From assembly GCA_900469625.1 (NCBI GenBank), contig UBXV01000007.1, forward strand, positions 248,001 through 312,000: a stretch of DNA of 64,000 bases. Reading direction: 5' to 3'. The stretch comes from Hyphomicrobiales bacterium (GTDB lineage: Bacteria > Pseudomonadota > Alphaproteobacteria > Rhizobiales > Rhizobiaceae). Of the stretch, positions 1-64,000 are shown one piece after another (the stretch's first letter is position 1; each line of letters opens with the position of its first letter). Under the pieces are notes generated by a model, which saw only the letters and a list, made by a program, of their open reading frames with translations, did not search any database and was not told the DNA's origin. Both the position numbers and the translations under genes were made by a program.

Positions 1-348
1 CTTTTCGCCATCGTTCAGTTCCGCGGTTTCGCCGGGCTTGAAGGCGGTCGGCTTCTGGCTCGAAAAGCCGAAAGCGGACACTTCGCCGGCGGCAGTACCG
101 GCAAGCACGTCGCCCGAGATCACGAACTTGCCGTCACGCTCGACCTGGCTGTCGGCGCCCGGCGCACGGGCGACGATGTTCTGGGTTGAGGTCGAGAGAG
201 CCGTCCACCAGCCGGAGACGGCCAGTTGATCCTTGTCGCGCAGCGACGAGATCAACAGGCCGGCCGTCGGCAGGGTCCAGAGCGCGACCAGGAGCAGGAC
301 CGACAGGTGAACGGCCCAGGTAAGAGGGGAGCGGGTCGCCGGGTTCAT
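1..348 (-). CDS. aglG: AglG, alpha-glucoside ABC transporter permease (partial, N-terminal part)
   Basis: The 116 N-terminal codons of an inner-membrane ABC sugar permease are present; the gene runs off the left edge. The ATG lies at 348-346, one base after the aglF stop, so translation is probably coupled. The product starts MNPATRSPLTWAVHLSVLLL and has one clear membrane segment at about residues 11-33 followed by a long polar stretch, as expected of the first periplasmic loop of this permease type. The name rests on its place as third gene after aglE and aglF, next to an AglR-like repressor; the sequence alone only says MalG-like permease. Confidence 0.8.
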   Translation of the reverse strand, partial: MNPATRSPLTWAVHLSVLLLVALWTLPTAGLLISSLRDKDQLAVSGWWTALSTSTQNIVARAPGADSQVERDGKFVISGDVLAGTAAGEVSAFGFSSQKPTAFKPGETAELNDGEK

Positions 349-349
349 C

Positions 350-1360
350 TCAGTGCCCCTTCATTTCTTTGGCCGCGTTGCGGATGTTCCAGACCATGAT
401 CGGGATGACCAGCACCATGATGACGACGGCGATAGCAGCGCCTCGCCCGAAGTCGCCACCGCCGCGGAACATCCAGTCGAACATCAGGTTGGCGAGCACC
501 TGGCTCTGCCATTGCCCGTTGGTCATCGCCAGAACGATGTCGAAGACCTTGAGGACGAGGATCGTGATCGTCGTCCAGACCACGGCGATCGTGCCCCAGA
601 TCTGCGGCACCATGATCTTGAAGAAGATCTGCCAGCCATTGGCGCCATCGATCACGGCGGCCTCGACCGTCTCTTCCGGGATGCCGCGCAGCGCGGCCGA
701 GAGGATGACCATGGCAAAGCCGGTCTGGATCCAGACGAGGATCGCCATGAGGAAGAAGTTGTTCCAGAAGGGCAGCGTGATCCAGGCCTGCGGCTCGCCG
801 CCGAAGGCAACGACGATGGCGTTCAGGAGACCGATTTGTTCCGTGCCCTCAGCGCGATAGTCGTAGATGAATTTCCAGATGACGGCAGCGCCGACGAAGG
901 AGATCGCCATCGGCATGAAGATCAGGGTCTTGGCGATATTGCCCCACCAGATGCGATCGGTCAGGGCCGCGATGACAAGCCCGAAGAAGGTCGCGAGCGC
1001 CGGCACCACCAGCAGCCAGAGGAAATTGTTGAAGATCGACTGGCGAAACTCGCCATCGTTCAGCATCCAGACGTAGTTGCTGGCACCCACGAAGTTTTGT
1101 CCGGCGCGATCGTGCACACTGAACCAGACCGACATGATTACGGGGTAGATGAGATAGATGGTCAGCGCGAACAGCGCGGGGGCGAGAAACAGCCATGGCC
1201 GGATGGCATTGGTGATACGCAGATTGCGCGACGCTTCGACACCGGATCTTCCCTTCGAAGGGAAGATCAGATCGAGGATGAAGCTGGTTCCCCAGAAATA
1301 GGCCGCACAGCCGAGCACCCCGGCCACCATCGTGCCTACCGCAAAGACGAGCTGTTGCAT
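350..1360 (-). CDS. aglF: AglF, alpha-glucoside ABC transporter permease
   Basis: This is a 336-residue inner-membrane permease of the MalF type. It has six or more hydrophobic segments and the EAA loop that contacts the ATPase near the C-terminus (EETVEAAVIDGANGWQIFFK). It would form the channel for maltose, sucrose and trehalose-like sugars together with AglG and an ATPase encoded beyond the window. I chose the ATG at 1360-1358 because GGGAGGG sits just upstream and the product then begins directly with a membrane segment; the longer upstream reading has an arginine-rich, non-protein-like composition. It follows aglE by about 140 bases on the same strand. Confidence 0.88.
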   Translation of the reverse strand: MQQLVFAVGTMVAGVLGCAAYFWGTSFILDLIFPSKGRSGVEASRNLRITNAIRPWLFLAPALFALTIYLIYPVIMSVWFSVHDRAGQNFVGASNYVWMLNDGEFRQSIFNNFLWLLVVPALATFFGLVIAALTDRIWWGNIAKTLIFMPMAISFVGAAVIWKFIYDYRAEGTEQIGLLNAIVVAFGGEPQAWITLPFWNNFFLMAILVWIQTGFAMVILSAALRGIPEETVEAAVIDGANGWQIFFKIMVPQIWGTIAVVWTTITILVLKVFDIVLAMTNGQWQSQVLANLMFDWMFRGGGDFGRGAAIAVVIMVLVIPIMVWNIRNAAKEMKGH

Positions 1361-1498
1361 GACATGTCCCTCCCCCAAGTGCGCGTTTCGCGCAGGGCAT
1401 GGCGATTGTCGCCGTTCTCGTTGGGGTCCAGACGCCCGAGCGTTCGATGGACCCCAAGGACAGGGCGGGCGGCGCAATTGCCGCCCGCCGTCCGGTTC

Positions 1499-2857
1499 TT
1501 ACTTGATGGCGTCCCAGGCCTTCTGGACGCTGTCTGCAACGTCGGTCGCCGACTTGCCGCCGACGAAATCGACCATGCCGGTCCAGAACGCGCCCGCACC
1601 GATCTTGCCGGGCATCAGGTCAGAGCCGTCGAAGCGGAAGGTCGTGGCATTCAGCAGGATCTCACCCTGCTTCTTCAGCGGCGGGTTGCCATAGGCATCG
1701 ACGTTGACGCTCTTGTAGGGCGTCAGGAAGCTTGTCTGCGCCATCCAGACTTCATGCGCGATCGGCGTCTTCAGGAACTCGATGAAGGCGCGTGCGGCAG
1801 GGGTGTCCTTGGTGATCATCGCCAGCGTGCCGGCGCCGAGCACCGGATTGCCGAGGTCCTTCTTGCTCTCATAGGGCGGCATGTAGAAGAAGTCGGCGTC
1901 CTCGCCGATCACCGTGCCCTCGGGGAAGAAGGACGGAATGAACGACGCCTGGTGGTGCAGGTAGCACTTCGGCGGCGAGGCAAACAGGCCCTTCGGGCTG
2001 TCGCGGAAGTCGGTGGACGCAACGGCTGCCGCGCCGCCATCGACGAACTTGTCGTTCTTGGCGAACCAGCCGAATTCGTCGATCGCGCCGACGACGGCGG
2101 CATCATTGAACGGGATCTCGTTCTTGACCCACTTGTCATAGACGTCGGCCGGCTGCGTGCGCAGCATCATGTCTTCGACCCAGTCGGTGGCTGGCCAGCC
2201 GGTAGCGCCACCCGAGCCGAGGCCGATGCACCAGGGCTTCTGGCCGTCGGCAGCGATCTTCTCGGTCAGCGCCTTCAGCTCTTCCATGGTCTTGGGCACT
2301 TCGTAGCCGGCGTCCTCGAAGTTTTCGGGCGAGTACCAGACCAGCGACTTCACGTCGATCTTGTAGGGGAAGGCATAAAGGGCGGCATTGCCGTCCTTGC
2401 CCTTGTAGGTCGAAAGGTCGACCCAGGACTGACCGGCGGCATAGTTGTCGAGCAGCCACTTCTGGGTGTCGTCGCCGAGCGGCGTCAGATAGCCCTTGGA
2501 AGCGAGATCGCCGATCAGGCCCGGCTGCGGCAGGATGGAAACGTCCGACGGGCTACCGGCCTGGGTGTCGATGACGATCTGCTGCTCGTAGTTTTCCGAG
2601 GACGAATACTTGATCTCGACGCCGGTCGCCTCGACGAAATAGGCATAGACGCTCTTGAACAGCGCCTCGTCCTCGCCGCGCCAGGGGCCGAATATCGTCA
2701 GCGTCTGGCCCTTGAGATCATGGCCCTTCTTGAACTCTTCGAAACTCGCCCAGTTGAATTTCGCATCTTCACCAGGCTTGAACTTCAGATCCGCAGCGCC
2801 GGCAGCGCCCGCAAACAGCGCCAGCGCGGCCACGCTCAACAGAAATGATCTTTTCAC
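1499..2857 (-). CDS. aglE: AglE, periplasmic alpha-glucoside-binding protein
   Basis: This is a 452-residue extracellular solute-binding protein of the family that feeds ABC sugar importers. The N-terminus is a signal peptide (MKRSFLLSVAALALFAGAAG, then AADLKFKPG). The start is a GTG at 2857-2855 with GGGAGGAG five bases upstream; no better ATG fits. The mature part shows the usual features of the family, such as LTIFGPWRGEDEALF near the N-terminus. It is the first gene of the operon aglE-aglF-aglG, and its 5' region carries a palindromic operator matching one at aglR. The agl name rests on that arrangement. Confidence 0.88.
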   Translation of the reverse strand: MKRSFLLSVAALALFAGAAGAADLKFKPGEDAKFNWASFEEFKKGHDLKGQTLTIFGPWRGEDEALFKSVYAYFVEATGVEIKYSSSENYEQQIVIDTQAGSPSDVSILPQPGLIGDLASKGYLTPLGDDTQKWLLDNYAAGQSWVDLSTYKGKDGNAALYAFPYKIDVKSLVWYSPENFEDAGYEVPKTMEELKALTEKIAADGQKPWCIGLGSGGATGWPATDWVEDMMLRTQPADVYDKWVKNEIPFNDAAVVGAIDEFGWFAKNDKFVDGGAAAVASTDFRDSPKGLFASPPKCYLHHQASFIPSFFPEGTVIGEDADFFYMPPYESKKDLGNPVLGAGTLAMITKDTPAARAFIEFLKTPIAHEVWMAQTSFLTPYKSVNVDAYGNPPLKKQGEILLNATTFRFDGSDLMPGKIGAGAFWTGMVDFVGGKSATDVADSVQKAWDAIK

Positions 2858-2917
2858 GGTGCTCTCCTCCCAAAGATGAACCCGGATCCCACCGGGCAGA
2901 TCATCAACGCGCAAAAT

Positions 2918-2931
2918 TCAAAGCGCTTTGA
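2918..2931. promoter_or_regulatory. Putative AglR operator upstream of aglE
   Basis: A perfect 14-bp palindrome, TCAAAGCGCTTTGA, lies 61 bases upstream of the aglE GTG. It has the even-spaced AAAGCGCTTT core typical of operators for the LacI/GalR family. The same core recurs at the start of aglR. Binding by AglR is inferred. Confidence 0.75.
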
Positions 2932-3120
2932 GTTTGCTAACAAACCATTGCGACACTCCAGGAGTCAAGAGCTTTCACTCCACCGGCCTCCATCCGACAT
3001 TATTTTGCTTTGCGGCAACTTTTTGCAGCGCGAAGCCACCGAATTCTGCTTTGTATGATGAAAAACGAGTGTTACAGAAATCGAGGGCGCTGGATGAAAC
3101 CATAAAAATCATACGGATAT

Positions 3121-3134
3121 CCAAAGCGCTTTGG
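3121..3134. promoter_or_regulatory. Putative AglR operator overlapping the aglR ribosome-binding site
   Basis: CCAAAGCGCTTTGG is a perfect 14-bp palindrome sharing the AAAGCGCTTT core with the aglE-side site. Its 3' end runs into the GGGAGGA that serves aglR, so a repressor bound here would sit on the start of its own gene, suggesting negative autoregulation. Confidence 0.75.
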
Positions 3135-3148
3135 GAGGAAAATTGACC

Positions 3149-4180
3149 ATGGCGGTCAATCTCAAGCAGCTCGCGGAACTTCTCGGCCTGTCGCAGACGA
3201 CAGTCAGCCGGGCGCTGAACGGCTATCCGGAAGTCAACGCCGAAACCCGCCAGCGCGTGCTGCAGGCGGTGCGCGAAACCGGCTATCGGCCGAACCGGGC
3301 GGCCCAACGGCTTGCGACCGGCAAGGCGTACTCGATCGGCATGGTCATGCCGATCGCCGCCGGCATCGACTCCGACGTGCATTTCGGCGAGTTCCTGGCG
3401 GGGCTGGGCGAGGAAGCGGTCAAACACGACTTTCATTTCGTGCTCAATCCGAGCGCACCGGAGGACGAAGAGGCAACCTTCCAGCGGCTGGCCGCCAGCG
3501 GCAATGTCGATGCGCTGTTTCTTGCCTATATGCGCGCCAACGATCCGCGCATCGCCATGCTGAAATCGCTCTCCATGCCCTTTGTCGTGCATGGGCGCTC
3601 GATCGGCGAGGCACGGGACTATCCATTCCTCGATATCGACAACACAGCCGCATTCTACGACGCGGCACGACTGCTGATCCAGCTCGGTCACCGCCGGATC
3701 GCATTGATCAACGGCCCGGACTATCTGAGTTTTTCCATCCGCCGTCGGAAAGGCATGGCCCGGGCATTGGCCGAGCACGGGCTGAACCTCGATGAAGCAC
3801 TCGTCCATCACTCGCTGATGACCGACGAACACGGTTATCGCAGCATGCAGCGCTTTCTTCAGCAGCCCGATGCTCCGACCGCCGTTCTCTGCTCGAGCAC
3901 GGTGCTTGCGCTCGGGGCCGTGCGCGCCATCAACCAGGCAGGGCTGGCGATCGGCCGCGATATCTCGCTGATCGCCCATGACGATGTGCTGCCGATGCTG
4001 AAGCCGGAGAATTTCAGCGTGCCGCTGACGACGACGCGCTCCTCGCTGAGGGCGGCCGGCGGGCGCATCGCGACAAGGCTGATCGCCAGCATCCTGAAGA
4101 GCGGCGCCTATCCCGACCAGGAACTGTGGCGCGCCGAACTGATCGTGCGCGCGTCGACCGGCCCCGCTCCGCAAAAATGA
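3149..4180 (+). CDS. aglR: AglR, LacI-family repressor of the agl operon
   Basis: This is a 343-residue LacI/GalR-type regulator. An N-terminal helix-turn-helix occupies about residues 3-50 (LKQLAELLGLSQTTVSRALN, then the hinge-helix region), followed by a periplasmic-binding-protein-like effector domain. The ATG at 3149 has GGGAGGAAAA six bases upstream; an earlier in-frame TTG at 3131 would lie inside the operator and is unlikely. It is divergent from aglE with two matching palindromes between them, which supports control of the alpha-glucoside operon and of itself. Its stop codon overlaps the folD terminator. Confidence 0.87.
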   Translation: MAVNLKQLAELLGLSQTTVSRALNGYPEVNAETRQRVLQAVRETGYRPNRAAQRLATGKAYSIGMVMPIAAGIDSDVHFGEFLAGLGEEAVKHDFHFVLNPSAPEDEEATFQRLAASGNVDALFLAYMRANDPRIAMLKSLSMPFVVHGRSIGEARDYPFLDIDNTAAFYDAARLLIQLGHRRIALINGPDYLSFSIRRRKGMARALAEHGLNLDEALVHHSLMTDEHGYRSMQRFLQQPDAPTAVLCSSTVLALGAVRAINQAGLAIGRDISLIAHDDVLPMLKPENFSVPLTTTRSSLRAAGGRIATRLIASILKSGAYPDQELWRAELIVRASTGPAPQK

Positions 4181-4205
4181 AAAACGCGCCGCAAAGGCGG
4201 CGCGT
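4172..4205 (-). terminator. Rho-independent terminator of folD
   Basis: A perfect 9-bp stem (ACGCGCCGC pairing with GCGGCGCGT) with a 4-base loop is followed on the minus strand by TTTTTCATTTTT. It sits 26 bases after the folD stop and overlaps the last codons of the convergent aglR. Confidence 0.85.
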
Positions 4206-4230
4206 CAGGGCTTCGACTATCCCTTGGCGA

Positions 4231-5130
4231 TCAGAAGCGCGGCGGCTTGCGGCCTGCCTTGCGATAGGCGGCAATGACCGTGTTTGCCATCAGCATGGCG
4301 ATCGTCATCGGGCCGACGCCGCCCGGCACGGGCGTAATCACGCCCGCGACCTTCTCCACCTCGCCAAAGGCGACATCGCCGACGAGCTTGGATTTTCCCT
4401 CGCCCTTTTCCGGTGCGGGCACGCGGTTGATCCCGACATCGATGACGGTCGCGCCGGGCTTGACCCAGTCAGCCTTGACCATCTCGGGCCGGCCGACGGC
4501 CGCGACCAGAATATCGGCATTGCGGCAGACTGCCGGCAGGTCTTTCGTGCGCGAATGCGCCGTCGTCACCGTCGCATTGGCGGCAAGCAGCAGGGCCGCC
4601 ATCGGCTTGCCGAACAGATTGGAGCGACCGACGACCACGGCGTTGAGGCCCGAAAGATCGTCGCCATGGGTCTGGCGCACGAACACCATCGCACCTGCCG
4701 GCGTGCACGAGACGAGGCCGCCTTCGAGATCACCGGTCGCCAGCTTGCCGGCGTTGACCACATGCAGGCCGTCCACGTCCTTTTCCGGCAGGATCGACTG
4801 AATGATCGGTTCTGAATTCAGGGGTTTGGGCAGCGGCAGCTGCACGAGAATGCCGTGGATCGTGGCGTCCGCATTGAGCTTGGCAACGAGCGCCGCCAGA
4901 TCCTCCTGCGTCGTGTCCTCAGGCAGAGTATGCTGGATCGACTGGAAGCCGCACTCCTTGGCCATCCTGCTCTTGGAGGCGACATAGGCATGGCTTGCCG
5001 GATCGTTGCCGACGATCACCACCGCGAGACCGGGTCGCACGCCTGCATCCGCTTCGAGCGCTTGTGTCGCGGATTTCACGGCCTCGATAACCGAAGCGGC
5101 GACCTGCTTGCCATCTATCACAGTCGTCAC
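4231..5130 (-). CDS. folD: FolD, methylenetetrahydrofolate dehydrogenase/cyclohydrolase
   Basis: This cytosolic bifunctional enzyme interconverts 5,10-methylene-, methenyl- and 10-formyl-tetrahydrofolate using NADP. At 299 residues it is of normal family length. The active-site segment [14 protein letters not shown] contains the catalytic lysine (K53), followed by [14 protein letters not shown], the nucleotide-binding [14 protein letters not shown] and the C-terminal [11 protein letters not shown]. The start is a GTG at 5130-5128 with a strong AGGAGG six bases upstream. It stands alone with its own terminator and is not functionally tied to the agl or polysaccharide genes beside it. Confidence 0.96.
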
Positions 5131-5327
5131 GGCGTTCCTCCTGGCTTCCTGTTCGCGGGCACACTCTAGTTCGCCTCGGGAAAGGCGATTGCCTCAAAGC
5201 GCCCTATGCTGTCCCAAACGCATAAATGCAAGGGGTAGCGACCACCAGATGCACGCTTGCGCTGCGCGCCGCGACATTTCCTCTCATCGCTGCAATGTCA
5301 CCGCGAACGGGAAGGTGCGCCCGAGGC

Positions 5328-7382
5328 TCAGCCGCGTGCGACTTTCTGGCGGGAATAGCTTTCGACCCGGGACCTCAGGGCGCGAAGATCGCCCTGAACC
5401 TTGGCAATACCGGCGCCATCCTCCGGCTCGACATCCCGGGACGGACGCATGGGCGGCGCGGCAGGCGTTACAAGCGCACGCGAGGCGAGATAGGCGGCAG
5501 TCAACGACTGCGCGTGATGAGCTGCCGGCGAAAAGGGCGGCGGCAGGTCGGCCTCGCGGATCGGCTGATCCTGCTCGTTGCGCGTGCGCGACAACGGGCC
5601 AGGATCCGGGTCCGTACCCGGCGCGGGCGGGTCGGGATCGACGGTCTCCGGCGGTACGCCTCTTGGAGCGGCAAACAGGCCGTTCAGGCTGCGGTAGACC
5701 CCGAGCAGGATGCCGAGACCAAGACCGGCGAGGAAACCGGCGATTGTTGCGCCGACGACGATGATCTTGCGCGACGGCCCCTTGGGCAACAATGCGGGCT
5801 CGGCCCGTGAGACGACACGGATGTTCTTGGTCGTCAGCTTTTCTTCCTCGCGCGTTTCGCTGGCGCGCTTCAGGAAGGATTCGTAGATTTCGCGGGTCGC
5901 AGCCGCATTTCTCTCCAGCTCGCGCAGCTCGACCATTTCACCGGACGAATTGATCTGGCGCGCTTTCTGCGCCGCAAACTGGCGGACGAGGTCCTGTTCG
6001 GCGCGCTCGGCGCGTTCGAGATCTGTTTGTGAGGCGGCAGCAATACGCCGCAGCTCATTGGCAATCTCGGCGCGGGAGGAATCGAGCGACTGCACGACGG
6101 CAATGCGCTGGGGATGACGGGGGCCAAGGCTTGCGTCGAGCGAGCTCAACTGCGCGCGGGTCGCCGCATACTGCTTGCGCAGTTCGGCAAGCGCTATCGA
6201 ACCGACCTCCTCGGGAAAGGCACCGGTCAAAACGTCGTCAATCCGGACCCGTCCGGAAACCTCGGCCTTGGCCTTGGCTTCGGCAATGCGATTGCGGGCG
6301 GCTGCAACCTGGTCGCTGAGGCTGAGCAATTGCTTGTCCGCGATCAGTTCGCCGCCTGCCCCAACGATGTCGTTGCGCGCCTTATACTCCTCGATCGCCT
6401 TTTCCAGAGTATCGAGCTCGGACTTGAGCTCGCCGATACGCTGGTCGAGTGCCGCGGTCGTCTTCTGGAAGAAGCCCGATTGTGCGGCCGTCTCCTCACC
6501 GAGAAACGTTTCGACCAGATGGTTCACGATCTCGGCGGATCTCTCCGGGCTTCGGCTTTCTGCCTCGACGATGGCAATGAACGTCTTGGGATCGCGCCAG
6601 ACGCGGATGGCGTCGCTGAGCTTCTGCAGCGTGCGGGGCGGCACCTCGCCGTCGGCAGCACCTGTGCCCGAAAACTCGGCATCGTTCCTGAGGTCGAGAT
6701 CACGGGCGACCTTCTCCATAACGGTGCGCGAGCGCAGCACTTCGAGCTGACTGTCCACAAGGGCAAGGATGCCTTCCGTCGCCAGCGATTGCTTGGAGAG
6801 GTCGGAATCGGTCAGCCGAACTTCCCGCGGGTCGATATAGAGCCGGCTCTCGGAAAGGTAGACGCTGGGTGTCGAAAGCGCGATCGCAACACCCGCGACT
6901 GCGCCGAGAACCGTCGTGGCGGCAATGACGTAGCGAAGCTGCCAGACGGAGCGAAGCACCGCCTTGAGGTCTATGAGCGGCCTGTCGCCGGGTGGCGGCA
7001 GCGTATTTCCGCCGTCGTTGCCGGACGCATCGCCGCCATCAAGCCATCGCGCCATCTTGGCGCCTGCGCCGCGAATACCGCGCTTCGGCTGCGGCCGGGA
7101 TGTGGCGCCACCCAGAGACGATTGCGTCTCGGGGCGGGATCGCGGCAATTGAGATGTCGCCGATGCTTGTGTCCGGGGCTGTGACGGCGGGCGCCCGTCA
7201 GCGCGCGGTTTCTCGGCGGCTTCGTCGGCCGCGGCATAGCGATTGAGCAACGACACGCCCGGGGATCCGCTTGGCGCGGCGTCCGGCCTCTGCGCTGGCT
7301 TCGGGTCTCGCGAACTCGCTGCTGCGATATCGAGCAACGATGCACGCGGAACCGGGCGTTTTTCGTCGTCGACGTTGAACAT
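5328..7382 (-). CDS. Wzz/GumC-family polysaccharide co-polymerase without kinase domain
   Basis: This is a 684-residue inner-membrane protein of the chain-length-determinant type. A proline/alanine-rich cytosolic leader of about 130 residues precedes the Wzz domain (LIDLKAVLRSVWQLRYVI), with TM1 at about 148-170. A long periplasmic coiled-coil region follows, then TM2 at about 540-562 and a 119-residue proline-rich tail. No Walker motifs or tyrosine-rich end are visible, so it lacks the BY-kinase part found in ExoP/Wzc. It would govern length or export of the glycan built by the nearby transferases. The start has only a modest GGGATAAG upstream. Confidence 0.82.
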   Translation of the reverse strand: MFNVDDEKRPVPRASLLDIAAASSRDPKPAQRPDAAPSGSPGVSLLNRYAAADEAAEKPRADGRPPSQPRTQASATSQLPRSRPETQSSLGGATSRPQPKRGIRGAGAKMARWLDGGDASGNDGGNTLPPPGDRPLIDLKAVLRSVWQLRYVIAATTVLGAVAGVAIALSTPSVYLSESRLYIDPREVRLTDSDLSKQSLATEGILALVDSQLEVLRSRTVMEKVARDLDLRNDAEFSGTGAADGEVPPRTLQKLSDAIRVWRDPKTFIAIVEAESRSPERSAEIVNHLVETFLGEETAAQSGFFQKTTAALDQRIGELKSELDTLEKAIEEYKARNDIVGAGGELIADKQLLSLSDQVAAARNRIAEAKAKAEVSGRVRIDDVLTGAFPEEVGSIALAELRKQYAATRAQLSSLDASLGPRHPQRIAVVQSLDSSRAEIANELRRIAAASQTDLERAERAEQDLVRQFAAQKARQINSSGEMVELRELERNAAATREIYESFLKRASETREEEKLTTKNIRVVSRAEPALLPKGPSRKIIVVGATIAGFLAGLGLGILLGVYRSLNGLFAAPRGVPPETVDPDPPAPGTDPDPGPLSRTRNEQDQPIREADLPPPFSPAAHHAQSLTAAYLASRALVTPAAPPMRPSRDVEPEDGAGIAKVQGDLRALRSRVESYSRQKVARG

Positions 7383-7523
7383 GACTTATCCCGCGGGTGC
7401 CGAGATGGCGAATTCCGAATAGTGAATTCAACCTAAGGAAACAGGGAAAACAAATGGTTAATTTTGACGAAAGAAACCGCCCTGCAACTTGTCGATCTCA
7501 CGCCTTATTAAACATTCCCGCAT

Positions 7524-8819
7524 ATGACGAGAAGGACTATTGGAAGCTCGACCTTGTTGCATCGCATCAAAGCGCTTTATCTTCGCCATCAGGCGCTTAT
7601 CCACGCCTACCTCTCCATGACGGGGGGCTCGGCGGGGCGCCTCATCCTGTCGCTCGCCTATTTCATCGCGATCGCCAATACGCTTGCCATCTCCGATTTC
7701 GGTCTCTTTGCCACCGCGTCGGCCGCCGGCATCATGATATCGAGGGCGCTGGCCTTCGGCTTCATGTCGCCACTCTACCGTGTGGCGACCGTCAAGCCGC
7801 TGCTCGTCGGCACCTATAGCGCCGGCTTTCTCGTCGGCGCGCTGCTTTCGCTGCCTCTGATCGCGCTTATCTGTACCGGCACCTACCTTGCGCTTTTCGC
7901 GCGCGACATGTCGGCCGGGACCTTTGCGGCCTTGATGGTTGCGGAGATCATATGCTGGCGCGGCCTCGAAACCGCGGTCATCGTTCTCAACGGCCTTGGC
8001 CGCTTCGGTCGCGGCGCCCTGCTCGTCGTCATCGCCACCGCCATCCGCACAGTTGCCGCCCTGCTCTTTGCACTGTCTGAGGCAACGACGCTCGCCGCCT
8101 GGTCGCAGTTCTATCTTGCCGCCAACGCCATCAGCCTTCTGGTCGCGCTCGCCTTGTTCTACCCGCGGGTGCGCCTTCGCTGGCAACCGCGCCTCTATGT
8201 GCGTCGCTGGGCTGATTCGGTTTCGGTCGCTGGCGCCGAAATCCTGTTCTACGTGCAGTCCGAGTTCGACAAGATCGTCGTGCTGGCGATCGGCGGCCCG
8301 GCCGTCTCCGGCGTCTACGCCATCCTGATGCGGCTCGCCGACCTCACCGCCCTGCCCGTGCGATCGTTCAACACGCTGCTCGTCCAGCGGATCATGCGCA
8401 CGCCGGATGCGATCGCGCGCTGGCCTGTGCGCCTGTCGATCGAGTTCGCGGTGGCGGCCGCCTCATTCGCGGCGATCGCCGCCATGGCGATCTATCTCGC
8501 CATTTTCCCGAACGGTCTTGGCCACAACGTGTCGGCCGCCGCACCGATCGTAGCGACGATCCTGCTGGTACCCTCGTTCCGCAACCTGATCGAATATCAT
8601 TCGGAGCTGCTCTACGCGACCGGACGCACGGTTCGACGCATGGCCAATCTGCTGGTCGCGGGCGTGGTAAAAGCCGGGCTGCTTTCGCTGCTTTTGACGC
8701 AGACCACCGATGTCGCAGCCTGGGCGCCGGCCCTCAACCTGATTTTCCTGGCGCTCTATCTCTTGTCCTTCGGCCTGACCTACACGGCGCTCGCCAAGCC
8801 GGCCAACCGGGTCATCTGA
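7524..8819 (+). CDS. O-antigen/polysaccharide flippase-like membrane protein
   Basis: This is a 431-residue, almost entirely hydrophobic protein with about 12 membrane segments, resembling Wzx/PST-type exporters that flip lipid-linked oligosaccharides across the inner membrane. Basic loops and patterns such as LYATGRTVRRMANLLVAGVV fit the family. It is divergent from the Wzz-like gene and convergent with the DUF6492-like gene, ending 12 bases from that gene's stop. The start at 7524 has no good Shine-Dalgarno; a start near 7617 is possible. The substrate is unknown. Confidence 0.72.
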   Translation: MTRRTIGSSTLLHRIKALYLRHQALIHAYLSMTGGSAGRLILSLAYFIAIANTLAISDFGLFATASAAGIMISRALAFGFMSPLYRVATVKPLLVGTYSAGFLVGALLSLPLIALICTGTYLALFARDMSAGTFAALMVAEIICWRGLETAVIVLNGLGRFGRGALLVVIATAIRTVAALLFALSEATTLAAWSQFYLAANAISLLVALALFYPRVRLRWQPRLYVRRWADSVSVAGAEILFYVQSEFDKIVVLAIGGPAVSGVYAILMRLADLTALPVRSFNTLLVQRIMRTPDAIARWPVRLSIEFAVAAASFAAIAAMAIYLAIFPNGLGHNVSAAAPIVATILLVPSFRNLIEYHSELLYATGRTVRRMANLLVAGVVKAGLLSLLLTQTTDVAAWAPALNLIFLALYLLSFGLTYTALAKPANRVI

Positions 8820-8831
8820 GCCTGGTGAAGC

Positions 8832-9725
8832 TCAGGCGGCGAGTTCCACGACCGCCTTGCGAATATCTTCCAGATCGTGACCCACGAACGACTGCACGCC
8901 GATGCCGATCTGGTGCGGCGCCAGGTCATGAAGGAAGTCCCTCAGGCCGGCGATCCCCTGCCGATAACTGTCGTCGAACCAGAGCACATGGCAAAGCGCG
9001 TTGGGCGACGGCACGTGTCCCTGTCCACCCAGCACCTCGTCGACGAAGCGGCCGTAGATCGTGCATTCAGAGAAGGCGCGAGACGCGGTGACGGCGCGCA
9101 CCCAGTTGCGTCCGCTGAGCGCCTCGACATGCTCGATCAGCTTGCGGCAGGTGTCGCTGCGCCAGGCGATCAAGGTGTTGATGTAATCGTTGGCGGGAAG
9201 TGCATAAGGGCCGATACCGAGAAGACGGTCGGAATGCGCAAGCCAGGCCAGGTGGTTCGAGCGCATGTTCGCGTCGATCGCCGCATCCTTGCGATAGAGC
9301 GTCAGGCTGCCGTCGCACCAGAGCGTTGCCGGGTCGAAATCACGCAGGAAAACCACGTCGGAATCGACTGCGAACATCGCCGCTTCATCTATATGCCGCG
9401 CAAGCGACAGACGACGGAGCTGCTGCACATGCCAGCCGCGCAACGGCAGGCCGAACGGGGTCAACCAGATTTTCCGGCGCCCGCCTGAAAAGGGGTCGGA
9501 AACGGGATGCAGCCACCGGGGCAAGAGATCGCGTTCGCTCACGACCTGCCTGCGCGCGCCCTCGAGCTGCCGGAACAGCGTGACGTCGAAGTCGGCGACC
9601 AGCAGATAATGCATCCAGTCGCCCTGCAGCCGGCGATCCATGCTCTCGCACATCAGGCGACAGCGTTCGAAGTCGTTGGCATAGGACGCAGTGACGACTG
9701 CGGTTCGCGTGGAAGGACGGGTCAA
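8832..9725 (-). CDS. DUF6492-like protein, putative glycan-related transferase
   Basis: This is a 297-residue soluble protein with a GT-A-like look: the N-terminus TAVVTASYANDFERC, a central FAVDSDVVFLRDFD resembling a DxD metal/nucleotide-sugar site, and no membrane segment. It resembles proteins annotated DUF6492. The start appears to be a TTG at 9725 overlapping the WecG-like stop as TTGA, with GGAGCG upstream; this overlap argues for coupled translation. It is the last gene of a three-gene transferase operon. Activity and substrate cannot be told from sequence. Confidence 0.7.
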   Translation of the reverse strand: MTRPSTRTAVVTASYANDFERCRLMCESMDRRLQGDWMHYLLVADFDVTLFRQLEGARRQVVSERDLLPRWLHPVSDPFSGGRRKIWLTPFGLPLRGWHVQQLRRLSLARHIDEAAMFAVDSDVVFLRDFDPATLWCDGSLTLYRKDAAIDANMRSNHLAWLAHSDRLLGIGPYALPANDYINTLIAWRSDTCRKLIEHVEALSGRNWVRAVTASRAFSECTIYGRFVDEVLGGQGHVPSPNALCHVLWFDDSYRQGIAGLRDFLHDLAPHQIGIGVQSFVGHDLEDIRKAVVELAA

Positions 9726-10534
9726 TACTTTCGCGCTCCGAGGCTGGCCTTGCCGACGCTCTTGCGAGCTTTGCCCGACAGCTTATGACGGGCGACATGA
9801 AACAAGAACAAGGGATTACCGACGATATAGCGCCGCCACAGGCGCTTCGGCTCTAGGAAGAGCCGGTAAAGCCACTCGAGCCGGAGCCTGCGAACAAGCT
9901 TTGGCGCGCGCGGAATGGCGTGAGCGACGAAATCGAACAGCGCGCCGACGGTGATCACCAGTCGGGCATCCTGCGCGCCGACATGGGCATCGACCCATTT
10001 CTCCTGCATCGGACTTCCCATGGCAACGATGAGAATGTCGGCCCGGCAAGCCCGCACCGCCGCAAGGATCTCCCCGGAGCGGCTTCGATCGAAGAAGCCG
10101 TGCGATATGGGCAAGAATTCGTGCCAGGGCGCATGTTTGCCCAGGTTCTCGGCTGCGCGTGCCAGCACCTCCGGCCGCGCGCCGATCATCGCGACCCGCA
10201 GCGGACGCTCGATATAGGTCAAGAGGCCCGGAACGAAATCGGTTCCGTTCAGGTTGGCCGGAAACATGTCGCCGTGGAACACATAGGAGGCGATGTCGAC
10301 GCCATGGCCGTCGGGAAACACGACCTGCCGGCGCAACACCTCCTGGTACTCCGCATCTTCCATCATCAGGTTGGCGTTGTTGGCGTTCAGAAAGGCGATC
10401 CTGACCTGGCCGGCCGGGCTGCATGCCGCTTCGCTGGCAAATTCGAACGCATTCGCCCAACCGGGATCGGCTACGGGAACACCGAGGATCATCCGCTGGG
10501 ACAGCGCAATGTTGTTTGCGGCGGCGACAGCCAT
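9722..10534 (-). CDS. WecG/TagA/CpsF-family glycosyltransferase
   Basis: This is a 270-residue membrane-associated glycosyltransferase of the GT26 family, which adds the second sugar to a lipid-linked precursor. The diagnostic pattern is visible: FLNANNANLMM, VVFPDGHGV, IGARPEVL, ADILIVAMGSPMQEKWV and VGALFDFVAHAIPRAP, then a basic C-terminus for membrane contact. It lies two bases after the upstream glycosyltransferase stop and overlaps the next gene by four bases, so the three are one operon. A similar transferase acts in unipolar polysaccharide synthesis in related bacteria; which polymer is made here is unknown. Confidence 0.85.
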   Translation of the reverse strand: MAVAAANNIALSQRMILGVPVADPGWANAFEFASEAACSPAGQVRIAFLNANNANLMMEDAEYQEVLRRQVVFPDGHGVDIASYVFHGDMFPANLNGTDFVPGLLTYIERPLRVAMIGARPEVLARAAENLGKHAPWHEFLPISHGFFDRSRSGEILAAVRACRADILIVAMGSPMQEKWVDAHVGAQDARLVITVGALFDFVAHAIPRAPKLVRRLRLEWLYRLFLEPKRLWRRYIVGNPLFLFHVARHKLSGKARKSVGKASLGARKY

Positions 10535-10536
10535 CG

Positions 10537-11766
10537 TCAGCGCCCTCCGTCGTGAACAGTCCAGCGAGGCTGAGAACCGCGCGCCGTTCTGCCGCCCACA
10601 CCATCGGAGGCGAGACCGGGCAACACATCGCGCATCACCTGCATCATCCGGCTCTTCTGGGCCTGGTGGAACAGGGTCCCGTCCGCGCGTTGCGACGCGC
10701 CTGCCCGAACGCGGTCCACCTTTTCAGCGAGCCGACGCGCGAACTCCCGCGGATCATCGGTCGTCACGCAATTGTCCGGGACCGCGTCGATGCCGCGCAG
10801 CGAAGCGCTGGTGGCGACTGAGGGTATGCCGAGTTCAAACGTCTCGATGCTTTTCAGCTGCACGCCGGTGCCGCCGCGGCTGATCAAAGGCACCACGCCG
10901 CTCGCTGCCACGAACGCACGTGCATCCGGCACCCGGCCGACGAAGCGCAGACCCGGGTGCGAAACAGCTGGCGTTCCCTCGAGTTGCCCGGCAACCGCGA
11001 TCGACATGTCCGTCGGCAGATGCGGCACGACCTCGTCCAGAAACCAATCCAGCCCGAGCCTGTTCGGCCGCCAGCTCCACGTGCCGATCAGGCCAAGGTC
11101 GTGCTCGCGCGCAACAACGGGGCATGTCGGTGCGGCCCAACCGGTAACCAGCGGCAGCACGAAAGCCCGGTCAGCGACCGCCCGACCGAAACCGAGACGA
11201 TCCGCCTCGGCAAACGTCCACAGGGCCACCGCGTCCTGCGCCAGTTGCTGCTCGTAGCGTTCGAGGTAATAGGCCTCTCGCCTGAACAGGTAGCGCTCGA
11301 ACGCCCCTTTGGCGCGCTCGGCGTTCTCCAGTGCGGAATTTGCTTCGACATTGTGCGCGACGTAGATCGAGGGATAGGGCCGGAAGACCTGCGCGAAGGC
11401 CGCGGGCAGTTGCACCGAATTGAGCACCACGCCGTCGAAGGGTGCGAGACCGTCCAGGATCGACTGGATCCGGCCGGCCGATACGCCGAGCATCTTGGCG
11501 GATGACACGGATGTCCTGTTGAGAAGGGCAGTCGCGAGCCAGCGCGACTTCTGCAGGCGGCCAACCTTGGCATTGGTCACCTCGAGCTCGCCAAGGAGGT
11601 GCATCTGGCAACCCGGCGCTGGCGCGCGGCCAGGCTGCAGGAATCCGACGACGCTGACCCGATGACCGAGCGCGACGAGACCGTCAAGCAGCGCGCGGTT
11701 TGCGATATCGAACCCGGAAGCGGGATTTTCGACGGGAACGAGCGAGGAAACCAGGATCAGATGCAT
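10537..11766 (-). CDS. Glycosyltransferase, GT-B fold (GT4-like)
   Basis: This is a soluble or peripheral GT-B glycosyltransferase of about 409 residues. The N-terminus MHLILVSSLVPVENPASGFD is the usual first Rossmann strand and glycine-rich loop. The C-terminal half has LRFVGRVPDARAFVAASGVV and ISRGGTGVQLKSIETFELGI, the nucleotide-sugar-binding region with its conserved glutamate. I place the start at 11766-11764 where homology begins, but no clear Shine-Dalgarno is present and starts at 11781 or 11841 are possible. It is first in the operon with the WecG-like and DUF6492-like genes. Confidence 0.8.
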   Translation of the reverse strand: MHLILVSSLVPVENPASGFDIANRALLDGLVALGHRVSVVGFLQPGRAPAPGCQMHLLGELEVTNAKVGRLQKSRWLATALLNRTSVSSAKMLGVSAGRIQSILDGLAPFDGVVLNSVQLPAAFAQVFRPYPSIYVAHNVEANSALENAERAKGAFERYLFRREAYYLERYEQQLAQDAVALWTFAEADRLGFGRAVADRAFVLPLVTGWAAPTCPVVAREHDLGLIGTWSWRPNRLGLDWFLDEVVPHLPTDMSIAVAGQLEGTPAVSHPGLRFVGRVPDARAFVAASGVVPLISRGGTGVQLKSIETFELGIPSVATSASLRGIDAVPDNCVTTDDPREFARRLAEKVDRVRAGASQRADGTLFHQAQKSRMMQVMRDVLPGLASDGVGGRTARGSQPRWTVHDGGR

Positions 11767-11922
11767 TGTGCCACACGTCATGGATGGAGCATTAAAGCCA
11801 TCTTTAACAGGGTGCGGTGAAGGACGGCTTAAAGTCTTCATTCAAAAGTCGTTTTACCGGTTCAGTATCTGTTTAGGAAGATTTGGTTTAGTGGGCCGCA
11901 GCGATCCGCTTGCACAGGTTTT

Positions 11923-12915
11923 ATGATGACGTCGATCGGCCAGGATATTTCCATCTCTTTCCGAACCGAGTTGGAAGACGCCGGTGACATCGAGCTTGTC
12001 GTCGTCATGCCGACTTTCCGTCGACCCGAACATCTCATCAAGACGTTGAAAACCATTGTTTCCCAAAGGCCTGACGTCGCCTTTGCCACCGTTGTCGTCG
12101 AGAACGACAACGAAGGTCTTGCAGGTACCGCCGCCGCCAAGGACTTCTTTCTCGGGCACCCCTCAGACTCGCTCGTCATCATCGCCCACCAGCGCGGAAA
12201 CTGCCACGCCTACAATGCCGGCTTTGCGATGGCGCTCGAAACCTACCCCAACCTGCAGGCCATCGCGATCATCGATGACGACGAGATCGCGGCGCCAGAA
12301 TGGCTCGATTGCCTCGTCGCGGCACAACAGGCGACTGGTGCCGACATGGTGGGCGGTCCGCAGCTGCCGGTGTTCGAGGATGCCGGCGGGCAGAAATGGA
12401 AGCGTCATCCGGTCTTTACGCCTCACTACGAGACAACCGGACCCGTGCCCATCCTCTTTTCCTCAGGCAATGTGCTTGTAACGCGCCGGGTTCTCGATGC
12501 GGTGCCGCGCCCGTTTCTCGATCCGGCCTTCAACTTCATCGGCGGCGGAGACGCGGATTTCTACAGCCGATGCAAGGCGCAAGGCTTTACCTTTGCCTGG
12601 TCGAAGGAGGCGTGGGTCGCCGAAACGGTGCCGGGCCGGCGCACCAGCGCCTCGTGGGTCAGGGCGCGCAGCCTTCGAAACGGCGCGATCTCGACGATGC
12701 TCGAACATCGGCGCGACCCGAGCTTCGGTGGACGCGCAAGGACCTTGGGGAAATCGCTTGCACTGCTGGCAGCCGCGTTGCCGCGCGGTGTCAAACTCTG
12801 GAGAAAGACCGGCCTGCTTTCGGCCGGCTTCTACCACTTCTACGTCGCTGTCGGGCGGCTGATGGCAGAGGCGGGCCTGGTCAACGAGCAATACCGCAAT
12901 CCGGAAAAGAACTGA
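11923..12915 (+). CDS. Family 2 glycosyltransferase
   Basis: This is a 330-residue GT-A glycosyltransferase. It shows IELVVVMPTFRRPEHLIKTL at about residue 24, QRGNCHAYNAGFAMAL, the metal-binding IAIIDDDEIAAPEWL and the acceptor-side GGGDADFYSRCKAQG, all GT2 hallmarks. It is probably cytosolic with a C-terminal membrane-associated helix. It is divergent from the operon at 10537-11766 and ends seven bases from the stop of the first flagellar-side gene, so it marks the border between the glycan block and the flagellar region. The sugar donor is unknown. Confidence 0.82.
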   Translation: MMTSIGQDISISFRTELEDAGDIELVVVMPTFRRPEHLIKTLKTIVSQRPDVAFATVVVENDNEGLAGTAAAKDFFLGHPSDSLVIIAHQRGNCHAYNAGFAMALETYPNLQAIAIIDDDEIAAPEWLDCLVAAQQATGADMVGGPQLPVFEDAGGQKWKRHPVFTPHYETTGPVPILFSSGNVLVTRRVLDAVPRPFLDPAFNFIGGGDADFYSRCKAQGFTFAWSKEAWVAETVPGRRTSASWVRARSLRNGAISTMLEHRRDPSFGGRARTLGKSLALLAAALPRGVKLWRKTGLLSAGFYHFYVAVGRLMAEAGLVNEQYRNPEKN

Positions 12916-12922
12916 TCGCGGA

Positions 12923-13492
12923 TCAGTGGCTGCTGCTGCTCGCGTTGACGCCGCCTACGGGCAGTTTGTCGCCGGCAACATTACCGTTCTTGTCGACGAT
13001 TGGAACCGGCTTCTGGCGCGGCACGTTCTGGCCGGTGGCAACGCGCTTGACGTCGTCCTTGGTCAGATATTCGAGCTGTTCGACGAGGACCTCGGTGATC
13101 ACCTCGCCACCAAGCTTCTTGTTCAACCCGTCCTTGACCGTCGACTTGAAGGTCGGCAGGTCGAAGGTACCGGTATCGGCGACATCGATGAAGCGCGAAC
13201 CGACAAGCAGGTCGTACAACTGATCGGTCACCATCTGGCGCAGCGGCGCCGGCAGGTTGTTGATGCCTTCCTTAGTCGCGGAGAAGGACAGCTTGGTCAG
13301 AAAATAACCCTGGACGGCCCCGTCCTTGATGACGGGGACCGTGATCATTTCTCCCGGAACATATTGCTCCGATGCACGCCGCGTCGCTTCCGCATCCGAG
13401 ACGACGGGCGCCGAAGCGCTCTGCATCGAATAGTAGACGGAACCGAGCGTGACGGCACAGACCCATACCCCGGTGAGAACGAGCTTCAGCAT
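12923..13492 (-). CDS. Membrane-anchored protein at the end of the flagellar operon, possibly FliL-like
   Basis: This is a 189-residue protein with one N-terminal membrane anchor (about residues 4-24) and a predicted periplasmic domain. The domain contains VPGEMITVPVIKDG, GYFLTKLSFSA, a run ending TFDLPTFKSTVKDGLNKKLG and EVLVEQLEYLT. The order of elements (anchor, beta-rich middle, then a helix and final strand) resembles FliL, but I cannot claim homology. It begins where the preceding gene stops (13492) and is last in the rem-to-end series. A separate canonical fliL is at 37781-38278. Confidence 0.7.
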   Translation of the reverse strand: MLKLVLTGVWVCAVTLGSVYYSMQSASAPVVSDAEATRRASEQYVPGEMITVPVIKDGAVQGYFLTKLSFSATKEGINNLPAPLRQMVTDQLYDLLVGSRFIDVADTGTFDLPTFKSTVKDGLNKKLGGEVITEVLVEQLEYLTKDDVKRVATGQNVPRQKPVPIVDKNGNVAGDKLPVGGVNASSSSH

Positions 13493-13860
13493 TAGAAATC
13501 GCTATAGCGGAACTGGGCTTCGGAATAGATGCCGTCGGCGTCCGCATCCTGGGCGGCAGCCTTCAGGAGATCGACAACCGAACGCACGGCGTCGAGATGG
13601 GCTTCGACCTTCTGCGAATTGATCTCGAGCTTGTCGCGCAGGTGGCGGGTCTGCGAGGCGAAGGCCGGCGAAAACTCGCCCGGCAGCGTGTCGCGGTGCA
13701 GCATCGTCAATTCGTAGAGGCAACGGCTCTTGTGCGCGTTCGACGTCTTGATATCGAACTCCGGATCGACGCCGATGCGGCTGTTCTCATTGTCGATGAT
13801 CATTTCCAGCCGGCCGAGCACGTTCTGGATCCGCACGTCGTTGGATGCCACAGCTTCCAT
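13492..13860 (-). CDS. Small helical protein, candidate FlgN-like chaperone
   Basis: This is a 122-residue protein without signal peptide or membrane segment, predicted almost wholly helical. Heptad-like stretches include VLGRLEMIIDNENSRIG and LRDKLEINSQKVEAHLDAVR. Size, charge and the late NSQKVEAHLDAVRSVVDLL element resemble FlgN-type chaperones that escort FlgK and FlgL to the export gate. It follows flgJ by 15 bases and overlaps the next gene at 13492. No annotated flgN occurs elsewhere in the window, although flgK and flgL are in the same gene series. The assignment is inference. Confidence 0.75.
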   Translation of the reverse strand: MEAVASNDVRIQNVLGRLEMIIDNENSRIGVDPEFDIKTSNAHKSRCLYELTMLHRDTLPGEFSPAFASQTRHLRDKLEINSQKVEAHLDAVRSVVDLLKAAAQDADADGIYSEAQFRYSDF

Positions 13861-13875
13861 AAATGAACTCCCAAA

Positions 13876-14427
13876 TTAAGCTTGTTTGTTTTTATCGTCT
13901 TCGGTCGTAAAGCCGGTGAGCGTCTTGCGCTCGTATTCCTGCACGAGGCTTGCGGCCAGGTTTCGGCTGTTGCCGTCGAGCGAAGCCGTGACGCGCTCAC
14001 GCGCGTCGCCTGCCGCCAGCTGGTCTGCAATGCCGATGCCGCCGCTCTTGGAAATGACGTCGCCGATCTGCTCGGCCATCATGCTCTTCCAGATATCGCC
14101 GGATGTGCCCTTGCCGAAGACGTTCTCGCTGTCGTTCGGCAACATGGATTTCACGAAGTTCTGCAGGATCATCGCTTCGAACTTGCGGTAGGTCTCGGGA
14201 ACCTTCTGCTTCTCGACCCGATTGTCGATGTCGCCAAGTCCGCTCGACCCTTGCGAGGAGTTGAGGACGTTGACGGCAGCCGCAAAGCCGTTGCCGTTTT
14301 CGGCAAGGCTGGTCGCCTGGAAAGCGGCGCGGTTGGCCTTCAGCCGGGCCTGCGCTTCCTGCACTTCGGCCGGATCGGCCGCACGCACGACATCCATCAC
14401 CAGGTCGCTCGGTGGCGAGATAGCCAT
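13876..14427 (-). CDS. flgJ: FlgJ-like rod-assembly protein (rod-binding domain only)
   Basis: This is a 183-residue protein carrying the rod-binding domain of FlgJ: KFEAMILQNFVKSMLPN, then GDIWKSMMAEQIGDVISKSG and IGIADQL at about residues 85-145. It lacks the C-terminal muramidase domain seen in enterobacterial FlgJ, as is usual in alphaproteobacteria, where a separate hydrolase is used; a lytic transglycosylase is encoded at 24207-24779. The ATG at 14427 has GAGAGGAT eight bases upstream. The gene sits downstream of fliR and the FliJ-like gene on the same strand. Confidence 0.82.
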   Translation of the reverse strand: MAISPPSDLVMDVVRAADPAEVQEAQARLKANRAAFQATSLAENGNGFAAAVNVLNSSQGSSGLGDIDNRVEKQKVPETYRKFEAMILQNFVKSMLPNDSENVFGKGTSGDIWKSMMAEQIGDVISKSGGIGIADQLAAGDARERVTASLDGNSRNLAASLVQEYERKTLTGFTTEDDKNKQA

Positions 14428-14539
14428 GACAAATCCTCTCGAAAACGGCGTGGCCGCGACCCGGCGGGCCGGCGCAATCGCGCGTTCAACATCTTGACCG
14501 GACGTTGCGCCATAAGGGCGTAACGTTGCGGATGTTGCA

Positions 14540-14953
14540 CTATCGCCCTTCAACCTTACCGGAAGCTGGCGCTTGCCCGGCAACGTGTTGATCGATCAGG
14601 TCATAGATGGAATTGTCAGCCTCTTCGCGGTCTTCCGACTGGCGGGCTTCCTTCATGTTTTCCTCAAGCCGGTCAGCCTTGGCCCGCTCCTTCAGCATGC
14701 GCGCTTCGTGCGTCTGCTGGATACCGAGGAGCATCTGGTCCTTCTGCACCAGGCGGCCGACTTGCGAGGAATAGTGGCCGGAAAACATGCGGTGCATCGG
14801 ATGTCCCGAGCCCATGGCGTCGACCACCACGTCGATCGTCTCGGCCAGCACCTCGCGCTGGCGCACCATTTCGACATAGTCGGCTTCCGCCATCTGCTCG
14901 AGATGGCGCTGGACGGCGACCAGGCGCTTGAGCTTCTGCGAGCGCGTCTTCAT
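14540..14953 (-). CDS. FliJ-like coiled-coil protein
   Basis: This is a 137-residue, highly charged, helical protein beginning MKTRSQKLKRLVAVQRHLEQ. It has continuous heptads through ARMLKERAKADRLEENMKEA and a short acidic tail. FliJ, the general export chaperone that contacts FliI and FlhA, has this length, start pattern and coiled-coil nature. It lies five bases after fliR, next to flhA and fliR, and no other FliJ is seen in the window. Sequence identity to FliJ cannot be judged here, so the name is tentative. Confidence 0.78.
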   Translation of the reverse strand: MKTRSQKLKRLVAVQRHLEQMAEADYVEMVRQREVLAETIDVVVDAMGSGHPMHRMFSGHYSSQVGRLVQKDQMLLGIQQTHEARMLKERAKADRLEENMKEARQSEDREEADNSIYDLIDQHVAGQAPASGKVEGR

Positions 14954-14958
14954 GCCGG

Positions 14959-15711
14959 CTATCCTCCCTGCATGACGAGCGCAAAGCCGTCGCCGAACAG
15001 GCGCAGCATCGCCGCGATCCCGAGATAGAGCAGGAACATGCCGCCCATGATCAGGTAGGGTTGTGAAATGAAGTAGATCGGGATCTGCGGCGCCAGCTTG
15101 TTGACCATGCCGATCGCGACATTGAACAGCAGGCCGTAGATCAGGAAGGGGCTGGCCAGTCTCAGCATGATCATGAAGGTCTGCTCGAGCGAATCCGTCA
15201 GCGTGATCAGCACGCCCTGCGGGTCGAAGGCGCTGCCGACCGGCATGACCCGATAGGACTGGACGATCGCCTCGAACATCACGTGGTGGAAATCGAGCAT
15301 GAACAGGACCATCAGCCCGGCAAAACTGATCATGCTGGTCATCTGGTTTTCGGCCGTATCCTCGATCACATCCGAGGAGGGCGGCGGGCTGAAACCCATC
15401 ATCATCGTGATCGTGGTTCCGGCGAATTGCAGGCCGAGCACATAATAGCGGGCGACGAGGCCGATGACGGCGCCGACGGCCGTCTCGGCCGCAATCAGAT
15501 AGATGTAGGTGTGGCCCTTGCCGGTGACCTGCGGATAGATCTCGGGCCACATGATCGGCAGGATCGCCATGGAGATGGCGACTGCGATGAACAGCCGGAT
15601 CTGCATGGGAACGCGCGCGCTCGAGAACCCCGGCATGATCATGATGCACGCCCCGATCCGGCAAAATGCCGCAAACAGCGCGAGCACCGTGCCCTCGGGG
15701 TCGGTTATCAT
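14959..15711 (-). CDS. fliR: FliR, flagellar export-gate membrane protein
   Basis: This is a 250-residue inner-membrane protein of the FliR/SctT family, a core part of the FliPQR export gate. It has about six membrane segments, a start of [20 protein letters not shown], the conserved [19 protein letters not shown] and the C-terminal [14 protein letters not shown]. Length is normal. Its ATG overlaps the flhA stop as ATGA (15711-15708), so the two are translationally coupled. Confidence 0.95.
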
Positions 15712-17795
15712 GAAATGGAGCCGATGATCTTGATCTCGAGTCCCTTGGCAAGCTCGACATGCGAAAGCACGGGCAAAGTGGCGAAAAGGCGTTCGATGAT
15801 CATGCGGACATAAGACCGGGATTCGGGCGAACTTACCAGTACGAAGGGCATGCCGCGATCGAGATGTTCACGGATAACTTTCGTCGCCTGCTCGCTGAAC
15901 TCTTCCAGATGGCGCGGGTCGATATCGAACTCGACGACCTCACCCTTGGCGTCGCGCTTCAGCGCCTGGTGGAACACCATGTCCCACTTGTTGCCGAGGC
16001 GCAGCACGCGCAGGATGCCGTTGTCGGCAAGGTCGCCGCACAGCTGCTGCGACATGCGCACGCGAACATGCTCGACGATCTGCTCGGTCTTGCGGACGTG
16101 CGGCGCAAGTTCGGCCACCGCTTCCAGGATCAGGTGCAGGTTGCGGATCGATACCCGCTCCGCCAGCAGCAGCTTCAGCACCGCCTGCAGACCGGAATAG
16201 GACATGTGCGACGTGCAGATCTCGTCCGCCAGCTTGCGGTATTCCGGGTCGAGCCGATCGATCAGCACCTTCACGTCCTTGTAGGACAGAAGATGCGGCA
16301 GGTTGTTGCGGATCACTTCGGAAAGGTGCGTCAGCACCACCGAGACGTTGTCGATCGGATGGAAGCCTTCGCGCTTCAGGTCTTCGGTAAAGGTCTCGAG
16401 AATGGAGACCGCCGGCATGCCGAAGGCGGGTTCGCGGATCTCGTCGCCGGGCACGCTCGGACGGCGGCCACCGCCGGTGACCACCAGAACTTCGCCGACA
16501 CGCACCGTGTTGGAGGCGATGGTCGTGCCGTGGATACGGACATGGTAGGCCTTGTCGGGAATGCTGATGTCGTCCGAGACCTTGATCTCGGGAATGACGA
16601 GACCGTACTGGCCGGCAAACTTGCGTCGCATCTTGCCGACGCGGAAGGCCAGTTCCTGGTGGGCGCCGAGCAGGCGGGTCGAGACCTGCTTGCCGAGCAG
16701 CAGTTCGATTTCCGCCGTCTTCAGCACCGACTTGACCGAGTCCGCCTCGCCGTCCTTGGTCTGCTGGGCACTGGCCGCTTCCTGCACCCGGCGCGCCTCG
16801 TTTTCGGCCGCGATCTGGCGCGGAATGACCCAGCTCAGGAAGGCCATGCCGCCGCCGAGCAAGGCGAACGGAAGGAATGGCAGGCCCGGAACCAGTGCGA
16901 GCAGGATGATCAGCCCTGACGCGACCATCAAGGCGCGCGGGTATCCGCCGAGCTGACCGACCACGGCCTGGTCGGTCGAGCCGGCCGTGCCGCCGCGCGA
17001 CACGAGCAGGCCGGCGGCAAGCGAAACGATCAGCGCCGGGATCTGCGAAACCAGGCCGTCGCCGACGGAAAGCTTGACGAAGACGTCGGCCGCTTCGCCG
17101 ATCGGCATGTCATGGCGCAGATAGCCGATGATGATGCCGCCGAAGATGTTGATCGCGGTGATGATCAGGCCGGCGATCGCGTCGCCACGCACGAACTTCG
17201 AGGCACCGTCCATCGCGCCGAAGAACGAGCTTTCCTGCTCCAGTTCGCGGCGCCGATGCTGCGCCTCCTTCTCGTCGATCAGGCCGGCCGAAAGGTCGGC
17301 GTCGATCGCCATCTGCTTGCCGGGGATGGCATCAAGGGTGAAGCGCGCGCCCACTTCGGCGATACGCGTCGCACCCTTGGTGATGACGATGAAGTTCACC
17401 GTGATCAGAATGAGGAAGACGATCAGACCGATGACGAAGTCGCCGGACATGACGAGGCTGGCGAAACCGGAGATGACGCCGCCGGCAGCGCCATGGCCTT
17501 CGTGACCATGGGAAAGGATGACGCGCGTCGTTGCAATGTTCAACGCCAGGCGAACCATGGTCGAGATCAGAAGGATCGTCGGAAAGGACGAAAATTCGAG
17601 CGGCCGCTGGATCCACAGCGCCACCATCAGGATCAGCACCGAAAATGCGATCGAGAACGCCAGGCCCATATCGATCAGGAAGGGTGGAATCGGCAGGAAA
17701 AGAATGGCGAGGATCGCCACGATCCCGAGCGCAAAGCCGACGTCCCGGCCCTTTGGTGCTACTTTCGGGATGATCAACGCTGCTTGCTGTGCCAT
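15708..17795 (-). CDS. flhA: FlhA, flagellar export-gate protein
   Basis: This is a 695-residue FHIPEP-family protein that forms the cytoplasmic nonameric ring and transmembrane channel of the flagellar export machine. The N-terminal half holds about eight membrane segments and the family signature region ([20 protein letters not shown] then [16 protein letters not shown]). The C-terminal half is the soluble substrate-docking domain. GGAAGAG precedes the ATG. It lies 113 bases after fliQ and overlaps fliR. Confidence 0.97.
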
Positions 17796-17908
17796 GTCTC
17801 TTCCGTCTCTTCATGAGAGGTCGGGCAGCATTCACACGCGCTGCCCCAATCTTATGGACTGGAGATAGAGGCTCAAGCTTGCGCGAGGGTGGTAGCGCGA
17901 CTGCGCCG

Positions 17909-18175
17909 TCAGAAGCCGGACTGGATACGGGAGAAGACGATGTCGGTGAAGATCGAGATCTGGGCGCCGATGAACGGCGCGGACACGGCGACCGTGATCA
18001 TCACCGCAAGGATCTTCGGAACAAAGGTCAGGGTCATTTCCTGAACCTGGGTCAGCGCCTGGATGAAGGCGATGACGACGCCGACGATCATCGCGGCGAG
18101 AACGGCGGGCCCCGAGGCCACGATCACGGTCCAGATCGCAGCCTGCACGATATCGAGGGCATCCGCCTCATTCAT
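17909..18175 (-). CDS. fliQ: FliQ, flagellar export-gate membrane protein
   Basis: This is an 88-residue protein with two membrane hairpins, the small subunit of the FliPQR gate. It begins MNEADALDIVQAAIWTVIVA and contains VVIAFIQALTQVQEMTLTFV, the best-conserved FliQ element. It follows flgD by seven bases, so it belongs to the same unit; its own Shine-Dalgarno is weak, suggesting coupling to flgD. Confidence 0.94.
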   Translation of the reverse strand: MNEADALDIVQAAIWTVIVASGPAVLAAMIVGVVIAFIQALTQVQEMTLTFVPKILAVMITVAVSAPFIGAQISIFTDIVFSRIQSGF

Positions 18176-18182
18176 AAGGGTA

Positions 18183-19377
<1,195 letters not shown>

Positions 19378-19412
19378 TCAGACATCCTTCATGTTTGTCC
19401 GGTCGCCTCTTC

Positions 19413-20465
19413 TCAGAGGTAGTTGAGCAAGCTCATCTGCTGCAGTCTCGACGTCAGCGCGTAGGATGTATCGAGCTGGGTCTTCAACAGGTTCACGCGT
19501 GTCGCATTTTCTTCCTGGTCGATGCCGTTGACATCAATGATGTGCGTCTTGACGAGCTTTTCCTGCGCCTCGATCGAGGTCGTCGCCTTCTTGACGCGCG
19601 ATTCCGAGATGCCGAGCGAGCTGCGTTCGCCATTGAGGCCAGCGATCGCCTGCTCCATGTAGCCGAAGGCGGCAGTGTTGAGCGTGGCGCGGACCTGCGA
19701 ATTGACGTTCTCGTCCATGAGTTCCGACGAGATCACGCTCGCAAGCGCGAACATGCGGAAGCTCTTGGTGTTGGCATTGGTCGAGCTTTCGATCACTTCG
19801 CTGGCGCTGATGCGGCTCGTCATGTTCTGGTTCGACGCGTCGGACCAGTTGGCATCCCAATCCGCGCCCATGAACATCGGTTCGAGCTTGGTCGTGATGA
19901 AATCCTGCATCTGCGTCGGCGTGAACTGGCTCATGTCAGTAATACCGTTTGCAGTCTTGTAGTCGTTCAGCGCCGTATCGAAGGCGGCTTTCGCCGCCGA
20001 CGTCGGCACGGAATTGTACTCGGCCAGCGGCTTGACGTCGGTGTTGATGCCCGAAAACAGGAACTCGCCGTTGAAGGAGGTGTTGGCCGCCGACGTGAAG
20101 ATCTGCAGCGCGCCGTTGACTTCGGACTTCAGGATCTTCATCGCGTCGACGCTGTCGTTGCCCTTGTAGGTGACAAGCGTGTCGCGCACCTTCTCGGCCG
20201 CCTTCTGCATCGTCTCCAGCGCGCCCTGCGAGGCGGAAAGCCTCTGCGTGACGACGGCGTTGGTGCCCTTCATCGACGCCATCCGGTCCATCTCGCGCTG
20301 CAGGTTGAGCGAGCGCGCCGTCGATGCGCCGAGCGTGAGCCCGATGTCGTAGTGGATGCCGGTCGTGCTTTCCTGCGTCCGCCGCATCAACTCGGCTTGA
20401 GTCTGCTGGATCGTCAGGCGCATGGCGGTTTGAATCGCCAGGTTTGAAACGAAGGATGTCTTCAT
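19413..20465 (-). CDS. flgL: FlgL, hook-filament junction protein (HAP3)
   Basis: This is a 350-residue flagellin-like junction protein. The N-terminus (MKTSFVSNLAIQTAMRLTIQ) and C-terminus (LLKTQLDTSYALTSRLQQMS) have the flagellin D0 pattern. It is longer and more diverged than the four flagellins and lies two bases after flgK, as expected for HAP3. It would be exported and placed between FlgK and the filament. Confidence 0.92.
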   Translation of the reverse strand: MKTSFVSNLAIQTAMRLTIQQTQAELMRRTQESTTGIHYDIGLTLGASTARSLNLQREMDRMASMKGTNAVVTQRLSASQGALETMQKAAEKVRDTLVTYKGNDSVDAMKILKSEVNGALQIFTSAANTSFNGEFLFSGINTDVKPLAEYNSVPTSAAKAAFDTALNDYKTANGITDMSQFTPTQMQDFITTKLEPMFMGADWDANWSDASNQNMTSRISASEVIESSTNANTKSFRMFALASVISSELMDENVNSQVRATLNTAAFGYMEQAIAGLNGERSSLGISESRVKKATTSIEAQEKLVKTHIIDVNGIDQEENATRVNLLKTQLDTSYALTSRLQQMSLLNYL

Positions 20466-20467
20466 GA

Positions 20468-21883
20468 TTACCTCACAGCTTCCATAAGGGCCGCCATCAT
20501 GGCGTCCACGGTGCTGACCAGCTTGGCCGATGCTTTGTAGGATTGTTCGAGATCGAGCAGCAGCGACAATTCCTCGTCGATGCTGACGCCCGTCTGCTTG
20601 CTCAGCGCTTCCGCCGTGCGCGTCAGCAGCGCCGACTTGTTGTCGTCGGCGGTCGATGCCGTCTTGCGGAACTGCTCCAGCCAGCCGACCGAACTGGTCG
20701 CGAAATTCAGGATGTTGCTGCTGCTGTCGAGACCCGACGCCGGGTCGAACGCCATGTTCTCGCTCATCTTGTTGATGAAGCCGTCGAGCAGCGTGGTGTA
20801 GCCGGCACTGCCGGTCGGGTTATTCGAGGTGCCGTCGAAGCCACCGTCGCGCAGCATCAAGGGGTCGGCCTTGGCACGTGCGTCGACCGTGATTGTCGAC
20901 GCCAGACCTTTCACGATACCGACGGGCGGAATGCCACCCGGTACCCAGGTAAACAGGCCGGTCTGGCCGCCTTCCTGGAACATCGTCACCAGGCCACGGG
21001 CGATCTCGTCGAGCTGCGACTGGAACTTCGGCCCGACGTCGTCGCGCAGCTGCACCAGCGCCGCGAGCTTGCCCTTGGCCGTCGTGTCGGCGCCGCTTCC
21101 GGCCGCGATCGGCACACCGTCGACATAGATCTTGTTGCCGACGGTCGCCGCGTCATAGGTGTTTTGCGGCGCAAAGGTGACTGAGCGCGGGATCGTCTCG
21201 AACAGAACGGTTCCGTCCGTGGTGAAAATCACCGTGTCGTTGTTGGCGCGCGTGGTCGTCGAGATGCCGATGATCTCCGAAACCTGCTTCAGGATCTTGT
21301 CGCGCTGATCGAGCGCGTCGTTCGGATCGGACCCCTGAGCCGTGGCGGCCTTGACGGCATTGTTGGCCTTCTCGAATTCCGCCAGCAGGCCATTCAGCTT
21401 GTCGACTTCAAGCGCCATTTCCTTGTCGGCATTTTCGCGCATGTCCTGGACGGACCGCGACGCCTTGTTGAGCGAATCCGCCAGGTCCCCGGCATCCGAT
21501 ACCGCAGCCGCGGCGATCGTCTTGTTGCCGGGGGTCGCGGCGAAGGTCTGAAGGCTGTTGCGGAAATCGGCCAGCAGCTTGGAAGGCGCCGTCTCGTAGC
21601 TGTTGCCGCCGAGCGCCGACTTCATCAGCTCCAGGCCTTCCCTCAGTCTTGCCTGACCGGAGGCTTCGCCCATGCCGGCGATGCTCTGCTTGAGCAGCGC
21701 CTCGTTCTGGGCACGGTAGATGGATACGACCTGCGCGCCATTCGCCGTGCTCCCGAGCAGGGCAAGCCGACGGGAATAGTCGGCGTTGCCCGCGTTCGCG
21801 ATGTTCTTCGACACGGTTGCGGTTTGCTGCGCCGTGTTGCTGAAGGCCTGTTGAGCGATGGATATTGCGGAGGACAGCGACAT
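20468..21883 (-). CDS. flgK: FlgK, hook-associated protein 1
   Basis: This is a 471-residue hook-associated protein. The N-terminal helix carries the rod/hook-family signature (SKNIANAGNADYSRRLAL) and the C-terminus the matching ISIDEELSLLLDLEQSYKAS-type element (here VSIDEELSLLLDLEQSYKAS). The central region is the variable surface domain. It lies 23 bases after flgE. Confidence 0.95.
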   Translation of the reverse strand: MSLSSAISIAQQAFSNTAQQTATVSKNIANAGNADYSRRLALLGSTANGAQVVSIYRAQNEALLKQSIAGMGEASGQARLREGLELMKSALGGNSYETAPSKLLADFRNSLQTFAATPGNKTIAAAAVSDAGDLADSLNKASRSVQDMRENADKEMALEVDKLNGLLAEFEKANNAVKAATAQGSDPNDALDQRDKILKQVSEIIGISTTTRANNDTVIFTTDGTVLFETIPRSVTFAPQNTYDAATVGNKIYVDGVPIAAGSGADTTAKGKLAALVQLRDDVGPKFQSQLDEIARGLVTMFQEGGQTGLFTWVPGGIPPVGIVKGLASTITVDARAKADPLMLRDGGFDGTSNNPTGSAGYTTLLDGFINKMSENMAFDPASGLDSSSNILNFATSSVGWLEQFRKTASTADDNKSALLTRTAEALSKQTGVSIDEELSLLLDLEQSYKASAKLVSTVDAMMAALMEAVR

Positions 21884-21906
21884 GACGCGGACCGTATCTC
21901 TTTCAA

Positions 21907-23172
21907 TTACCGTTTCAGGTTGACCAGAACTTCAAGCAGGTCCGAAGCCGTCTGGAACACCTTGGAGTTTGCCGTGTAGTTGCGCTGCGCCTCGATCATC
22001 GAGGTCAGCTCGTTGGCGATATCGACGTTGGAGTTTTCAAGCGCCTTGGACTGGATGTTGCCGAACGCGCCCGAGCCGGCAAAACCGGTGACGATGACGC
22101 CGGAATCCGTGCCCTGCGAGTAGACGTTGCCAGACTGCGGAAGGAGCTTGTCCGGACTCTGGACGGTCGCAAGCGCGATGCGGAACTTGGGGACCAGGTT
22201 GCCGTCGCCGTACTTGACGTAGACGATGCCTTCCTTGTCGATCTCGAAGCCCGACATCTTGCTCGGCTTCGAACCGTCGATGCCGCCGCCGGTGCTGGTG
22301 AACTCGCCGCCGAGCTGCGACGTCTTGGTAAAGTCGATCGTCAACGCGCCGAGGTTCGCGCCAGTGCCCGGCAGGTTGTTGATCGGCGTCGTCGTCAACG
22401 TCGTCGGCGTCGTCGTCAGCTTGCCGGCAGCGTCAAATGCCAGGCTCTGCGAACCAATGATACCAACGGCTGGCGAGCCCGGGGTCGGCGGAGGACCGGG
22501 GGTCGGCGCAACGGCCGGCGTGTAGCTTGCCCGGTCGCGCACTTCCAGCGACCAGGTGTTGGCAGCCGTCTTCTTGTAGATGAAATCGAGGATGCGGGTG
22601 TTGCCCTGGCTGTCATAGACCACCAGCGAGGTCGGCTTCTCGTCGCCAATTGCGGCACCGGAAGGAAGGTTTGCTTCCATCGCGCCCTTCGTCGAGCCGG
22701 CCGCGACCAGTCCCTCGTCCTTGAGCTTGACTTCCGTCAGCCCGTCGAAGCCGTTGACGACCACCGTCGGATCGGCACCGGCCTTGTACTCATAGCCCAT
22801 CAGCTTGAAGCCGGCGGTGTTGACGAGGTTGCCGTCCTTGTCGGGAACGAAGGAGCCGGCACGCGTCAGGAAGTTCTCGCCGCCATTGCCCTGCACGATG
22901 AAGAAACCGCCGCCGTTGATCGCGAGGTCGCTTGCCGACGTGGTGTAGCTGGTGCCGCCCTGCTGCGAGATGCTGTAGCGCACCTGGGTCTCGACGCCAC
23001 CGGAATTGTAGTTGCCGCCGCCCGAAGGCAGGATCATCGATGAGAACTCTGTCGAGGCGCGCTTGTAGCCCGTCGTGTTCGAGTTGGCGATGTTTTCAGC
23101 CACAGTGCCGAGACGGTTCGACTGAGCGTTCATACCGGAGACGCCCGTTCTCATGCTGCCATAGAGACTCAT
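21907..23172 (-). CDS. flgE: FlgE, flagellar hook protein
   Basis: This is a 421-residue hook protein. The N-terminus has the rod/hook signature ([20 protein letters not shown]) and the C-terminus the heptad EAQRNYTANSKVFQTASDLL. GAGGATCC precedes the ATG. An odd feature is a proline-rich insertion at residues 219-235 (TPAVAPTPGPPPTPGSP) in the surface domain. It is the first structural gene after rem, with about 90 bases between them. Confidence 0.96.
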   Translation of the reverse strand: MSLYGSMRTGVSGMNAQSNRLGTVAENIANSNTTGYKRASTEFSSMILPSGGGNYNSGGVETQVRYSISQQGGTSYTTSASDLAINGGGFFIVQGNGGENFLTRAGSFVPDKDGNLVNTAGFKLMGYEYKAGADPTVVVNGFDGLTEVKLKDEGLVAAGSTKGAMEANLPSGAAIGDEKPTSLVVYDSQGNTRILDFIYKKTAANTWSLEVRDRASYTPAVAPTPGPPPTPGSPAVGIIGSQSLAFDAAGKLTTTPTTLTTTPINNLPGTGANLGALTIDFTKTSQLGGEFTSTGGGIDGSKPSKMSGFEIDKEGIVYVKYGDGNLVPKFRIALATVQSPDKLLPQSGNVYSQGTDSGVIVTGFAGSGAFGNIQSKALENSNVDIANELTSMIEAQRNYTANSKVFQTASDLLEVLVNLKR

Positions 23173-23264
23173 ATCGGATCCTCATTTCCATGTTGCAGCG
23201 ACACTAGGAAGCGGGCCTTGCGTGAACCTGTCTTAGGTGCCGCATCCGCCCGCCCGAGCGCGCC

Positions 23265-23936
23265 TTAGTTCCAGTCGATGCAGTAGCCAAGGAAACGCTT
23301 GGAATCGATCGGGTCGAAGCCGAGCTTCTTGCGCAGTTTCTTGCGCAGTTTGCTGATGTGGCTCTCGACGACGTTTTCCTCGACGTCTTCGTCGAAAATG
23401 CCGTAGATCGCGTTGAAGATCTGAGACTTGGAGACCCTGCGACCGCGGTTCGAGACCAGGTATTCCAGGATGCGGCGCTCGCGGCGCGGAAGCGCAAACA
23501 CGTCGCCGTTGATCTCGGGATCGCGGCCGTCAGCAAAGACGCGGATCGGACCGATGTCGGTGTAGTTGTTGATGGCCTTCAGGCGCCGGCGGATCGCCGC
23601 TACCCGCGCCAGGATTTCCCGGGGGTGAACAGGCTTGCGCACGACGTCGTCGACGCCGCAATCAAACAGGGCCAGCGTATTTTCCAGCGAAGGCGTGTCG
23701 CTGACCGCGATGACCGGCGCCATCGACCGGTCGCGGATCGCGCGCGGCAGCGCAAAGGTGCTGTCACCCTGGCCGATCAGAAACGCTTCGACCGCGTCGA
23801 TATCCGAATCCGCAGCCGCATTTACCCACTCGCCGAACTCCTTGGGATCAAAGCCCGTCGAGGGAATTCCTTCACGCCCGAAAAGCGACGTATAGCCGTC
23901 TTTCACGAGCTCTCTATCATCAACCACTACGATCAT
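23265..23936 (-). CDS. rem: Rem, OmpR-type activator of flagellar genes
   Basis: This is a 223-residue protein with an N-terminal receiver-like domain (about 1-115) and a C-terminal winged-helix DNA-binding domain (about 125-223, with [20 protein letters not shown]). In S. meliloti Rem is the exponential-phase activator of class II flagellar promoters and is itself controlled by VisN/VisR. The receiver keeps D6/D7, S79 and K101 but the usual phospho-acceptor aspartate is missing: the strand reads DAVEAFLI with F at that position. It lies upstream of flgE. Confidence 0.93.
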
Positions 23937-24206
23937 TCGTCCGCCTCCGAATCAGTATGGCACCGCACTGATTGAGAGGTACGAATCGAGGGATTCATGA
24001 ACAACTAGAGGAAGTTACTGGGTGGAATTAATAATTGATTAACCATGTCGGTCCGATTTGCACTACATCTAGTGGCTCGCGCCTCAGTGTCGCACTAAAA
24101 TAATGTGGAAAAGTTAACGGCATGCGACAAAACCACTTGCCGTCACATTCTCCGCGCATTGTCGCCACAATGCGGAATGACCCGCGGTCAATCAATCAAT
24201 GGTTGT

Positions 24207-24779
24207 TTATTGGCAGAACTGCGTGGCGTTCGGCGTCCACTTGCCGTAGCCGGTCGCGACCAGATTCGCGATCACCCTACAGACATATTTCTTCTGTGCG
24301 GGGTCGTTGTTCGGGCCGGCATGATACCGGGCAACCGCCATGGTCCAGCTCTCGTGCTTCGCGCGAAGATTGGACAGGAAGCGCGCGGCATATTCGACAT
24401 TCTTTCGTGGGTCAAGCATCTCCGTCGGCGATGCGAACTGATCGCCATGGAAGTAGTAATTGATCTGCATGCAACCGAGATCGATGAGCTTGGCACCCTC
24501 GGCGCGGGCGCTGGCAAATCGGACGAGAACGTCCTCGGTGCTGGCCCCGAAATAGGCCTTTCCCTCGATGTTCATCGCATAGGGTTGAAGCGATCCCTTG
24601 CGGCCGGTTTCCGTCAGGCCGACCGAATAGAGGATCCCGGCGGGGACGCCATACTTCGATGCAGCCGAGATGATTTCGCGCTCGCACACGCCCGTGCTGG
24701 CACTGGCGAAGGCGCTACATGTAGACGTGGCCAGTGCGAGAACGCTCAGAACCGGCAACCGCATCTTCCGTACCGCCAT
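24207..24779 (-). CDS. Lytic transglycosylase, flagellum-linked
   Basis: This is a 190-residue secreted protein with a signal peptide (MAVRKMRLPVLSVLALATST) and an SLT-type lysozyme-like fold: catalytic glutamate in SVGLTETG, the GCMQINYYFHG element and AVARYHAG. It would cut peptidoglycan to let the rod pass, complementing the muramidase-less FlgJ. The start at 24779 has AGGCGAG upstream and lies 65 bases inside the 3' end of motD, an unusually long overlap. It is the last gene of the mot unit. Confidence 0.85.
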   Translation of the reverse strand: MAVRKMRLPVLSVLALATSTCSAFASASTGVCEREIISAASKYGVPAGILYSVGLTETGRKGSLQPYAMNIEGKAYFGASTEDVLVRFASARAEGAKLIDLGCMQINYYFHGDQFASPTEMLDPRKNVEYAARFLSNLRAKHESWTMAVARYHAGPNNDPAQKKYVCRVIANLVATGYGKWTPNATQFCQ

Positions 24780-26178
24780 TGCCAACTCGCCTTTCTGAGC
24801 CTGAAGCCTGGCTATCGCCATCCTGGCGCTGCCGTCCCTGCCCGCCGCCGTCTCCGGCACGCTCACGGCCCTGCTGGCCAGGCTGCGCCTGCTGCTGCGT
24901 GCTGCTGCCACCATTCGAGCTGTCGCTGCCCGAATTGAACACCACGTTGATCTGATCGACCGCGAAGCCCTGGGCACGCAACGCCTTGACCATTTCGCCC
25001 TGGTCGTCGCGCAGCTGGCGGAATGCATCGCCGTTTTCAACCTTCAGCTCGACCTGCAACTCATCGTCCTTCAGCCGCAACGTCGCGGTGACGAGGCCGA
25101 GCTCGATCGGATGCAGCTGGATCTTCAGCGTGTTGAGCGTCTTGCCGGCCTGCGCCCAGGCATCGGGTTGACCGAGTGCCGCGCTCGGCTGCAGCGACTG
25201 GGCGAAGCCCGCGTCGCCGGCGATCGCGCTCGTGACATTGGCGGCGTTGGTGTTCAGCGCAATGCCGAGATACCGGCGCGCTTCGAGCACGGTCACATTT
25301 TCCGCCTTGGCCGAGGACCGCGCGACGTCGACCGTCGCGCGTTCACCGTCGTTCGAGATGCTCATCGAGATTGCCTGGCCCTTGCCGTCGGCACGGGCAA
25401 AGTGGAACAATCGATCGGATTCCTGCGCGCCACCGGCGCCCTCGCCGTTTGCGCCAGCCGCCTCGGCCATGTCGCCATGGGCGGCAGCCTGTGCGGCGCG
25501 CTCGGCAAGCGTCTGAACGCCAGCCTTGCCGGCATCGGCGCCCTTCCCATCCGCATGCGGCGACGGCAACGTGTTGCCGCCAAGCAGCGTCAGCAGGTCG
25601 TCCACGCTGCCGTTCGGCGACGACTTGCCATCGGACGCAGCGACGTCTGTTGCCTCGCCATTGCTGTCACCGCCCTGCGCATTGCCAGCCTTGGTTTTGG
25701 CAATCTCGCGCGTCAGCGCTGCGATGCGCCCCGCAAGGTCGTCCGTTTCGCCGGCCTGGTTGGAGGTTCGCGCATTCGCGAGCGCCAGCGCTGCTTTGGA
25801 TGCAAGACGCTTGGCGTCCTTTTCGCGCTCGGCGAGCGAGAACCGCTCCTTGCCTGCCTCATGGTTTTCGAGCGACGGATCCTCGAGATCACCCGGCGCG
25901 CGATTGCGCGCAGACTTGGAGATCGAGATCGTCGCGTCGCCGCCTTTGATGCCACCGTTTCCGATCAAGGCAGAAGCTCCCGAATTTTCGCCGGCGCCTG
26001 CATCGCCATTCTCGCCGCTCGAACCCTGTCCGCCCTGACCGTTCGCCTTCTGGCGCCCTGCGGTTGCGACAGCGTCCTCGAATGCGCCAGGGGCCTGCTC
26101 CTTGCCGCCGGCGCGCGCGCCTGCCTTGCCCGCTTGAGGCGGAGGCGGTGCGCGCAAGCTTTCGTCAAGAGCTCTCAT
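24715..26178 (-). CDS. motD: MotD/FliK, hook-length control protein
   Basis: This is a 487-residue protein. The first two thirds are low-complexity, rich in G, N, A, K and D. The C-terminal Flg_hook domain is intact at about residues 345-425 (LKIQLHPIELGLVTATLRLK; QLRDDQGEMVKALRAQGFAV). S. meliloti MotD was first described as a motility protein and later recognised as the FliK homologue that measures hook length. Its ATG overlaps the motC stop (26178-26175) and its 3' end overlaps the transglycosylase gene. Confidence 0.9.
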   Translation of the reverse strand: MRALDESLRAPPPPQAGKAGARAGGKEQAPGAFEDAVATAGRQKANGQGGQGSSGENGDAGAGENSGASALIGNGGIKGGDATISISKSARNRAPGDLEDPSLENHEAGKERFSLAEREKDAKRLASKAALALANARTSNQAGETDDLAGRIAALTREIAKTKAGNAQGGDSNGEATDVAASDGKSSPNGSVDDLLTLLGGNTLPSPHADGKGADAGKAGVQTLAERAAQAAAHGDMAEAAGANGEGAGGAQESDRLFHFARADGKGQAISMSISNDGERATVDVARSSAKAENVTVLEARRYLGIALNTNAANVTSAIAGDAGFAQSLQPSAALGQPDAWAQAGKTLNTLKIQLHPIELGLVTATLRLKDDELQVELKVENGDAFRQLRDDQGEMVKALRAQGFAVDQINVVFNSGSDSSNGGSSTQQQAQPGQQGRERAGDGGGQGRQRQDGDSQASGSERRVGNGGTEDAVAGSERSRTGHVYM

Positions 26179-27485
26179 TGGCCTTCCCCCCTTAGCAACG
26201 CGTCGATCTCCTCGACCTTCGACCGGCCCTTGGCGACGAAACCGTCATGGGCCGGGTCGGAGGCGTCGGCCGTGTCGACGCTGGCTTGTTTCGTCTCGCC
26301 AGCAGCGCGGACGCCCGCCTTGGCTCCCGGTTCGCCGAACGGGCTCAGGCCGCTGCCGGTTTCCCCGTCTTCGGCCTCTACCGGCGGCGTGGCTGGTCTG
26401 ATCGGTCTATCGGAGAACGCTTGCGTGAGGCTTTCATCGTCAGGTGGTCTGGTGACCGCATCTGCAACTGCCCTGGCCGCGTCGCGCAGCGCGCGGTCCC
26501 GCGGCGAAAGTTCGGCATCCGGGATCGCAGCAATGCTCCGGGTCGCAGCGAAGACGTCCGAAGACGGAACCGCGGCAAGCCCGGCATAAAAATTGGCAAG
26601 CACGCTCGGCTCCGTGGCGCCATCGGCGGCCAGCTGTTCTGCTCTCTCCGAGGCGAGCTTCGCCAGCGGTTGCTTGCCGCTGATGGCCGCACGCCTGGCG
26701 ACGCGAAGATAGACCTCGCGCTGGCGCGGCACATCCATGAATGTCAGGATCTCGGAAATCCGCTCCTGCGCCGCCTCGTCGAAATGGCCAACGGCCAGTT
26801 CAACGAAGACGTCGGCGAATTGGCTGGCATAGGGCGACGTCAGGTAGCGACGGGCGTAGTTCAGCGCGTAGCGAAAGCCCTTTTCTGGCAAATTCGCCTG
26901 CACCGCGAGGAAGACTGAGCGACGCAGCGCCGCCTCTTCTATTATCGTTCCCGGCGCCGTCAGCCGCGCCCAGTCGTAGTATTTCATCGCCTCGACCGGG
27001 TCCTGCTGCGATAGCGCATTGCCCAGGATAAGGAAGAGATAAGGGCCGACGCGGGAATTGCGGTACTCGGGCGCCGCTTTTGACAGGCTCTCGACGATCA
27101 ACCCGCCCTTGCCGCTCAGGTACTGGCGCAGCGCATCCGTGACGCGCGTATCGAAGTTGCCGGCGACGTCGCGGTCGGCGAGGTAATTGAGCGTCTCCGG
27201 GTTGCCGCCGCTCATGGCGTAGACGAGCGCCGCATCGACGTTGCGCGGATCGGTGAAGACGGAGGTATCGGCGGCTCGCAAGCGCTTGTCGATCGCGCCG
27301 AGCATGAAGCGTTGCATCTCGATCGCCGAGTGGTCGCCGAGCACAACCGAATCCTGCACATACTGCAGCGACCGGATCATCTTGAAAGGTGCCAGCGCCT
27401 CAAGGTCGTTGGCATGCGCCATGCCTGCCATCACCGGCAGGACCAGCACCGACCGCATCAGGGCGGATCTGAGGCGTAGCAGCAT
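26175..27485 (-). CDS. motC: MotC, periplasmic motility protein
   Basis: This is a 436-residue protein with a signal peptide (about 1-25, ending MAHAND) and an alpha-helical body. It is specific to rhizobia and relatives. In S. meliloti MotC is periplasmic, binds MotB and is needed for rotation. It sits between motB and motD with gaps of five and minus four bases. Confidence 0.92.
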   Translation of the reverse strand: MLLRLRSALMRSVLVLPVMAGMAHANDLEALAPFKMIRSLQYVQDSVVLGDHSAIEMQRFMLGAIDKRLRAADTSVFTDPRNVDAALVYAMSGGNPETLNYLADRDVAGNFDTRVTDALRQYLSGKGGLIVESLSKAAPEYRNSRVGPYLFLILGNALSQQDPVEAMKYYDWARLTAPGTIIEEAALRRSVFLAVQANLPEKGFRYALNYARRYLTSPYASQFADVFVELAVGHFDEAAQERISEILTFMDVPRQREVYLRVARRAAISGKQPLAKLASERAEQLAADGATEPSVLANFYAGLAAVPSSDVFAATRSIAAIPDAELSPRDRALRDAARAVADAVTRPPDDESLTQAFSDRPIRPATPPVEAEDGETGSGLSPFGEPGAKAGVRAAGETKQASVDTADASDPAHDGFVAKGRSKVEEIDALLRGEGQ

Positions 27486-27490
27486 CGGTT

Positions 27491-28723
27491 TCAGCCCTTT
27501 GCCGACTGCAACAGGATTTCGATACGCCGGTTGCCAGGCGCATAGGGGTCGTCGGGGATCTGCAACCGCCGGTCGGCAAAGCCGGTGATCTGGCTGACGC
27601 GATCCTCCTTCAGGCCACCACGCACGAGCATGTAGTAGGCGCTCTGGGCGCGCGCGGCCGACAGACGCCAGTTGTCATAGGTGCCGTCCTTGAACGGTCG
27701 GCCATCCGTGTGTCCGCGAATGGCCACGGCGCCCTGGCGCGCGGACAGAAGCCGGCCGATCTTTTCCATGGCGGTGACGAGTTCCTTCTGCGGTACGGCA
27801 GAGCCGACGGCAAACATCTGCGCATCCGTCTGCTCGCTGATCGTGACCAGCAGGCCGCCTTCGGCCGGCGTCACGACGAGGCCCTCTGCCAGCTTGCCGG
27901 TATCGCCGCCCAGTTCCTTCTTGATCTCGGCCTTCAGCGCCTCTGCCTGCGCTGCCGGATCTTGGCTGGCAAGCTCGGCCTTTTCAGCTTCGGTCTTACC
28001 GGCATCGCCAGGTGTCGCCCCGGCTTTGGCAGCTTGTTCTTCGACAGCCTTCTGGTCTTCACCGGCCTTCTTCACCGGTGCGGCACCGCTCCCCATGGCT
28101 GCCTTGGACGCGAGGGCGACATCCTTTTCGGTGGTATTGCCTGCATCCTTGACTTCGACCTGCTTGGTCCAGAAGTCGGGATCGAAAGGATCGCGATAGG
28201 CCTCGCCGCCTTCAGCACCGGTCGACGGACCGGACTGCGCAGCACCGCCGTCGCCCTTGACGCTGATATTGGCCTGCTGCCCGACTTCCTGCGCGATTTC
28301 CGAGAGCACCGAATAGGGATTCTCGAAGAAATCGGCGTCGGAATATTTCGTCTCCTCGCCAGAGGTGGCCGTCATCTGGTCGCCCGTCTTGGCCGAGCCG
28401 CCGGATTTTTCCTGTTCGCCGTCGACCTTGGACCGCTGCTGCGTTTCCTCGCCCTGCGCATCCTTGGCCGGATCCTTCAGGCCCCGTTCGGCGGGCTTCT
28501 GATCGGTCAGCTGTACCGGATTGAAATAGGAGGCGATTGCCGCCTTGGTTTCCTCGTTGGCGGCATTGATCAGCCACATGACCAGGAAGAAGGCCATCAT
28601 CGCGGTCATGAAGTCGGCATAGGCGATCTTCCACCCGCCGCCGTGGTGGCCTTCGTGACCGCCGCTTACGCGTTTGACGATGATGATTTCGTTCTTGCCG
28701 TTATGGTGGCTTTCGTCGCTCAT
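27491..28723 (-). CDS. motB: MotB, stator protein
   Basis: This is a 410-residue stator subunit. A single membrane segment at about residues 35-55 holds the proton-binding aspartate D37 ([15 protein letters not shown]). A long acidic, alanine/lysine-rich linker leads to a C-terminal OmpA-like peptidoglycan-binding domain ([34 protein letters not shown]). The linker is longer than in enteric MotB, as in other rhizobia. Its ATG overlaps the stop of the upstream gene (28723-28720). The partner motA is far away at 46964. Confidence 0.96.
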
Positions 28724-29373
28724 GCCAGAACCTTCCGGACGGTGTCGGCCCAGGCCGCCATTCTTGTAACGAGGATCGTCTCATCCATTTCGATGGCGAG
28801 GTCGATGTCGTCGGTTTCAACGTGGCGGAACACCGGCATGTCGTCGCCGAGGCTGCTTTTCAAGGCGTCCAGCAGGCGCAGTGGCCCCCTGACGGTGATC
28901 GCGCAGCCTTCGCCGGCGATAATTCCCTGGCGGATCATCTCTGCCATATCGGCGACGGCGCGCTGGACGAGCGCCTCTTCCATGACAGGCGCAAGCACGC
29001 GCGCGGTCTGATCGCCGAGGGCAACGGCCAGTTGCTCCGTCATTTCCTGGAACTGCGCGGCCATGCGGCCTGCCGCCTCCTCTTCGAGGCGCCTCGTCAG
29101 AGCCTGGATTTCAGCTGCGTGAGCGGCCTGGAGATCGGCGATCTCATTGCCATGTTCGAAGACAAGCTCGGCGGTTGCCTCGGCGCGACCCTGTTCAAAC
29201 GCCTCGCGGCGCTCCGCTTCGACATCGACCTGCGGCGTAGCCGATCGCAGAGCGAGACGGTCGCTGTCGGCGTAGTCGGTATCGAGATCGGGAAAGTATT
29301 TCGGCGGCATCATCGACAACTCGACCTTGGGCGCGCTGAAATCCTTGAGATAGCGGGACAGCATGGCGCTCAT
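28720..29373 (-). CDS. Coiled-coil protein, candidate FliH
   Basis: This is a 217-residue protein with a short N-terminal part and a long amphipathic helix (about 55-120, including [20 protein letters not shown]). A C-terminal domain of the FliH/SctL shape follows ([20 protein letters not shown], then [20 protein letters not shown]). FliH holds the FliI ATPase in check at the export gate. fliI is present at 43854 but no annotated fliH appears in the window, so this gene may fill that role. The ATG at 29373 has GAGG nine bases upstream. It heads the mot operon and overlaps motB by four bases. Confidence 0.8.
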
Positions 29374-29819
29374 GGCAGGAACCTCGATGCGCGCAGCTCG
29401 ATAGAAGGCGCTACCCGTCTGCCCGACAGGCGCCGCCCGACGGCGCAGAATTCCCATGATCGTGACACTGCTGAAATGTCTCCCTCGGGTCCATTCGCCT
29501 GGAGCGAAGAACCCTGCATTCTTGGACTTACAACGGCCGTAGGGGAATTTTCCTTCCAGCGACGGACCGGTGCAGGCGGCGGCGCAAATCTCATATTGGC
29601 CGGCAGTCATCCGACAGGACTGCGAGGGAAGGCTATTCGGTCAAACTTGTGCGAAAATGAATGTGTTGGACCGCGCCAGGGCAATTAGCGCGGTCCAACC
29701 GTTTCCACCGGGTGCCGTGACCGACGACGTGGCAGAATTCAAGCCGTTCCGGTTTCCGCCGCTGTCGCGGAGGAACCGTTTCAGGCCGGCGGCGTCGAAG
29801 CGCCGCCCGCTCGAAAACC
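29374..29819. other. Intergenic region between the mot operon and flaC
   Basis: This 446-base stretch holds the mot operon promoter (not located) and the stem-loop at 29665-29699 that may end the flaC transcript. I found no convincing gene in it; longer readings through it that extend the coiled-coil gene upstream have cysteine/arginine-rich, non-protein-like composition. Confidence 0.6.
29665..29699 (-). terminator. Stem-loop downstream of flaC
   Basis: A perfect 12-bp stem (GTTGGACCGCGC with GCGCGGTCCAAC) with an 11-base loop lies 121 bases after the flaC stop. The following T-tract on the minus strand is short (ATTCATTTTC), so it may be a weak terminator or an mRNA-stabilising hairpin. 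Confidence 0.6.
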
Positions 29820-30785
29820 TTACTGCTGGAACAGGCGCAGGATATTTTCGGAGTTGGTGTTGGCGATCGACAGCGCCTGGATACCCAGCTGCTGCTGTGT
29901 CTGCAGCGCCTTCAACCGCGTCGATTCCTCGTTCATGTCGGCATCGACAAGACGCCCGACGCCCTTGTCGATCGTATCCATCAGGTTGGCGACAAAGCTT
30001 TCCTGCATGTCGATACGCTTGGTGATGGCACCGAGCGTCGAACCGGCGTCGGTCAGCTGACCGAGGATCTTGTCGACGACGCGGATCATCGCGTCCATCT
30101 CGGCCGGTGTGGTCGTTGCCGTCAGCTTGATTTCCGTGCCGCCAGTGCCGGTCGGCGGGATGACAATGAGGCGGTATGGTGCGGCGGTGCCCGTCGGGGT
30201 CTGCAACAGCTGGTCAGCGTCATAGTCCCGCGTCAGCAGGCCGCGCGCTGCACTGCCGGTGTCGATCAGCATCGATTGCGACGTGTCGAAGTCGAGCGTC
30301 GTGATCGACACATTGCCGTTGCCATCCCGGTTGAAGGAGGCGACGATCGACTTCGTTCCGACGGCTGCGGAATTGGTGTTGTAGAGCCAGTTTTCGCTGG
30401 AGAAGGATGCCGACTGGGCAGCCGACATGAGCTGGTTCTTCAGCTCGGTGATTTCCTTGTTGATCTTGAGCTTGTCGACGCCGGGCTCGCGCGCGGCCAC
30501 GAGCTTGGTCTTGATTTCAGTGACGACATCGATCGACGTCTTCATTGCGGCATAGGCGGTATCGACCTTTGCCGCACCGAGACCAAGCGCGTCCTGGACG
30601 GTGGACAGCGCGGCGTTGTCGGAGCGCATGGTCGTCGCGATCGACCAGTAGGCAGCGTTGTCTGCTGCGGTCTGAACGCGGTAGCCGGACGAGATCCGGT
30701 CCTGCACTTCGGCCATGTTGGTGTTGATCGAGCGCAACGTCTGGAGTGCGGCCATGGCGGCCGTATTGGTCATGATGCTGGTCAT
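29820..30785 (-). CDS. flaC: Flagellin (FlaC position), the most divergent of four
   Basis: This is a 321-residue flagellin with intact D0/D1 ends (MTSIMTNTAAMAALQTLRSI; QTQQQLGIQALSIANTNSEN, final ILRLFQQ). The middle is 12-15 residues longer and clearly different from the other three copies. The name follows the S. meliloti order flaA-flaB-flaD-flaC. It has its own 5' leader block at 30814-30861 and a separate downstream hairpin, so it is its own transcription unit. Confidence 0.9.
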   Translation of the reverse strand: MTSIMTNTAAMAALQTLRSINTNMAEVQDRISSGYRVQTAADNAAYWSIATTMRSDNAALSTVQDALGLGAAKVDTAYAAMKTSIDVVTEIKTKLVAAREPGVDKLKINKEITELKNQLMSAAQSASFSSENWLYNTNSAAVGTKSIVASFNRDGNGNVSITTLDFDTSQSMLIDTGSAARGLLTRDYDADQLLQTPTGTAAPYRLIVIPPTGTGGTEIKLTATTTPAEMDAMIRVVDKILGQLTDAGSTLGAITKRIDMQESFVANLMDTIDKGVGRLVDADMNEESTRLKALQTQQQLGIQALSIANTNSENILRLFQQ

Positions 30786-30813
30786 TGGTCACTTGCCCCG
30801 AATGATTGTCTGA

Positions 30814-30861
30814 GAACATTCCGGAGTGCGTGACCGGCAGCGACGGGACCAGCGTCATGCG
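30814..30861 (-). promoter_or_regulatory. Conserved flagellin 5'-leader block (flaC copy)
   Basis: On the minus strand this reads GCATGACGCTGG, then CTGCCGGT, then TCCGGAATGT, about 30-75 bases before the flaC ATG. The same three elements in the same order precede the other three flagellin genes. The two CCGG boxes can pair with each other. Proposed as an mRNA leader target, for instance for FlbT; function is inferred. Confidence 0.55.
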
Positions 30862-31073
30862 AACCGCCCCTGTTTTGCCCTGGGGGCGACCCTTCGCTCT
30901 TAACGAAGGTGTAACGATTGTTTGGTTAACAAACGGTTAACGCCATTCATAAGTCGGTAACCAAGGTGAACAAAAATAAACATTCATGAAGCAAACGTTA
31001 TCGCCTGGGCGCGTCAGCCTGAAGCGCGATCGGGCGGCGCGATGGAACTGCGGCGTCCATGCCCCGACGACGG

Positions 31074-31107
31074 AAAAACCGCGCCGCCCTTTCGAGCGAC
31101 GCGGCTT
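31074..31107 (-). terminator. Imperfect terminator of flaD
   Basis: On the minus strand AAGCCGCG pairs with CGCGGTTT (one G-U pair) across a 16-18 base loop and is followed by TT and a U-rich start. It lies 55 bases after the flaD stop, weaker than the hairpins after flaA and flaB. Confidence 0.45.
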
Positions 31108-31161
31108 CGTGAAGATCCGATGCGGCCGGGCGCGGTCGTGGCGCCCTGCCCCGCCAGCCGC

Positions 31162-32085
31162 TTACTTGAACAGCGACAGGATGTTCTGCGAGTTGGTGTT
31201 GGCGATCGTCAGCGCCTGGATGCCGAGCTGCTGCTGCGTCTGCAGTGCCTTCAGGCGGGTCGACTCTTCGTTCATGTCCGCATCAACCAGCTTGCCGACG
31301 CCCGATTCGATCGAGTCCATCAGGTTGTCGACGAAGTCCTTCTGCAGGTCGACACGCTTGTTGACGGCACCGAGGTCCGAAGCCGCGTTGGTCATGCTCT
31401 GCAGAACGTTTTCGACGCCCGAGAGGTAGTTGGAGAGCGTCGTCGAGGTGACGCCGGTGCTGATGTCGAGCTTGAGGATGCTGACACCGGCGATCGCCGT
31501 GCCGCCCGAGTCCTTGAGATCGGCAGTCAGCAGGCCATTGGCGCCGGTGCCGTTTTCGTCAATCAGCATGGTCTTGGTCGTGTCGACGTCGAGCGTGGTC
31601 AGGCTGACATTGCCGGAAGCGTCGCGGTTGAACGAACCGACGATCGACTTCGTGCCCGGTGCAGTCGCGCCAGAGGCGGTGTAGAGCCAGTTTTCGCCGG
31701 AGAACGATGCCGACTTGACGACGCTCTGCAGCTGTTCCTGAAGCTGCTTGATTTCCTTCTGGACCTTGGACTTGTCAACGCCCGGCTCGCTGGCAGCGAC
31801 CAGCTTTGCCTTGATTTCGTCGACGACCGAGATCGCGGCCTTGAGGCCGGTGTAGGCGACGTCGGTCTTGGCAGCGCCGAGGCCGAGCGCGTCCTGGACC
31901 GTTCCGAGTGCCTTGTTGTCCGAACGCATGGTCGTTGCGATCGACCAGTAGGCGGCGTTGTCGGAAGCGTTGCCAACGCGGTAGCCGGACGAGATCCGGT
32001 CCTGCGTCGTTTCCATCGCGGAATTGATCGAACGCAGCGTGGAAAGTGCGGCCATTGCCGCGTTGTTGGTCATGATGGACGTCAT
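31162..32085 (-). CDS. flaD: Flagellin (FlaD position)
   Basis: This is a 307-residue flagellin, very similar to the copies at 32349 and 33531. It starts MTSIMTNNAAMAALSTLRSI and ends with the D0 element ALTIANTNSQNILSLFK. Differences from its neighbours are concentrated in the surface-exposed middle (about residues 165-205). AAGGGGCA lies upstream of the ATG. The final residue is K where the next two copies end in R. The letter is assigned by gene order only. Confidence 0.9.
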   Translation of the reverse strand: MTSIMTNNAAMAALSTLRSINSAMETTQDRISSGYRVGNASDNAAYWSIATTMRSDNKALGTVQDALGLGAAKTDVAYTGLKAAISVVDEIKAKLVAASEPGVDKSKVQKEIKQLQEQLQSVVKSASFSGENWLYTASGATAPGTKSIVGSFNRDASGNVSLTTLDVDTTKTMLIDENGTGANGLLTADLKDSGGTAIAGVSILKLDISTGVTSTTLSNYLSGVENVLQSMTNAASDLGAVNKRVDLQKDFVDNLMDSIESGVGKLVDADMNEESTRLKALQTQQQLGIQALTIANTNSQNILSLFK

Positions 32086-32089
32086 TGGC

Positions 32090-32243
32090 TGAGTGCCCCT
32101 TGGGAATGCGAGATGAAAGGGACATTCCGGGATTACCGGGAGACGGCGGCCAGCTTCATGCCTGCTAACGCGTTAATCTTGTTGGTTAACCCGCCGTTTC
32201 GTTGGCCACAGAAAACACGAAGATGGTTAATGAAGTTTGAAGC
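32090..32243 (-). repeat. Duplicated flagellin upstream region, copy before flaD
   Basis: About 150 bases before flaD are nearly repeated before flaB (33274-33428). Shared elements include the leader block, TTAACGCGTTAGCAGG, the run containing GGTTAACCAACAAGATTAA, and CTTCATTAACCATCTT. The repeat shows that promoter and leader were duplicated with the gene or homogenised by gene conversion. Confidence 0.75.
32119..32162 (-). promoter_or_regulatory. Conserved flagellin 5'-leader block (flaD copy)
   Basis: On the minus strand it reads GGCATGAAGCTGGCC, then TCCCGGTAATCCCGGAATGT, 34-77 bases before the flaD ATG. It is nearly identical to the flaB copy and shares its core with those of flaA and flaC. 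Confidence 0.6.
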
Positions 32244-32273
32244 GGAAATACCAAAAATCAGTTCGGACTAAAG

Positions 32274-32306
32274 AAAAAAACCGCGCCTCTGACGAGACGC
32301 GGTTTT
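32274..32306 (-). terminator. Rho-independent terminator of flaB
   Basis: AAAACCGCGTCTC pairs with GAGGCGCGGTTTT with one mismatch around a 4-base loop, followed on the minus strand by a run of T. It lies 43 bases after the flaB stop and is a close relative of the hairpin after flaA. Confidence 0.85.
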
Positions 32307-32348
32307 GATGCTTCGATCCGGGACCGACGTCGCCGGTGTCGGGTCCGG

Positions 32349-33269
32349 TTAACGGAACAGCGACAGGATATTCTGCGAGTTCGTGTTGGCGATCGTCAGC
32401 GCCTGGATGCCGAGCTGCTGCTGCGTCTGCAGAGCCTTCAGGCGGGTCGATTCTTCGTTCATGTCAGCGTCAACCAGCTTGCCGACGCCCGATTCGATCG
32501 AGTCCATCAGGTTGTCGACGAAGTCCTTCTGCAGATCGACGCGCTTGTTGACGGCGCCGAGGTCCGAAGCCGCGTTGGTCATGCTCTGCAGGACGTCTTC
32601 AACGCCGGAAAGGTAATTGGCAAGCGTCGTCGAGGTGACGCCGGTGCTGATGTCGAGGGTCAGAATGCTGACCGTACCGATGGCCGTGCCGTTCGTGCCG
32701 ACGAGGTAGTCGGTGAGCAGGCCATTGGTGGCATTGGCCTCGTCGATCAGCATCGTCTTTGTGGTATCGACGTCGAGCGTGGTCAGGCTGACATTGCCGG
32801 AAGCGTCGCGGTTGAACGAACCGACGATCGACTTCGTGCCCGGAGGCGTCGCACCAGAGGCGGTGTAGAGCCAGTTTTCGCCGGAGAACGATGCCGACTT
32901 GACGACGCTCTTCAGCTGATCCTGAAGCTGGTCGATTTCCTTCTGGACCTTGGACTTGTCAACACCCGGCTCACTGGCAGCAACCAGCTTCGCCTTGATT
33001 TCGTCGACGACCGAGATCGCAGCCTTGAGGCCGGTATAGGCGACGTCGGTCTTGGCAGCGCCGAGGCCGAGTGCGTCCTGAACAGTGCCGAGGGCCTTGT
33101 TGTCCGAACGCATGGTCGTTGCGATCGACCAGTAGGCGGCGTTGTCGGAAGCGTTGCCGACGCGGTAGCCCGAAGAAATCCGGTCCTGCGTCGTTTCCAT
33201 CGAGGAATTGATCGAACGCAGCGTGGAAAGTGCGGCCATTGCCGCGTTGTTGGTCATGATGGATGTCAT
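32349..33269 (-). CDS. flaB: Flagellin (FlaB position)
   Basis: This is a 306-residue flagellin, nearly identical to the flaD copy outside a central variable patch and an APPGTKS-type difference (SGATPPGTKSIVGSF here, SGATAPGTKS in the neighbours). It starts MTSIMTNNAAMAALSTLRSI and ends NILSLFR. AAGGGGCA is upstream. It is a separate unit, with its own leader at 33303-33346 and its own terminator at 32274-32306. The letter is by gene order. Confidence 0.9.
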   Translation of the reverse strand: MTSIMTNNAAMAALSTLRSINSSMETTQDRISSGYRVGNASDNAAYWSIATTMRSDNKALGTVQDALGLGAAKTDVAYTGLKAAISVVDEIKAKLVAASEPGVDKSKVQKEIDQLQDQLKSVVKSASFSGENWLYTASGATPPGTKSIVGSFNRDASGNVSLTTLDVDTTKTMLIDEANATNGLLTDYLVGTNGTAIGTVSILTLDISTGVTSTTLANYLSGVEDVLQSMTNAASDLGAVNKRVDLQKDFVDNLMDSIESGVGKLVDADMNEESTRLKALQTQQQLGIQALTIANTNSQNILSLFR

Positions 33270-33273
33270 TGGC

Positions 33274-33428
33274 TGGGTGCCCCTTGGGAAAATCGATTGA
33301 AAGGGACATTCCGGGATTACCGGGAAATGGCGGCCAGCATCATGCCTGCTAACGCGTTAATCTTGTTGGTTAACCCGCCGTTTCGATAAGGACAGGAAAC
33401 ACCAAGATGGTTAATGAAGCTTGAAGCG
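33274..33428 (-). repeat. Duplicated flagellin upstream region, copy before flaB
   Basis: This is the second copy of the roughly 150-base promoter/leader repeat; see the copy at 32090-32243. The two differ by scattered substitutions and a few small gaps. Confidence 0.75.
33303..33346 (-). promoter_or_regulatory. Conserved flagellin 5'-leader block (flaB copy)
   Basis: On the minus strand it reads GGCATGATGCTGGCC, then TCCCGGTAATCCCGGAATGT, 34-77 bases before the flaB ATG. It has the same element order as at the other flagellin genes. Confidence 0.6.
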
Positions 33429-33450
33429 GCGGAGCCAATGCCGTCTCCGA

Positions 33451-33487
33451 CAAAAGAAAAACCGCGCCTCGAGCGAGGCGCGGTTTT
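33451..33487 (-). terminator. Rho-independent terminator of flaA
   Basis: A perfect 13-bp stem (AAAACCGCGCCTC with GAGGCGCGGTTTT) with loop GAGC is followed on the minus strand by CTTTTG. It lies 44 bases after the flaA stop and separates flaA from flaB. Confidence 0.92.
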
Positions 33488-33530
33488 CCAATTTGCGATC
33501 CGGGACCGAAGTCGCCGGTGTCGGGTCCGA

Positions 33531-34460
33531 TTAACGGAACAGCGACAGGATGTTCTGCGAGCTGCTGTTGGCGATCGAGAGAGCCTGGATGCCGAGCTGC
33601 TGCTGCGTCTGCAGAGCCTTCAGGCGGGTCGACTCTTCGTTCATGTCAGCGTCAACCAGCTTGCCGACGCCCGATTCGATCGAGTCCATCAGGTTGTCGA
33701 CGAAGTCCTTCTGCAGGTCGACGCGCTTGTTGACGGCGCCGAGGTCGGCAGCAGCGTTGGTCATGCTCTTCAGAACGCTGTCAACACCCGAGAGGTAGTT
33801 GGAGAGCGTCGTCGAGGTGACGGCAGTGCCGCTGATGTCGAGGTTCAGGACGCTGACGCCAGTGATGGCCGAGCCAGCGGAGTCCTTGATGTCGGCAGTC
33901 AGAAGGCCGTTCGTGCCCGAAGTGCTGGTTTCGTCGATCAGCATGGTCTTGGTCGTGTCGACGTCGAGCGTGGTCAGGCTGACATTGCCGGCAGCGTCGC
34001 GGTTGAACGAACCAACGATCGACTTCGTGCCCGGTGCAGTCGCGCCGGAAGCGGTGTAGAGCCAGTTTTCGCCCGAGAAGCCAGCGGACTTGACGACGCT
34101 CTTCAGCTGATCCTGAAGCTGGTCGATTTCCTTCTGGACCTTGGACTTGTCAACGCCCGGCTCGCTGGCAGCAACCAGCTTTGCCTTGATTTCGTCGACG
34201 ACCGAGATAGCAGCCTTCATGCCGGTGTAGGCAACGTCGGTCTTGGCAGCGCCGAGGCCGAGTGCGTCCTGAACCGTGCCGAGGGCCTTGTTGTCCGAAC
34301 GCATGGTCGTTGCGATCGACCAGTAAGCAGCGTTGTCGGAAGCGTTGGCAACGCGGTAGCCCGAAGAAATCCGGTCCTGCGTCGTTTCCATCGAGGAATT
34401 GATCGAGCGCAGCGTGGAGAGTGCGGCCATTGCCGAGTTGTTCGTCATAATAGAAGTCAT
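33531..34460 (-). CDS. flaA: Flagellin (FlaA position)
   Basis: This is a 309-residue flagellin. It starts MTSIMTNNSAMAALSTLRSI and ends LSIANSSSQNILSLFR. The ATG at 34460 is chosen because homology with the other three begins there and GAGGGACAG lies upstream. Compared with flaB and flaD it has more central changes (TSTSGTNGLLTADIKDSAGS) and a distinct upstream region. In S. meliloti FlaA is the principal flagellin and is required together with any one secondary flagellin. Confidence 0.92.
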   Translation of the reverse strand: MTSIMTNNSAMAALSTLRSINSSMETTQDRISSGYRVANASDNAAYWSIATTMRSDNKALGTVQDALGLGAAKTDVAYTGMKAAISVVDEIKAKLVAASEPGVDKSKVQKEIDQLQDQLKSVVKSAGFSGENWLYTASGATAPGTKSIVGSFNRDAAGNVSLTTLDVDTTKTMLIDETSTSGTNGLLTADIKDSAGSAITGVSVLNLDISGTAVTSTTLSNYLSGVDSVLKSMTNAAADLGAVNKRVDLQKDFVDNLMDSIESGVGKLVDADMNEESTRLKALQTQQQLGIQALSIANSSSQNILSLFR

Positions 34461-34865
34461 GAGACTGTCCCTCAAATTTACAAGGTTACACGGTGGGGGA
34501 CATACCGGACTGAATACGTCTACCGGCAATGACGGACCGGCTTCATGCCACTCGGCTCCATCCACTCAAGTGAAGGAAACCAAACCCGTCATGTGAGGGT
34601 GAATATCGCCCCCAATGCTTGCGATTTCATTAAGGCGGAAACAAATTTTCGAAGCAAAATCTTATGGTTAACAGTATGTTACTTTATCCGCACCCACTTT
34701 GCGGGACGTTCCTTTCGCCAATCGAGATCTATTGGCAAAGAATATGAAAATCGCTCAGCAATCCCGCCTGGGGCAAGGTTTCTGCTTCAAAACAGCACCT
34801 TGGCATATTGACGTTGCACAGGCTCGCGCGGTGACAACGGTAGCGCTTTTCCTACGGAGCTTCCT
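34461..34865. other. Divergent promoter region between flaA and the OGT-like gene
   Basis: This 405-base region is more AT-rich than its surroundings at about 34610-34800. It contains the flaA leader block at 34497-34549 and must hold the flaA promoter and that of the OGT-like gene. Short readings within it have no support as genes. Confidence 0.65.
34497..34549 (-). promoter_or_regulatory. Conserved flagellin 5'-leader block (flaA copy)
   Basis: On the minus strand it reads GGCATGAAGCCGGTCCG, then TTGCCGGTA, a longer spacer, and GTCCGGTATGTCCC, 37-90 bases before the flaA ATG. The outer and middle elements match the other three flagellin leaders although the rest of the flaA upstream region does not. 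Confidence 0.55.
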
Positions 34866-36779
34866 TTGAACGCCCACACCATCTTTTCTTCCGCTTCGCG
34901 GCAGTATCAAAAAGGCCAGTACACCGAGGCCCTTACCTCGCTCAACCAGTTGCTCGACCTCACCCGCGATGCCAAGACCTACGCGCTCTTGGCCAAGGTG
35001 CTGCTGAAACTCGGTTTCCGCAGCGATGCCGCGCAGGCCTATCAGCTGGCCGGTGAAGCCGGCGGGCTCCGTTCAGAGCATTTTCTGGCTGAAGCCATGA
35101 AGCTGCATTTCGCCTGCGGCAACGACGACGAGGCGCTCAGCCTCGGTCGGCCCCTGCTGGAACAGGCAAAGACCGATGCGGAGCTGGCCTACATCATCGC
35201 GACGCTGTTTTTGAAGCGCAACCAGTCGCAGCTTCTCGGCCCCTTCAAGACGACGCTCTCCATGAGCGCACAGCACGAGCATCAGGTGCTGGCCGCCAAG
35301 CTGCTGACCGCCGACATCGGCAACAGTGAAGACCGCGAAATCGTCACCAACCTCTTCCGTAGGTCGCCGTCCAACCTGGTTCTGCTTTCCGCCTACCTCG
35401 TCTTCATGCAGGAGGTGAACAACTTCGGCGAGATCGACAACTACGCACAGGCGCTGGAACGCGTCGTGCAGTCGGTCAATCCCAAGTTCTTCCGGGCCGA
35501 AACGCCGTTCTACAACATGCATTGGTGCCGCGACGAAGCGCTCAACCGCGTTGCGGGCGCGCTCGACAAACCGTTCGATCCGGGCCTGCCCGCGGAACGC
35601 CGCGCCATGCCGCATTCCTGGGGCAAGAAGATCCGGATCGGCTACCTCTCGAACGATTTCTGGGCGCCTCACGCGACCATGAAGCTCTTGAAGGCCGTTC
35701 TGACCGCGCATGACCGCGAAAAGTTCGACGTCACGCTGTTCTGCTATACGCCGGAGAAATACCTGCCTTTGGCCGGCGAAGAGCGCCAGACCTGGGGCAA
35801 GATCGTGCGTGTCGAAAACCTCTCAGACGAGCAGGCCGCGCAAGCGATCCGTGACGAACAGATCGACATTCTCGTCGACCTGAAGGGCCACACGATGCAC
35901 AGCCGGGTCGCCATTCTCAACTACAAGACCGCCCCGGTACAGGTCGCCTGGCTCGGCTTCCCCGGCACCACCGTCAACGTCGACATCGACTACATCATCG
36001 GCGACCGCTACGTCCTGCCCGACGCCAGTGCGCCACACTACTACGAACAGTTCTGCCGCCTGCCCGAGACCTACCAGCCGAACGATCCGGCTGGACGTCC
36101 GCGCCCCGCCGTCATGTCACGCACCGAGGCAGGCCTGCCGGAAGACGCCTTCGTCTACGCGTCGTTCAATGCCAACCGCAAGATCATCGGCGAAACCGTC
36201 AAGGCATGGGCCGAGATCCTGCGCCGGACGCCGGACAGCGTCCTGTGGCTGATGCGCCTCAAGCCGGAAGCCGAGGCGCATATCCTGCGCCGTTTCCAGA
36301 GCTACGGCATCGCGACGAAGCGCATCATCTTTTCCGAAAAGATCGAATACGAAAAGCATCTGGCGCGTATCCCGGCGGCCGATCTCGGCCTCGACACCTT
36401 CCCCTGCAACGGCCACACGACTACGTCGGAACAGCTGTGGATGGGTCTGCCGGTGCTGACGCCGAAGGGAACGCACTTTGCTTCGCGGGTCAGCGAAAGC
36501 CTGCTCAACGCAATCGGCCTGCCCGAACTCGTTGCCGCCGACGTCGATGATTACATCGAACAGGCGGTCGCCCTCTACAACGATCGCGACAGGGTCGCCG
36601 GCTACAAGCGGACGCTCGAAGACAACCGGCTGCGGACGCCGCTGTTCGATTCCGAGCGCTTCTGCCGTCACCTCGAGCAGGCTTACGAAGCGATGGCCGA
36701 GCGCGCCAGGGACGGGCTGGAGCCCACGCTCATCGACGTCCCGGCCCTGCCGGCGCGCACCGCCCCATTCGCGCAGTAA
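34866..36779 (+). CDS. TPR-containing OGT-type glycosyltransferase (GT41/SPINDLY-like)
   Basis: This is a 637-residue predicted cytosolic enzyme. The N-terminal 230 residues form helical repeats (TPR-like). The C-terminal half has the O-GlcNAc-transferase pattern: IRIGYLSNDFWAPHATMKLL with a likely catalytic histidine H269, DILVDLKGHTMHSRV, APVQVAWLGFPGT, VYASFNANRKI, and the nucleotide-sugar site FPCNGHTTTSEQLWMGLPVL plus FASRVSESLL. The start is a TTG at 34866 with GGAG seven bases upstream. It lies between fliP and flaA, divergent from flaA, and ends in its own terminator. Flagellin is the obvious candidate acceptor, but that is inference. Confidence 0.88.
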   Translation: MNAHTIFSSASRQYQKGQYTEALTSLNQLLDLTRDAKTYALLAKVLLKLGFRSDAAQAYQLAGEAGGLRSEHFLAEAMKLHFACGNDDEALSLGRPLLEQAKTDAELAYIIATLFLKRNQSQLLGPFKTTLSMSAQHEHQVLAAKLLTADIGNSEDREIVTNLFRRSPSNLVLLSAYLVFMQEVNNFGEIDNYAQALERVVQSVNPKFFRAETPFYNMHWCRDEALNRVAGALDKPFDPGLPAERRAMPHSWGKKIRIGYLSNDFWAPHATMKLLKAVLTAHDREKFDVTLFCYTPEKYLPLAGEERQTWGKIVRVENLSDEQAAQAIRDEQIDILVDLKGHTMHSRVAILNYKTAPVQVAWLGFPGTTVNVDIDYIIGDRYVLPDASAPHYYEQFCRLPETYQPNDPAGRPRPAVMSRTEAGLPEDAFVYASFNANRKIIGETVKAWAEILRRTPDSVLWLMRLKPEAEAHILRRFQSYGIATKRIIFSEKIEYEKHLARIPAADLGLDTFPCNGHTTTSEQLWMGLPVLTPKGTHFASRVSESLLNAIGLPELVAADVDDYIEQAVALYNDRDRVAGYKRTLEDNRLRTPLFDSERFCRHLEQAYEAMAERARDGLEPTLIDVPALPARTAPFAQ

Positions 36780-36820
36780 CAGGCGGAGGGGCCCTCCCCC
36801 TCGAAACAAGCGACATCAGG

Positions 36821-36846
36821 ACCCCGCCCTCGCCGGCGGGGTTTTT
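36821..36846 (+). terminator. Rho-independent terminator of the OGT-like gene
   Basis: ACCCCGCC pairs with GGCGGGGT around a 6-base loop and is followed by TTTTCG. It lies 42 bases after the stop, between two convergent genes. Confidence 0.88.
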
Positions 36847-37034
36847 CGTTTGTCGTCACGGCGGGTCGGCTACGCGTGAAGTTTCGCATGGCGCAAGGCT
36901 TCGGGCGATCGCCCAACGGCTGTCGCAACGCGCGGGTTACGTGATGTCGACCAGTGTGTCGGTCGCCGACGGCCGAACGCGCTTCCCGAGCGGGTACGCA
37001 CATCCGGCAACGATAAAGCGGGAGAAACGGTGGT

Positions 37035-37772
37035 TCAGCTGAACGAACGCACCAGGCTGCCGACGAGCAGGTTCCAGCCGTCGATGAGCACGAAGAAGAG
37101 AATCTTGAACGGGAGCGAGATTGCCGTCGGCGGCAGCATCATCATGCCCATGGCCATCGTGATGGTGGCGACGATCAGGTCGATCACCAGGAACGGCAGC
37201 ATGATCAGGAAGCCGATCTCGAAGCCACGGCGGATTTCCGAGATCATGAAGGCGGGAACGACGGCGCGCAGGTCGACCTTGTCGTCGACGACGACGGTCT
37301 GGCCCTTTTCCTTGGCGATATCGATGAAGAGTTGCAGATCCTTGTCACGCGTGTTGGCGAGCATGAACTCGCGGAACGGCTCGGTGACACGCGGGATCGC
37401 CTCGGTCTCGGTGATCTGGTTCTTGAGCAGCGGGTCGATGCCGTCACGCCAGGCGCGGTCGAAGGTCGGCGCCATTACGTAAAAGGTCATGAACAGCGCC
37501 AGCGACACCATGATCATGTTGGACGGCGTCGTTGCCAGGCCCATGCCCGTGCGCAGGATGGCAAAGGCGATCACGAAGCGCGGAAAGCTGGTGACCATGA
37601 TGAGGATGCCGGGCGCGACCGAAAGAACGGTCAGAAGGCCGAAGGTCCGGATGATCCACGAGGCGGCCGAGCCGTCGATGGGCGTGTTCAGGATGTCAGA
37701 GGGAAAGCTCTGTGCGCCGGCAATTCCGGACATCGCCGTCATGGCGACTATGAAGGCGATGAGCCGGATCAT
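37035..37772 (-). CDS. fliP: FliP, flagellar export-gate membrane protein
   Basis: This is a 245-residue core export-gate subunit. It has an N-terminal signal-like segment, TM segments, and the family signatures FPRFVIAFAILRTGMGLATT, VSLALFMTFYVMAPTFDRAW and FLVIDLIVATITMAMGMMML. Length is normal. It is the last gene of the long basal-body unit, eight bases after fliL. No fliO is seen next to it. Confidence 0.96.
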   Translation of the reverse strand: MIRLIAFIVAMTAMSGIAGAQSFPSDILNTPIDGSAASWIIRTFGLLTVLSVAPGILIMVTSFPRFVIAFAILRTGMGLATTPSNMIMVSLALFMTFYVMAPTFDRAWRDGIDPLLKNQITETEAIPRVTEPFREFMLANTRDKDLQLFIDIAKEKGQTVVVDDKVDLRAVVPAFMISEIRRGFEIGFLIMLPFLVIDLIVATITMAMGMMMLPPTAISLPFKILFFVLIDGWNLLVGSLVRSFS

Positions 37773-37780
37773 TTAGCGAA

Positions 37781-38278
37781 TCATTGAATGACGAAGGTTC
37801 TGAACATGACATTGGTTACGCGTCCATCGGAGCGCAGGTCAACCCGTTCCTGGATGTCATCCCGGAGATATTGAAAGCCGCGCGGACCCTGGATCTGCTG
37901 AAGCGAGACCGTTTTCAGATAGGCGGCGATGTCCTGGTGGATCTGCTCGGCCATGACAGGGTCCGGGGTGCCGTCGAACTGCAGCGCCACCTCGAGCCGG
38001 ATCCAGTTTTCCGATGGATAGGCGAGGTTCGTGGTGATCGGATCGAGCTGCACGACGCCGTTGGCCTCGGTGGCGATCTTGGGCACGCCCTCCTCGCCGG
38101 TTGCGTTGGGCGCGACCTCCTTGGCCGCTTCCACCTGTTCCTTCGGCGGGGGCGGCGCGAGCATGCCGCCGACCAGCCAGCCGCCGCCGCCGGCGACGAG
38201 CGTCAGGACGGCAACGATGGCGATCGTCATCACCTTCGACGGTGACTTGGCGGGCGCGGCTGTATCGAGTTCTTCCAT
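37781..38278 (-). CDS. fliL: FliL, basal-body/stator-associated membrane protein
   Basis: This is a 165-residue single-pass inner-membrane protein. A short cytosolic tail leads to a membrane segment at about 16-38 (VMTIAIVAVLTLVAGGGGWL), then a periplasmic domain ending VDLRSDGRVTNVMFRTFVIQ, the normal FliL end. FliL surrounds the stator units. It lies between flgH and fliP. Confidence 0.94.
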   Translation of the reverse strand: MEELDTAAPAKSPSKVMTIAIVAVLTLVAGGGGWLVGGMLAPPPPKEQVEAAKEVAPNATGEEGVPKIATEANGVVQLDPITTNLAYPSENWIRLEVALQFDGTPDPVMAEQIHQDIAAYLKTVSLQQIQGPRGFQYLRDDIQERVDLRSDGRVTNVMFRTFVIQ

Positions 38279-38296
38279 CTTGCCATTCCCTGCCGA

Positions 38297-39007
38297 TCAG
38301 ATCGGCGAAATCAGATCCATGACCTGCTGGCCGTAAGGCGGCTGCTGCACTTCGGTCAGGCGGCCGCGGCCACCATAGGAAATGCGTGCCTCGGCGATGC
38401 GGTCGTAGGAGATCACGTTGTTGGCGTCGACGTCCTGCGTGCGCACGATGCCGGCGACATTGAGGATGCGAAGCTCGTGGTTGACGCGAACTTCCTGCGA
38501 GCCGCTGATCAGGAGATTGCCGTTTTCGAGCACGCCGGTGACGACGGCGGCAACGAGCAGCTGCAGCTTCTCGGAGCGTTCGGTCGAGCCGTCGCCTTCC
38601 GTCTTGGTGTTTGAGCCGTATTTCAGGTCACCCGACCAGCCGAAGTCGCTCGCTTCGGACTGGCCGCTGGCGCCGATGTTGAAGCCGCTGGTGTTCTTGC
38701 GGCTGCGGTCGGTCTTGTTGTCGAACGAAGCCTTGTCATTGATGGCGATCTGCACCGTCAGGATGTCGCCGACGTTGAGCGCGCGCGCATCCTTGAACAG
38801 CGCCGACTGCTGGTCGTTCCAAAGAGAGAAGCCGTTGGCCACGTGCCGCGGCTCTTTCGGATACATGGCAAGCTGCGGCGTCTGGGTATACTGCAGGCCG
38901 CTGCCGATCGGGCTCATGGCAGGGGCACGGCCGATCTCGTTGAAGGCCTGGTTCTGACATCCCGCGAGGAGGGCCGCGGCCATGATGGCCGTTAGACGCA
39001 TTTTCAT
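38297..39007 (-). CDS. flgH: FlgH, L-ring lipoprotein
   Basis: This is a 236-residue outer-membrane lipoprotein. The lipobox is LLAGC with the lipidated cysteine at C17. The body carries LWNDQQSALFKDARALNVGD and VNHELRILNVAGIVRTQDVD, typical of the L-ring protein. It overlaps motE by four bases (39007-39004). Confidence 0.96.
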   Translation of the reverse strand: MKMRLTAIMAAALLAGCQNQAFNEIGRAPAMSPIGSGLQYTQTPQLAMYPKEPRHVANGFSLWNDQQSALFKDARALNVGDILTVQIAINDKASFDNKTDRSRKNTSGFNIGASGQSEASDFGWSGDLKYGSNTKTEGDGSTERSEKLQLLVAAVVTGVLENGNLLISGSQEVRVNHELRILNVAGIVRTQDVDANNVISYDRIAEARISYGGRGRLTEVQQPPYGQQVMDLISPI

Positions 39008-39540
39008 GATGGTTCCTTCGAGGTGTTCGGATCGCTGGCACTCGAGATGATGTTGGTCAGGAGAGCCGCCTTCTCGTCGCTCATCTCGCTGAGGATCAGC
39101 GACGATTGGCGCGGCGGCAGCCGCATGACGATCGCAGCGGCGATCTCCGGACGAACCATCTCCAGCTTGCCCGCGGCCGCATCCGGCTTCATCGTCTTGT
39201 ATATGCCCACGAGGCCAGTCTCGGCCTGCTTAAGGAAATCGTTGCGACGCTTCAGCCAGTCTTCATATTCCTCGCGCCGCTTTTCCAGCGTCGCGATCCG
39301 CTCGTCGACGTTTGACTGGAGCGTTTCGAGTTCCTTGCGCTGCAGCACATAACGCTGGTCACGGGCAGCATCGGCAATGTTGGTGCAGAACTGCTGGATC
39401 TCGTCGGCGCTGGCGTTGCCGGCGGGCGGCGCGGTCACGTCCTGGGCAAAGGCGCCAGGCATCGCAAGCATCGACGCAACGGCAGCGGTCGCGAGCAGGG
39501 CATTGCGGGATCTGCCAAGAAGGCGGTCGATGTTCATCAT
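39004..39540 (-). CDS. motE: MotE, periplasmic motility chaperone
   Basis: This is a 178-residue secreted protein with a signal peptide (to about residue 32, GAFAQD), a coiled coil (ELETLQSNVDERIATLEKRR) and an MgtE-N-like end (IAAAIVMRLPPRQSSLILSE). In S. meliloti MotE is a disulfide-linked periplasmic chaperone that protects MotC. Two cysteines are expected; one is visible in QQFCTNIADA. Overlaps with flgI and flgH are four bases each. Confidence 0.92.
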   Translation of the reverse strand: MMNIDRLLGRSRNALLATAAVASMLAMPGAFAQDVTAPPAGNASADEIQQFCTNIADAARDQRYVLQRKELETLQSNVDERIATLEKRREEYEDWLKRRNDFLKQAETGLVGIYKTMKPDAAAGKLEMVRPEIAAAIVMRLPPRQSSLILSEMSDEKAALLTNIISSASDPNTSKEPS

Positions 39541-40652
39541 TGCAGGACAAGCTCCGCCTGAAGGGCCCCGGCCGTCTTGATGCTTTGCAGGATGGCGATG
39601 ATGCCATCTGGCTTGACGCCGATGTTGTTGAGACCGGCAACCAGCGACCTGAGGCTGGACCCGTTGAGGATGGCGACGGTGCCGCCGTCGGATTGCGCCT
39701 CGATGGTGGTATTGGGCTCCATCGCGGTCTGGCCACGCGAGAACGGCAGCGGCTGGACGACCGTCGGCGTCTCGCTGACCTGCACGGTCAAGGTGCCATA
39801 GCTGACGGCCACCTCGTTGACGCGCACGTCCTGGCCGATGACGATCGTTCCGGTGCGCTCGTTGATGACGACCCTGGCCGGAACGTCGGTCTCGATGACG
39901 ATGTTTTCGATATCGGCCATCAACCGCGCAAGATCGGCCATCTTCGGCTTCTCGACGAGAACAGCCTGGGAATCGCGCGCTTCGGCGATGCGGCCGCCAT
40001 ATTGCCCGGCCGCATATTTGTTGATCGCGGCGGCCATGCCGACGGCGGTCGAAAAGTCAGGGTTGCGCAATTGCAGAACGAGGTTGAAACCGTCCTTGAA
40101 CTTCGACGGCAGCTCGCGCTCGATGATCGCGCCGTTCGGCACGCGCCCCGAGGTGGTAACACCCTGATTGAGCGTCGCGGCGTCCCCTTGGGCGTTGAAG
40201 CCGGTGACGACGACGGACCCTTGGGCGACCGCATAGATCTGACCATCGGCGCCCGAAAGCGAGGTCATCACGAGCGTGCCGCCGCGCAGCGACGTGCTGT
40301 CGCCGAGCGATCCGACCGTCACGTCGACGCGACTGCCGGGGCTGGCGAACGGCGGCAGGTTGGCGGTGACGAGAACCGCGGCGACGTTGCGCGTGCGCGA
40401 TTCGCCGCCCTGGGTCGAGATGCCGAGGTTCTGCAGCATGGCGCGCATCGACTGATCGGTAAACGGCGACGAGCGCAGGCTGTCGCCCGTACCCTGAAGG
40501 CCGACGACGAGACCGTAGCCGATGAGCTGGTTGTCACGGCCGGCCTGCAGCGAGGCAACGTCCTTGATCCGTGACGCGCCGAAAGCCGGCGTCATCGCTG
40601 TAGACAGCGCGACGGCCAGCGTCAGGAACCATTTGCAGGCAAGCATTTTCAT
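39537..40652 (-). CDS. flgI: FlgI, P-ring protein
   Basis: This is a 371-residue periplasmic P-ring protein with a signal peptide (to about residue 26) and family signatures: SRIKDVASLQAGRDNQLIGY, GLVVGLQGTGDS, VDVTVGSLGDSTSLRGGTLV and the C-terminal LNNIGVKPDGIIAILQSIKT. Length is normal. Its ATG overlaps the flgA stop by four bases. Confidence 0.97.
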   Translation of the reverse strand: MKMLACKWFLTLAVALSTAMTPAFGASRIKDVASLQAGRDNQLIGYGLVVGLQGTGDSLRSSPFTDQSMRAMLQNLGISTQGGESRTRNVAAVLVTANLPPFASPGSRVDVTVGSLGDSTSLRGGTLVMTSLSGADGQIYAVAQGSVVVTGFNAQGDAATLNQGVTTSGRVPNGAIIERELPSKFKDGFNLVLQLRNPDFSTAVGMAAAINKYAAGQYGGRIAEARDSQAVLVEKPKMADLARLMADIENIVIETDVPARVVINERTGTIVIGQDVRVNEVAVSYGTLTVQVSETPTVVQPLPFSRGQTAMEPNTTIEAQSDGGTVAILNGSSLRSLVAGLNNIGVKPDGIIAILQSIKTAGALQAELVLQ

Positions 40653-41161
40653 TTCGCCACCACATGTATCGTGCCGTCGGCCATCACTGTCCCGGAAACG
40701 ATGACGCCAGTATCAATATTGCGAGCCCGGATCAGGTCGCCGATCGCGGCATCCTGAAGGGGCGACCCGGCAGCGCTGATGGTGAGACCGCCATTGCTGA
40801 AGACCAGACGGACGGTGGAGCCTCGCTCGACCGCGTACTGCTCGCGCAGTGCGGAGGCCAGAATGACGCGTCCGGGCAGCAGCGTGCGCTTGCTGACCTT
40901 GCCGTCGATCTCGCTCAGCGTCCTGACATAGCCGTCCGTCAGATCGGGGTTGGTCACGTCGACGACCTCGAGCCGGCTCGCGTCGATCGCTTCGCCGGGG
41001 TAGATCGTCTGCTTGGGGATGACTGCCGTCAGCCGTTCCGCAAAGCCTGCCGAAGGCGACAGGAAAGCGGCGGCGAGCAAGATGCCCGCCACCACGTGCC
41101 GCGCGCGTGGCGCGGAACCGTCCTTCTGAGCTGTCATTCCTGCGGCTCGGCGAAACGTCAT
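40649..41161 (-). CDS. flgA: FlgA, P-ring assembly chaperone
   Basis: This is a 170-residue periplasmic protein with a signal peptide (hydrophobic core at about 22-38) and the SAF-type domain of FlgA (LLPGRVILASALREQYAVER; VSGTVMADGTIHVVAK). FlgA helps FlgI assemble the P-ring. A second possible start at residue 9 (41137) would give a more usual signal peptide. It lies between flgG and flgI. Confidence 0.92.
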   Translation of the reverse strand: MTFRRAAGMTAQKDGSAPRARHVVAGILLAAAFLSPSAGFAERLTAVIPKQTIYPGEAIDASRLEVVDVTNPDLTDGYVRTLSEIDGKVSKRTLLPGRVILASALREQYAVERGSTVRLVFSNGGLTISAAGSPLQDAAIGDLIRARNIDTGVIVSGTVMADGTIHVVAK

Positions 41162-41178
41162 GTTTGCCCCCTGTTCCG

Positions 41179-41967
41179 TTACCTGAGGTTCTTGCTCACC
41201 GTGGCCGCCATCTCGTCGGCCGCCTGGATGATCTTGGAGTTCATCTCATAGGCGCGCTGGGCCGAGATCAGGTCGGTGATTTCCTTGACCGGATCGACGT
41301 TCGACGCTTCGAGATACTTCTGCTTGATCAGCGCAAAGCCCGAATCGGCCGGCGTTCCGACAATTGGTTCGCCAGAGGCTGGGGTCTGCTTGAAGAGGTT
41401 CTCGCCCTGCGGCTCGAGACCGGCCTCGTTGACGAAGTTGGCAACCGTCAACTGACCGATTTCCTGCATCGCCGGATCGCTGCCGATGCGCACCATCACC
41501 TGGCCGGAGCTGGTGAAGGCGATCTCGGTTGCGTCCTGGGGCACGGTGATGCCCGGCACCACGGTGTAGCCGTCGATGGTGACCAGCTGGCCCTGGGCGT
41601 TCTTGTTGAAGGCGCCGGCGCGGGTGTAGACCGTCTCGCCATCGGGTGTCTCCACCTGGAACCAGCCACGGCCGACGAGCGCGAGGTCGTAATCGTTGCC
41701 GGTGCTGACGAGGCTGCCCTGGATGTGCAGGTTGCGCACGGCGGCCGTCTGGACGCCGAGACCGATGATCGCGCCTTCCGGGACGATCGCCTGGTTGGAG
41801 CGGTTGGGCACGCCCTGGGCGCGCTCGGTTTGATAAAGCAGGTCGGAAAACTCTGCGCGGGCACGCTTGTAGCCGGTCGTGTTGATGTTCGCGATGTTGT
41901 TCGCGATCACTTCGAGGTTCAGTTGCTGGGCGTTCATGCCGGTTGCGGCAATGGAAAGGGCCTTCAT
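41179..41967 (-). CDS. flgG: FlgG, distal rod protein
   Basis: This is a 262-residue distal rod subunit. It has the rod signature at the N-terminus ([40 protein letters not shown]) and the C-terminal heptads ([20 protein letters not shown]). Length is normal. It lies 10 bases after fliE. Confidence 0.97.
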
Positions 41968-41977
41968 GTCTCGTTCC

Positions 41978-42319
41978 TTAGATCTGCATGCGCGCGATTT
42001 CGAGGTAGGCGGTCACCACCTTGTCGCGGATCGCGATCGCGGTCTGGAGCGACTGTTCGGCGTTCATCACCGCATCGACGACTTCACGGGTGTTGGTGGT
42101 GCCGCGGATGCTGTCGATCGAGGCGCCTTCGGCCTTCTTCATGGCGCCGATGGCGTCCGTCGCCATGTCGCCGAGGATCGCTGAAAAGCTCTGGGACTGC
42201 GGGGCGGCCGTGGCTGCGGCTGCCGATCCGAAAACCGACGAAGAGGAGGATGCAAGGCGGGTGCCTTCGGCTTCTTTCGTGACCGAAAAAGCGCCGACTG
42301 AGTTAATTGCGTCGATCAT
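41978..42319 (-). CDS. fliE: FliE, MS-ring/rod junction protein
   Basis: This is a 113-residue FliE. The C-terminal domain ([20 protein letters not shown] then [12 protein letters not shown]) is the well-conserved part; the N-terminal half is serine/alanine-rich and variable. It starts at the last base of flgC (42319), so translation is likely coupled. Confidence 0.94.
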
Positions 42320-42738
42320 TATTGTGATGCTCTCAACAGGTCGATGGTTTGGGAAACCAGGTCGCGCGATTGCTTGATGGTCTGGAGGTTGGCTTCATAG
42401 GCGCGGTTGGCTTCGCGCATGTCGGCCATTTCGACCAGGATATTGACGTTCGGCATCTTGACCATGCCCTTCTCGTCGGCGGCCGGGTTGCCGGGATCGA
42501 ACTCGATGGTGAAGTTCGAATCGTCCGTGCCGAGCCGCTCGATCTCGACCAGCGAGGCGCCGCTCGCCCTGTCTACCTCGGCTGCAAAGCTGATGGTCTT
42601 GCGTCGGTAGGGATCAGCGCCTGGTACGTCGCCGGAGGAGCGTGCGTTGGCGATGTTTTCAGAAACGATACGCAGGCGGGTCGATTCTGCCTGCAGACCT
42701 GAGGCCGAGACCTTCATGGCCGAAGTCAAAGGATCCAT
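42319..42738 (-). CDS. flgC: FlgC, proximal rod protein
   Basis: This is a 139-residue rod subunit with the N-terminal signature ([20 protein letters not shown]) and [10 protein letters not shown]. The C-terminal [20 protein letters not shown] heptad is also present. It lies five bases after flgB. Confidence 0.96.
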
Positions 42739-42743
42739 GGTTT

Positions 42744-43136
42744 TTACTTCCGTACCGTCATGAGCATCATCCGGTGAAACGCCTTGACGAGCCCGGCACT
42801 GAGCTCGTAGTCGCGCTTGATTTCACCGGTCTTCATCATTTCCTGCTCGATCGCGACGCTGTTGCCGGATTGCTGGACCTGAACGCCGTCGAGCATGCCG
42901 ACCTCGGCCACCTGCGAGGCTTCGAGGCTCTCGGTGAAATGGGCCTTGTTGGTCGCGGCCATCTGGATGCCGGTGTTCTGCAACACGCTTTCGAACGGCT
43001 TGACGTCCTTGGCCTTGTAGTGCGGCGTATTCGCATTGGCGATGTTGCCGGCCACCACGTTCTGGCGGACGGTCAGCCACTGGGCCTGCCGGGACGCGAG
43101 TTCGAAAAGCTGAATCGGTTGCATCAAAAGCTCCAT
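42744..43136 (-). CDS. flgB: FlgB, proximal rod protein
   Basis: This is a 130-residue proximal rod subunit with the signature [20 protein letters not shown] and the C-terminal [20 protein letters not shown]. Length is normal. A gap of 163 bases separates it from the preceding gene, so an internal promoter is possible. Confidence 0.95.
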
Positions 43137-43299
43137 GCTTGTTGATGCGAACCTAGGTGGGTAATCTTGCGCGGGACTTGTCCTTGGAAACGGCCACCGG
43201 GCGGATGCCGGAATGCGAAGGGATCGCGCACGGCATGAGCCGTCGCGGGTCGCGAAAGACCCGTGACGAACAAGGACGTCTGGAAAATGTCGTGGCTGG

Positions 43300-43854
43300 T
43301 CAGTCTGCCTTGTAGACTTCGCCGCTCGAGGTGATCATCACCCAGTGGCCATCACGTTCTTCGAGTGTCGCCAGACGGGTGTTGTCCGGCAGGATCGAGC
43401 CGATGCGCACGATGTACATGCCGGCGGTGTCCTCGATCAGGGCGCGGCCATTGGCGACATGCATCAGCTTGAAGCCTGATTTTCCGGGGAATGGCTGCTC
43501 GAGACCTTCCGGCGCGGCACCACCCGCCGCGGGACTGCCGCCAAGGGTCGGCACGGTCGCGGTCGTCAGCTGGTCGATCGCCGCAACGGTTTCGCCGTCC
43601 ATGTCCGACATCGCAAGCGGTGAGACCGACACGACGCTGCGCGCCGGCTTTTCCGGCAGATCACGCGTCGACCCCTGCCAGAGCGCCGGCATCGTGAACT
43701 TGTCCTGGTTGAGGAAGGCATACCAGGGAAAGACGGTCGCAAGCGCCGCCAGCAGGATGCCGGTCGCAGCCAGCGCCTTATCGATCATCGGCATGCCCGC
43801 TTCGCGCTTGCGCTGATGGATCGTCTCGTCCGCGTCGTAATCCGTCAAACCCAT
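43300..43854 (-). CDS. Membrane-anchored periplasmic protein of the flagellar unit
   Basis: This is a 184-residue protein of unknown function. A short charged N-terminus leads to one membrane segment (about 24-44, IDKALAATGILLAALATVFP). A flexible proline/alanine-rich stretch follows, then a compact C-terminal domain (ALIEDTAGMYIVRIGSILPD; HWVMITSSGEVYKAD). It starts at the fliI stop (43854), so it is coupled to fliI. The conserved position suggests a motility role, but I recognise no family. Confidence 0.85.
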   Translation of the reverse strand: MGLTDYDADETIHQRKREAGMPMIDKALAATGILLAALATVFPWYAFLNQDKFTMPALWQGSTRDLPEKPARSVVSVSPLAMSDMDGETVAAIDQLTTATVPTLGGSPAAGGAAPEGLEQPFPGKSGFKLMHVANGRALIEDTAGMYIVRIGSILPDNTRLATLEERDGHWVMITSSGEVYKAD

Positions 43855-45269
43855 TACCTCGGCCTCATCCCTGCAGCACCCGGCTGATTGCCCATCGCCG
43901 CGGCCTTCAGCGCGCCGGCAAGGTCGGAAAATGCATCCTGCGTCGGCGATTCGCTCGCCGTCTGCGTCAAGACGTCGTAGATCACCGGCACCTGCTTGAT
44001 CGCCATGTCGAGATCGGGATCGCCGCCGGGGCGGTAGCCACCGATCAGCCGCAGGTCACGTGTCTCCTCGAAGCGGTGGATCAGCGACTTCAGCCGCGAC
44101 ACCAGCTTTTCCTGGTCAGGCGTCCAGGCCTTGCGCGCGAGGCGCGAGATCGAGGCCAGTGGATTGATCGGCGGATAACGCCCTTCCTCGGCCAGGCTGC
44201 GGTCGAGCACGATGTGCCCGTCGAGAATGCCACGCGTCGAGTCGGCGATCGGGTCGTTGTGGTTGTCGCCGTCCACCAGGATCGAGATGATCGCGGTAAT
44301 CGTGCCTGCGCCTTCGGCGCCCGGACCGGCCCGCTCGAGCAGGCGCGGCAGTTCGGTAAAGACCGAGGCCGGATAGCCGCGCGCAATCGGCGGCTCGCCG
44401 GAGGCCGTCGCCACTTCGCGGATCGCGTGGGCGAAACGGGTGACGCTGTCGACGATCAGAAGTACGTTGTCGCCGTTGTCGCGGTAATGCTCGGCGATGG
44501 TGACGGCGGTCAGCGGCGCCATCTTGCGCAGCATCGGGCTTTCATCGCTGGTGGCGACGACCGCAACCGACTTGGCAAGATTGTCGCCCAGCGTGTCCTC
44601 GATGAATTCGCGCACTTCGCGGCCACGTTCGCCAACCAGCGCAATGACCACCTTGTCGAAGGCATTGGCCCGCGCCAGCATCGACAGCAGCGTCGACTTA
44701 CCGACGCCGGAGCCGGCAAAGATGCCGAGGCGCTGGCCGAGGCAAAGCGGCGAGAAGATATCGATCGCCCGTACGCCGGTGCGAAATCCATGCTCCACGC
44801 GCTTGCGGGTCATGGATGGCGGCGCCGTGTTTGAGATCGAGCGGCGGACGTCGCCTTGCAGCAGCGGACCGAGACCATCGATCGGTTCGCCAAGCGCATT
44901 GATCGCGCGGCCGCACCACTGGTCGGTCGGCGCGATGCGGAAGGCGCCCTTGCGGATGACGGTATCGTGGATGCCGATCGGGTCGCCGGGCTCGATCGGG
45001 CAGACGACGACACGCTCAGGCTCGACGCGCACCACTTCGCCCAGATGCGTTCCGGTCGCGCTCTTGTGTGCGACGAAATCACCGAGCCGCACATGCCGCG
45101 ACAGGCCGGTCACGGTGTAGTGCCCCGGAGAGATCGTCTGGACGTGGCCGCCCGGAGCGATCGAATGTTCGGGTTTGGCGTAACGTTCGACGAGGCCGCC
45201 AAGGGCAGCCAGCGATGTCGATGCGGCGCTCGTCTTCGGGCCTTCGCGTTCCATGCCGGTTCCTGTCAC
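43854..45269 (-). CDS. fliI: FliI, flagellum-specific export ATPase
   Basis: This is a 471-residue ATPase of the F1-beta/SctN type that energises export with FliH and FliJ. The Walker A motif GSGVGKST is at residues 186-193. Walker B is LLIVDSVTRFAHAIREV, and the family signature PPIARGYPASVFTELPRLLE follows. The N-terminal 25 residues are longer than in enteric FliI. It lies three bases after flgF. Confidence 0.97.
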   Translation of the reverse strand: MTGTGMEREGPKTSAASTSLAALGGLVERYAKPEHSIAPGGHVQTISPGHYTVTGLSRHVRLGDFVAHKSATGTHLGEVVRVEPERVVVCPIEPGDPIGIHDTVIRKGAFRIAPTDQWCGRAINALGEPIDGLGPLLQGDVRRSISNTAPPSMTRKRVEHGFRTGVRAIDIFSPLCLGQRLGIFAGSGVGKSTLLSMLARANAFDKVVIALVGERGREVREFIEDTLGDNLAKSVAVVATSDESPMLRKMAPLTAVTIAEHYRDNGDNVLLIVDSVTRFAHAIREVATASGEPPIARGYPASVFTELPRLLERAGPGAEGAGTITAIISILVDGDNHNDPIADSTRGILDGHIVLDRSLAEEGRYPPINPLASISRLARKAWTPDQEKLVSRLKSLIHRFEETRDLRLIGGYRPGGDPDLDMAIKQVPVIYDVLTQTASESPTQDAFSDLAGALKAAAMGNQPGAAGMRPR

Positions 45270-45272
45270 GCC

Positions 45273-45998
45273 TTAGCGGCTGCCACCGAGCGTCTTGATC
45301 GCTTCGCTGAGCGACCCCTCGCCGTCGCGCATCAGCGCGGTGATGTTGTCGAAGGCGCGGGTGACCATGATCAATTGCGACATCTCGGCGATGGCGTTGA
45401 CGTTGGATTCTTCCAGGAACCCCTGCATGACGCCGACATCGAAGCGGTCGACCACTGGTTCCGGCTGCATGTTCGGCAGCACCGCGCTGTTGTCCAGGCG
45501 CATGAAGCCCTTGCTGAAGTCGGCCTGGTAAAGGCCGAGCGAAGCGACGGCGACGCCGTTCTGGTGCAGGGCGCCGTCGGCGCCGACGGTCACATCGCCG
45601 CCCGTGCCGTTGATCTGGATCGGGGCGCCGCCGGCGTCGAGAACCGGATAGCCGCGAATGGTCACGAGCTCTCCGGTTTCGGTCAGGGTGAAGCGGCCGT
45701 CGCGCGTCAGCGCCGGACCGGAAGGCGTGTCGATCTGGAACCAGGCATCGCCCTTGACCGCGAAGTCGAATGCGCCGCCGGTGCGCGTCAGCGAGCCGTT
45801 GCTGGTGTTGAGAAATTCCTCGCCCTTGCTGACGTAGGATACCTTTGTCGGCTTGGTGTCGCCGAGCATCTGGTTGAACTTCACTTCCGTGCCGCGGAAA
45901 CCGACAGTGCCGGAGTTTGCGATGTTGTCGGCAAGTGTGTTGAGGCGCTTTTCAAGCGCCATCTGCGACGAAATCGCAACGTAAAGACCGGTCTGCAC
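45273..45998 (-). CDS. flgF: FlgF, proximal rod protein
   Basis: This is a 241-residue rod subunit with the N-terminal signature (RLNTLADNIANSGTVGFRGT) and the C-terminal SNVNAIAEMSQLIMVTRAFD. It lies two bases after the DUF1217 gene and upstream of fliI. Confidence 0.95.
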   Translation of the reverse strand: MQTGLYVAISSQMALEKRLNTLADNIANSGTVGFRGTEVKFNQMLGDTKPTKVSYVSKGEEFLNTSNGSLTRTGGAFDFAVKGDAWFQIDTPSGPALTRDGRFTLTETGELVTIRGYPVLDAGGAPIQINGTGGDVTVGADGALHQNGVAVASLGLYQADFSKGFMRLDNSAVLPNMQPEPVVDRFDVGVMQGFLEESNVNAIAEMSQLIMVTRAFDNITALMRDGEGSLSEAIKTLGGSR

Positions 45999-46000
45999 GT

Positions 46001-46780
46001 TCAGCGTCCCCCGAGTTTCAGACTGTTGATGGACAGGAGCAGGTCGGAAGAGATGCCGTAGCCGCTCGACGCGCCGAATACCGCAAGCGGGTCATAGCCG
46101 TCCGTTGAATTGTCGATTTCCCAAAGAGCGGTAAAGCGGTCGAGAAATTCCGTCACCTTGGCCGGATCCTGGAAGTCCTTGAGATCGATGGCCGCTTCAT
46201 AGGCCGCCGCCTGGCGGTCGACCTCCGTGCCGGCGAATTCCGCCGGCAGCTGCAGGGTGGTGCGCACCACCTGCCCGAGCGCCTCGTCGGCGATGATGGC
46301 GTATCCGCTGGTCAGCGTCGGTGCCATGCGGGCGAAATAGAGCGCAAGCCGCACGCCCGCGTTTTCCTCGCCGGCGCTCTGTTCGAGCGTCTGGCGGGCG
46401 TATTTGTCGACGACGCCCTTCTGGGCGCGATCGAAAGAGGTGGCAGCCTCGCCGTGGCGGGCGAAGTTCAGCGATTCGGCCAGCTGCTTGTAGCGGCTGT
46501 CGGTCAGCTTGTTGGCAAATGCGTCCTCGCTGTCGACACCCTCGGCCAGCACCTTGCGCATGAAGGCCTTGGCGTAACCCATGTCCTCGAGGCCGTGCGC
46601 CTTGATGGCATAGTTGTAGAGGCGCGTATCGGCGAAGAACTGGTCGATCGTTTTGATGTCACCGATCTTCGAGAGGTAGTATTCCGTCTCGCGGGCAACG
46701 TCCGGCTCCTTGGCGACGCGCTCCAGCGACTTGCCAAGGTCGGCTGTAATCAGCTTGTAGCTCGTATAGGTCGTGGTCAC
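46001..46780 (-). CDS. DUF1217 protein, first gene of the flgF-fliP unit
   Basis: This is a 259-residue protein, mostly helical and without signal peptide or membrane segment. It matches the DUF1217 pattern that occurs in alphaproteobacterial flagellar loci (YYLSKIGDIKTIDQFFADTR; YNYAIKAHGLEDMGYAKAFM; ARMAPTLTSGYAIIADEALG). The role is unknown; its place directly before flgF, and an end resembling exported rod proteins, hint at a structural or export-related job. It is divergent from motA, with 183 bases between for two promoters. Confidence 0.88.
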   Translation of the reverse strand: MTTTYTSYKLITADLGKSLERVAKEPDVARETEYYLSKIGDIKTIDQFFADTRLYNYAIKAHGLEDMGYAKAFMRKVLAEGVDSEDAFANKLTDSRYKQLAESLNFARHGEAATSFDRAQKGVVDKYARQTLEQSAGEENAGVRLALYFARMAPTLTSGYAIIADEALGQVVRTTLQLPAEFAGTEVDRQAAAYEAAIDLKDFQDPAKVTEFLDRFTALWEIDNSTDGYDPLAVFGASSGYGISSDLLLSINSLKLGGR

Positions 46781-46963
46781 GATCGGTCGCCCTTAGCGGA
46801 ATGAAACGGGCGCGACGGGAAAGCCGGCCTTTACAAATCCTGACCTGACAGGCTTGCGCGAACCTGTTCCACGCAATGCTTCCCGTGCTGTCGGCGGCCA
46901 GCCTCACGCAAGGAAGAAACCGTATCCCGTTAGACGAAAAATGGGATCGTGACGGGTATCGAA

Positions 46964-47842
46964 ATGAACATCATCATCGGGCTTATTGTGACTTTCGGCT
47001 GTATTCTCGGCGGCTACGTGGCCATGGGCGGCCATATGGAAGTCCTCAACCAGCCTTTCGAACTGCTGATTATCGGCGGCGCCGGCATCGGCGGCTTCAT
47101 CATGGCCAACTCGATGAAGGTGGTTAAGGATACCGGCAAGGCGCTGGGCGAGGCGTTTCGCAACAAGGTTCCAAAGGAGCGCGAGTATCTCGACACGCTC
47201 GGCGTTCTCTACTCGCTGATGCGCGATCTGAGAACGAAGTCGCGCAACGAGATCGAAAGCCACATCGACAATCCTGAGGAATCCTCGATCTTCCAGTCGG
47301 CTCCGACCGTCTTGAAGAACAAGGAGCTGACGGCGTTCATCTGTGACTACGTCCGCCTGATCATCATCGGCAACGCCCGCTCGCACGAGATCGAGGCGCT
47401 GATGGATGAGGAAATCCAGACCATCACCCACGACAAGATGAAATCCTACCATGCCATGACCATCATGGGTGACGCCTTCCCGGCGATCGGCATCGTCGCG
47501 GCGGTTCTCGGCGTCATCAAGGCGATGGGCGCGATCAGCGAAGCGCCGGAAGTTCTCGGCGCCAAGATCGCCGCTGCCCTCGTCGGCACCCTGCTCGGCG
47601 TGTTCCTGTCCTATTCGATCGTCGCTCCGCTGGTCGCCAACGTCAAAGCCGTGCGCGAAAAGCAGAACCGGCTCTACATCATCGTCAAGCAGACGCTGCT
47701 TGCCTACATGAACGGTTCCGTTCCGCAGGTTGCTCTCGAATACGGGCGCAAGACCATCTCGGCCTACGAGCGTCCCTCGATCGACGCCGTCGAGCAGGAG
47801 ATGATGAACCCCGGCGGCGGCAGCGAAAGCAAGGCGGCCTGA
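46964..47842 (+). CDS. motA: MotA, stator protein
   Basis: This is a 292-residue stator subunit with four membrane segments. The signature [17 protein letters not shown] holds the charged residues that interact with Fli[19 protein letters not shown] holds the channel proline. I chose the ATG at 46964 ([17 protein letters not shown]) rather than the GTG at 46949, because the membrane segment then starts at once and GGGT lies nine bases upstream. It heads the motA-fliM-fliN-fliG unit; motB is elsewhere. Confidence 0.95.
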
Positions 47843-47846
47843 TCCG

Positions 47847-48794
47847 ATGAAATCTGGAACACCGACAAACGTCCATCCCTTCGACAGGAAACTCCTGGCG
47901 CGCATGACCGGCGCACTCGGCGACGATCGCGCGATCGGCCGGGTGGCGCTCGATCTTGGCCACGTGTTCGGCGAATTCCTTCCCGACATCTGCAAGGCGG
48001 AAACCGGCCTCGACATTGCCATCGGCTATGCCGGCTTTCGCACCGGACTTCGCAACGGCCTGATCGCCGAGCTCGGCAGCGGCGTGCTGATCAGCGACGT
48101 CTCGCTTCGCAACTGGGCTCCAGACTTTCAGATCAGCTGCGACAGTCCGATCATCATCACCATGGTCGAAGCGCTATTGGGCGCGGAGCCGACCGACATC
48201 GAAGAGCCGCAGCCGCGCACCCTTTCGCCGATCGAAATCGACGTTGCCCAGCCGATCTTCGAGAAGATCGCCGACGTGCTGCGCACCGCCGTCAATGCGG
48301 CCGGCGGTTTCGAACCGATCGTTTCGCGCGCTTACAACAGTTCTGCCCGCGGCAAGCCCGACCCGACGCTCGAGGACGTGCATGCGGCAGCGATCGACAT
48401 GACGATCGGCTTCGGCCCCGTGCTGTCGACTTTCTCGATCATCGTGCCGCAGAGCGTGCTCTTGAAGACGCAGGTGGTGTTTCCGAAGGGTGCGGGCCAG
48501 AACCGCAAGCTGAAGTCCGAATGGACCGAGCAGATGGAGGAGCAGGTTCGCCGCTCGGCCGTCACCATCGAGGCGCGGATCCGGCTGGAAAGCCTGACGC
48601 TCGACACGATCAGCCGCCTGCAGGCCGGCGACGTCATCCCCTTCCACGATGCCCAGGACGTTCGCGTCGACGTGAACGCCAACGGCCGCGATCTCTATGT
48701 CTGCGAGTTCGGCCGATCGGGTGCGAAATACACCGTGCGGGTGAAGGACACCCACGGCTCCGAACAGGACATCCTTCGCCACATCATGAGTTAA
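47847..48794 (+). CDS. fliM: FliM, C-ring switch protein (divergent)
   Basis: This is a 315-residue switch protein, which should bind CheY-P and FliG. The middle domain and the C-terminal SpoA-like domain (VTIEARIRLESLTLDTISRL; AGDVIPFHDAQDVRVDVNAN) are present. The N-terminus reads MKSGTPTNVHPFDRKLLARM and does not show the usual LSQxEIDALL-type CheY-binding motif. It lies four bases after motA and 60 before fliN. Confidence 0.9.
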   Translation: MKSGTPTNVHPFDRKLLARMTGALGDDRAIGRVALDLGHVFGEFLPDICKAETGLDIAIGYAGFRTGLRNGLIAELGSGVLISDVSLRNWAPDFQISCDSPIIITMVEALLGAEPTDIEEPQPRTLSPIEIDVAQPIFEKIADVLRTAVNAAGGFEPIVSRAYNSSARGKPDPTLEDVHAAAIDMTIGFGPVLSTFSIIVPQSVLLKTQVVFPKGAGQNRKLKSEWTEQMEEQVRRSAVTIEARIRLESLTLDTISRLQAGDVIPFHDAQDVRVDVNANGRDLYVCEFGRSGAKYTVRVKDTHGSEQDILRHIMS

Positions 48795-48854
48795 TTCGGC
48801 TCGCCGTCGCCAGGCAGTAGGCCTGAGGCAAGCTTCAACTGGAATAGTTCGCAC

Positions 48855-49475
48855 ATGGCACCCAAGAAAGCACCACTCAACGAACAGGCCGCAGTCGCTG
48901 TCGGAGACATGGAACTCGACCAGGCGATCGACGATCTGCGCGGTGTTCTCAAGAAAGACACGGACGCGCCCGCAGGCTTCGGCGCCGAGTTCGGCAGCGA
49001 CGCGCTCAGCACCACCGAGTTCGGCGGTGACTTCGCCGCGCCTGCCGACGGCCTTGGCGCCTTTGGCGGCGACTTCGGTTCGGACACGTTCGGCAGCGAC
49101 CTGTCGGCAACGCCTGCGTCCACCGATTTCGGCGGCAGCACCTTCGGCACGAGCGATTTCGGCGCGTCGACCTTCGATGCCGGTGAAACCGTCGTCGATA
49201 CGCCGCCGGGCAGCGGCATGAACGCCAATCTCGACCTGATCATGGACATCCCGATCGATGTCCAGATCGTTCTCGGCACCAGCCGGATGCAGGTCTCCGG
49301 CCTCATGAACCTGACCGAAGGCGCCACGATCTCGCTCGATCGACGGATCGGCGAACCGGTCGAAATCATGGTCAACGGCCGGATCATCGGCCGTGGCGAA
49401 ATTACCGTTCTCGAAGGCGACGACACCCGGTTCGGCGTCAAGCTCATCGAGATCAAGGGCAGCAAGAAGTCATAA
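48855..49475 (+). CDS. fliN: FliN, C-ring switch protein with FG-rich extension
   Basis: This is a 206-residue protein. The SpoA domain is C-terminal (about 122-206: [40 protein letters not shown]). The first 120 residues are an extension absent from short FliN forms: a helix at about 15-34 followed by a disordered stretch with nine FG dipeptides between residues 42 and 103. It lies 60 bases after fliM and 29 before fliG. Confidence 0.93.
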
Positions 49476-49504
49476 AACCCAATTATTGGGCGAGGGATGA
49501 ATCC

Positions 49505-50536
49505 ATGATGGATTTCGAAAGTTTTGAGGCCCAGGCACTTTCCAGGCCTCTCAACCAGACCGACAAGGCCGCAGCCGTTCTGCTGGCGATGGGCAAGACC
49601 GTCGCCGGAAAGCTGCTGAAATTCTTCACCCAGAGCGAACTGCAGGCGATCATCGCCTCGGCACAGTCGCTGCGGGCCATCCCTCCCCACGAACTGGAAG
49701 CGCTGGTCAACGAATTCGAGGACCTGTTCACCGAAGGCGCCGGCCTGATGGACAACGCCAAGGCGATCGAGAGCATTCTCGAGGAAGGCCTGACGCCGGA
49801 TGAAGTCGACGGCCTGCTCGGTCGCCGCGCCACCTTCCAGTCCTACGAAGCCAATATCTGGGACCGACTGCAGGAGTGCGACCCGGTCGCAGTCGCGCTG
49901 CAGCTGGCCAAGGAACATCCGCAGACGATCGCTTACGTGCTGTCGATGATGCCTTCCAACTTTGGCGCCAAGGTGCTGCTGCAGCTCTCCGAAGAGCAGC
50001 GGCCCGACATCCTGAAGCGCGCCGTCAACATGAAGGACGTCAGCGCCAAGGCAGCGTCGATCATCGAGAACCGCGTCATGGAAATGATCGGCGAGATGGA
50101 AGCGGAGCGCAATTCCGCAGGCCCCACCAAGATTGCCGAAGTGATGAACGAGCTCGACAAGCCGCAGGTCGATACCCTGCTCGCCTCGCTCGAATCGCTC
50201 AGCACCGAATCGGCCAAGAAGGTTCGTCCGAAGATCTTCCTCTTCGACGATGTTCTCTACATGCCGCAGCGCAGCCGCGTTCAGCTCTTCAACGATGTCT
50301 CCACCGACATCATCACCATGGCGCTGCGCGGCTCGACCATGGACCTGCGCGAATCGGTTCTCGCCTCGATCGGCGCGCGCCAGCGCCGCATGATCGAATC
50401 GGATCTGGCCATGGGAGACGCCGGCATCAACCCGCGCGACATCGCCATTGCCCGGCGCTCGATCACCCAGGAGGCGATCCGGCTTGCCGCAAGCGGCCAG
50501 CTGGAGCTGAAAGACAAGGAAGCAAAGGCCGCCTGA
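49505..50536 (+). CDS. fliG: FliG, C-ring rotor protein
   Basis: This is a 343-residue rotor protein. It has the N-terminal FliF-binding domain (LNQTDKAAAVLLAMGKTVAG), the middle EHPQTIAYVLSMM element and the C-terminal torque domain (RPKIFLFDDVLYMPQRSRVQ; ARQRRMIESDLAMGDAGINP). Two ATGs occur in a row at 49505 and 49508; GCGAGGG lies about 10 bases upstream. A terminator follows at 50596. Confidence 0.96.
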   Translation: MMDFESFEAQALSRPLNQTDKAAAVLLAMGKTVAGKLLKFFTQSELQAIIASAQSLRAIPPHELEALVNEFEDLFTEGAGLMDNAKAIESILEEGLTPDEVDGLLGRRATFQSYEANIWDRLQECDPVAVALQLAKEHPQTIAYVLSMMPSNFGAKVLLQLSEEQRPDILKRAVNMKDVSAKAASIIENRVMEMIGEMEAERNSAGPTKIAEVMNELDKPQVDTLLASLESLSTESAKKVRPKIFLFDDVLYMPQRSRVQLFNDVSTDIITMALRGSTMDLRESVLASIGARQRRMIESDLAMGDAGINPRDIAIARRSITQEAIRLAASGQLELKDKEAKAA

Positions 50537-50595
50537 TGCAATGGTCGGCCGGGCAGCCTTTCAAGGACCCGGCAACAGGGTGATTGCCAGACCAC

Positions 50596-50621
50596 AACGC
50601 GGGCCAAAAGCCCGCGTTTTT
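50596..50621 (+). terminator. Rho-independent terminator after fliG
   Basis: AACGCGGGC pairs with GCCCGCGTT around a 5-base loop and is followed by TTTGCTTTG. It ends the motA-fliM-fliN-fliG transcript and separates it from flhB. Confidence 0.88.
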
Positions 50622-50769
50622 GCTTTGTCGTAGCGAAGGCGCCGCTTTTCCTGTTGACCCCGCCGGATTGCCCCGACGAAACCCTTGTCTGCTCCGGCTT
50701 GCGGGTTCACTACAGGCAGCGCACGATCAGCGCTGGCGTGTGGAAACCGGTCGGGAGACTTCCTGTCGC

Positions 50770-51849
50770 ATGTCGGACGATGAGGATAAGGACAGCAAAA
50801 CTGAATCCCCGTCGGAGAAAAAGATCTCCGACGCCGCCGACAAAGGCAACGTCCCCTTTTCCCGCGAAGCGACCACCTTCGCCTCTACGGTCGCGATCTA
50901 CATCTTCTTCGTCTTCTTCCTGACCGATGGCGCGAGCACGGTTGCCGAGGCGCTCAAGGATATCTTCGAGCAACCGGAAGCCTGGCGCCTGAACAACGCC
51001 ACCGATGTGGTGGCGCTGATGACGCATCTCGCCTGGAAGTCGACGGCGCTGCTCGTACCCGTCTTCGTGCTGCTTATCGTCTTCGGCGTCGGCTCGTCGA
51101 TCTTCCAGAACCTGCCTCGCCCGGTGCTCGACCGCATCCAGCCGAAGATGAACCGTGTTTCGCCGATCGCCGGGCTGAAACGCATCTTCGGCGTCCAGGG
51201 TCTGGTGGAATTCGGAAAGTCGCTGTTCAAGATCATCATCATCTCGATCCTCGTCGTGCTCGTTCTGTGGAACGACTACTTTTCGACGCTCGACCTGATG
51301 TTCTCCGATCCGGTCAGGATCTTCTCGACGATGACGTCGGATCTCAACCAGATCATGATCGTCATCATGCTGGCGACCGCCGTTCTGGCGATCGCCGATC
51401 TCTTCTGGTCGCGGCACCATTGGTACACCGAACTGATGATGACCAAGCAGGAAGTGAAGGAGGAGATGAAGCAGGCGCAGGGCGACCCGATCGTCAAGTC
51501 GCGCCTTCGCTCGATACAGCGCGATCGGGCGCGAAAGCGCATGATTTCATCCGTGCCGCGGGCGACGCTGGTGATCGCCAACCCGACCCACTATGCCGTT
51601 GCTCTGCGCTACGTGCGCGAAGAAAGCGATGCGCCGGTGGTCGTTGCGCTCGGCCAGGACCTCGTCGCCCTCAAGATCCGCGAGATTGCGGAGAAAAACG
51701 GCATTCCGGTATTCGAGGATCCGCCGCTTGCACGCTCCATGTTTGCACAAGTCTCGGTCGATAGTGTGATTCCACCCGTGTTTTACAAGGCAGTTGCCGA
51801 ACTCATTCACAGGGTGCACGCGCAATCGCAACCAAAACGGATGACGTAA
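50770..51849 (+). CDS. flhB: FlhB, export-gate substrate-switch protein
   Basis: This is a 359-residue inner-membrane protein with four membrane segments and a soluble C-terminal domain. The autocleavage site NPTH is present ([20 protein letters not shown]) and allows the switch from hook to filament export together with FliK/MotD. The ATG at 50770 ([18 protein letters not shown]) is the family start; the upstream in-frame reading has no protein-like composition. It begins about 150 bases after the terminator, so it has its own promoter. Confidence 0.96.
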
Positions 51850-51854
51850 CGCCG

Positions 51855-52295
51855 ATGAAAAAGTGCGAATTCTCCGAGAGACGGGAACAGCTAGTAGCCG
51901 AAGCGATCCGCCCTGTGGCGACCGAATTGCGTCTCATAGACGCTGCGGATTTCATCGCTCTCCTGCGTTTCGAATCCTATGCCAGCCTCGCGGACCTCGT
52001 TGAATCGGCCGCCGAGCTGTATTTCCTGCCCGGAACCGTCAATTTCGGTCTCGGCGGCAACTACAATCTCGACTGGGACAGCGAGCCGGAAATCGTGCTC
52101 GACCTGGAGCTGAAGCCGCGCGGCGTGACGATCTATGTGCGCCTCTCGCTCGGAAACGACACCGCCGGCATCGAGATCAGCCACATCACGTTCCAGAACC
52201 CCTCGGCCGATCCGGACGAAAACACGGCCTTTCTCGCAAAGAGCCTGTCGGAAGCGAAGTTCATCAAATCCTATGAGCTGCCCTTGGCAAGCTGA
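51855..52295 (+). CDS. Conserved hypothetical protein after flhB
   Basis: This is a 146-residue acidic, soluble protein without signal peptide or membrane segment. A helical first third (EAIRPVATELRLIDAADFIA) is followed by a beta-rich part (VNFGLGGNYNLDWDSEPEIV; GVTIYVRLSLGNDTAGIEIS). It is five bases after flhB and convergent with visR. I recognise no family; its position suggests a flagellar accessory protein. Confidence 0.85.
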   Translation: MKKCEFSERREQLVAEAIRPVATELRLIDAADFIALLRFESYASLADLVESAAELYFLPGTVNFGLGGNYNLDWDSEPEIVLDLELKPRGVTIYVRLSLGNDTAGIEISHITFQNPSADPDENTAFLAKSLSEAKFIKSYELPLAS

Positions 52296-52306
52296 CCGTC
52301 CGGCGG

Positions 52307-53047
52307 TCAGCTGATGTAGCCAAGCCTTATGGCCTTGGCGATCGCCTGGATCCGGTTGACGGAATCGAGTTTGGTCGTGGCAGCGCCGAGATAGGCGTTG
52401 ACCGTGTGGACGGAGAGCCCCATCCGCTCGGCGATCTCCTCGCTGATGTGACCGTCGCCCGCCATCTGCAGGCAGGCGATTTCGCGATCGCTGAGCGTCT
52501 CGGCGTGCACCATGCGCTTTTCGTCGGCGGCCAGAAGGTCGGTCATGATCGTGCAGCTACGGCCATGAAGATCGACGACCTGGTCTGTGGTCGCATCGAC
52601 GTAGCTGCCGACGAAGACGACATAGCCGTTGCCTTGCGCGCCGAGCCGAACGGGAAAGGCGATGCCGGAATAGGACAGCTTGCGCCCTTTCAGCCGGTGG
52701 GCGAAGTGTCCGAAATCGGACATCTCGGCGGCCTGGTGTTCGCCCGAGCCGTTCCACAGCACCGGCAACAGCGAGGTATCGAGATGGGCGGTCAGTTCCT
52801 CGCCGTAATGCGTGATCAGCTCATGGGCGTTGGCTTCGGACGACATGCCCCAGTTGTCTAGCACGCAGGTCAGCTTGCGCACCGCGCCCATGCCCTTGCC
52901 GTTGAGCCTGAGCACGGCGAAATGCTTGGCATTGATCTGGCGCTGCATTGCCTGCAACCGTGTGATCAGGGTCGCGGCTCGCGCCGCCTTGCCACTGCGG
53001 CTCAGCCGATCATCGTCGCTGCGTCCGTTGGCGAGAAAATGCGTCAT
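52307..53047 (-). CDS. visR: VisR, LuxR-type global motility regulator
   Basis: This is a 246-residue regulator with an N-terminal ligand-binding-like domain and a C-terminal LuxR helix-turn-helix (LSDREIACLQMAGDGHISEE; RMGLSVHTVNAYLGAATTKL). VisN and VisR act together, probably as a heterodimer, at the top of the S. meliloti motility cascade and activate rem. It follows visN by 12 bases. No visible quorum-sensing signal synthase is nearby. Confidence 0.93.
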   Translation of the reverse strand: MTHFLANGRSDDDRLSRSGKAARAATLITRLQAMQRQINAKHFAVLRLNGKGMGAVRKLTCVLDNWGMSSEANAHELITHYGEELTAHLDTSLLPVLWNGSGEHQAAEMSDFGHFAHRLKGRKLSYSGIAFPVRLGAQGNGYVVFVGSYVDATTDQVVDLHGRSCTIMTDLLAADEKRMVHAETLSDREIACLQMAGDGHISEEIAERMGLSVHTVNAYLGAATTKLDSVNRIQAIAKAIRLGYIS

Positions 53048-53059
53048 TCGCCTCGCCCC

Positions 53060-53800
53060 TCAGACCAGATTGTTTCGCACGGCATAGGCAATCGCCTCCG
53101 AGCGCGTTCGCGTGGCCGTCTTTCGCATGACGCTGGTGATGTAGTTGTTGATCGTGTTGCGCGAGATCCCAAGGATGACCGCAATCTCTTCGCTGGTCTT
53201 GCCCTCGGCGATCCAGAAGAGGCACTCAAGCTCACGATCGGTGAGCTCAAAATCGCGGTCGTTGCGGACCTCCGCACGGGTCGTGAAGCTGGCGAGATAT
53301 CCCGCAAGCAGGGTCACGTCACGCAGGCTTTCCTGCGAAAGGATCACATCCTCCGGCACAAGCAGCATCAACGAAAAGCGCAGTCGCCCGACGTTGAAGG
53401 TGACCGCGCAATACTCGCGGCTGATGCCGCGCGGCAGGTCGATGTCGTCGGGCAGCGCGTAGAACATCGGCTGCAGCACCGAAAGGCATTTTTCAAGCTC
53501 GGTCGTCTTGGCGTGCAGCCCGGTCACGACGCCCGAAAGCCGCCTGACGATATCGAACGGCCAGTCGGAGCAGACGACGAAGTCCAGCCCATTGTCCTGA
53601 GAGAGATCGTAGCGCGCCAGAAGATACTGACTGGCTCCAACATATTCGGTGAGTGCGGCAAGCCCGCTTGCCAGATTGGCACGGCCCGCCAGCTCGCCCA
53701 GCCGCCGGAACAACTGATCACGACTGAGCCCGCCGCCACGCAGGCGTGTCGACGCTGTCGGCAAAGGCCAGACAGTTATGTCTGCTTGCGAAATGTCCAT
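53060..53800 (-). CDS. visN: VisN, LuxR-type global motility regulator
   Basis: This is a 246-residue regulator with the same domain plan as VisR: an N-terminal sensor-like domain and a LuxR helix-turn-helix (LTDRELECLFWIAEGKTSEE; ILGISRNTINNYITSVMRKT). The partner VisR is encoded next to it. The ATG at 53800 has GGGGGCTG upstream. The long AT-rich region before it (53801-54584) must hold its promoter. Confidence 0.93.
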   Translation of the reverse strand: MDISQADITVWPLPTASTRLRGGGLSRDQLFRRLGELAGRANLASGLAALTEYVGASQYLLARYDLSQDNGLDFVVCSDWPFDIVRRLSGVVTGLHAKTTELEKCLSVLQPMFYALPDDIDLPRGISREYCAVTFNVGRLRFSLMLLVPEDVILSQESLRDVTLLAGYLASFTTRAEVRNDRDFELTDRELECLFWIAEGKTSEEIAVILGISRNTINNYITSVMRKTATRTRSEAIAYAVRNNLV

Positions 53801-53968
53801 GATGTCAGCCCCCGTGCCGGATTCACCGCCCTGGAACCTGCGCTTGCACTGTCGCCGCCAACAGCCGGCCCAAGCCGAATATCACCACCAGTCGCAGTTC
53901 AGGACGCGAATCAACTGCTAAAAATGTACATCCGTCCTCAAAAAAAACCACCGCCATCTTCTCGCTAT

Positions 53969-54172
53969 TTACTTCGCCATCCTTTCATGAAACGATTCGT
54001 GAAGATGCTGCATTGTCATCGTCTCGTTTCGGCTGCGGCCAGTTTGCGTTTCGACATAGCGTTGATATTTAAGAGAGTTTTGGTAATCAGCTTGCCCTTG
54101 CTCCGCTGCCGCAACGAATTTGCGCAGCGCCGGGAGTCGCCACGAGCGCCATTTCAACGCCATTCCCGCCAT
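53969..54172 (-). CDS. Possible small protein upstream of visN
   Basis: This is a 67-codon reading frame on the same strand as visN, ending 169 bases before it. The product (MAGMALKWRSWRLPALRKFV then polar, Q/E/K-rich) looks more protein-like than typical shadow frames. There is no good Shine-Dalgarno before the first ATG, and the GGCGGGA before the second is too close. It may be a chance frame. Confidence 0.25.
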   Translation of the reverse strand: MAGMALKWRSWRLPALRKFVAAAEQGQADYQNSLKYQRYVETQTGRSRNETMTMQHLHESFHERMAK

Positions 54173-54584
54173 TCACGAGAATGAGAAAAAGCGACGAATA
54201 GGTACGAATTGTACTTTAGAACGGCGCCTGTTGCGAAAATGCATCAATTATTTACCCGAAGAGCCGTAGTCTATCGATATATAAATACGGAATATGTTGC
54301 GCATTATTAGCGAAGATCTCGCTTTATATTCCACATCATCTATGTATTGACGCGCGCGATCGCAGTAAACCGACGGCGCGGCGGCGACTGTGCGGCGGCG
54401 GCGGAATCTACAAATTAAGATCTGGTTAAACTATTACAATCGCGGGTCGCATCCATGACTCCGGCGACGACGCGACGATTCTTGCCAGGGCGACGGCGAC
54501 CGATGGCAACGACGGTCGGGACTCGCACAATATTTGCACCGGACATGGGGACAGGTGCGCCGCATCCCGAACGCCTGTCAGACT

Positions 54585-54612
54585 AAAAATCCCGCCTGGA
54601 GGGCGGGATTTT
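54585..54612 (-). terminator. Rho-independent terminator after fliF
   Basis: AAAATCCCGCC pairs with GGCGGGATTTT around a 5-base loop and is followed on the minus strand by TTAGTC. It lies 27 bases after the fliF stop and ends the che-fliF transcripts. Confidence 0.9.
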
Positions 54613-54639
54613 CGACAATCGGACGATTTCTGTGTGTGA

Positions 54640-56316
54640 TCAGGCGGCTTTTTCGATCGCCCATTTGCGCAGGATCTTTGCAGCGCGCTCTTCGCTGATC
54701 TCGACCATGCGTGCCAGACGCCTTTCCGGCCCTTCCTTGACGCGCCGGTTGAAGGCGCCGGCGTCCTCGCCCATGCTGAGCAGGTCGTCGGTGCTGTCGA
54801 AGCCGAAATCGGAACCGAAGCCGTCCATGAGCGCGCCTCCGGCACCGGCGGTGGCCGGCGAGAAATCGGGCAATTCGAGACCGGCGGATTCGTTGGCGAG
54901 CTGGCCGGAGCTGCCGCCAAGGCCGAGCTGCCGGGCAAGCGGCCGCATGCCCATCCAGACCACCAGGAAGGCGACGACGACGAAGGCGAGCGCGTTGATG
55001 ATGCCACCGAGATTGCGCGTCAGCGTCTCCATGATGCCCGGACCGGCGACGGCCTGGTCGAGCAGCTGCGTCTCGACGAAATCCATAGCGTTGAGGGTCA
55101 CCACATCGCCACGGTTGGCATCGATGCCGGCCGCCGACGACACGATCTTCTGCATCTCCTGCAGGTAGGCGTCGATCTTGGCCTGATCGACAGGCTCGCC
55201 GACCATGGCGGCAATGCGACCACGATTGACGACCACGGCAATCGACAGGCGCTCGACCGTGTAGCTGTTCTTCACGGTGGCGATGGTCTTGCTGTTGATC
55301 TCGTAGTTGGTCTGCTCTTCCTTCTTCTCGGCCTGGTCGCTCGACTGCGGGCCGGCGCCACCCTTCGGGGCGGCCTGAGGAATGTTCTGCTGTACGGTTG
55401 CGGCATTGTCCGGCTGCTGCTGGCTGGACTTCTGCTCTTCCTTGGTGACGCGGGTGGAGCGCTCGACACGCGATTCCGGGTCGAACACTGTTTCCTGGAT
55501 CTGCTGCGTGTCGGTGTTGAGGCTGGCGGTGACGCTGGTGCGGAAGTTGTCCATGCCGAGGAATGGCGCGAGCGCGTTGTCGATCTTCTTCTCAAGCTCG
55601 GTCTGGACGTTCTGGACCACGCCCAGCGACTGGTTGAGAGCGCTGTTTGCCGGATCGTCACCGGAGGCCAACAGCTGGCCGGTCGAATCGAGAATGGTGA
55701 CATCGTCGACGTCGAGCCCGGGCACGGACGAGGCGACGAGATGGCGGATCGACGCTGCCGCGCTGCGGCCGACCGTGGCGCTGGCGCGGATCATAACCGA
55801 GGCGGTCGGGTTCTGGTCCGCCTTACGGAAGCTGCCGCGCTCCGGCATGACGATGTGGACGCGGGCGGCGGCGATACCGGAGATCTGCTGGATGGTGCGG
55901 CCGATTTCGCCTTCAAGCGCGCGAACCCGCGTGACTTCCTGCATGAAGGAGGTCAGGCCGAGCGAGCCGACATTGTCGAAGAGTTCGTAGCCGGCATTGG
56001 CGCTGCTCGGCAGGCCGCGCTCGGCGAGCAGCAGCCGTGATTTGCCGGTCATGCCGACCGGGACCTGAATGGTGCCGCCATCGGCACCGACATTGAAGTC
56101 GATGTTGGCTTCGGCGAGCGCGATGCTGATCTGGGTGACGTCACTTCGCTCGAGCCCGACATAGAGCGTCTCGAACGATGGCCTGTTGACGTAGATACCT
56201 GCCCCCAGGACCATGCCGACAGCGATAATGCCGGCGGCCGCCAGCGCTATCAGCCTGCCCTGCCCCAGCCCGGCGAGGTTCTTCGTGAACATCGAAAATT
56301 GATTCAACAGACTCAT
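54640..56316 (-). CDS. fliF: FliF, MS-ring protein
   Basis: This is a 558-residue MS-ring protein with TM1 at about 21-43, a long periplasmic YscJ-like domain (YVGLERSDVTQISIALAEAN; RVHIVMPERGSFRKADQNPT), TM2 at about 440-460 and a C-terminal FliG-binding tail (FNRRVKEGPERRLARMVEIS). Length is normal. It lies 358 bases after cheT, so it may have its own promoter. Confidence 0.96.
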   Translation of the reverse strand: MSLLNQFSMFTKNLAGLGQGRLIALAAAGIIAVGMVLGAGIYVNRPSFETLYVGLERSDVTQISIALAEANIDFNVGADGGTIQVPVGMTGKSRLLLAERGLPSSANAGYELFDNVGSLGLTSFMQEVTRVRALEGEIGRTIQQISGIAAARVHIVMPERGSFRKADQNPTASVMIRASATVGRSAAASIRHLVASSVPGLDVDDVTILDSTGQLLASGDDPANSALNQSLGVVQNVQTELEKKIDNALAPFLGMDNFRTSVTASLNTDTQQIQETVFDPESRVERSTRVTKEEQKSSQQQPDNAATVQQNIPQAAPKGGAGPQSSDQAEKKEEQTNYEINSKTIATVKNSYTVERLSIAVVVNRGRIAAMVGEPVDQAKIDAYLQEMQKIVSSAAGIDANRGDVVTLNAMDFVETQLLDQAVAGPGIMETLTRNLGGIINALAFVVVAFLVVWMGMRPLARQLGLGGSSGQLANESAGLELPDFSPATAGAGGALMDGFGSDFGFDSTDDLLSMGEDAGAFNRRVKEGPERRLARMVEISEERAAKILRKWAIEKAA

Positions 56317-56674
56317 TCTGTTTCCGCACCCAGTATCGCAAAACGTTCGAGCCGGTCATCCGACGAGCGCCCTGCGCAGTTCCAACATTCGGGTTTGGTG
56401 GGTTTCGCGTGCCCCGTAACGGCGTCCAATACACACGAATCCATCAGCCCCGATCGGGACCGTAGGAAACGAAACTTGCGCGAACTTGGCTTTCGCCCGC
56501 TCTTGCGGGGAAATCGGGAGATAAAGCTGTAGAGAAATCTGGCCGCACCAGCGGTCGATGCTCCCCCGACACGCCGTCTGTTCCCGGCCGGGCGGAGCCG
56601 CGGGGACGCGTGATGACCCCGCCTTTTGCGGCCGTTCTGAATGAAAAGCGCGTTTGGCGCCTTCGGGTAAAAGG
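56317..56674. other. Intergenic region between cheT and fliF
   Basis: This region of 358 bases is GC-rich with no convincing gene. It is the likely place of a fliF promoter. I see no clear terminator hairpin with a T-tract, so read-through from the che operon into fliF is possible. Confidence 0.55.
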
Positions 56675-57067
56675 CTAGAACGCCTCGAAATCGCCTGCCG
56701 CCTTCGTCAGCGGCTGCGAATGGCCGTGGCGCAGCATGCCGTTGCCGAGCGCCTTCTTCATGTCGGCGAGCTTGACCAGATTGACGGCTGTCGTCACGTC
56801 GACGAGGCAGGTTTCGGGAATTGCGGCCGTGATCGTGTCGATGAACTCCGCGAGGCCGCGGGTCTTCTGGACTGCCAGATCAATACCCTGCAGCACCATC
56901 ATGTCGTCGGGATTATCGAGTGCGGTGGGACCGCGGCCGCCGAGTAGCTGCGGCTCGATGCGTTCGATGAGATAGGCGACGTCGTGAAGTTCGGTGACGA
57001 CGCGCATCAACACTTCGGGCAGCGATTCTTCCACGTGCGGCATGTGGGCCTGGTAGTCAGTCTGCAT
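56675..57067 (-). CDS. cheT: CheT, chemotaxis signal-termination protein
   Basis: This is a 130-residue helical cytosolic protein, counterpart of the last che-operon gene in S. meliloti. It contains D63-L-A-V-Q67, the DxxxQ arrangement used by CheZ-type phosphatases to act on CheY-P. In S. meliloti CheT has been reported to act in signal termination and to bind CheR. It lies 73 bases after cheD. Confidence 0.86.
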   Translation of the reverse strand: MQTDYQAHMPHVEESLPEVLMRVVTELHDVAYLIERIEPQLLGGRGPTALDNPDDMMVLQGIDLAVQKTRGLAEFIDTITAAIPETCLVDVTTAVNLVKLADMKKALGNGMLRHGHSQPLTKAAGDFEAF

Positions 57068-57140
57068 TGGCGGTTCTCACGTGGTTTGTCTGGCGATAGT
57101 CAAGGCAGTATGGTCGGCCTGCGGAGCGAACTCCGCAGGA

Positions 57141-57695
57141 TCAGAAGAATTCGATGGAGCTTTCGACCGGACGCGGAGCCACCACGGGACGCTCTTCCAG
57201 CTGGACCGTGCGCTGGGTCTCGACGCCTGTGAGGGCGTACTGACGGGCACGGCCCGAAGAAGGCCAGTATTCGAGTTTGCGGCCGTGCTCGCCTCCGGTG
57301 CTCTCGCCGACGATGCGGATGCCTTCGTCGAGCAGGAACTGCCGGGCGAAGGCGGCATTCTGCTCGCCGACATTCGAGAACCGCGCGATGGTCTTGGCGC
57401 CACCGAAGATCTTGGCTTCCAATCGGTCGCGACGGGCGCCCTGCTTCAACAGACCGTTGATCAGGAGCTCCATCAGGTGGACCCCATAGCGGGTCGCATC
57501 GCCGCCGGATGCGGGCGACGATGCCGAACCCGGCAGCAGAAAATGATTCATGCCGCCGACTCCGACCACGGGATCGCGCATGCACGCGGCCACGCAGGAA
57601 CCGAGAATGGTCGACAACACCACATTGGGATCGTTGAAGACCTTGTACTCGCCCTGAATGACATGCACGCGCTTGCCGACGGCTTCCATGTTCAT
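57141..57695 (-). CDS. cheD: CheD, chemoreceptor glutamine deamidase
   Basis: This is a 184-residue deamidase that converts receptor glutamines to glutamates. The catalytic cysteine lies in [14 protein letters not shown] and the histidine in [10 protein letters not shown]. Length is normal. Its ATG overlaps the cheY2 stop by four bases (57695-57692). Confidence 0.95.
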
Positions 57696-58081
57696 TTCAG
57701 TGCCCCAAATACGGCTTCGATCGCGGCCTTCATCTTTTCGATGGTGAACGGCTTGGCCAGCACGTTGTTGGCGCCGAGTGCCGCCGCCTTCTGCACCAGC
57801 GCGCGGTCGCCCTGCGCCGTCAGAATGATAAATGCGGCCTTCTTTGTGGCCGGATTGGACCGGACCGCCTGGAGCAGGCCAAGACCGTCCATCTTCGGCA
57901 TATTGAAGTCGGAGATCACCAGGTGGTGCGGGTTCTGGGCCATGATCTTCATGCCCTGTTCCCCGTCACCGGCAGCGGTGATCTGCTTGAAGCCCAGCTG
58001 CTGCAGGGCATCGCCCAGAAGCAGTCGGCTCGTGACCTGATCGTCGACGATCAGAACTTTGATTTTTTCGGCGATGGACAT
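57692..58081 (-). CDS. cheY2: CheY2, motor response regulator
   Basis: This is a 129-residue single-domain response regulator. The phospho-acceptor is D58 ([14 protein letters not shown]), with D13/D14, T88 and K110. In S. meliloti CheY2-P is the form that slows the motor, and CheY1 is a phosphate sink. It starts at the last base of the cheB stop (58081). Confidence 0.95.
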
Positions 58082-59139
58082 TATTCGCTTCCTTCCTTCC
58101 GGAGCGCCGCTGTCTTCAGTATCTCTTCCCCGATGGAACCGAGGGGGAGCTGGGTTTCGACGGCGCCCAATTCATAGGCAACTCTCGGCATGCCGTAGAC
58201 GACACATGTCTTTTCGTTCTGGCCGAAGGTCTTTGCTCCGGCATGCCGCATTTTCAGAAGACCGGATGCGCCGTCACGGCCCATGCCCGTCAGGATGACG
58301 CCGATCGCATTGCGACCGGCAAGCTCGGCGACGGAATCAAACAGCACGTCGACAGAAGGACGGTGACCGTTGACCGGATCGCGATCGATGAGGCGGCAGC
58401 AGGGTGCCGTGGGGTTGGCGACCTGCAGGTGGCGCTCGCCGCCCGGTGCCAGGTAGACCTTGCCGATTTCCAGGCGCGCGCCGTCGGTTGCTTCCTGCAC
58501 CGTTGGCGCACACAGGCGATTGAGTCGCTCGGCAAAGCTCTTGGTGAAGGTGTGTGGCATATGCTGCGTGATCACCGTCGGTGGGCAGTTCGCCGGGAAT
58601 TTCTGCAACACGGTGATCAGCGCCTCGACGCCGCCAGTGGAGGCGCCGATCGCGACGATCTTGCGTCCGGCCCGATATTCGGAAGCGCTGTTGACGTTTG
58701 CGGCAGCAGGCGCTGCCGCCTTGTTGCCGGTGATGATGAACTTGCGCTGCGAGCGGGCGGCCGCCTTTACCTTGTCGATCAGACCGGCAAAAGGATTGGG
58801 ATCGCCCGGAAGCGGCTTGCCGACGCAGTCGAAAGCACCGATCTCAAGCGCCGCGATCGTCGCTTCCGCACCCTTGTGCGTCAGCGTCGATACCATGATG
58901 ACCGGCATCGGCCGCAGGCGCATGATCTTGTCGAGGAATTCCAGCCCGTTCATGTTGGGCATCTCGATGTCGAGCGTGACGACATCGGGATCGAGCTGCT
59001 TGATCGCCTGGCGCGCTTCCATGGCATCGGCCGCCTGGCCGACGACGGTGACGCCTGGATCGGAGTTGAGAACGGCCGTGATCAGGCCACGCATGGTGGC
59101 CGAGTCATCGACGACGAGAACGCGAGCGGGTGCGGTCAT
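58081..59139 (-). CDS. cheB: CheB, receptor methylesterase
   Basis: This is a 352-residue enzyme with a receiver domain (D57 in [16 protein letters not shown]) and a C-terminal methylesterase. The catalytic serine is in [13 protein letters not shown], the histidine in [16 protein letters not shown] and the aspartate in [10 protein letters not shown]. The ATG at 59139 overlaps the cheR stop (ATGA) and has GGGAGGA upstream. It removes methyl groups from receptors and, with CheD, deamidates them. Confidence 0.96.
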
Positions 59140-60044
59140 ACCCGTCCTCCCTGAAACTTGCCGGTATGGCGGTAAGTGGTGATGCCGATGTTGTCGAACT
59201 GCGACTTGGCGTCGCCCGACACGCGCTCGGAATGACCGATGTACAGATGGCCATTGCTGGCGAGCATTCCGGCAAAGCGCGACCAGATCTTCATCTGTGT
59301 CGGTTCGTCGAAGTAGATGACGACGTTGCGGCAGAAGATGACGTCGAACGGTCCCTTGAACGGCCACTGCGCCATCAGGTTCAGTTCGTTGAAGGTGATC
59401 AGCCGCTTGACGCGATCGTCGATCTGCCATTTGAAGCGACCACCGGAATTGACCTCGTCGAACCACTGCTTGCGCATGGCCGGATTGACCGTTTCCAGCG
59501 CCGTGGCGTCATAGGCGCCGGCCCGGGCCAGCGCCAGGATCTTCGGGTCGATGTCGGTGGCGAGAATGCGAAAATCGTAGTCCGCCGCGTTCGGCAGCAG
59601 CGACAGCACCGTCAAGGCGATCGAATAGGGTTCCTGGCCATCCGAGCAGGCGGCAGACCAGATGCGCACTCGACCGCCGGCCTTGGCGCGCGCGATCAGC
59701 TCGGGCAGAACCTCCGTCTTCAGATGCTCGAAATGATGGTTCTCGCGAAAGAAGCGGGTGAAATTCGTCGTCAGGTGCGAAAGCATGTCGCGACGGGCAG
59801 CAGCCCCCGCTGGTGAGGAAACCAGCTGACAGTAGTCGCGGAACCCCTTCAGGCCGAGATTGCGGATATGCTTCGACAGCCGGGAATAGACCAGCGATGC
59901 CTTGGTCTCGTTGAGATAGATGCCGGCGTCGGCATAGATCATCGCGGCGATTTCCGTCAGATCGCGGCGGGTCAGCGGATACTCGCCGCTTGCCAGGCAC
60001 TCGTCGGGCGATTGTTTCTGGTCCAGAATGGCCTGGTTTCTCAT
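59136..60044 (-). CDS. cheR: CheR, receptor methyltransferase
   Basis: This is a 302-residue S-adenosylmethionine-dependent methyltransferase. An N-terminal helical domain precedes the SAM-binding region ([20 protein letters not shown], then [10 protein letters not shown]) and [18 protein letters not shown]. Overlaps of four bases with cheW and cheB suggest coupled translation. Confidence 0.96.
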
Positions 60045-60520
60045 GCTGCTTCCCTTTCTTCCTGCGGGAAGACAGATTCAAGTTCGATCAGGCAGATCAG
60101 CCGGCCCTCGATTGCCAGCACGCCGCGGGCGAAACTGCGTTCGAATTCCGAAGACACGACATCCGGCGTCGGCTGGATCTTGTCGTCGGTGATCGTCAGG
60201 ATGTCGGAGACGGCATCGACGAGCATCCCGACCACCTGGTTCTTCACCTGGGCAACGATGATGACATGCCGGACCGTCGGCTCGGCAGGTTTCATGCCGA
60301 GACGTGCCGAGAGATCAACGATCGGCAATACCGCACCGCGCAGATTGATGATGCCGAGCATATAGTCCGGCGCATGCGGCATCGCCGTTGCCGGCGTCCA
60401 TCCGCGGATTTCGCGGACGGACATCACGTTCACGCAGAACTCCTGATCGCCGACGCGGAAAGCAATCAGCTCTCGTCCGTCCGTGGTCAGATTCCTTGCG
60501 GCATAGGTCATCACATTCAT
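60041..60520 (-). CDS. cheW: CheW, receptor-kinase adaptor
   Basis: This is a 159-residue adaptor linking CheA to chemoreceptors ([40 protein letters not shown]). It overlaps cheA and cheR by four bases each. Length is normal. Confidence 0.95.
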
Positions 60521-62805
60521 CCAGCAGCAGCGAGTGACATTTCAGGCTTGAGCGAATGGCCACGTGATGCGGCCACGATCGTGTCGACGTCGAGGATGAG
60601 CGCCACGCGACCGTCTCCGAGAATGGTCGCGGCAGCGATGCCGGGCACGTGGGTGTAGTTGGCCTCGAGGCTCTTGATGACGACCTGGCGCTGGCCTTGG
60701 ATGGCGTCGACCATCAGTGCTCGCTGGCCGCCGCCTTCCGATTCCACCAGAAGGGCCACGCCCTCGACCGGGTTTGCCTGGCTGGCGCGGAAGTTGAGGA
60801 TGCGACCGACATCGACCAGCGGGCAGAAGGAGTTGCGGATCGAGATCAGCCGCTGGTTGGAGCCGAAGGAATGAATGGCGGCGGCTTCCGGCTGCAGCGT
60901 CTCGACGATTGCCGTCAGCGGCACCACCAGCGTCTGGTTGGCAACAGTGACGACCATGCCGTCGAGAACGGCGAGCGTCAGCGGCAGGCTCATGGTGAAG
61001 ATCGAGCCATGGCCAGGCTTCGACGAGATGTTGATACGGCCACCGAGCGCCTGGATCGAGCGCTTGACCACGTCCATGCCGACACCGCGGCCGGAAATGT
61101 CGGAGATCTTGTCGGCCGTCGAGAAGCCGGCGTGGAAGATCAGGTTGTCGATCTCCTCGTCGGAGAGATTGGCGTCGGCTGCGATCAGGTCGTTGTCGAT
61201 CGCCTTCTGGCGCACCTTCTCGCGGTTGATGCCGGCGCCGTCGTCGGCCAGTTCGATGACGATGCGGCCCGAACGATGCTTTGCCGTCAGGCGCACAGTG
61301 CCTTCGGCGCTCTTGCCGGCAGCAAGACGCTTCTCAGGCGTTTCCAGGCCGTGGTCGACGGCGTTGCGGATCATATGCGTCAACGGCTCGGCCAGCTTGT
61401 CGATGACCGTCTTGTCGACTTCCGTATTCTCGCCTTCGGTGATCAGTCGAACCGATTTTCCGGTCATGTCGGCGATTTCGCGAACGATACGCGACATGCG
61501 CTGGAACACCGGCTTTACCGGTTGGGCGCGGATCGCCATGACCGAATCCTGGATCTCGCGGGTGAGCTGCTGCAGCTCTTCGAGGCCCATGTTGATCGAG
61601 GACGTGCCGTTGGCGTCGTTTTCGACCACGCTCTGCGACAGCATCGCCTGGTTGATCACGAGCTCGCCGACAAGGTTGATCAGGCGGTCGACGCGATCGA
61701 GATCGACACGAATGGTCGGGGTCGCGGCGGACGCGGCAGCCTGCTGGGCGGCGGCCGACTGCGCGGCAGCACTGGCCGCAGCGCCTGCCGATTTTTCAGC
61801 GGGTGCGCGGTTGGCCGACTGGGCCATCTGCAGCACATTGCTGGCGGTGGCGGCCGCCGAAACAGCGGCATCACGGATTTCCTGCTGGGCGGCCAGCTGC
61901 TCTTCTTCCTCGATCACGCCGACCGACACTGCCGGCTCGTCGTCGAGGATGGAGAGGTCGAAGGGCACGGGCTGCATCGGCAGCTCCTCGCCGGGTGCGG
62001 CGGCTTCGCCAGCAACCAGCGTGACCTCGAGGTCGCAATCCCACTCGGCGAATTCGAACACGGTGCGGATCGCATCCTCGCCCTTGTCCGTCTTCAGCGA
62101 GATCTTCCAGGCGAAGTAGGCGGATTCCGGGCTCAGGCGATCAAGCGCCGGCAGCGCGTCCATGTCGCAATGGATGCTCATCTCGCCAAGACGGGAGAGG
62201 TCGCGCAGAAGCAGCGTTGCCTCGTTGCCCTTGGCATAGAGATCCGATTTCGGCTTGAAGACGATCTCGTAGGTCGGCATGTCAATGAGCGCAGGCTCGT
62301 CCGCTTCGAAATCATCGAATGAGAACGCCACCGGCTGGAAGCCTTCGTCGTTGACGACGGGGGCAACAGCCACCGGGGCTGCCTTGGCAACCGGTTCGGG
62401 GGCGGCCGACGCCTGCGGCACTTCGCCGTTGGCGAGCGCTTCCAGCTCCTTGATCAGCTGGCGGCTGCGCGCCTCGTCGACGCTACCGCCATCGCGGGCA
62501 GCATTGGTCAGGTCGGCCAGAACGTCGGCCGACTTCAGCATTACCTTCAGAACCTCAGGACCGGGGTCGAGCCTGTTGGAGCGAACGCAATCAAGTGTCG
62601 TCTCGAACACGTGCGCGAACGAGACGAGGTCGTCGAGCCCGAAGGCGCCAGCGCCACCCTTGATCGAGTGCACGGCGCGAAACACGGCATTGACCGTTTC
62701 CGGATCGCGGTCGCCGTCATTGAGCTTCAGCAGACCCGATTCCAGTTCGGCGAGTTGTTCCTCGCACTCCTGAAAGAAGATCTCTTTGATTTCGTTCATA
62801 TCCAT
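60517..62805 (-). CDS. cheA: CheA, chemotaxis histidine kinase
   Basis: This is a 762-residue kinase. The phosphorylated histidine is H46 in the HPt domain ([17 protein letters not shown]). An alanine-rich linker follows, then the dimer domain ([20 protein letters not shown]), the ATPase domain ([40 protein letters not shown]) and the C-terminal CheW-like domain. It phosphorylates CheY1, CheY2 and CheB. The start at 62805 has GAGGAT eight bases upstream; a start two codons later is also possible. Confidence 0.97.
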
Positions 62806-62824
62806 TGGAGGCTATCCTCGGACT

Positions 62825-63190
62825 TCAGGCCGTTACGCGCTCGATTGCATCGATGAGTTTGGTCGGGTCGAACGGCTTGACGATCCAGCCGGTCGCACCG
62901 GCCTGGCGGGCGCGGTTCTTCTTCTCGGCATCGCTTTCCGTGGTCAGGACCAGGATCGGAATGGCGCGGTAGCGATCGTTCTTGCGCACGCCCTCGATGA
63001 AGCCGAAGCCGTCGAGACGGGGCATGTTGATGTCGGTGACGATAACGTCAGGATTGGCTTCCTCGAGAACCTCGAGGCCCTCGACGCCGTCTTCCGCCTG
63101 GATCGTCTCGAAGCCGGCATTGTTCAACGTGACCAGAAGCATGTTCCGGATCGTCCGGGAGTCGTCGACTGTCAGGACTCGCTTTTTCAT
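62825..63190 (-). CDS. cheY1: CheY1, response regulator (phosphate sink)
   Basis: This is a 121-residue single-domain response regulator with D53 (VIVTDINMPRLDGFGF), D9/D10 and K105 (VKPFDP). In S. meliloti CheY1 takes phosphate back from CheY2-P through CheA and is aided by CheS. It lies three bases after cheS and 19 before cheA. Confidence 0.94.
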   Translation of the reverse strand: MKKRVLTVDDSRTIRNMLLVTLNNAGFETIQAEDGVEGLEVLEEANPDVIVTDINMPRLDGFGFIEGVRKNDRYRAIPILVLTTESDAEKKNRARQAGATGWIVKPFDPTKLIDAIERVTA

Positions 63191-63193
63191 TCT

Positions 63194-63487
63194 TCAAATC
63201 TCCTTTGCCATCAGGTGGTCGATATCGACCCCGATGAGCTGTGTCGTTTTCTCGAAAGCGTCCGACACCTTGCTGAAGGTGAAAGACAAATGATCCTCGT
63301 CCCAAGTCTTGGCACCGGCCATCAGCACCTGAACGCAGAGCGTTCCCACCCGCTCCACGGCGGAGGCGTCGATGACGAGATCGCTGCCTTTCAGGCCCAA
63401 AAGCTTCTCATGCAGCGCCGTCGCTTCGTTCAGGTCCAGCACCGGAGCGAGGCTGAGCGTCTTTTGAGCGGTCTTCTTGCTGGCCAT
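63194..63487 (-). CDS. cheS: CheS, STAS-type chemotaxis accessory protein
   Basis: This is a 97-residue STAS-domain-like protein (LSLAPVLDLNEATALHEKLL; LVIDASAVERVGTLCVQVLM). In S. meliloti CheS binds CheA and speeds the loss of phosphate through CheY1. The ATG at 63487 has GAGG upstream; the longer in-frame reading overlaps the receptor gene and is unlikely. It lies 40 bases after the receptor stop. Confidence 0.9.
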   Translation of the reverse strand: MASKKTAQKTLSLAPVLDLNEATALHEKLLGLKGSDLVIDASAVERVGTLCVQVLMAGAKTWDEDHLSFTFSKVSDAFEKTTQLIGVDIDHLMAKEI

Positions 63488-63527
63488 TCCTGTTTCCTCA
63501 ACTGCGAACTCTTGAGTGCCCTTGCGA

Positions 63528-64000
63528 TCAGCGCTGCCAACCGGCGAACTGACGCTGCGGGCCGTCATCGAACAACGGCGCCGCCATTTCCTCTTCGACC
63601 GTAGCCAGGGGAGCCGCGAGGCTGCGTCCCTGGCTTGTCGCCTGTATTGGTGAAGCCGCGTGGCGACGTTCCACACGGAACCTGCGGATCGTCTCGCCGA
63701 GTTCGACGATGACATTGTGCAGATCATCGGAAGAACGGACGGTCTCGCCCGCCATCGCCGCACTCGTCTTGACGGCGTGCGAAATCGCGCCGATGTCGGA
63801 TGTCACGCCCTTGAGGTCGCCGACCTGCTGTTCGGCCTCGCGGGCGATGCCGGAAACGGCCGCATTGATCGATGTCACCTGCTCGACGATGCTGCTGATC
63901 GCATCCTGGGTGCGACCGACGATTTCGACGCCGGTCTCGACCTGTGCCTTGGTGCCGGTCACCAGCTGCTTGATTTCGCGTGCCGCTTCGCCGGAGCGCT
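63528..64000 (-). CDS. Chemoreceptor (methyl-accepting or internal), C-terminal part
   Basis: The gene runs off the right edge; 156 C-terminal codons are here. It has the helical signalling region ([40 protein letters not shown]) and ends QRQFAGWQR, without the NWETF-type pentapeptide that tethers CheR. In S. meliloti the first gene of the che operon is a soluble receptor (icpA), which fits the position, but the membrane part, if any, lies outside the window. I leave the symbol empty. Confidence 0.88.

Follow-up and report, generated by a model that had tools for sequence, protein, structure and literature searches.

What does a glycosyltransferase gene do between the flagellin and basal-body genes of a rhizobium, and is flagellin the protein that its product modifies? 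We addressed this for a 637-residue protein encoded in a 64,000-nucleotide stretch of DNA (the window) on contig C50 of a 6.54 Mb genome from an Ensifer relative. The original prediction, read from the letters of the window, was that a TPR-like N-terminus and a GT41 catalytic half form a cytosolic enzyme that O-glycosylates flagellin. Genomic linkage, catalytic motifs, clade structure and the analogy with FlmG of Caulobacter together suggest that the product of the gene is a cytosolic O-glycosyltransferase of the TPR-GT41 type devoted to flagellin, with a probability of roughly 0.77; sugar chemistry aside, the reading first proposed is thereby also the most likely one.

Gene, locus and protein architecture

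The open reading frame lies next to flaA at the position and length originally described, as an ORF search and Pfam scan confirmed, and runs from a TTG start to a TAA stop. The features of the locus are as follows.

34866..36779, + strand: TPR-GT41 glycosyltransferase gene (open reading frame, Pfam match, orthologues)
34866..35480, + strand: N-terminal helical TPR-like half, residues 1-205, putative acceptor-recognition module (TPR matches, weak structure model, divergence by context)
35628..36776, + strand: GT41 catalytic half, residues 255-637 (Pfam, alignment to OGT, profile search, Foldseek)
34856..34859, + strand: GGAG, Shine-Dalgarno-like, 5' of the TTG start (spacing constant in 15/15 named relatives)
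34766..34778, + strand: conserved element GCCTGRGGCAAGG upstream of the GT41 gene (in many Ensifer/Sinorhizobium carriers, at almost the same distance from the start codon)
36818..36845, + strand: terminator-like stem-loop of 11 pairs with a T-run, 3' of the GT41 gene (hairpin scan)
33531..34460, - strand: divergent flagellin gene in the flaA position, putative acceptor (Flagellin_N and Flagellin_C)
32349..33269, - strand: second flagellin gene, possible acceptor (Pfam scan)
31162..32085, - strand: third flagellin gene, possible acceptor (Pfam scan)
29820..30785, - strand: fourth flagellin gene, possible acceptor (Pfam scan)
37035..37772, - strand: presumed fliP, convergent neighbour bounding the GT41 locus (named by gene order and general knowledge of the family)

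The TTG start is credible because the corresponding codon is TTG in 12 and GTG in 3 of the 15 named relatives (ATG in none), with GGAG at a fixed distance throughout. Upstream, exact copies of the element GCCTGRGGCAAGG are present in 31 of 151 fetched loci; every one of these is a carrier locus, with the copy always ahead of the GT41 gene, and the window holds 15 near-matches to it where 4.0 are expected by chance. The gene had also been credited with its own terminator, and a stem with a T-run does follow it; such sites are close to chance in the region around the gene (7 found, 6.0 expected), so their count by itself proves nothing. On its right, the gene that we take to be fliP encodes a protein 91-98% identical across the Ensifer/Sinorhizobium carrier loci compared. 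To describe the surroundings as purely flagellar was an overstatement: from about 13.9 kb rightwards, in a scan up to the GT41 gene, the genes with Pfam matches are flagellar (some have no match), and transporter and folate genes occupy the window before about 5.1 kb. Between these, polysaccharide-type genes with Wzz, DUF6492, WecG/TagA, GT1-like and GT2 domains (5328-12915) adjoin the flagellar cluster.

Both halves of the protein were recognized as proposed. Pfam Glyco_transf_41 (PF13844) matches it in two stretches (E=1.9e-72; 244.7 bits, above the curated cut-off of 25), which places it in GT41, and it is the only GT41 gene that the same profile detects in the genome, again as two stretches of the 34866-36779 frame. 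TPR_11 matches residues 14-50 with E=7.1e-5, at 22.9 bits below the Pfam cut-off of 26.8, and a profile built from 22 relatives matches residues 4-130 to solved consensus TPR proteins. The nearest named relatives of the protein, from Ensifer adhaerens and its kin, are 84-85% identical. Against three relatives at that distance dN/dS (NG86) was 0.09-0.11, and against a 63% relative 0.31, rough values given a dS of 0.85-0.94; by this sequence measure the gene looks to be under purifying selection.

Linkage to flagellin genes among relatives

Across relatives, adjacency to a flagellin gene is a conserved property of the locus. In the window's own genus every genome (16/16) carries the GT41 gene, with a flagellin gene on one side and fliP on the other. 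The genus of S. terangae (Sinorhizobium) has it in 12 of 33 genomes, at 61-63% identity and always in the same place. Among 16 carriers from other genera, a flagellin gene is adjacent in 15, and fliP lies on the opposite side in 9, within the 1.5 kb flank examined; the exception, genome G011 (locus L106), is a member of the clade, yet the 14 kb of it that were fetched contain no flagellin gene. In total, 43 of the 44 carrier genomes of the clade examined are flagellin-linked, and flagellin-adjacent orthologues extend down to 44% identity in seven genus groups besides the genus of S. terangae. The flagellin link proposed from this one locus therefore stands, and the gene sits in the flagellar loci of relatives rather than being consistently absent from them.

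Distribution is nevertheless patchy. A sample of 297 genomes of the family gave some GT41 match in 77, of which at least 21 belong to the flagellin-linked clade (19 by the tree described below, plus L006 and L010 by close similarity to tree rows). The gene is missing from the remaining 21 of the 33 Sinorhizobium genomes. In 20 of them fliP could be located, and in 19 of the 20 a flagellin gene lies about 270-350 bases from it, a gap that leaves no room for another gene of such size (the other, L095, has no flagellin gene within 1.5 kb of fliP). The flagella of close relatives thus do without the GT41 gene. As a separate observation, none of the 33 genomes in the genus of G319 has both the flagellin-linked GT41, present in 12, and another GT41, present in 14; 7 genomes have neither. 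In six non-carriers (G328-G331, G333 and G343) some 53 kb separate the other GT41 from fliP, and in G323 and G342 it is far away; this mutual exclusion may simply reflect clades.

A conserved position could also mean co-regulation with flaA, with the enzyme acting on another flagellar or regulatory protein or regulating flagellin expression itself. Listeria GmaR is an example of an enzyme with such a second role as regulator of flagellin expression. The divergent arrangement with flaA is conserved and the GT41 gene has its own conserved upstream element, both of which would fit such a role, as would the LuxR-type or flagellar/type III ATPase-like gene that takes the place of fliP as the other neighbour in some relatives. 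Against this, flagellin is the constant neighbour across genera, and flagellins are what the functionally closest precedent, FlmG, modifies (PMC7591256). We consider a regulatory or other flagellar target unlikely.

Donor sugar and known glycosyltransferases

Flagellin O-glycosylation in a rhizobium is not quite new as a phenomenon, considering glycoprotein staining in Rhizobium leguminosarum and the FlmG enzyme precedent (PMC2936354, PMC7591256). The flagellins of R. leguminosarum, which resemble the present case in being rhizobial, were positive with a glycoprotein stain, and no enzyme is named in the passages concerned (PMC2936354); glycosylated filaments of Agrobacterium sp. H13-3 are likewise mentioned, as data not shown, in another study (PMC8310070). 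Among the papers listed from the open-access literature searched (preprints excluded), there was neither an Ensifer/Sinorhizobium flagellin glycosyltransferase nor work on the window gene. As a guess, SMc03036 is a possible S. meliloti counterpart; the name was not found in the open-access literature searched.

FlmG of Caulobacter crescentus (596 aa) is the closest system in overall design: it too is a single soluble polypeptide of comparable length that joins an N-terminal TPR half to a GT-B half. The TPR half of FlmG binds flagellin, and in the presence of pseudaminic acid the enzyme is both necessary and sufficient to modify flagellin (PMC7591256). Both proteins are alphaproteobacterial; the flagellin acceptor is demonstrated for FlmG and putative for the window enzyme (PMC7591256). 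By analogy, and comparing the two by description, the window enzyme probably works like FlmG (CCNA_01524). The domain plan of the FlmG class is present in the window protein. FlmG, however, needs pseudaminic acid made by NeuB (PMC7591256), and a PF03102 search of the window's genome found no NeuB, so on this count the window protein falls outside the FlmG class.

The absence of NeuB extends to all 15 named carriers and to 19 of 25 genomes in a second, overlapping carrier set; nonulosonic donors are possible within that second set, where the other 6 do have NeuB. An enzyme of the FlmG type using CMP-pseudaminic acid or another nonulosonic acid, which the shared overall plan and these six genomes would favour, is therefore improbable here, and nonulosonic acid was not supported as the donor. 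A CDP-deoxysugar was rejected as a general donor on similar grounds. The genome of the window has no CDP-glucose 4,6-dehydratase over the cut-off (best match 79 bits, cut-off 278), and the enzyme does not track the GT41 gene: it exceeds the cut-off in 33 of the 44 carrier genomes and in 16 of the 20 genomes that lack the GT41 gene. With neither NeuB nor the dehydratase in the genome, and neither tracking the gene, a common UDP-sugar is the likeliest and simplest donor. In the window's organism the donor is thus probably a housekeeping UDP-sugar, with UDP-GlcNAc as the first guess; CMP-Kdo is possible.

Some relatives do carry sugar-nucleotide genes at this spot. In G171 (L182), a co-directional rfbF-rfbG-rfbH-epimerase-rmlC series follows the GT41 gene and stays entirely on the flagellin side of fliP, with products assigned as glucose-1-phosphate cytidylyltransferase, CDP-glucose 4,6-dehydratase, RfbH, an epimerase-like and an RmlC-like protein (the first three and RmlC exceed NCBIfam cut-offs). 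In G140 (L187), rfbF and rfbG lie just past fliP, accompanied by genes for a GT2, a C-methyltransferase and a CmcI-like protein, and in G047, of the same genus group, a CDP-glucose dehydratase gene lies 3.3 kb from the GT41 gene, with a GT2 at the edge of the stretch. Among 189 fetched loci (1.89 Mb, overlapping, many with a 1.5 kb flank), such sugar genes were found at these three only. Two other genomes of the G171 genus group differ: G097 carries the GT41 gene of the clade but not the sugar island, and G231 has no gene of the clade. A sugar island beside flagellin genes is the expected look of a flagellin glycan pathway and adds weight to a role in flagellin glycosylation, though it is not general among carriers.

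Comparison with other glycosyltransferases places the catalytic half closest to OGT. Human OGT is the best solved relative by sequence (5.4e-60), with the Xanthomonas enzyme (XcOGT) further down, and both share the GT41 catalytic fold and motifs with the window protein. It differs from human OGT in a shorter and different N-terminal part, in a glutamate at the position of D925, and in its putative acceptor, flagellin. SPINDLY (SPY), a GDP-fucose protein O-fucosyltransferase, belongs to the same family and matched the profile at 239.6 bits, compared with 314.6 for OGT. The HMW1C/NGT N-glucosyltransferases gave a weak match in the catalytic half (NCBIfam NF049992: 47.8 bits against a curated cut-off of 1000), which places the protein outside that group. 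Maf flagellin glycosyltransferases have a like proposed role, cytosolic flagellin O-glycosylation, in an unrelated protein family; Maf PF01973 matched neither the GT41 protein nor anything else in its genome, and in controls it matched 4 of 14 genomes, all archaea.

Catalytic residues, acceptor choice and proposed role

Residues expected of an active OGT-like enzyme are retained. The alignment was read against these positions of human OGT: H498, K842, H901, R904, H920, T921, T922, Q839, K898, C917 and D925. The main aligned sites are these.

35670..35672, + strand: His269, aligned to human OGT histidine H498 (H in 21/21 flagellin-linked rows)
36180..36182, + strand: Lys439, aligned to human OGT lysine K842 (K in 21/21 flagellin-linked rows)
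36414..36422, + strand: His-Thr-Thr 517-519, HTT motif, OGT 920-922 (H/T/T in 21/21 flagellin-linked rows)
36429..36431, + strand: Glu522, aligned to OGT D925 (E in 21/21 flagellin-linked rows, D in 21/21 zinc-linked rows)

Histidine 269, named at the outset as the putative catalytic residue, aligns with the histidine of the GNHPT stretch of human OGT, and the suggested UDP-sugar site FPCNGHTTTSEQLWMG aligns with its CNGHTT motif, in line with both assignments. Equivalents of H498, K842, H901, R904, H920, T921 and T922 are all present in the window protein and invariant in the 21 flagellin-linked rows, except that the H901 position is H in 19 and Y in 2; R501 of the window protein is likewise unchanged in 21/21. 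At the sites that correspond to Q839, K898, C917 and D925 the residue is different or variable. A comparison of a predicted structure with OGT had been put forward as a further check; Foldseek matched SPY (the top match) and OGT alike, with low TM-scores, from a poor model (16 sequences, mean pLDDT 60.6, pTM 0.49), which consequently adds little beyond the sequence. Its N-terminal residues 1-110 form helix pairs at a pLDDT of about 80-92.

The family as a whole is not flagellar, since the homologues of the sister clade lie largely in zinc loci. In a tree of 73 selected GT41 rows (quick method, SH-aLRT support only, distant long branches unsure), the flagellin-linked rows fall in one clade with support 99, of 22 rows, 21 of them flagellin-linked and L106 the sole unlinked one. 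The tree left out the close carriers L006 and L010 and many matches of the 297-genome search, and its context labels come from our own query set. The sister clade (support 93) has 36 rows, including 21 from zinc-uptake loci (zur, znuC, znuA). These loci (L107-L111, L115, L116, L120-L128, L131, L132, L136, L137 and, beside zur, L114) encode full-length homologues (about 39-49% identical). The znuA gene is present in 20 of the 21; L114, where it was not found, was labelled by its zur and carbonic-anhydrase-like neighbours. A CobW-like gene lies in between at L107 and L127, and six zinc loci have an RcnB-like gene nearby.

The two halves of the protein diverge differently between these clades. 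Median identity to the window protein in the catalytic half is 59% for flagellin-linked and 56% for zinc-linked rows, and in the N-terminal half 38% and 23%. By these sequence comparisons the N-terminal half tracks genomic context, which fits a choice of acceptor by that half; alternatively, it may diverge simply by faster evolution. A profile search of 389 genomes of the class found a match in 133, and among the matches listed only those in the window's own genome and one other genome of the family began at the profile start. The N-terminal half as such was therefore not seen outside the family among the matches listed, all others of which began at position 51 or later. Outside the family, no flagellin gene was detected within about 1.5 kb in 28 class-wide GT41 loci (two family rows apart), and FlmG-like cases there may be missed because these were best matches only and the queries were the window's flagellins.

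More distant GT41 genes (35-38% identical in the catalytic part) have other neighbours again. Giant Ser/Thr-rich repeat proteins are encoded roughly 1-2 kb away from them at 13 of 14 fetched Sinorhizobium loci (L071-L083; the exception, L084, is on a 4.2 kb contig) and at L144. The repeat protein at L074 has 1687 aa, 27% Ser+Thr and 63 stretches of the ALTTAQ repeat (PF20080), and such a protein is the obvious candidate acceptor of the adjacent GT41; no mention of ALTTAQ was found in the open-access literature searched. At some loci GT41 genes stand in tandem: L140 has five, L135 three, and L130 and L133 have two each, with no flagellin match in the stretches fetched.

Among zinc-linked rows, the equivalent of H269 is S in 3 of 21, the HTT positions are altered in 3 to 4 of 21, and the first or second T of HTT is missing in 4 of 21 in the alignment, which suggests that some of these proteins are decayed or non-enzymatic, unless misaligned. 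The window protein could by extension be a catalytically idle TPR protein that serves as a flagellin chaperone or scaffold; its TPR-like half and such apparently idle relatives lend that idea something, yet the positions of H269, K439, R501 and the H-T-T motif are invariant in 21/21 flagellin-linked rows, and we regard it as very improbable. That the gene has no flagellar function and lies there by chance, as its patchy occurrence might hint, is scarcely credible given adjacency to flagellin genes down to 44% identity in so many genera and the signature of purifying selection.

The flagellins themselves were searched for marks of modification. Enrichment of Ser/Thr in carriers was rejected: among flagellins caught by pattern, Ser and Thr make up 0.21-0.28 of the central region in carriers, against 0.19-0.32 in non-carriers. 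Columns T163, T169, T172, T188 and S197 of the flaA product separate carriers strongly within Ensifer/Sinorhizobium, and outside these genera only T163 partly holds, as 9 of the 15 flagellins encoded next to the GT41 gene have T there; such carrier-specific columns are a lead only, as they are confounded by descent. Position 163 is T in 66 of 67 Ensifer/Sinorhizobium carrier flagellins (one gap) and K in all 18 from non-carriers. Thr163 is thus a candidate glycosylation site, on alignment evidence.

If the enzyme is indeed a flagellin O-glycosyltransferase, its N-terminal TPR-like half would bind newly made flagellin monomers prior to export, and its GT41 half would attach a single sugar to Ser/Thr residues, with the exposed central part of flagellin as the likeliest target. 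The sugar would come from a common UDP-sugar, UDP-GlcNAc again being the first guess, rather than from a nonulosonic acid. In some relatives, the CDP-deoxysugar genes and further transferases that have settled at or beside this spot may extend or replace the sugar. A wider scheme, which we put forward tentatively and hold to be doubtful, is a modular O-glycosylation system of the Rhizobiaceae. In it, much the same GT41 half would be re-aimed by a swapped or reshaped TPR half (at flagellin, at a zinc-uptake protein in the sister clade or, for the distant GT41s, at giant ALTTAQ-repeat proteins). The flagellin clade, with its D-to-E change in the nucleotide pocket, would have become independent of UDP-GlcNAc and nonulosonic acids, so that gene islands beside flaA could supply new donors such as CDP-deoxysugars.

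Phages use flagellin as a receptor, and plants perceive the flagellin of many bacteria as an immune signal. According to a review, however, the flagellins of most rhizobia have already diverged far enough not to elicit the plant response (PMC8429497); effects on assembly, motility or phage binding may therefore be more important than immunity. The split between carriers and non-carriers within Sinorhizobium is a ready natural comparison, and the flagellin-linked and zinc-linked sister clades offer, through their N-terminal halves, a handle on how an OGT picks its substrate.
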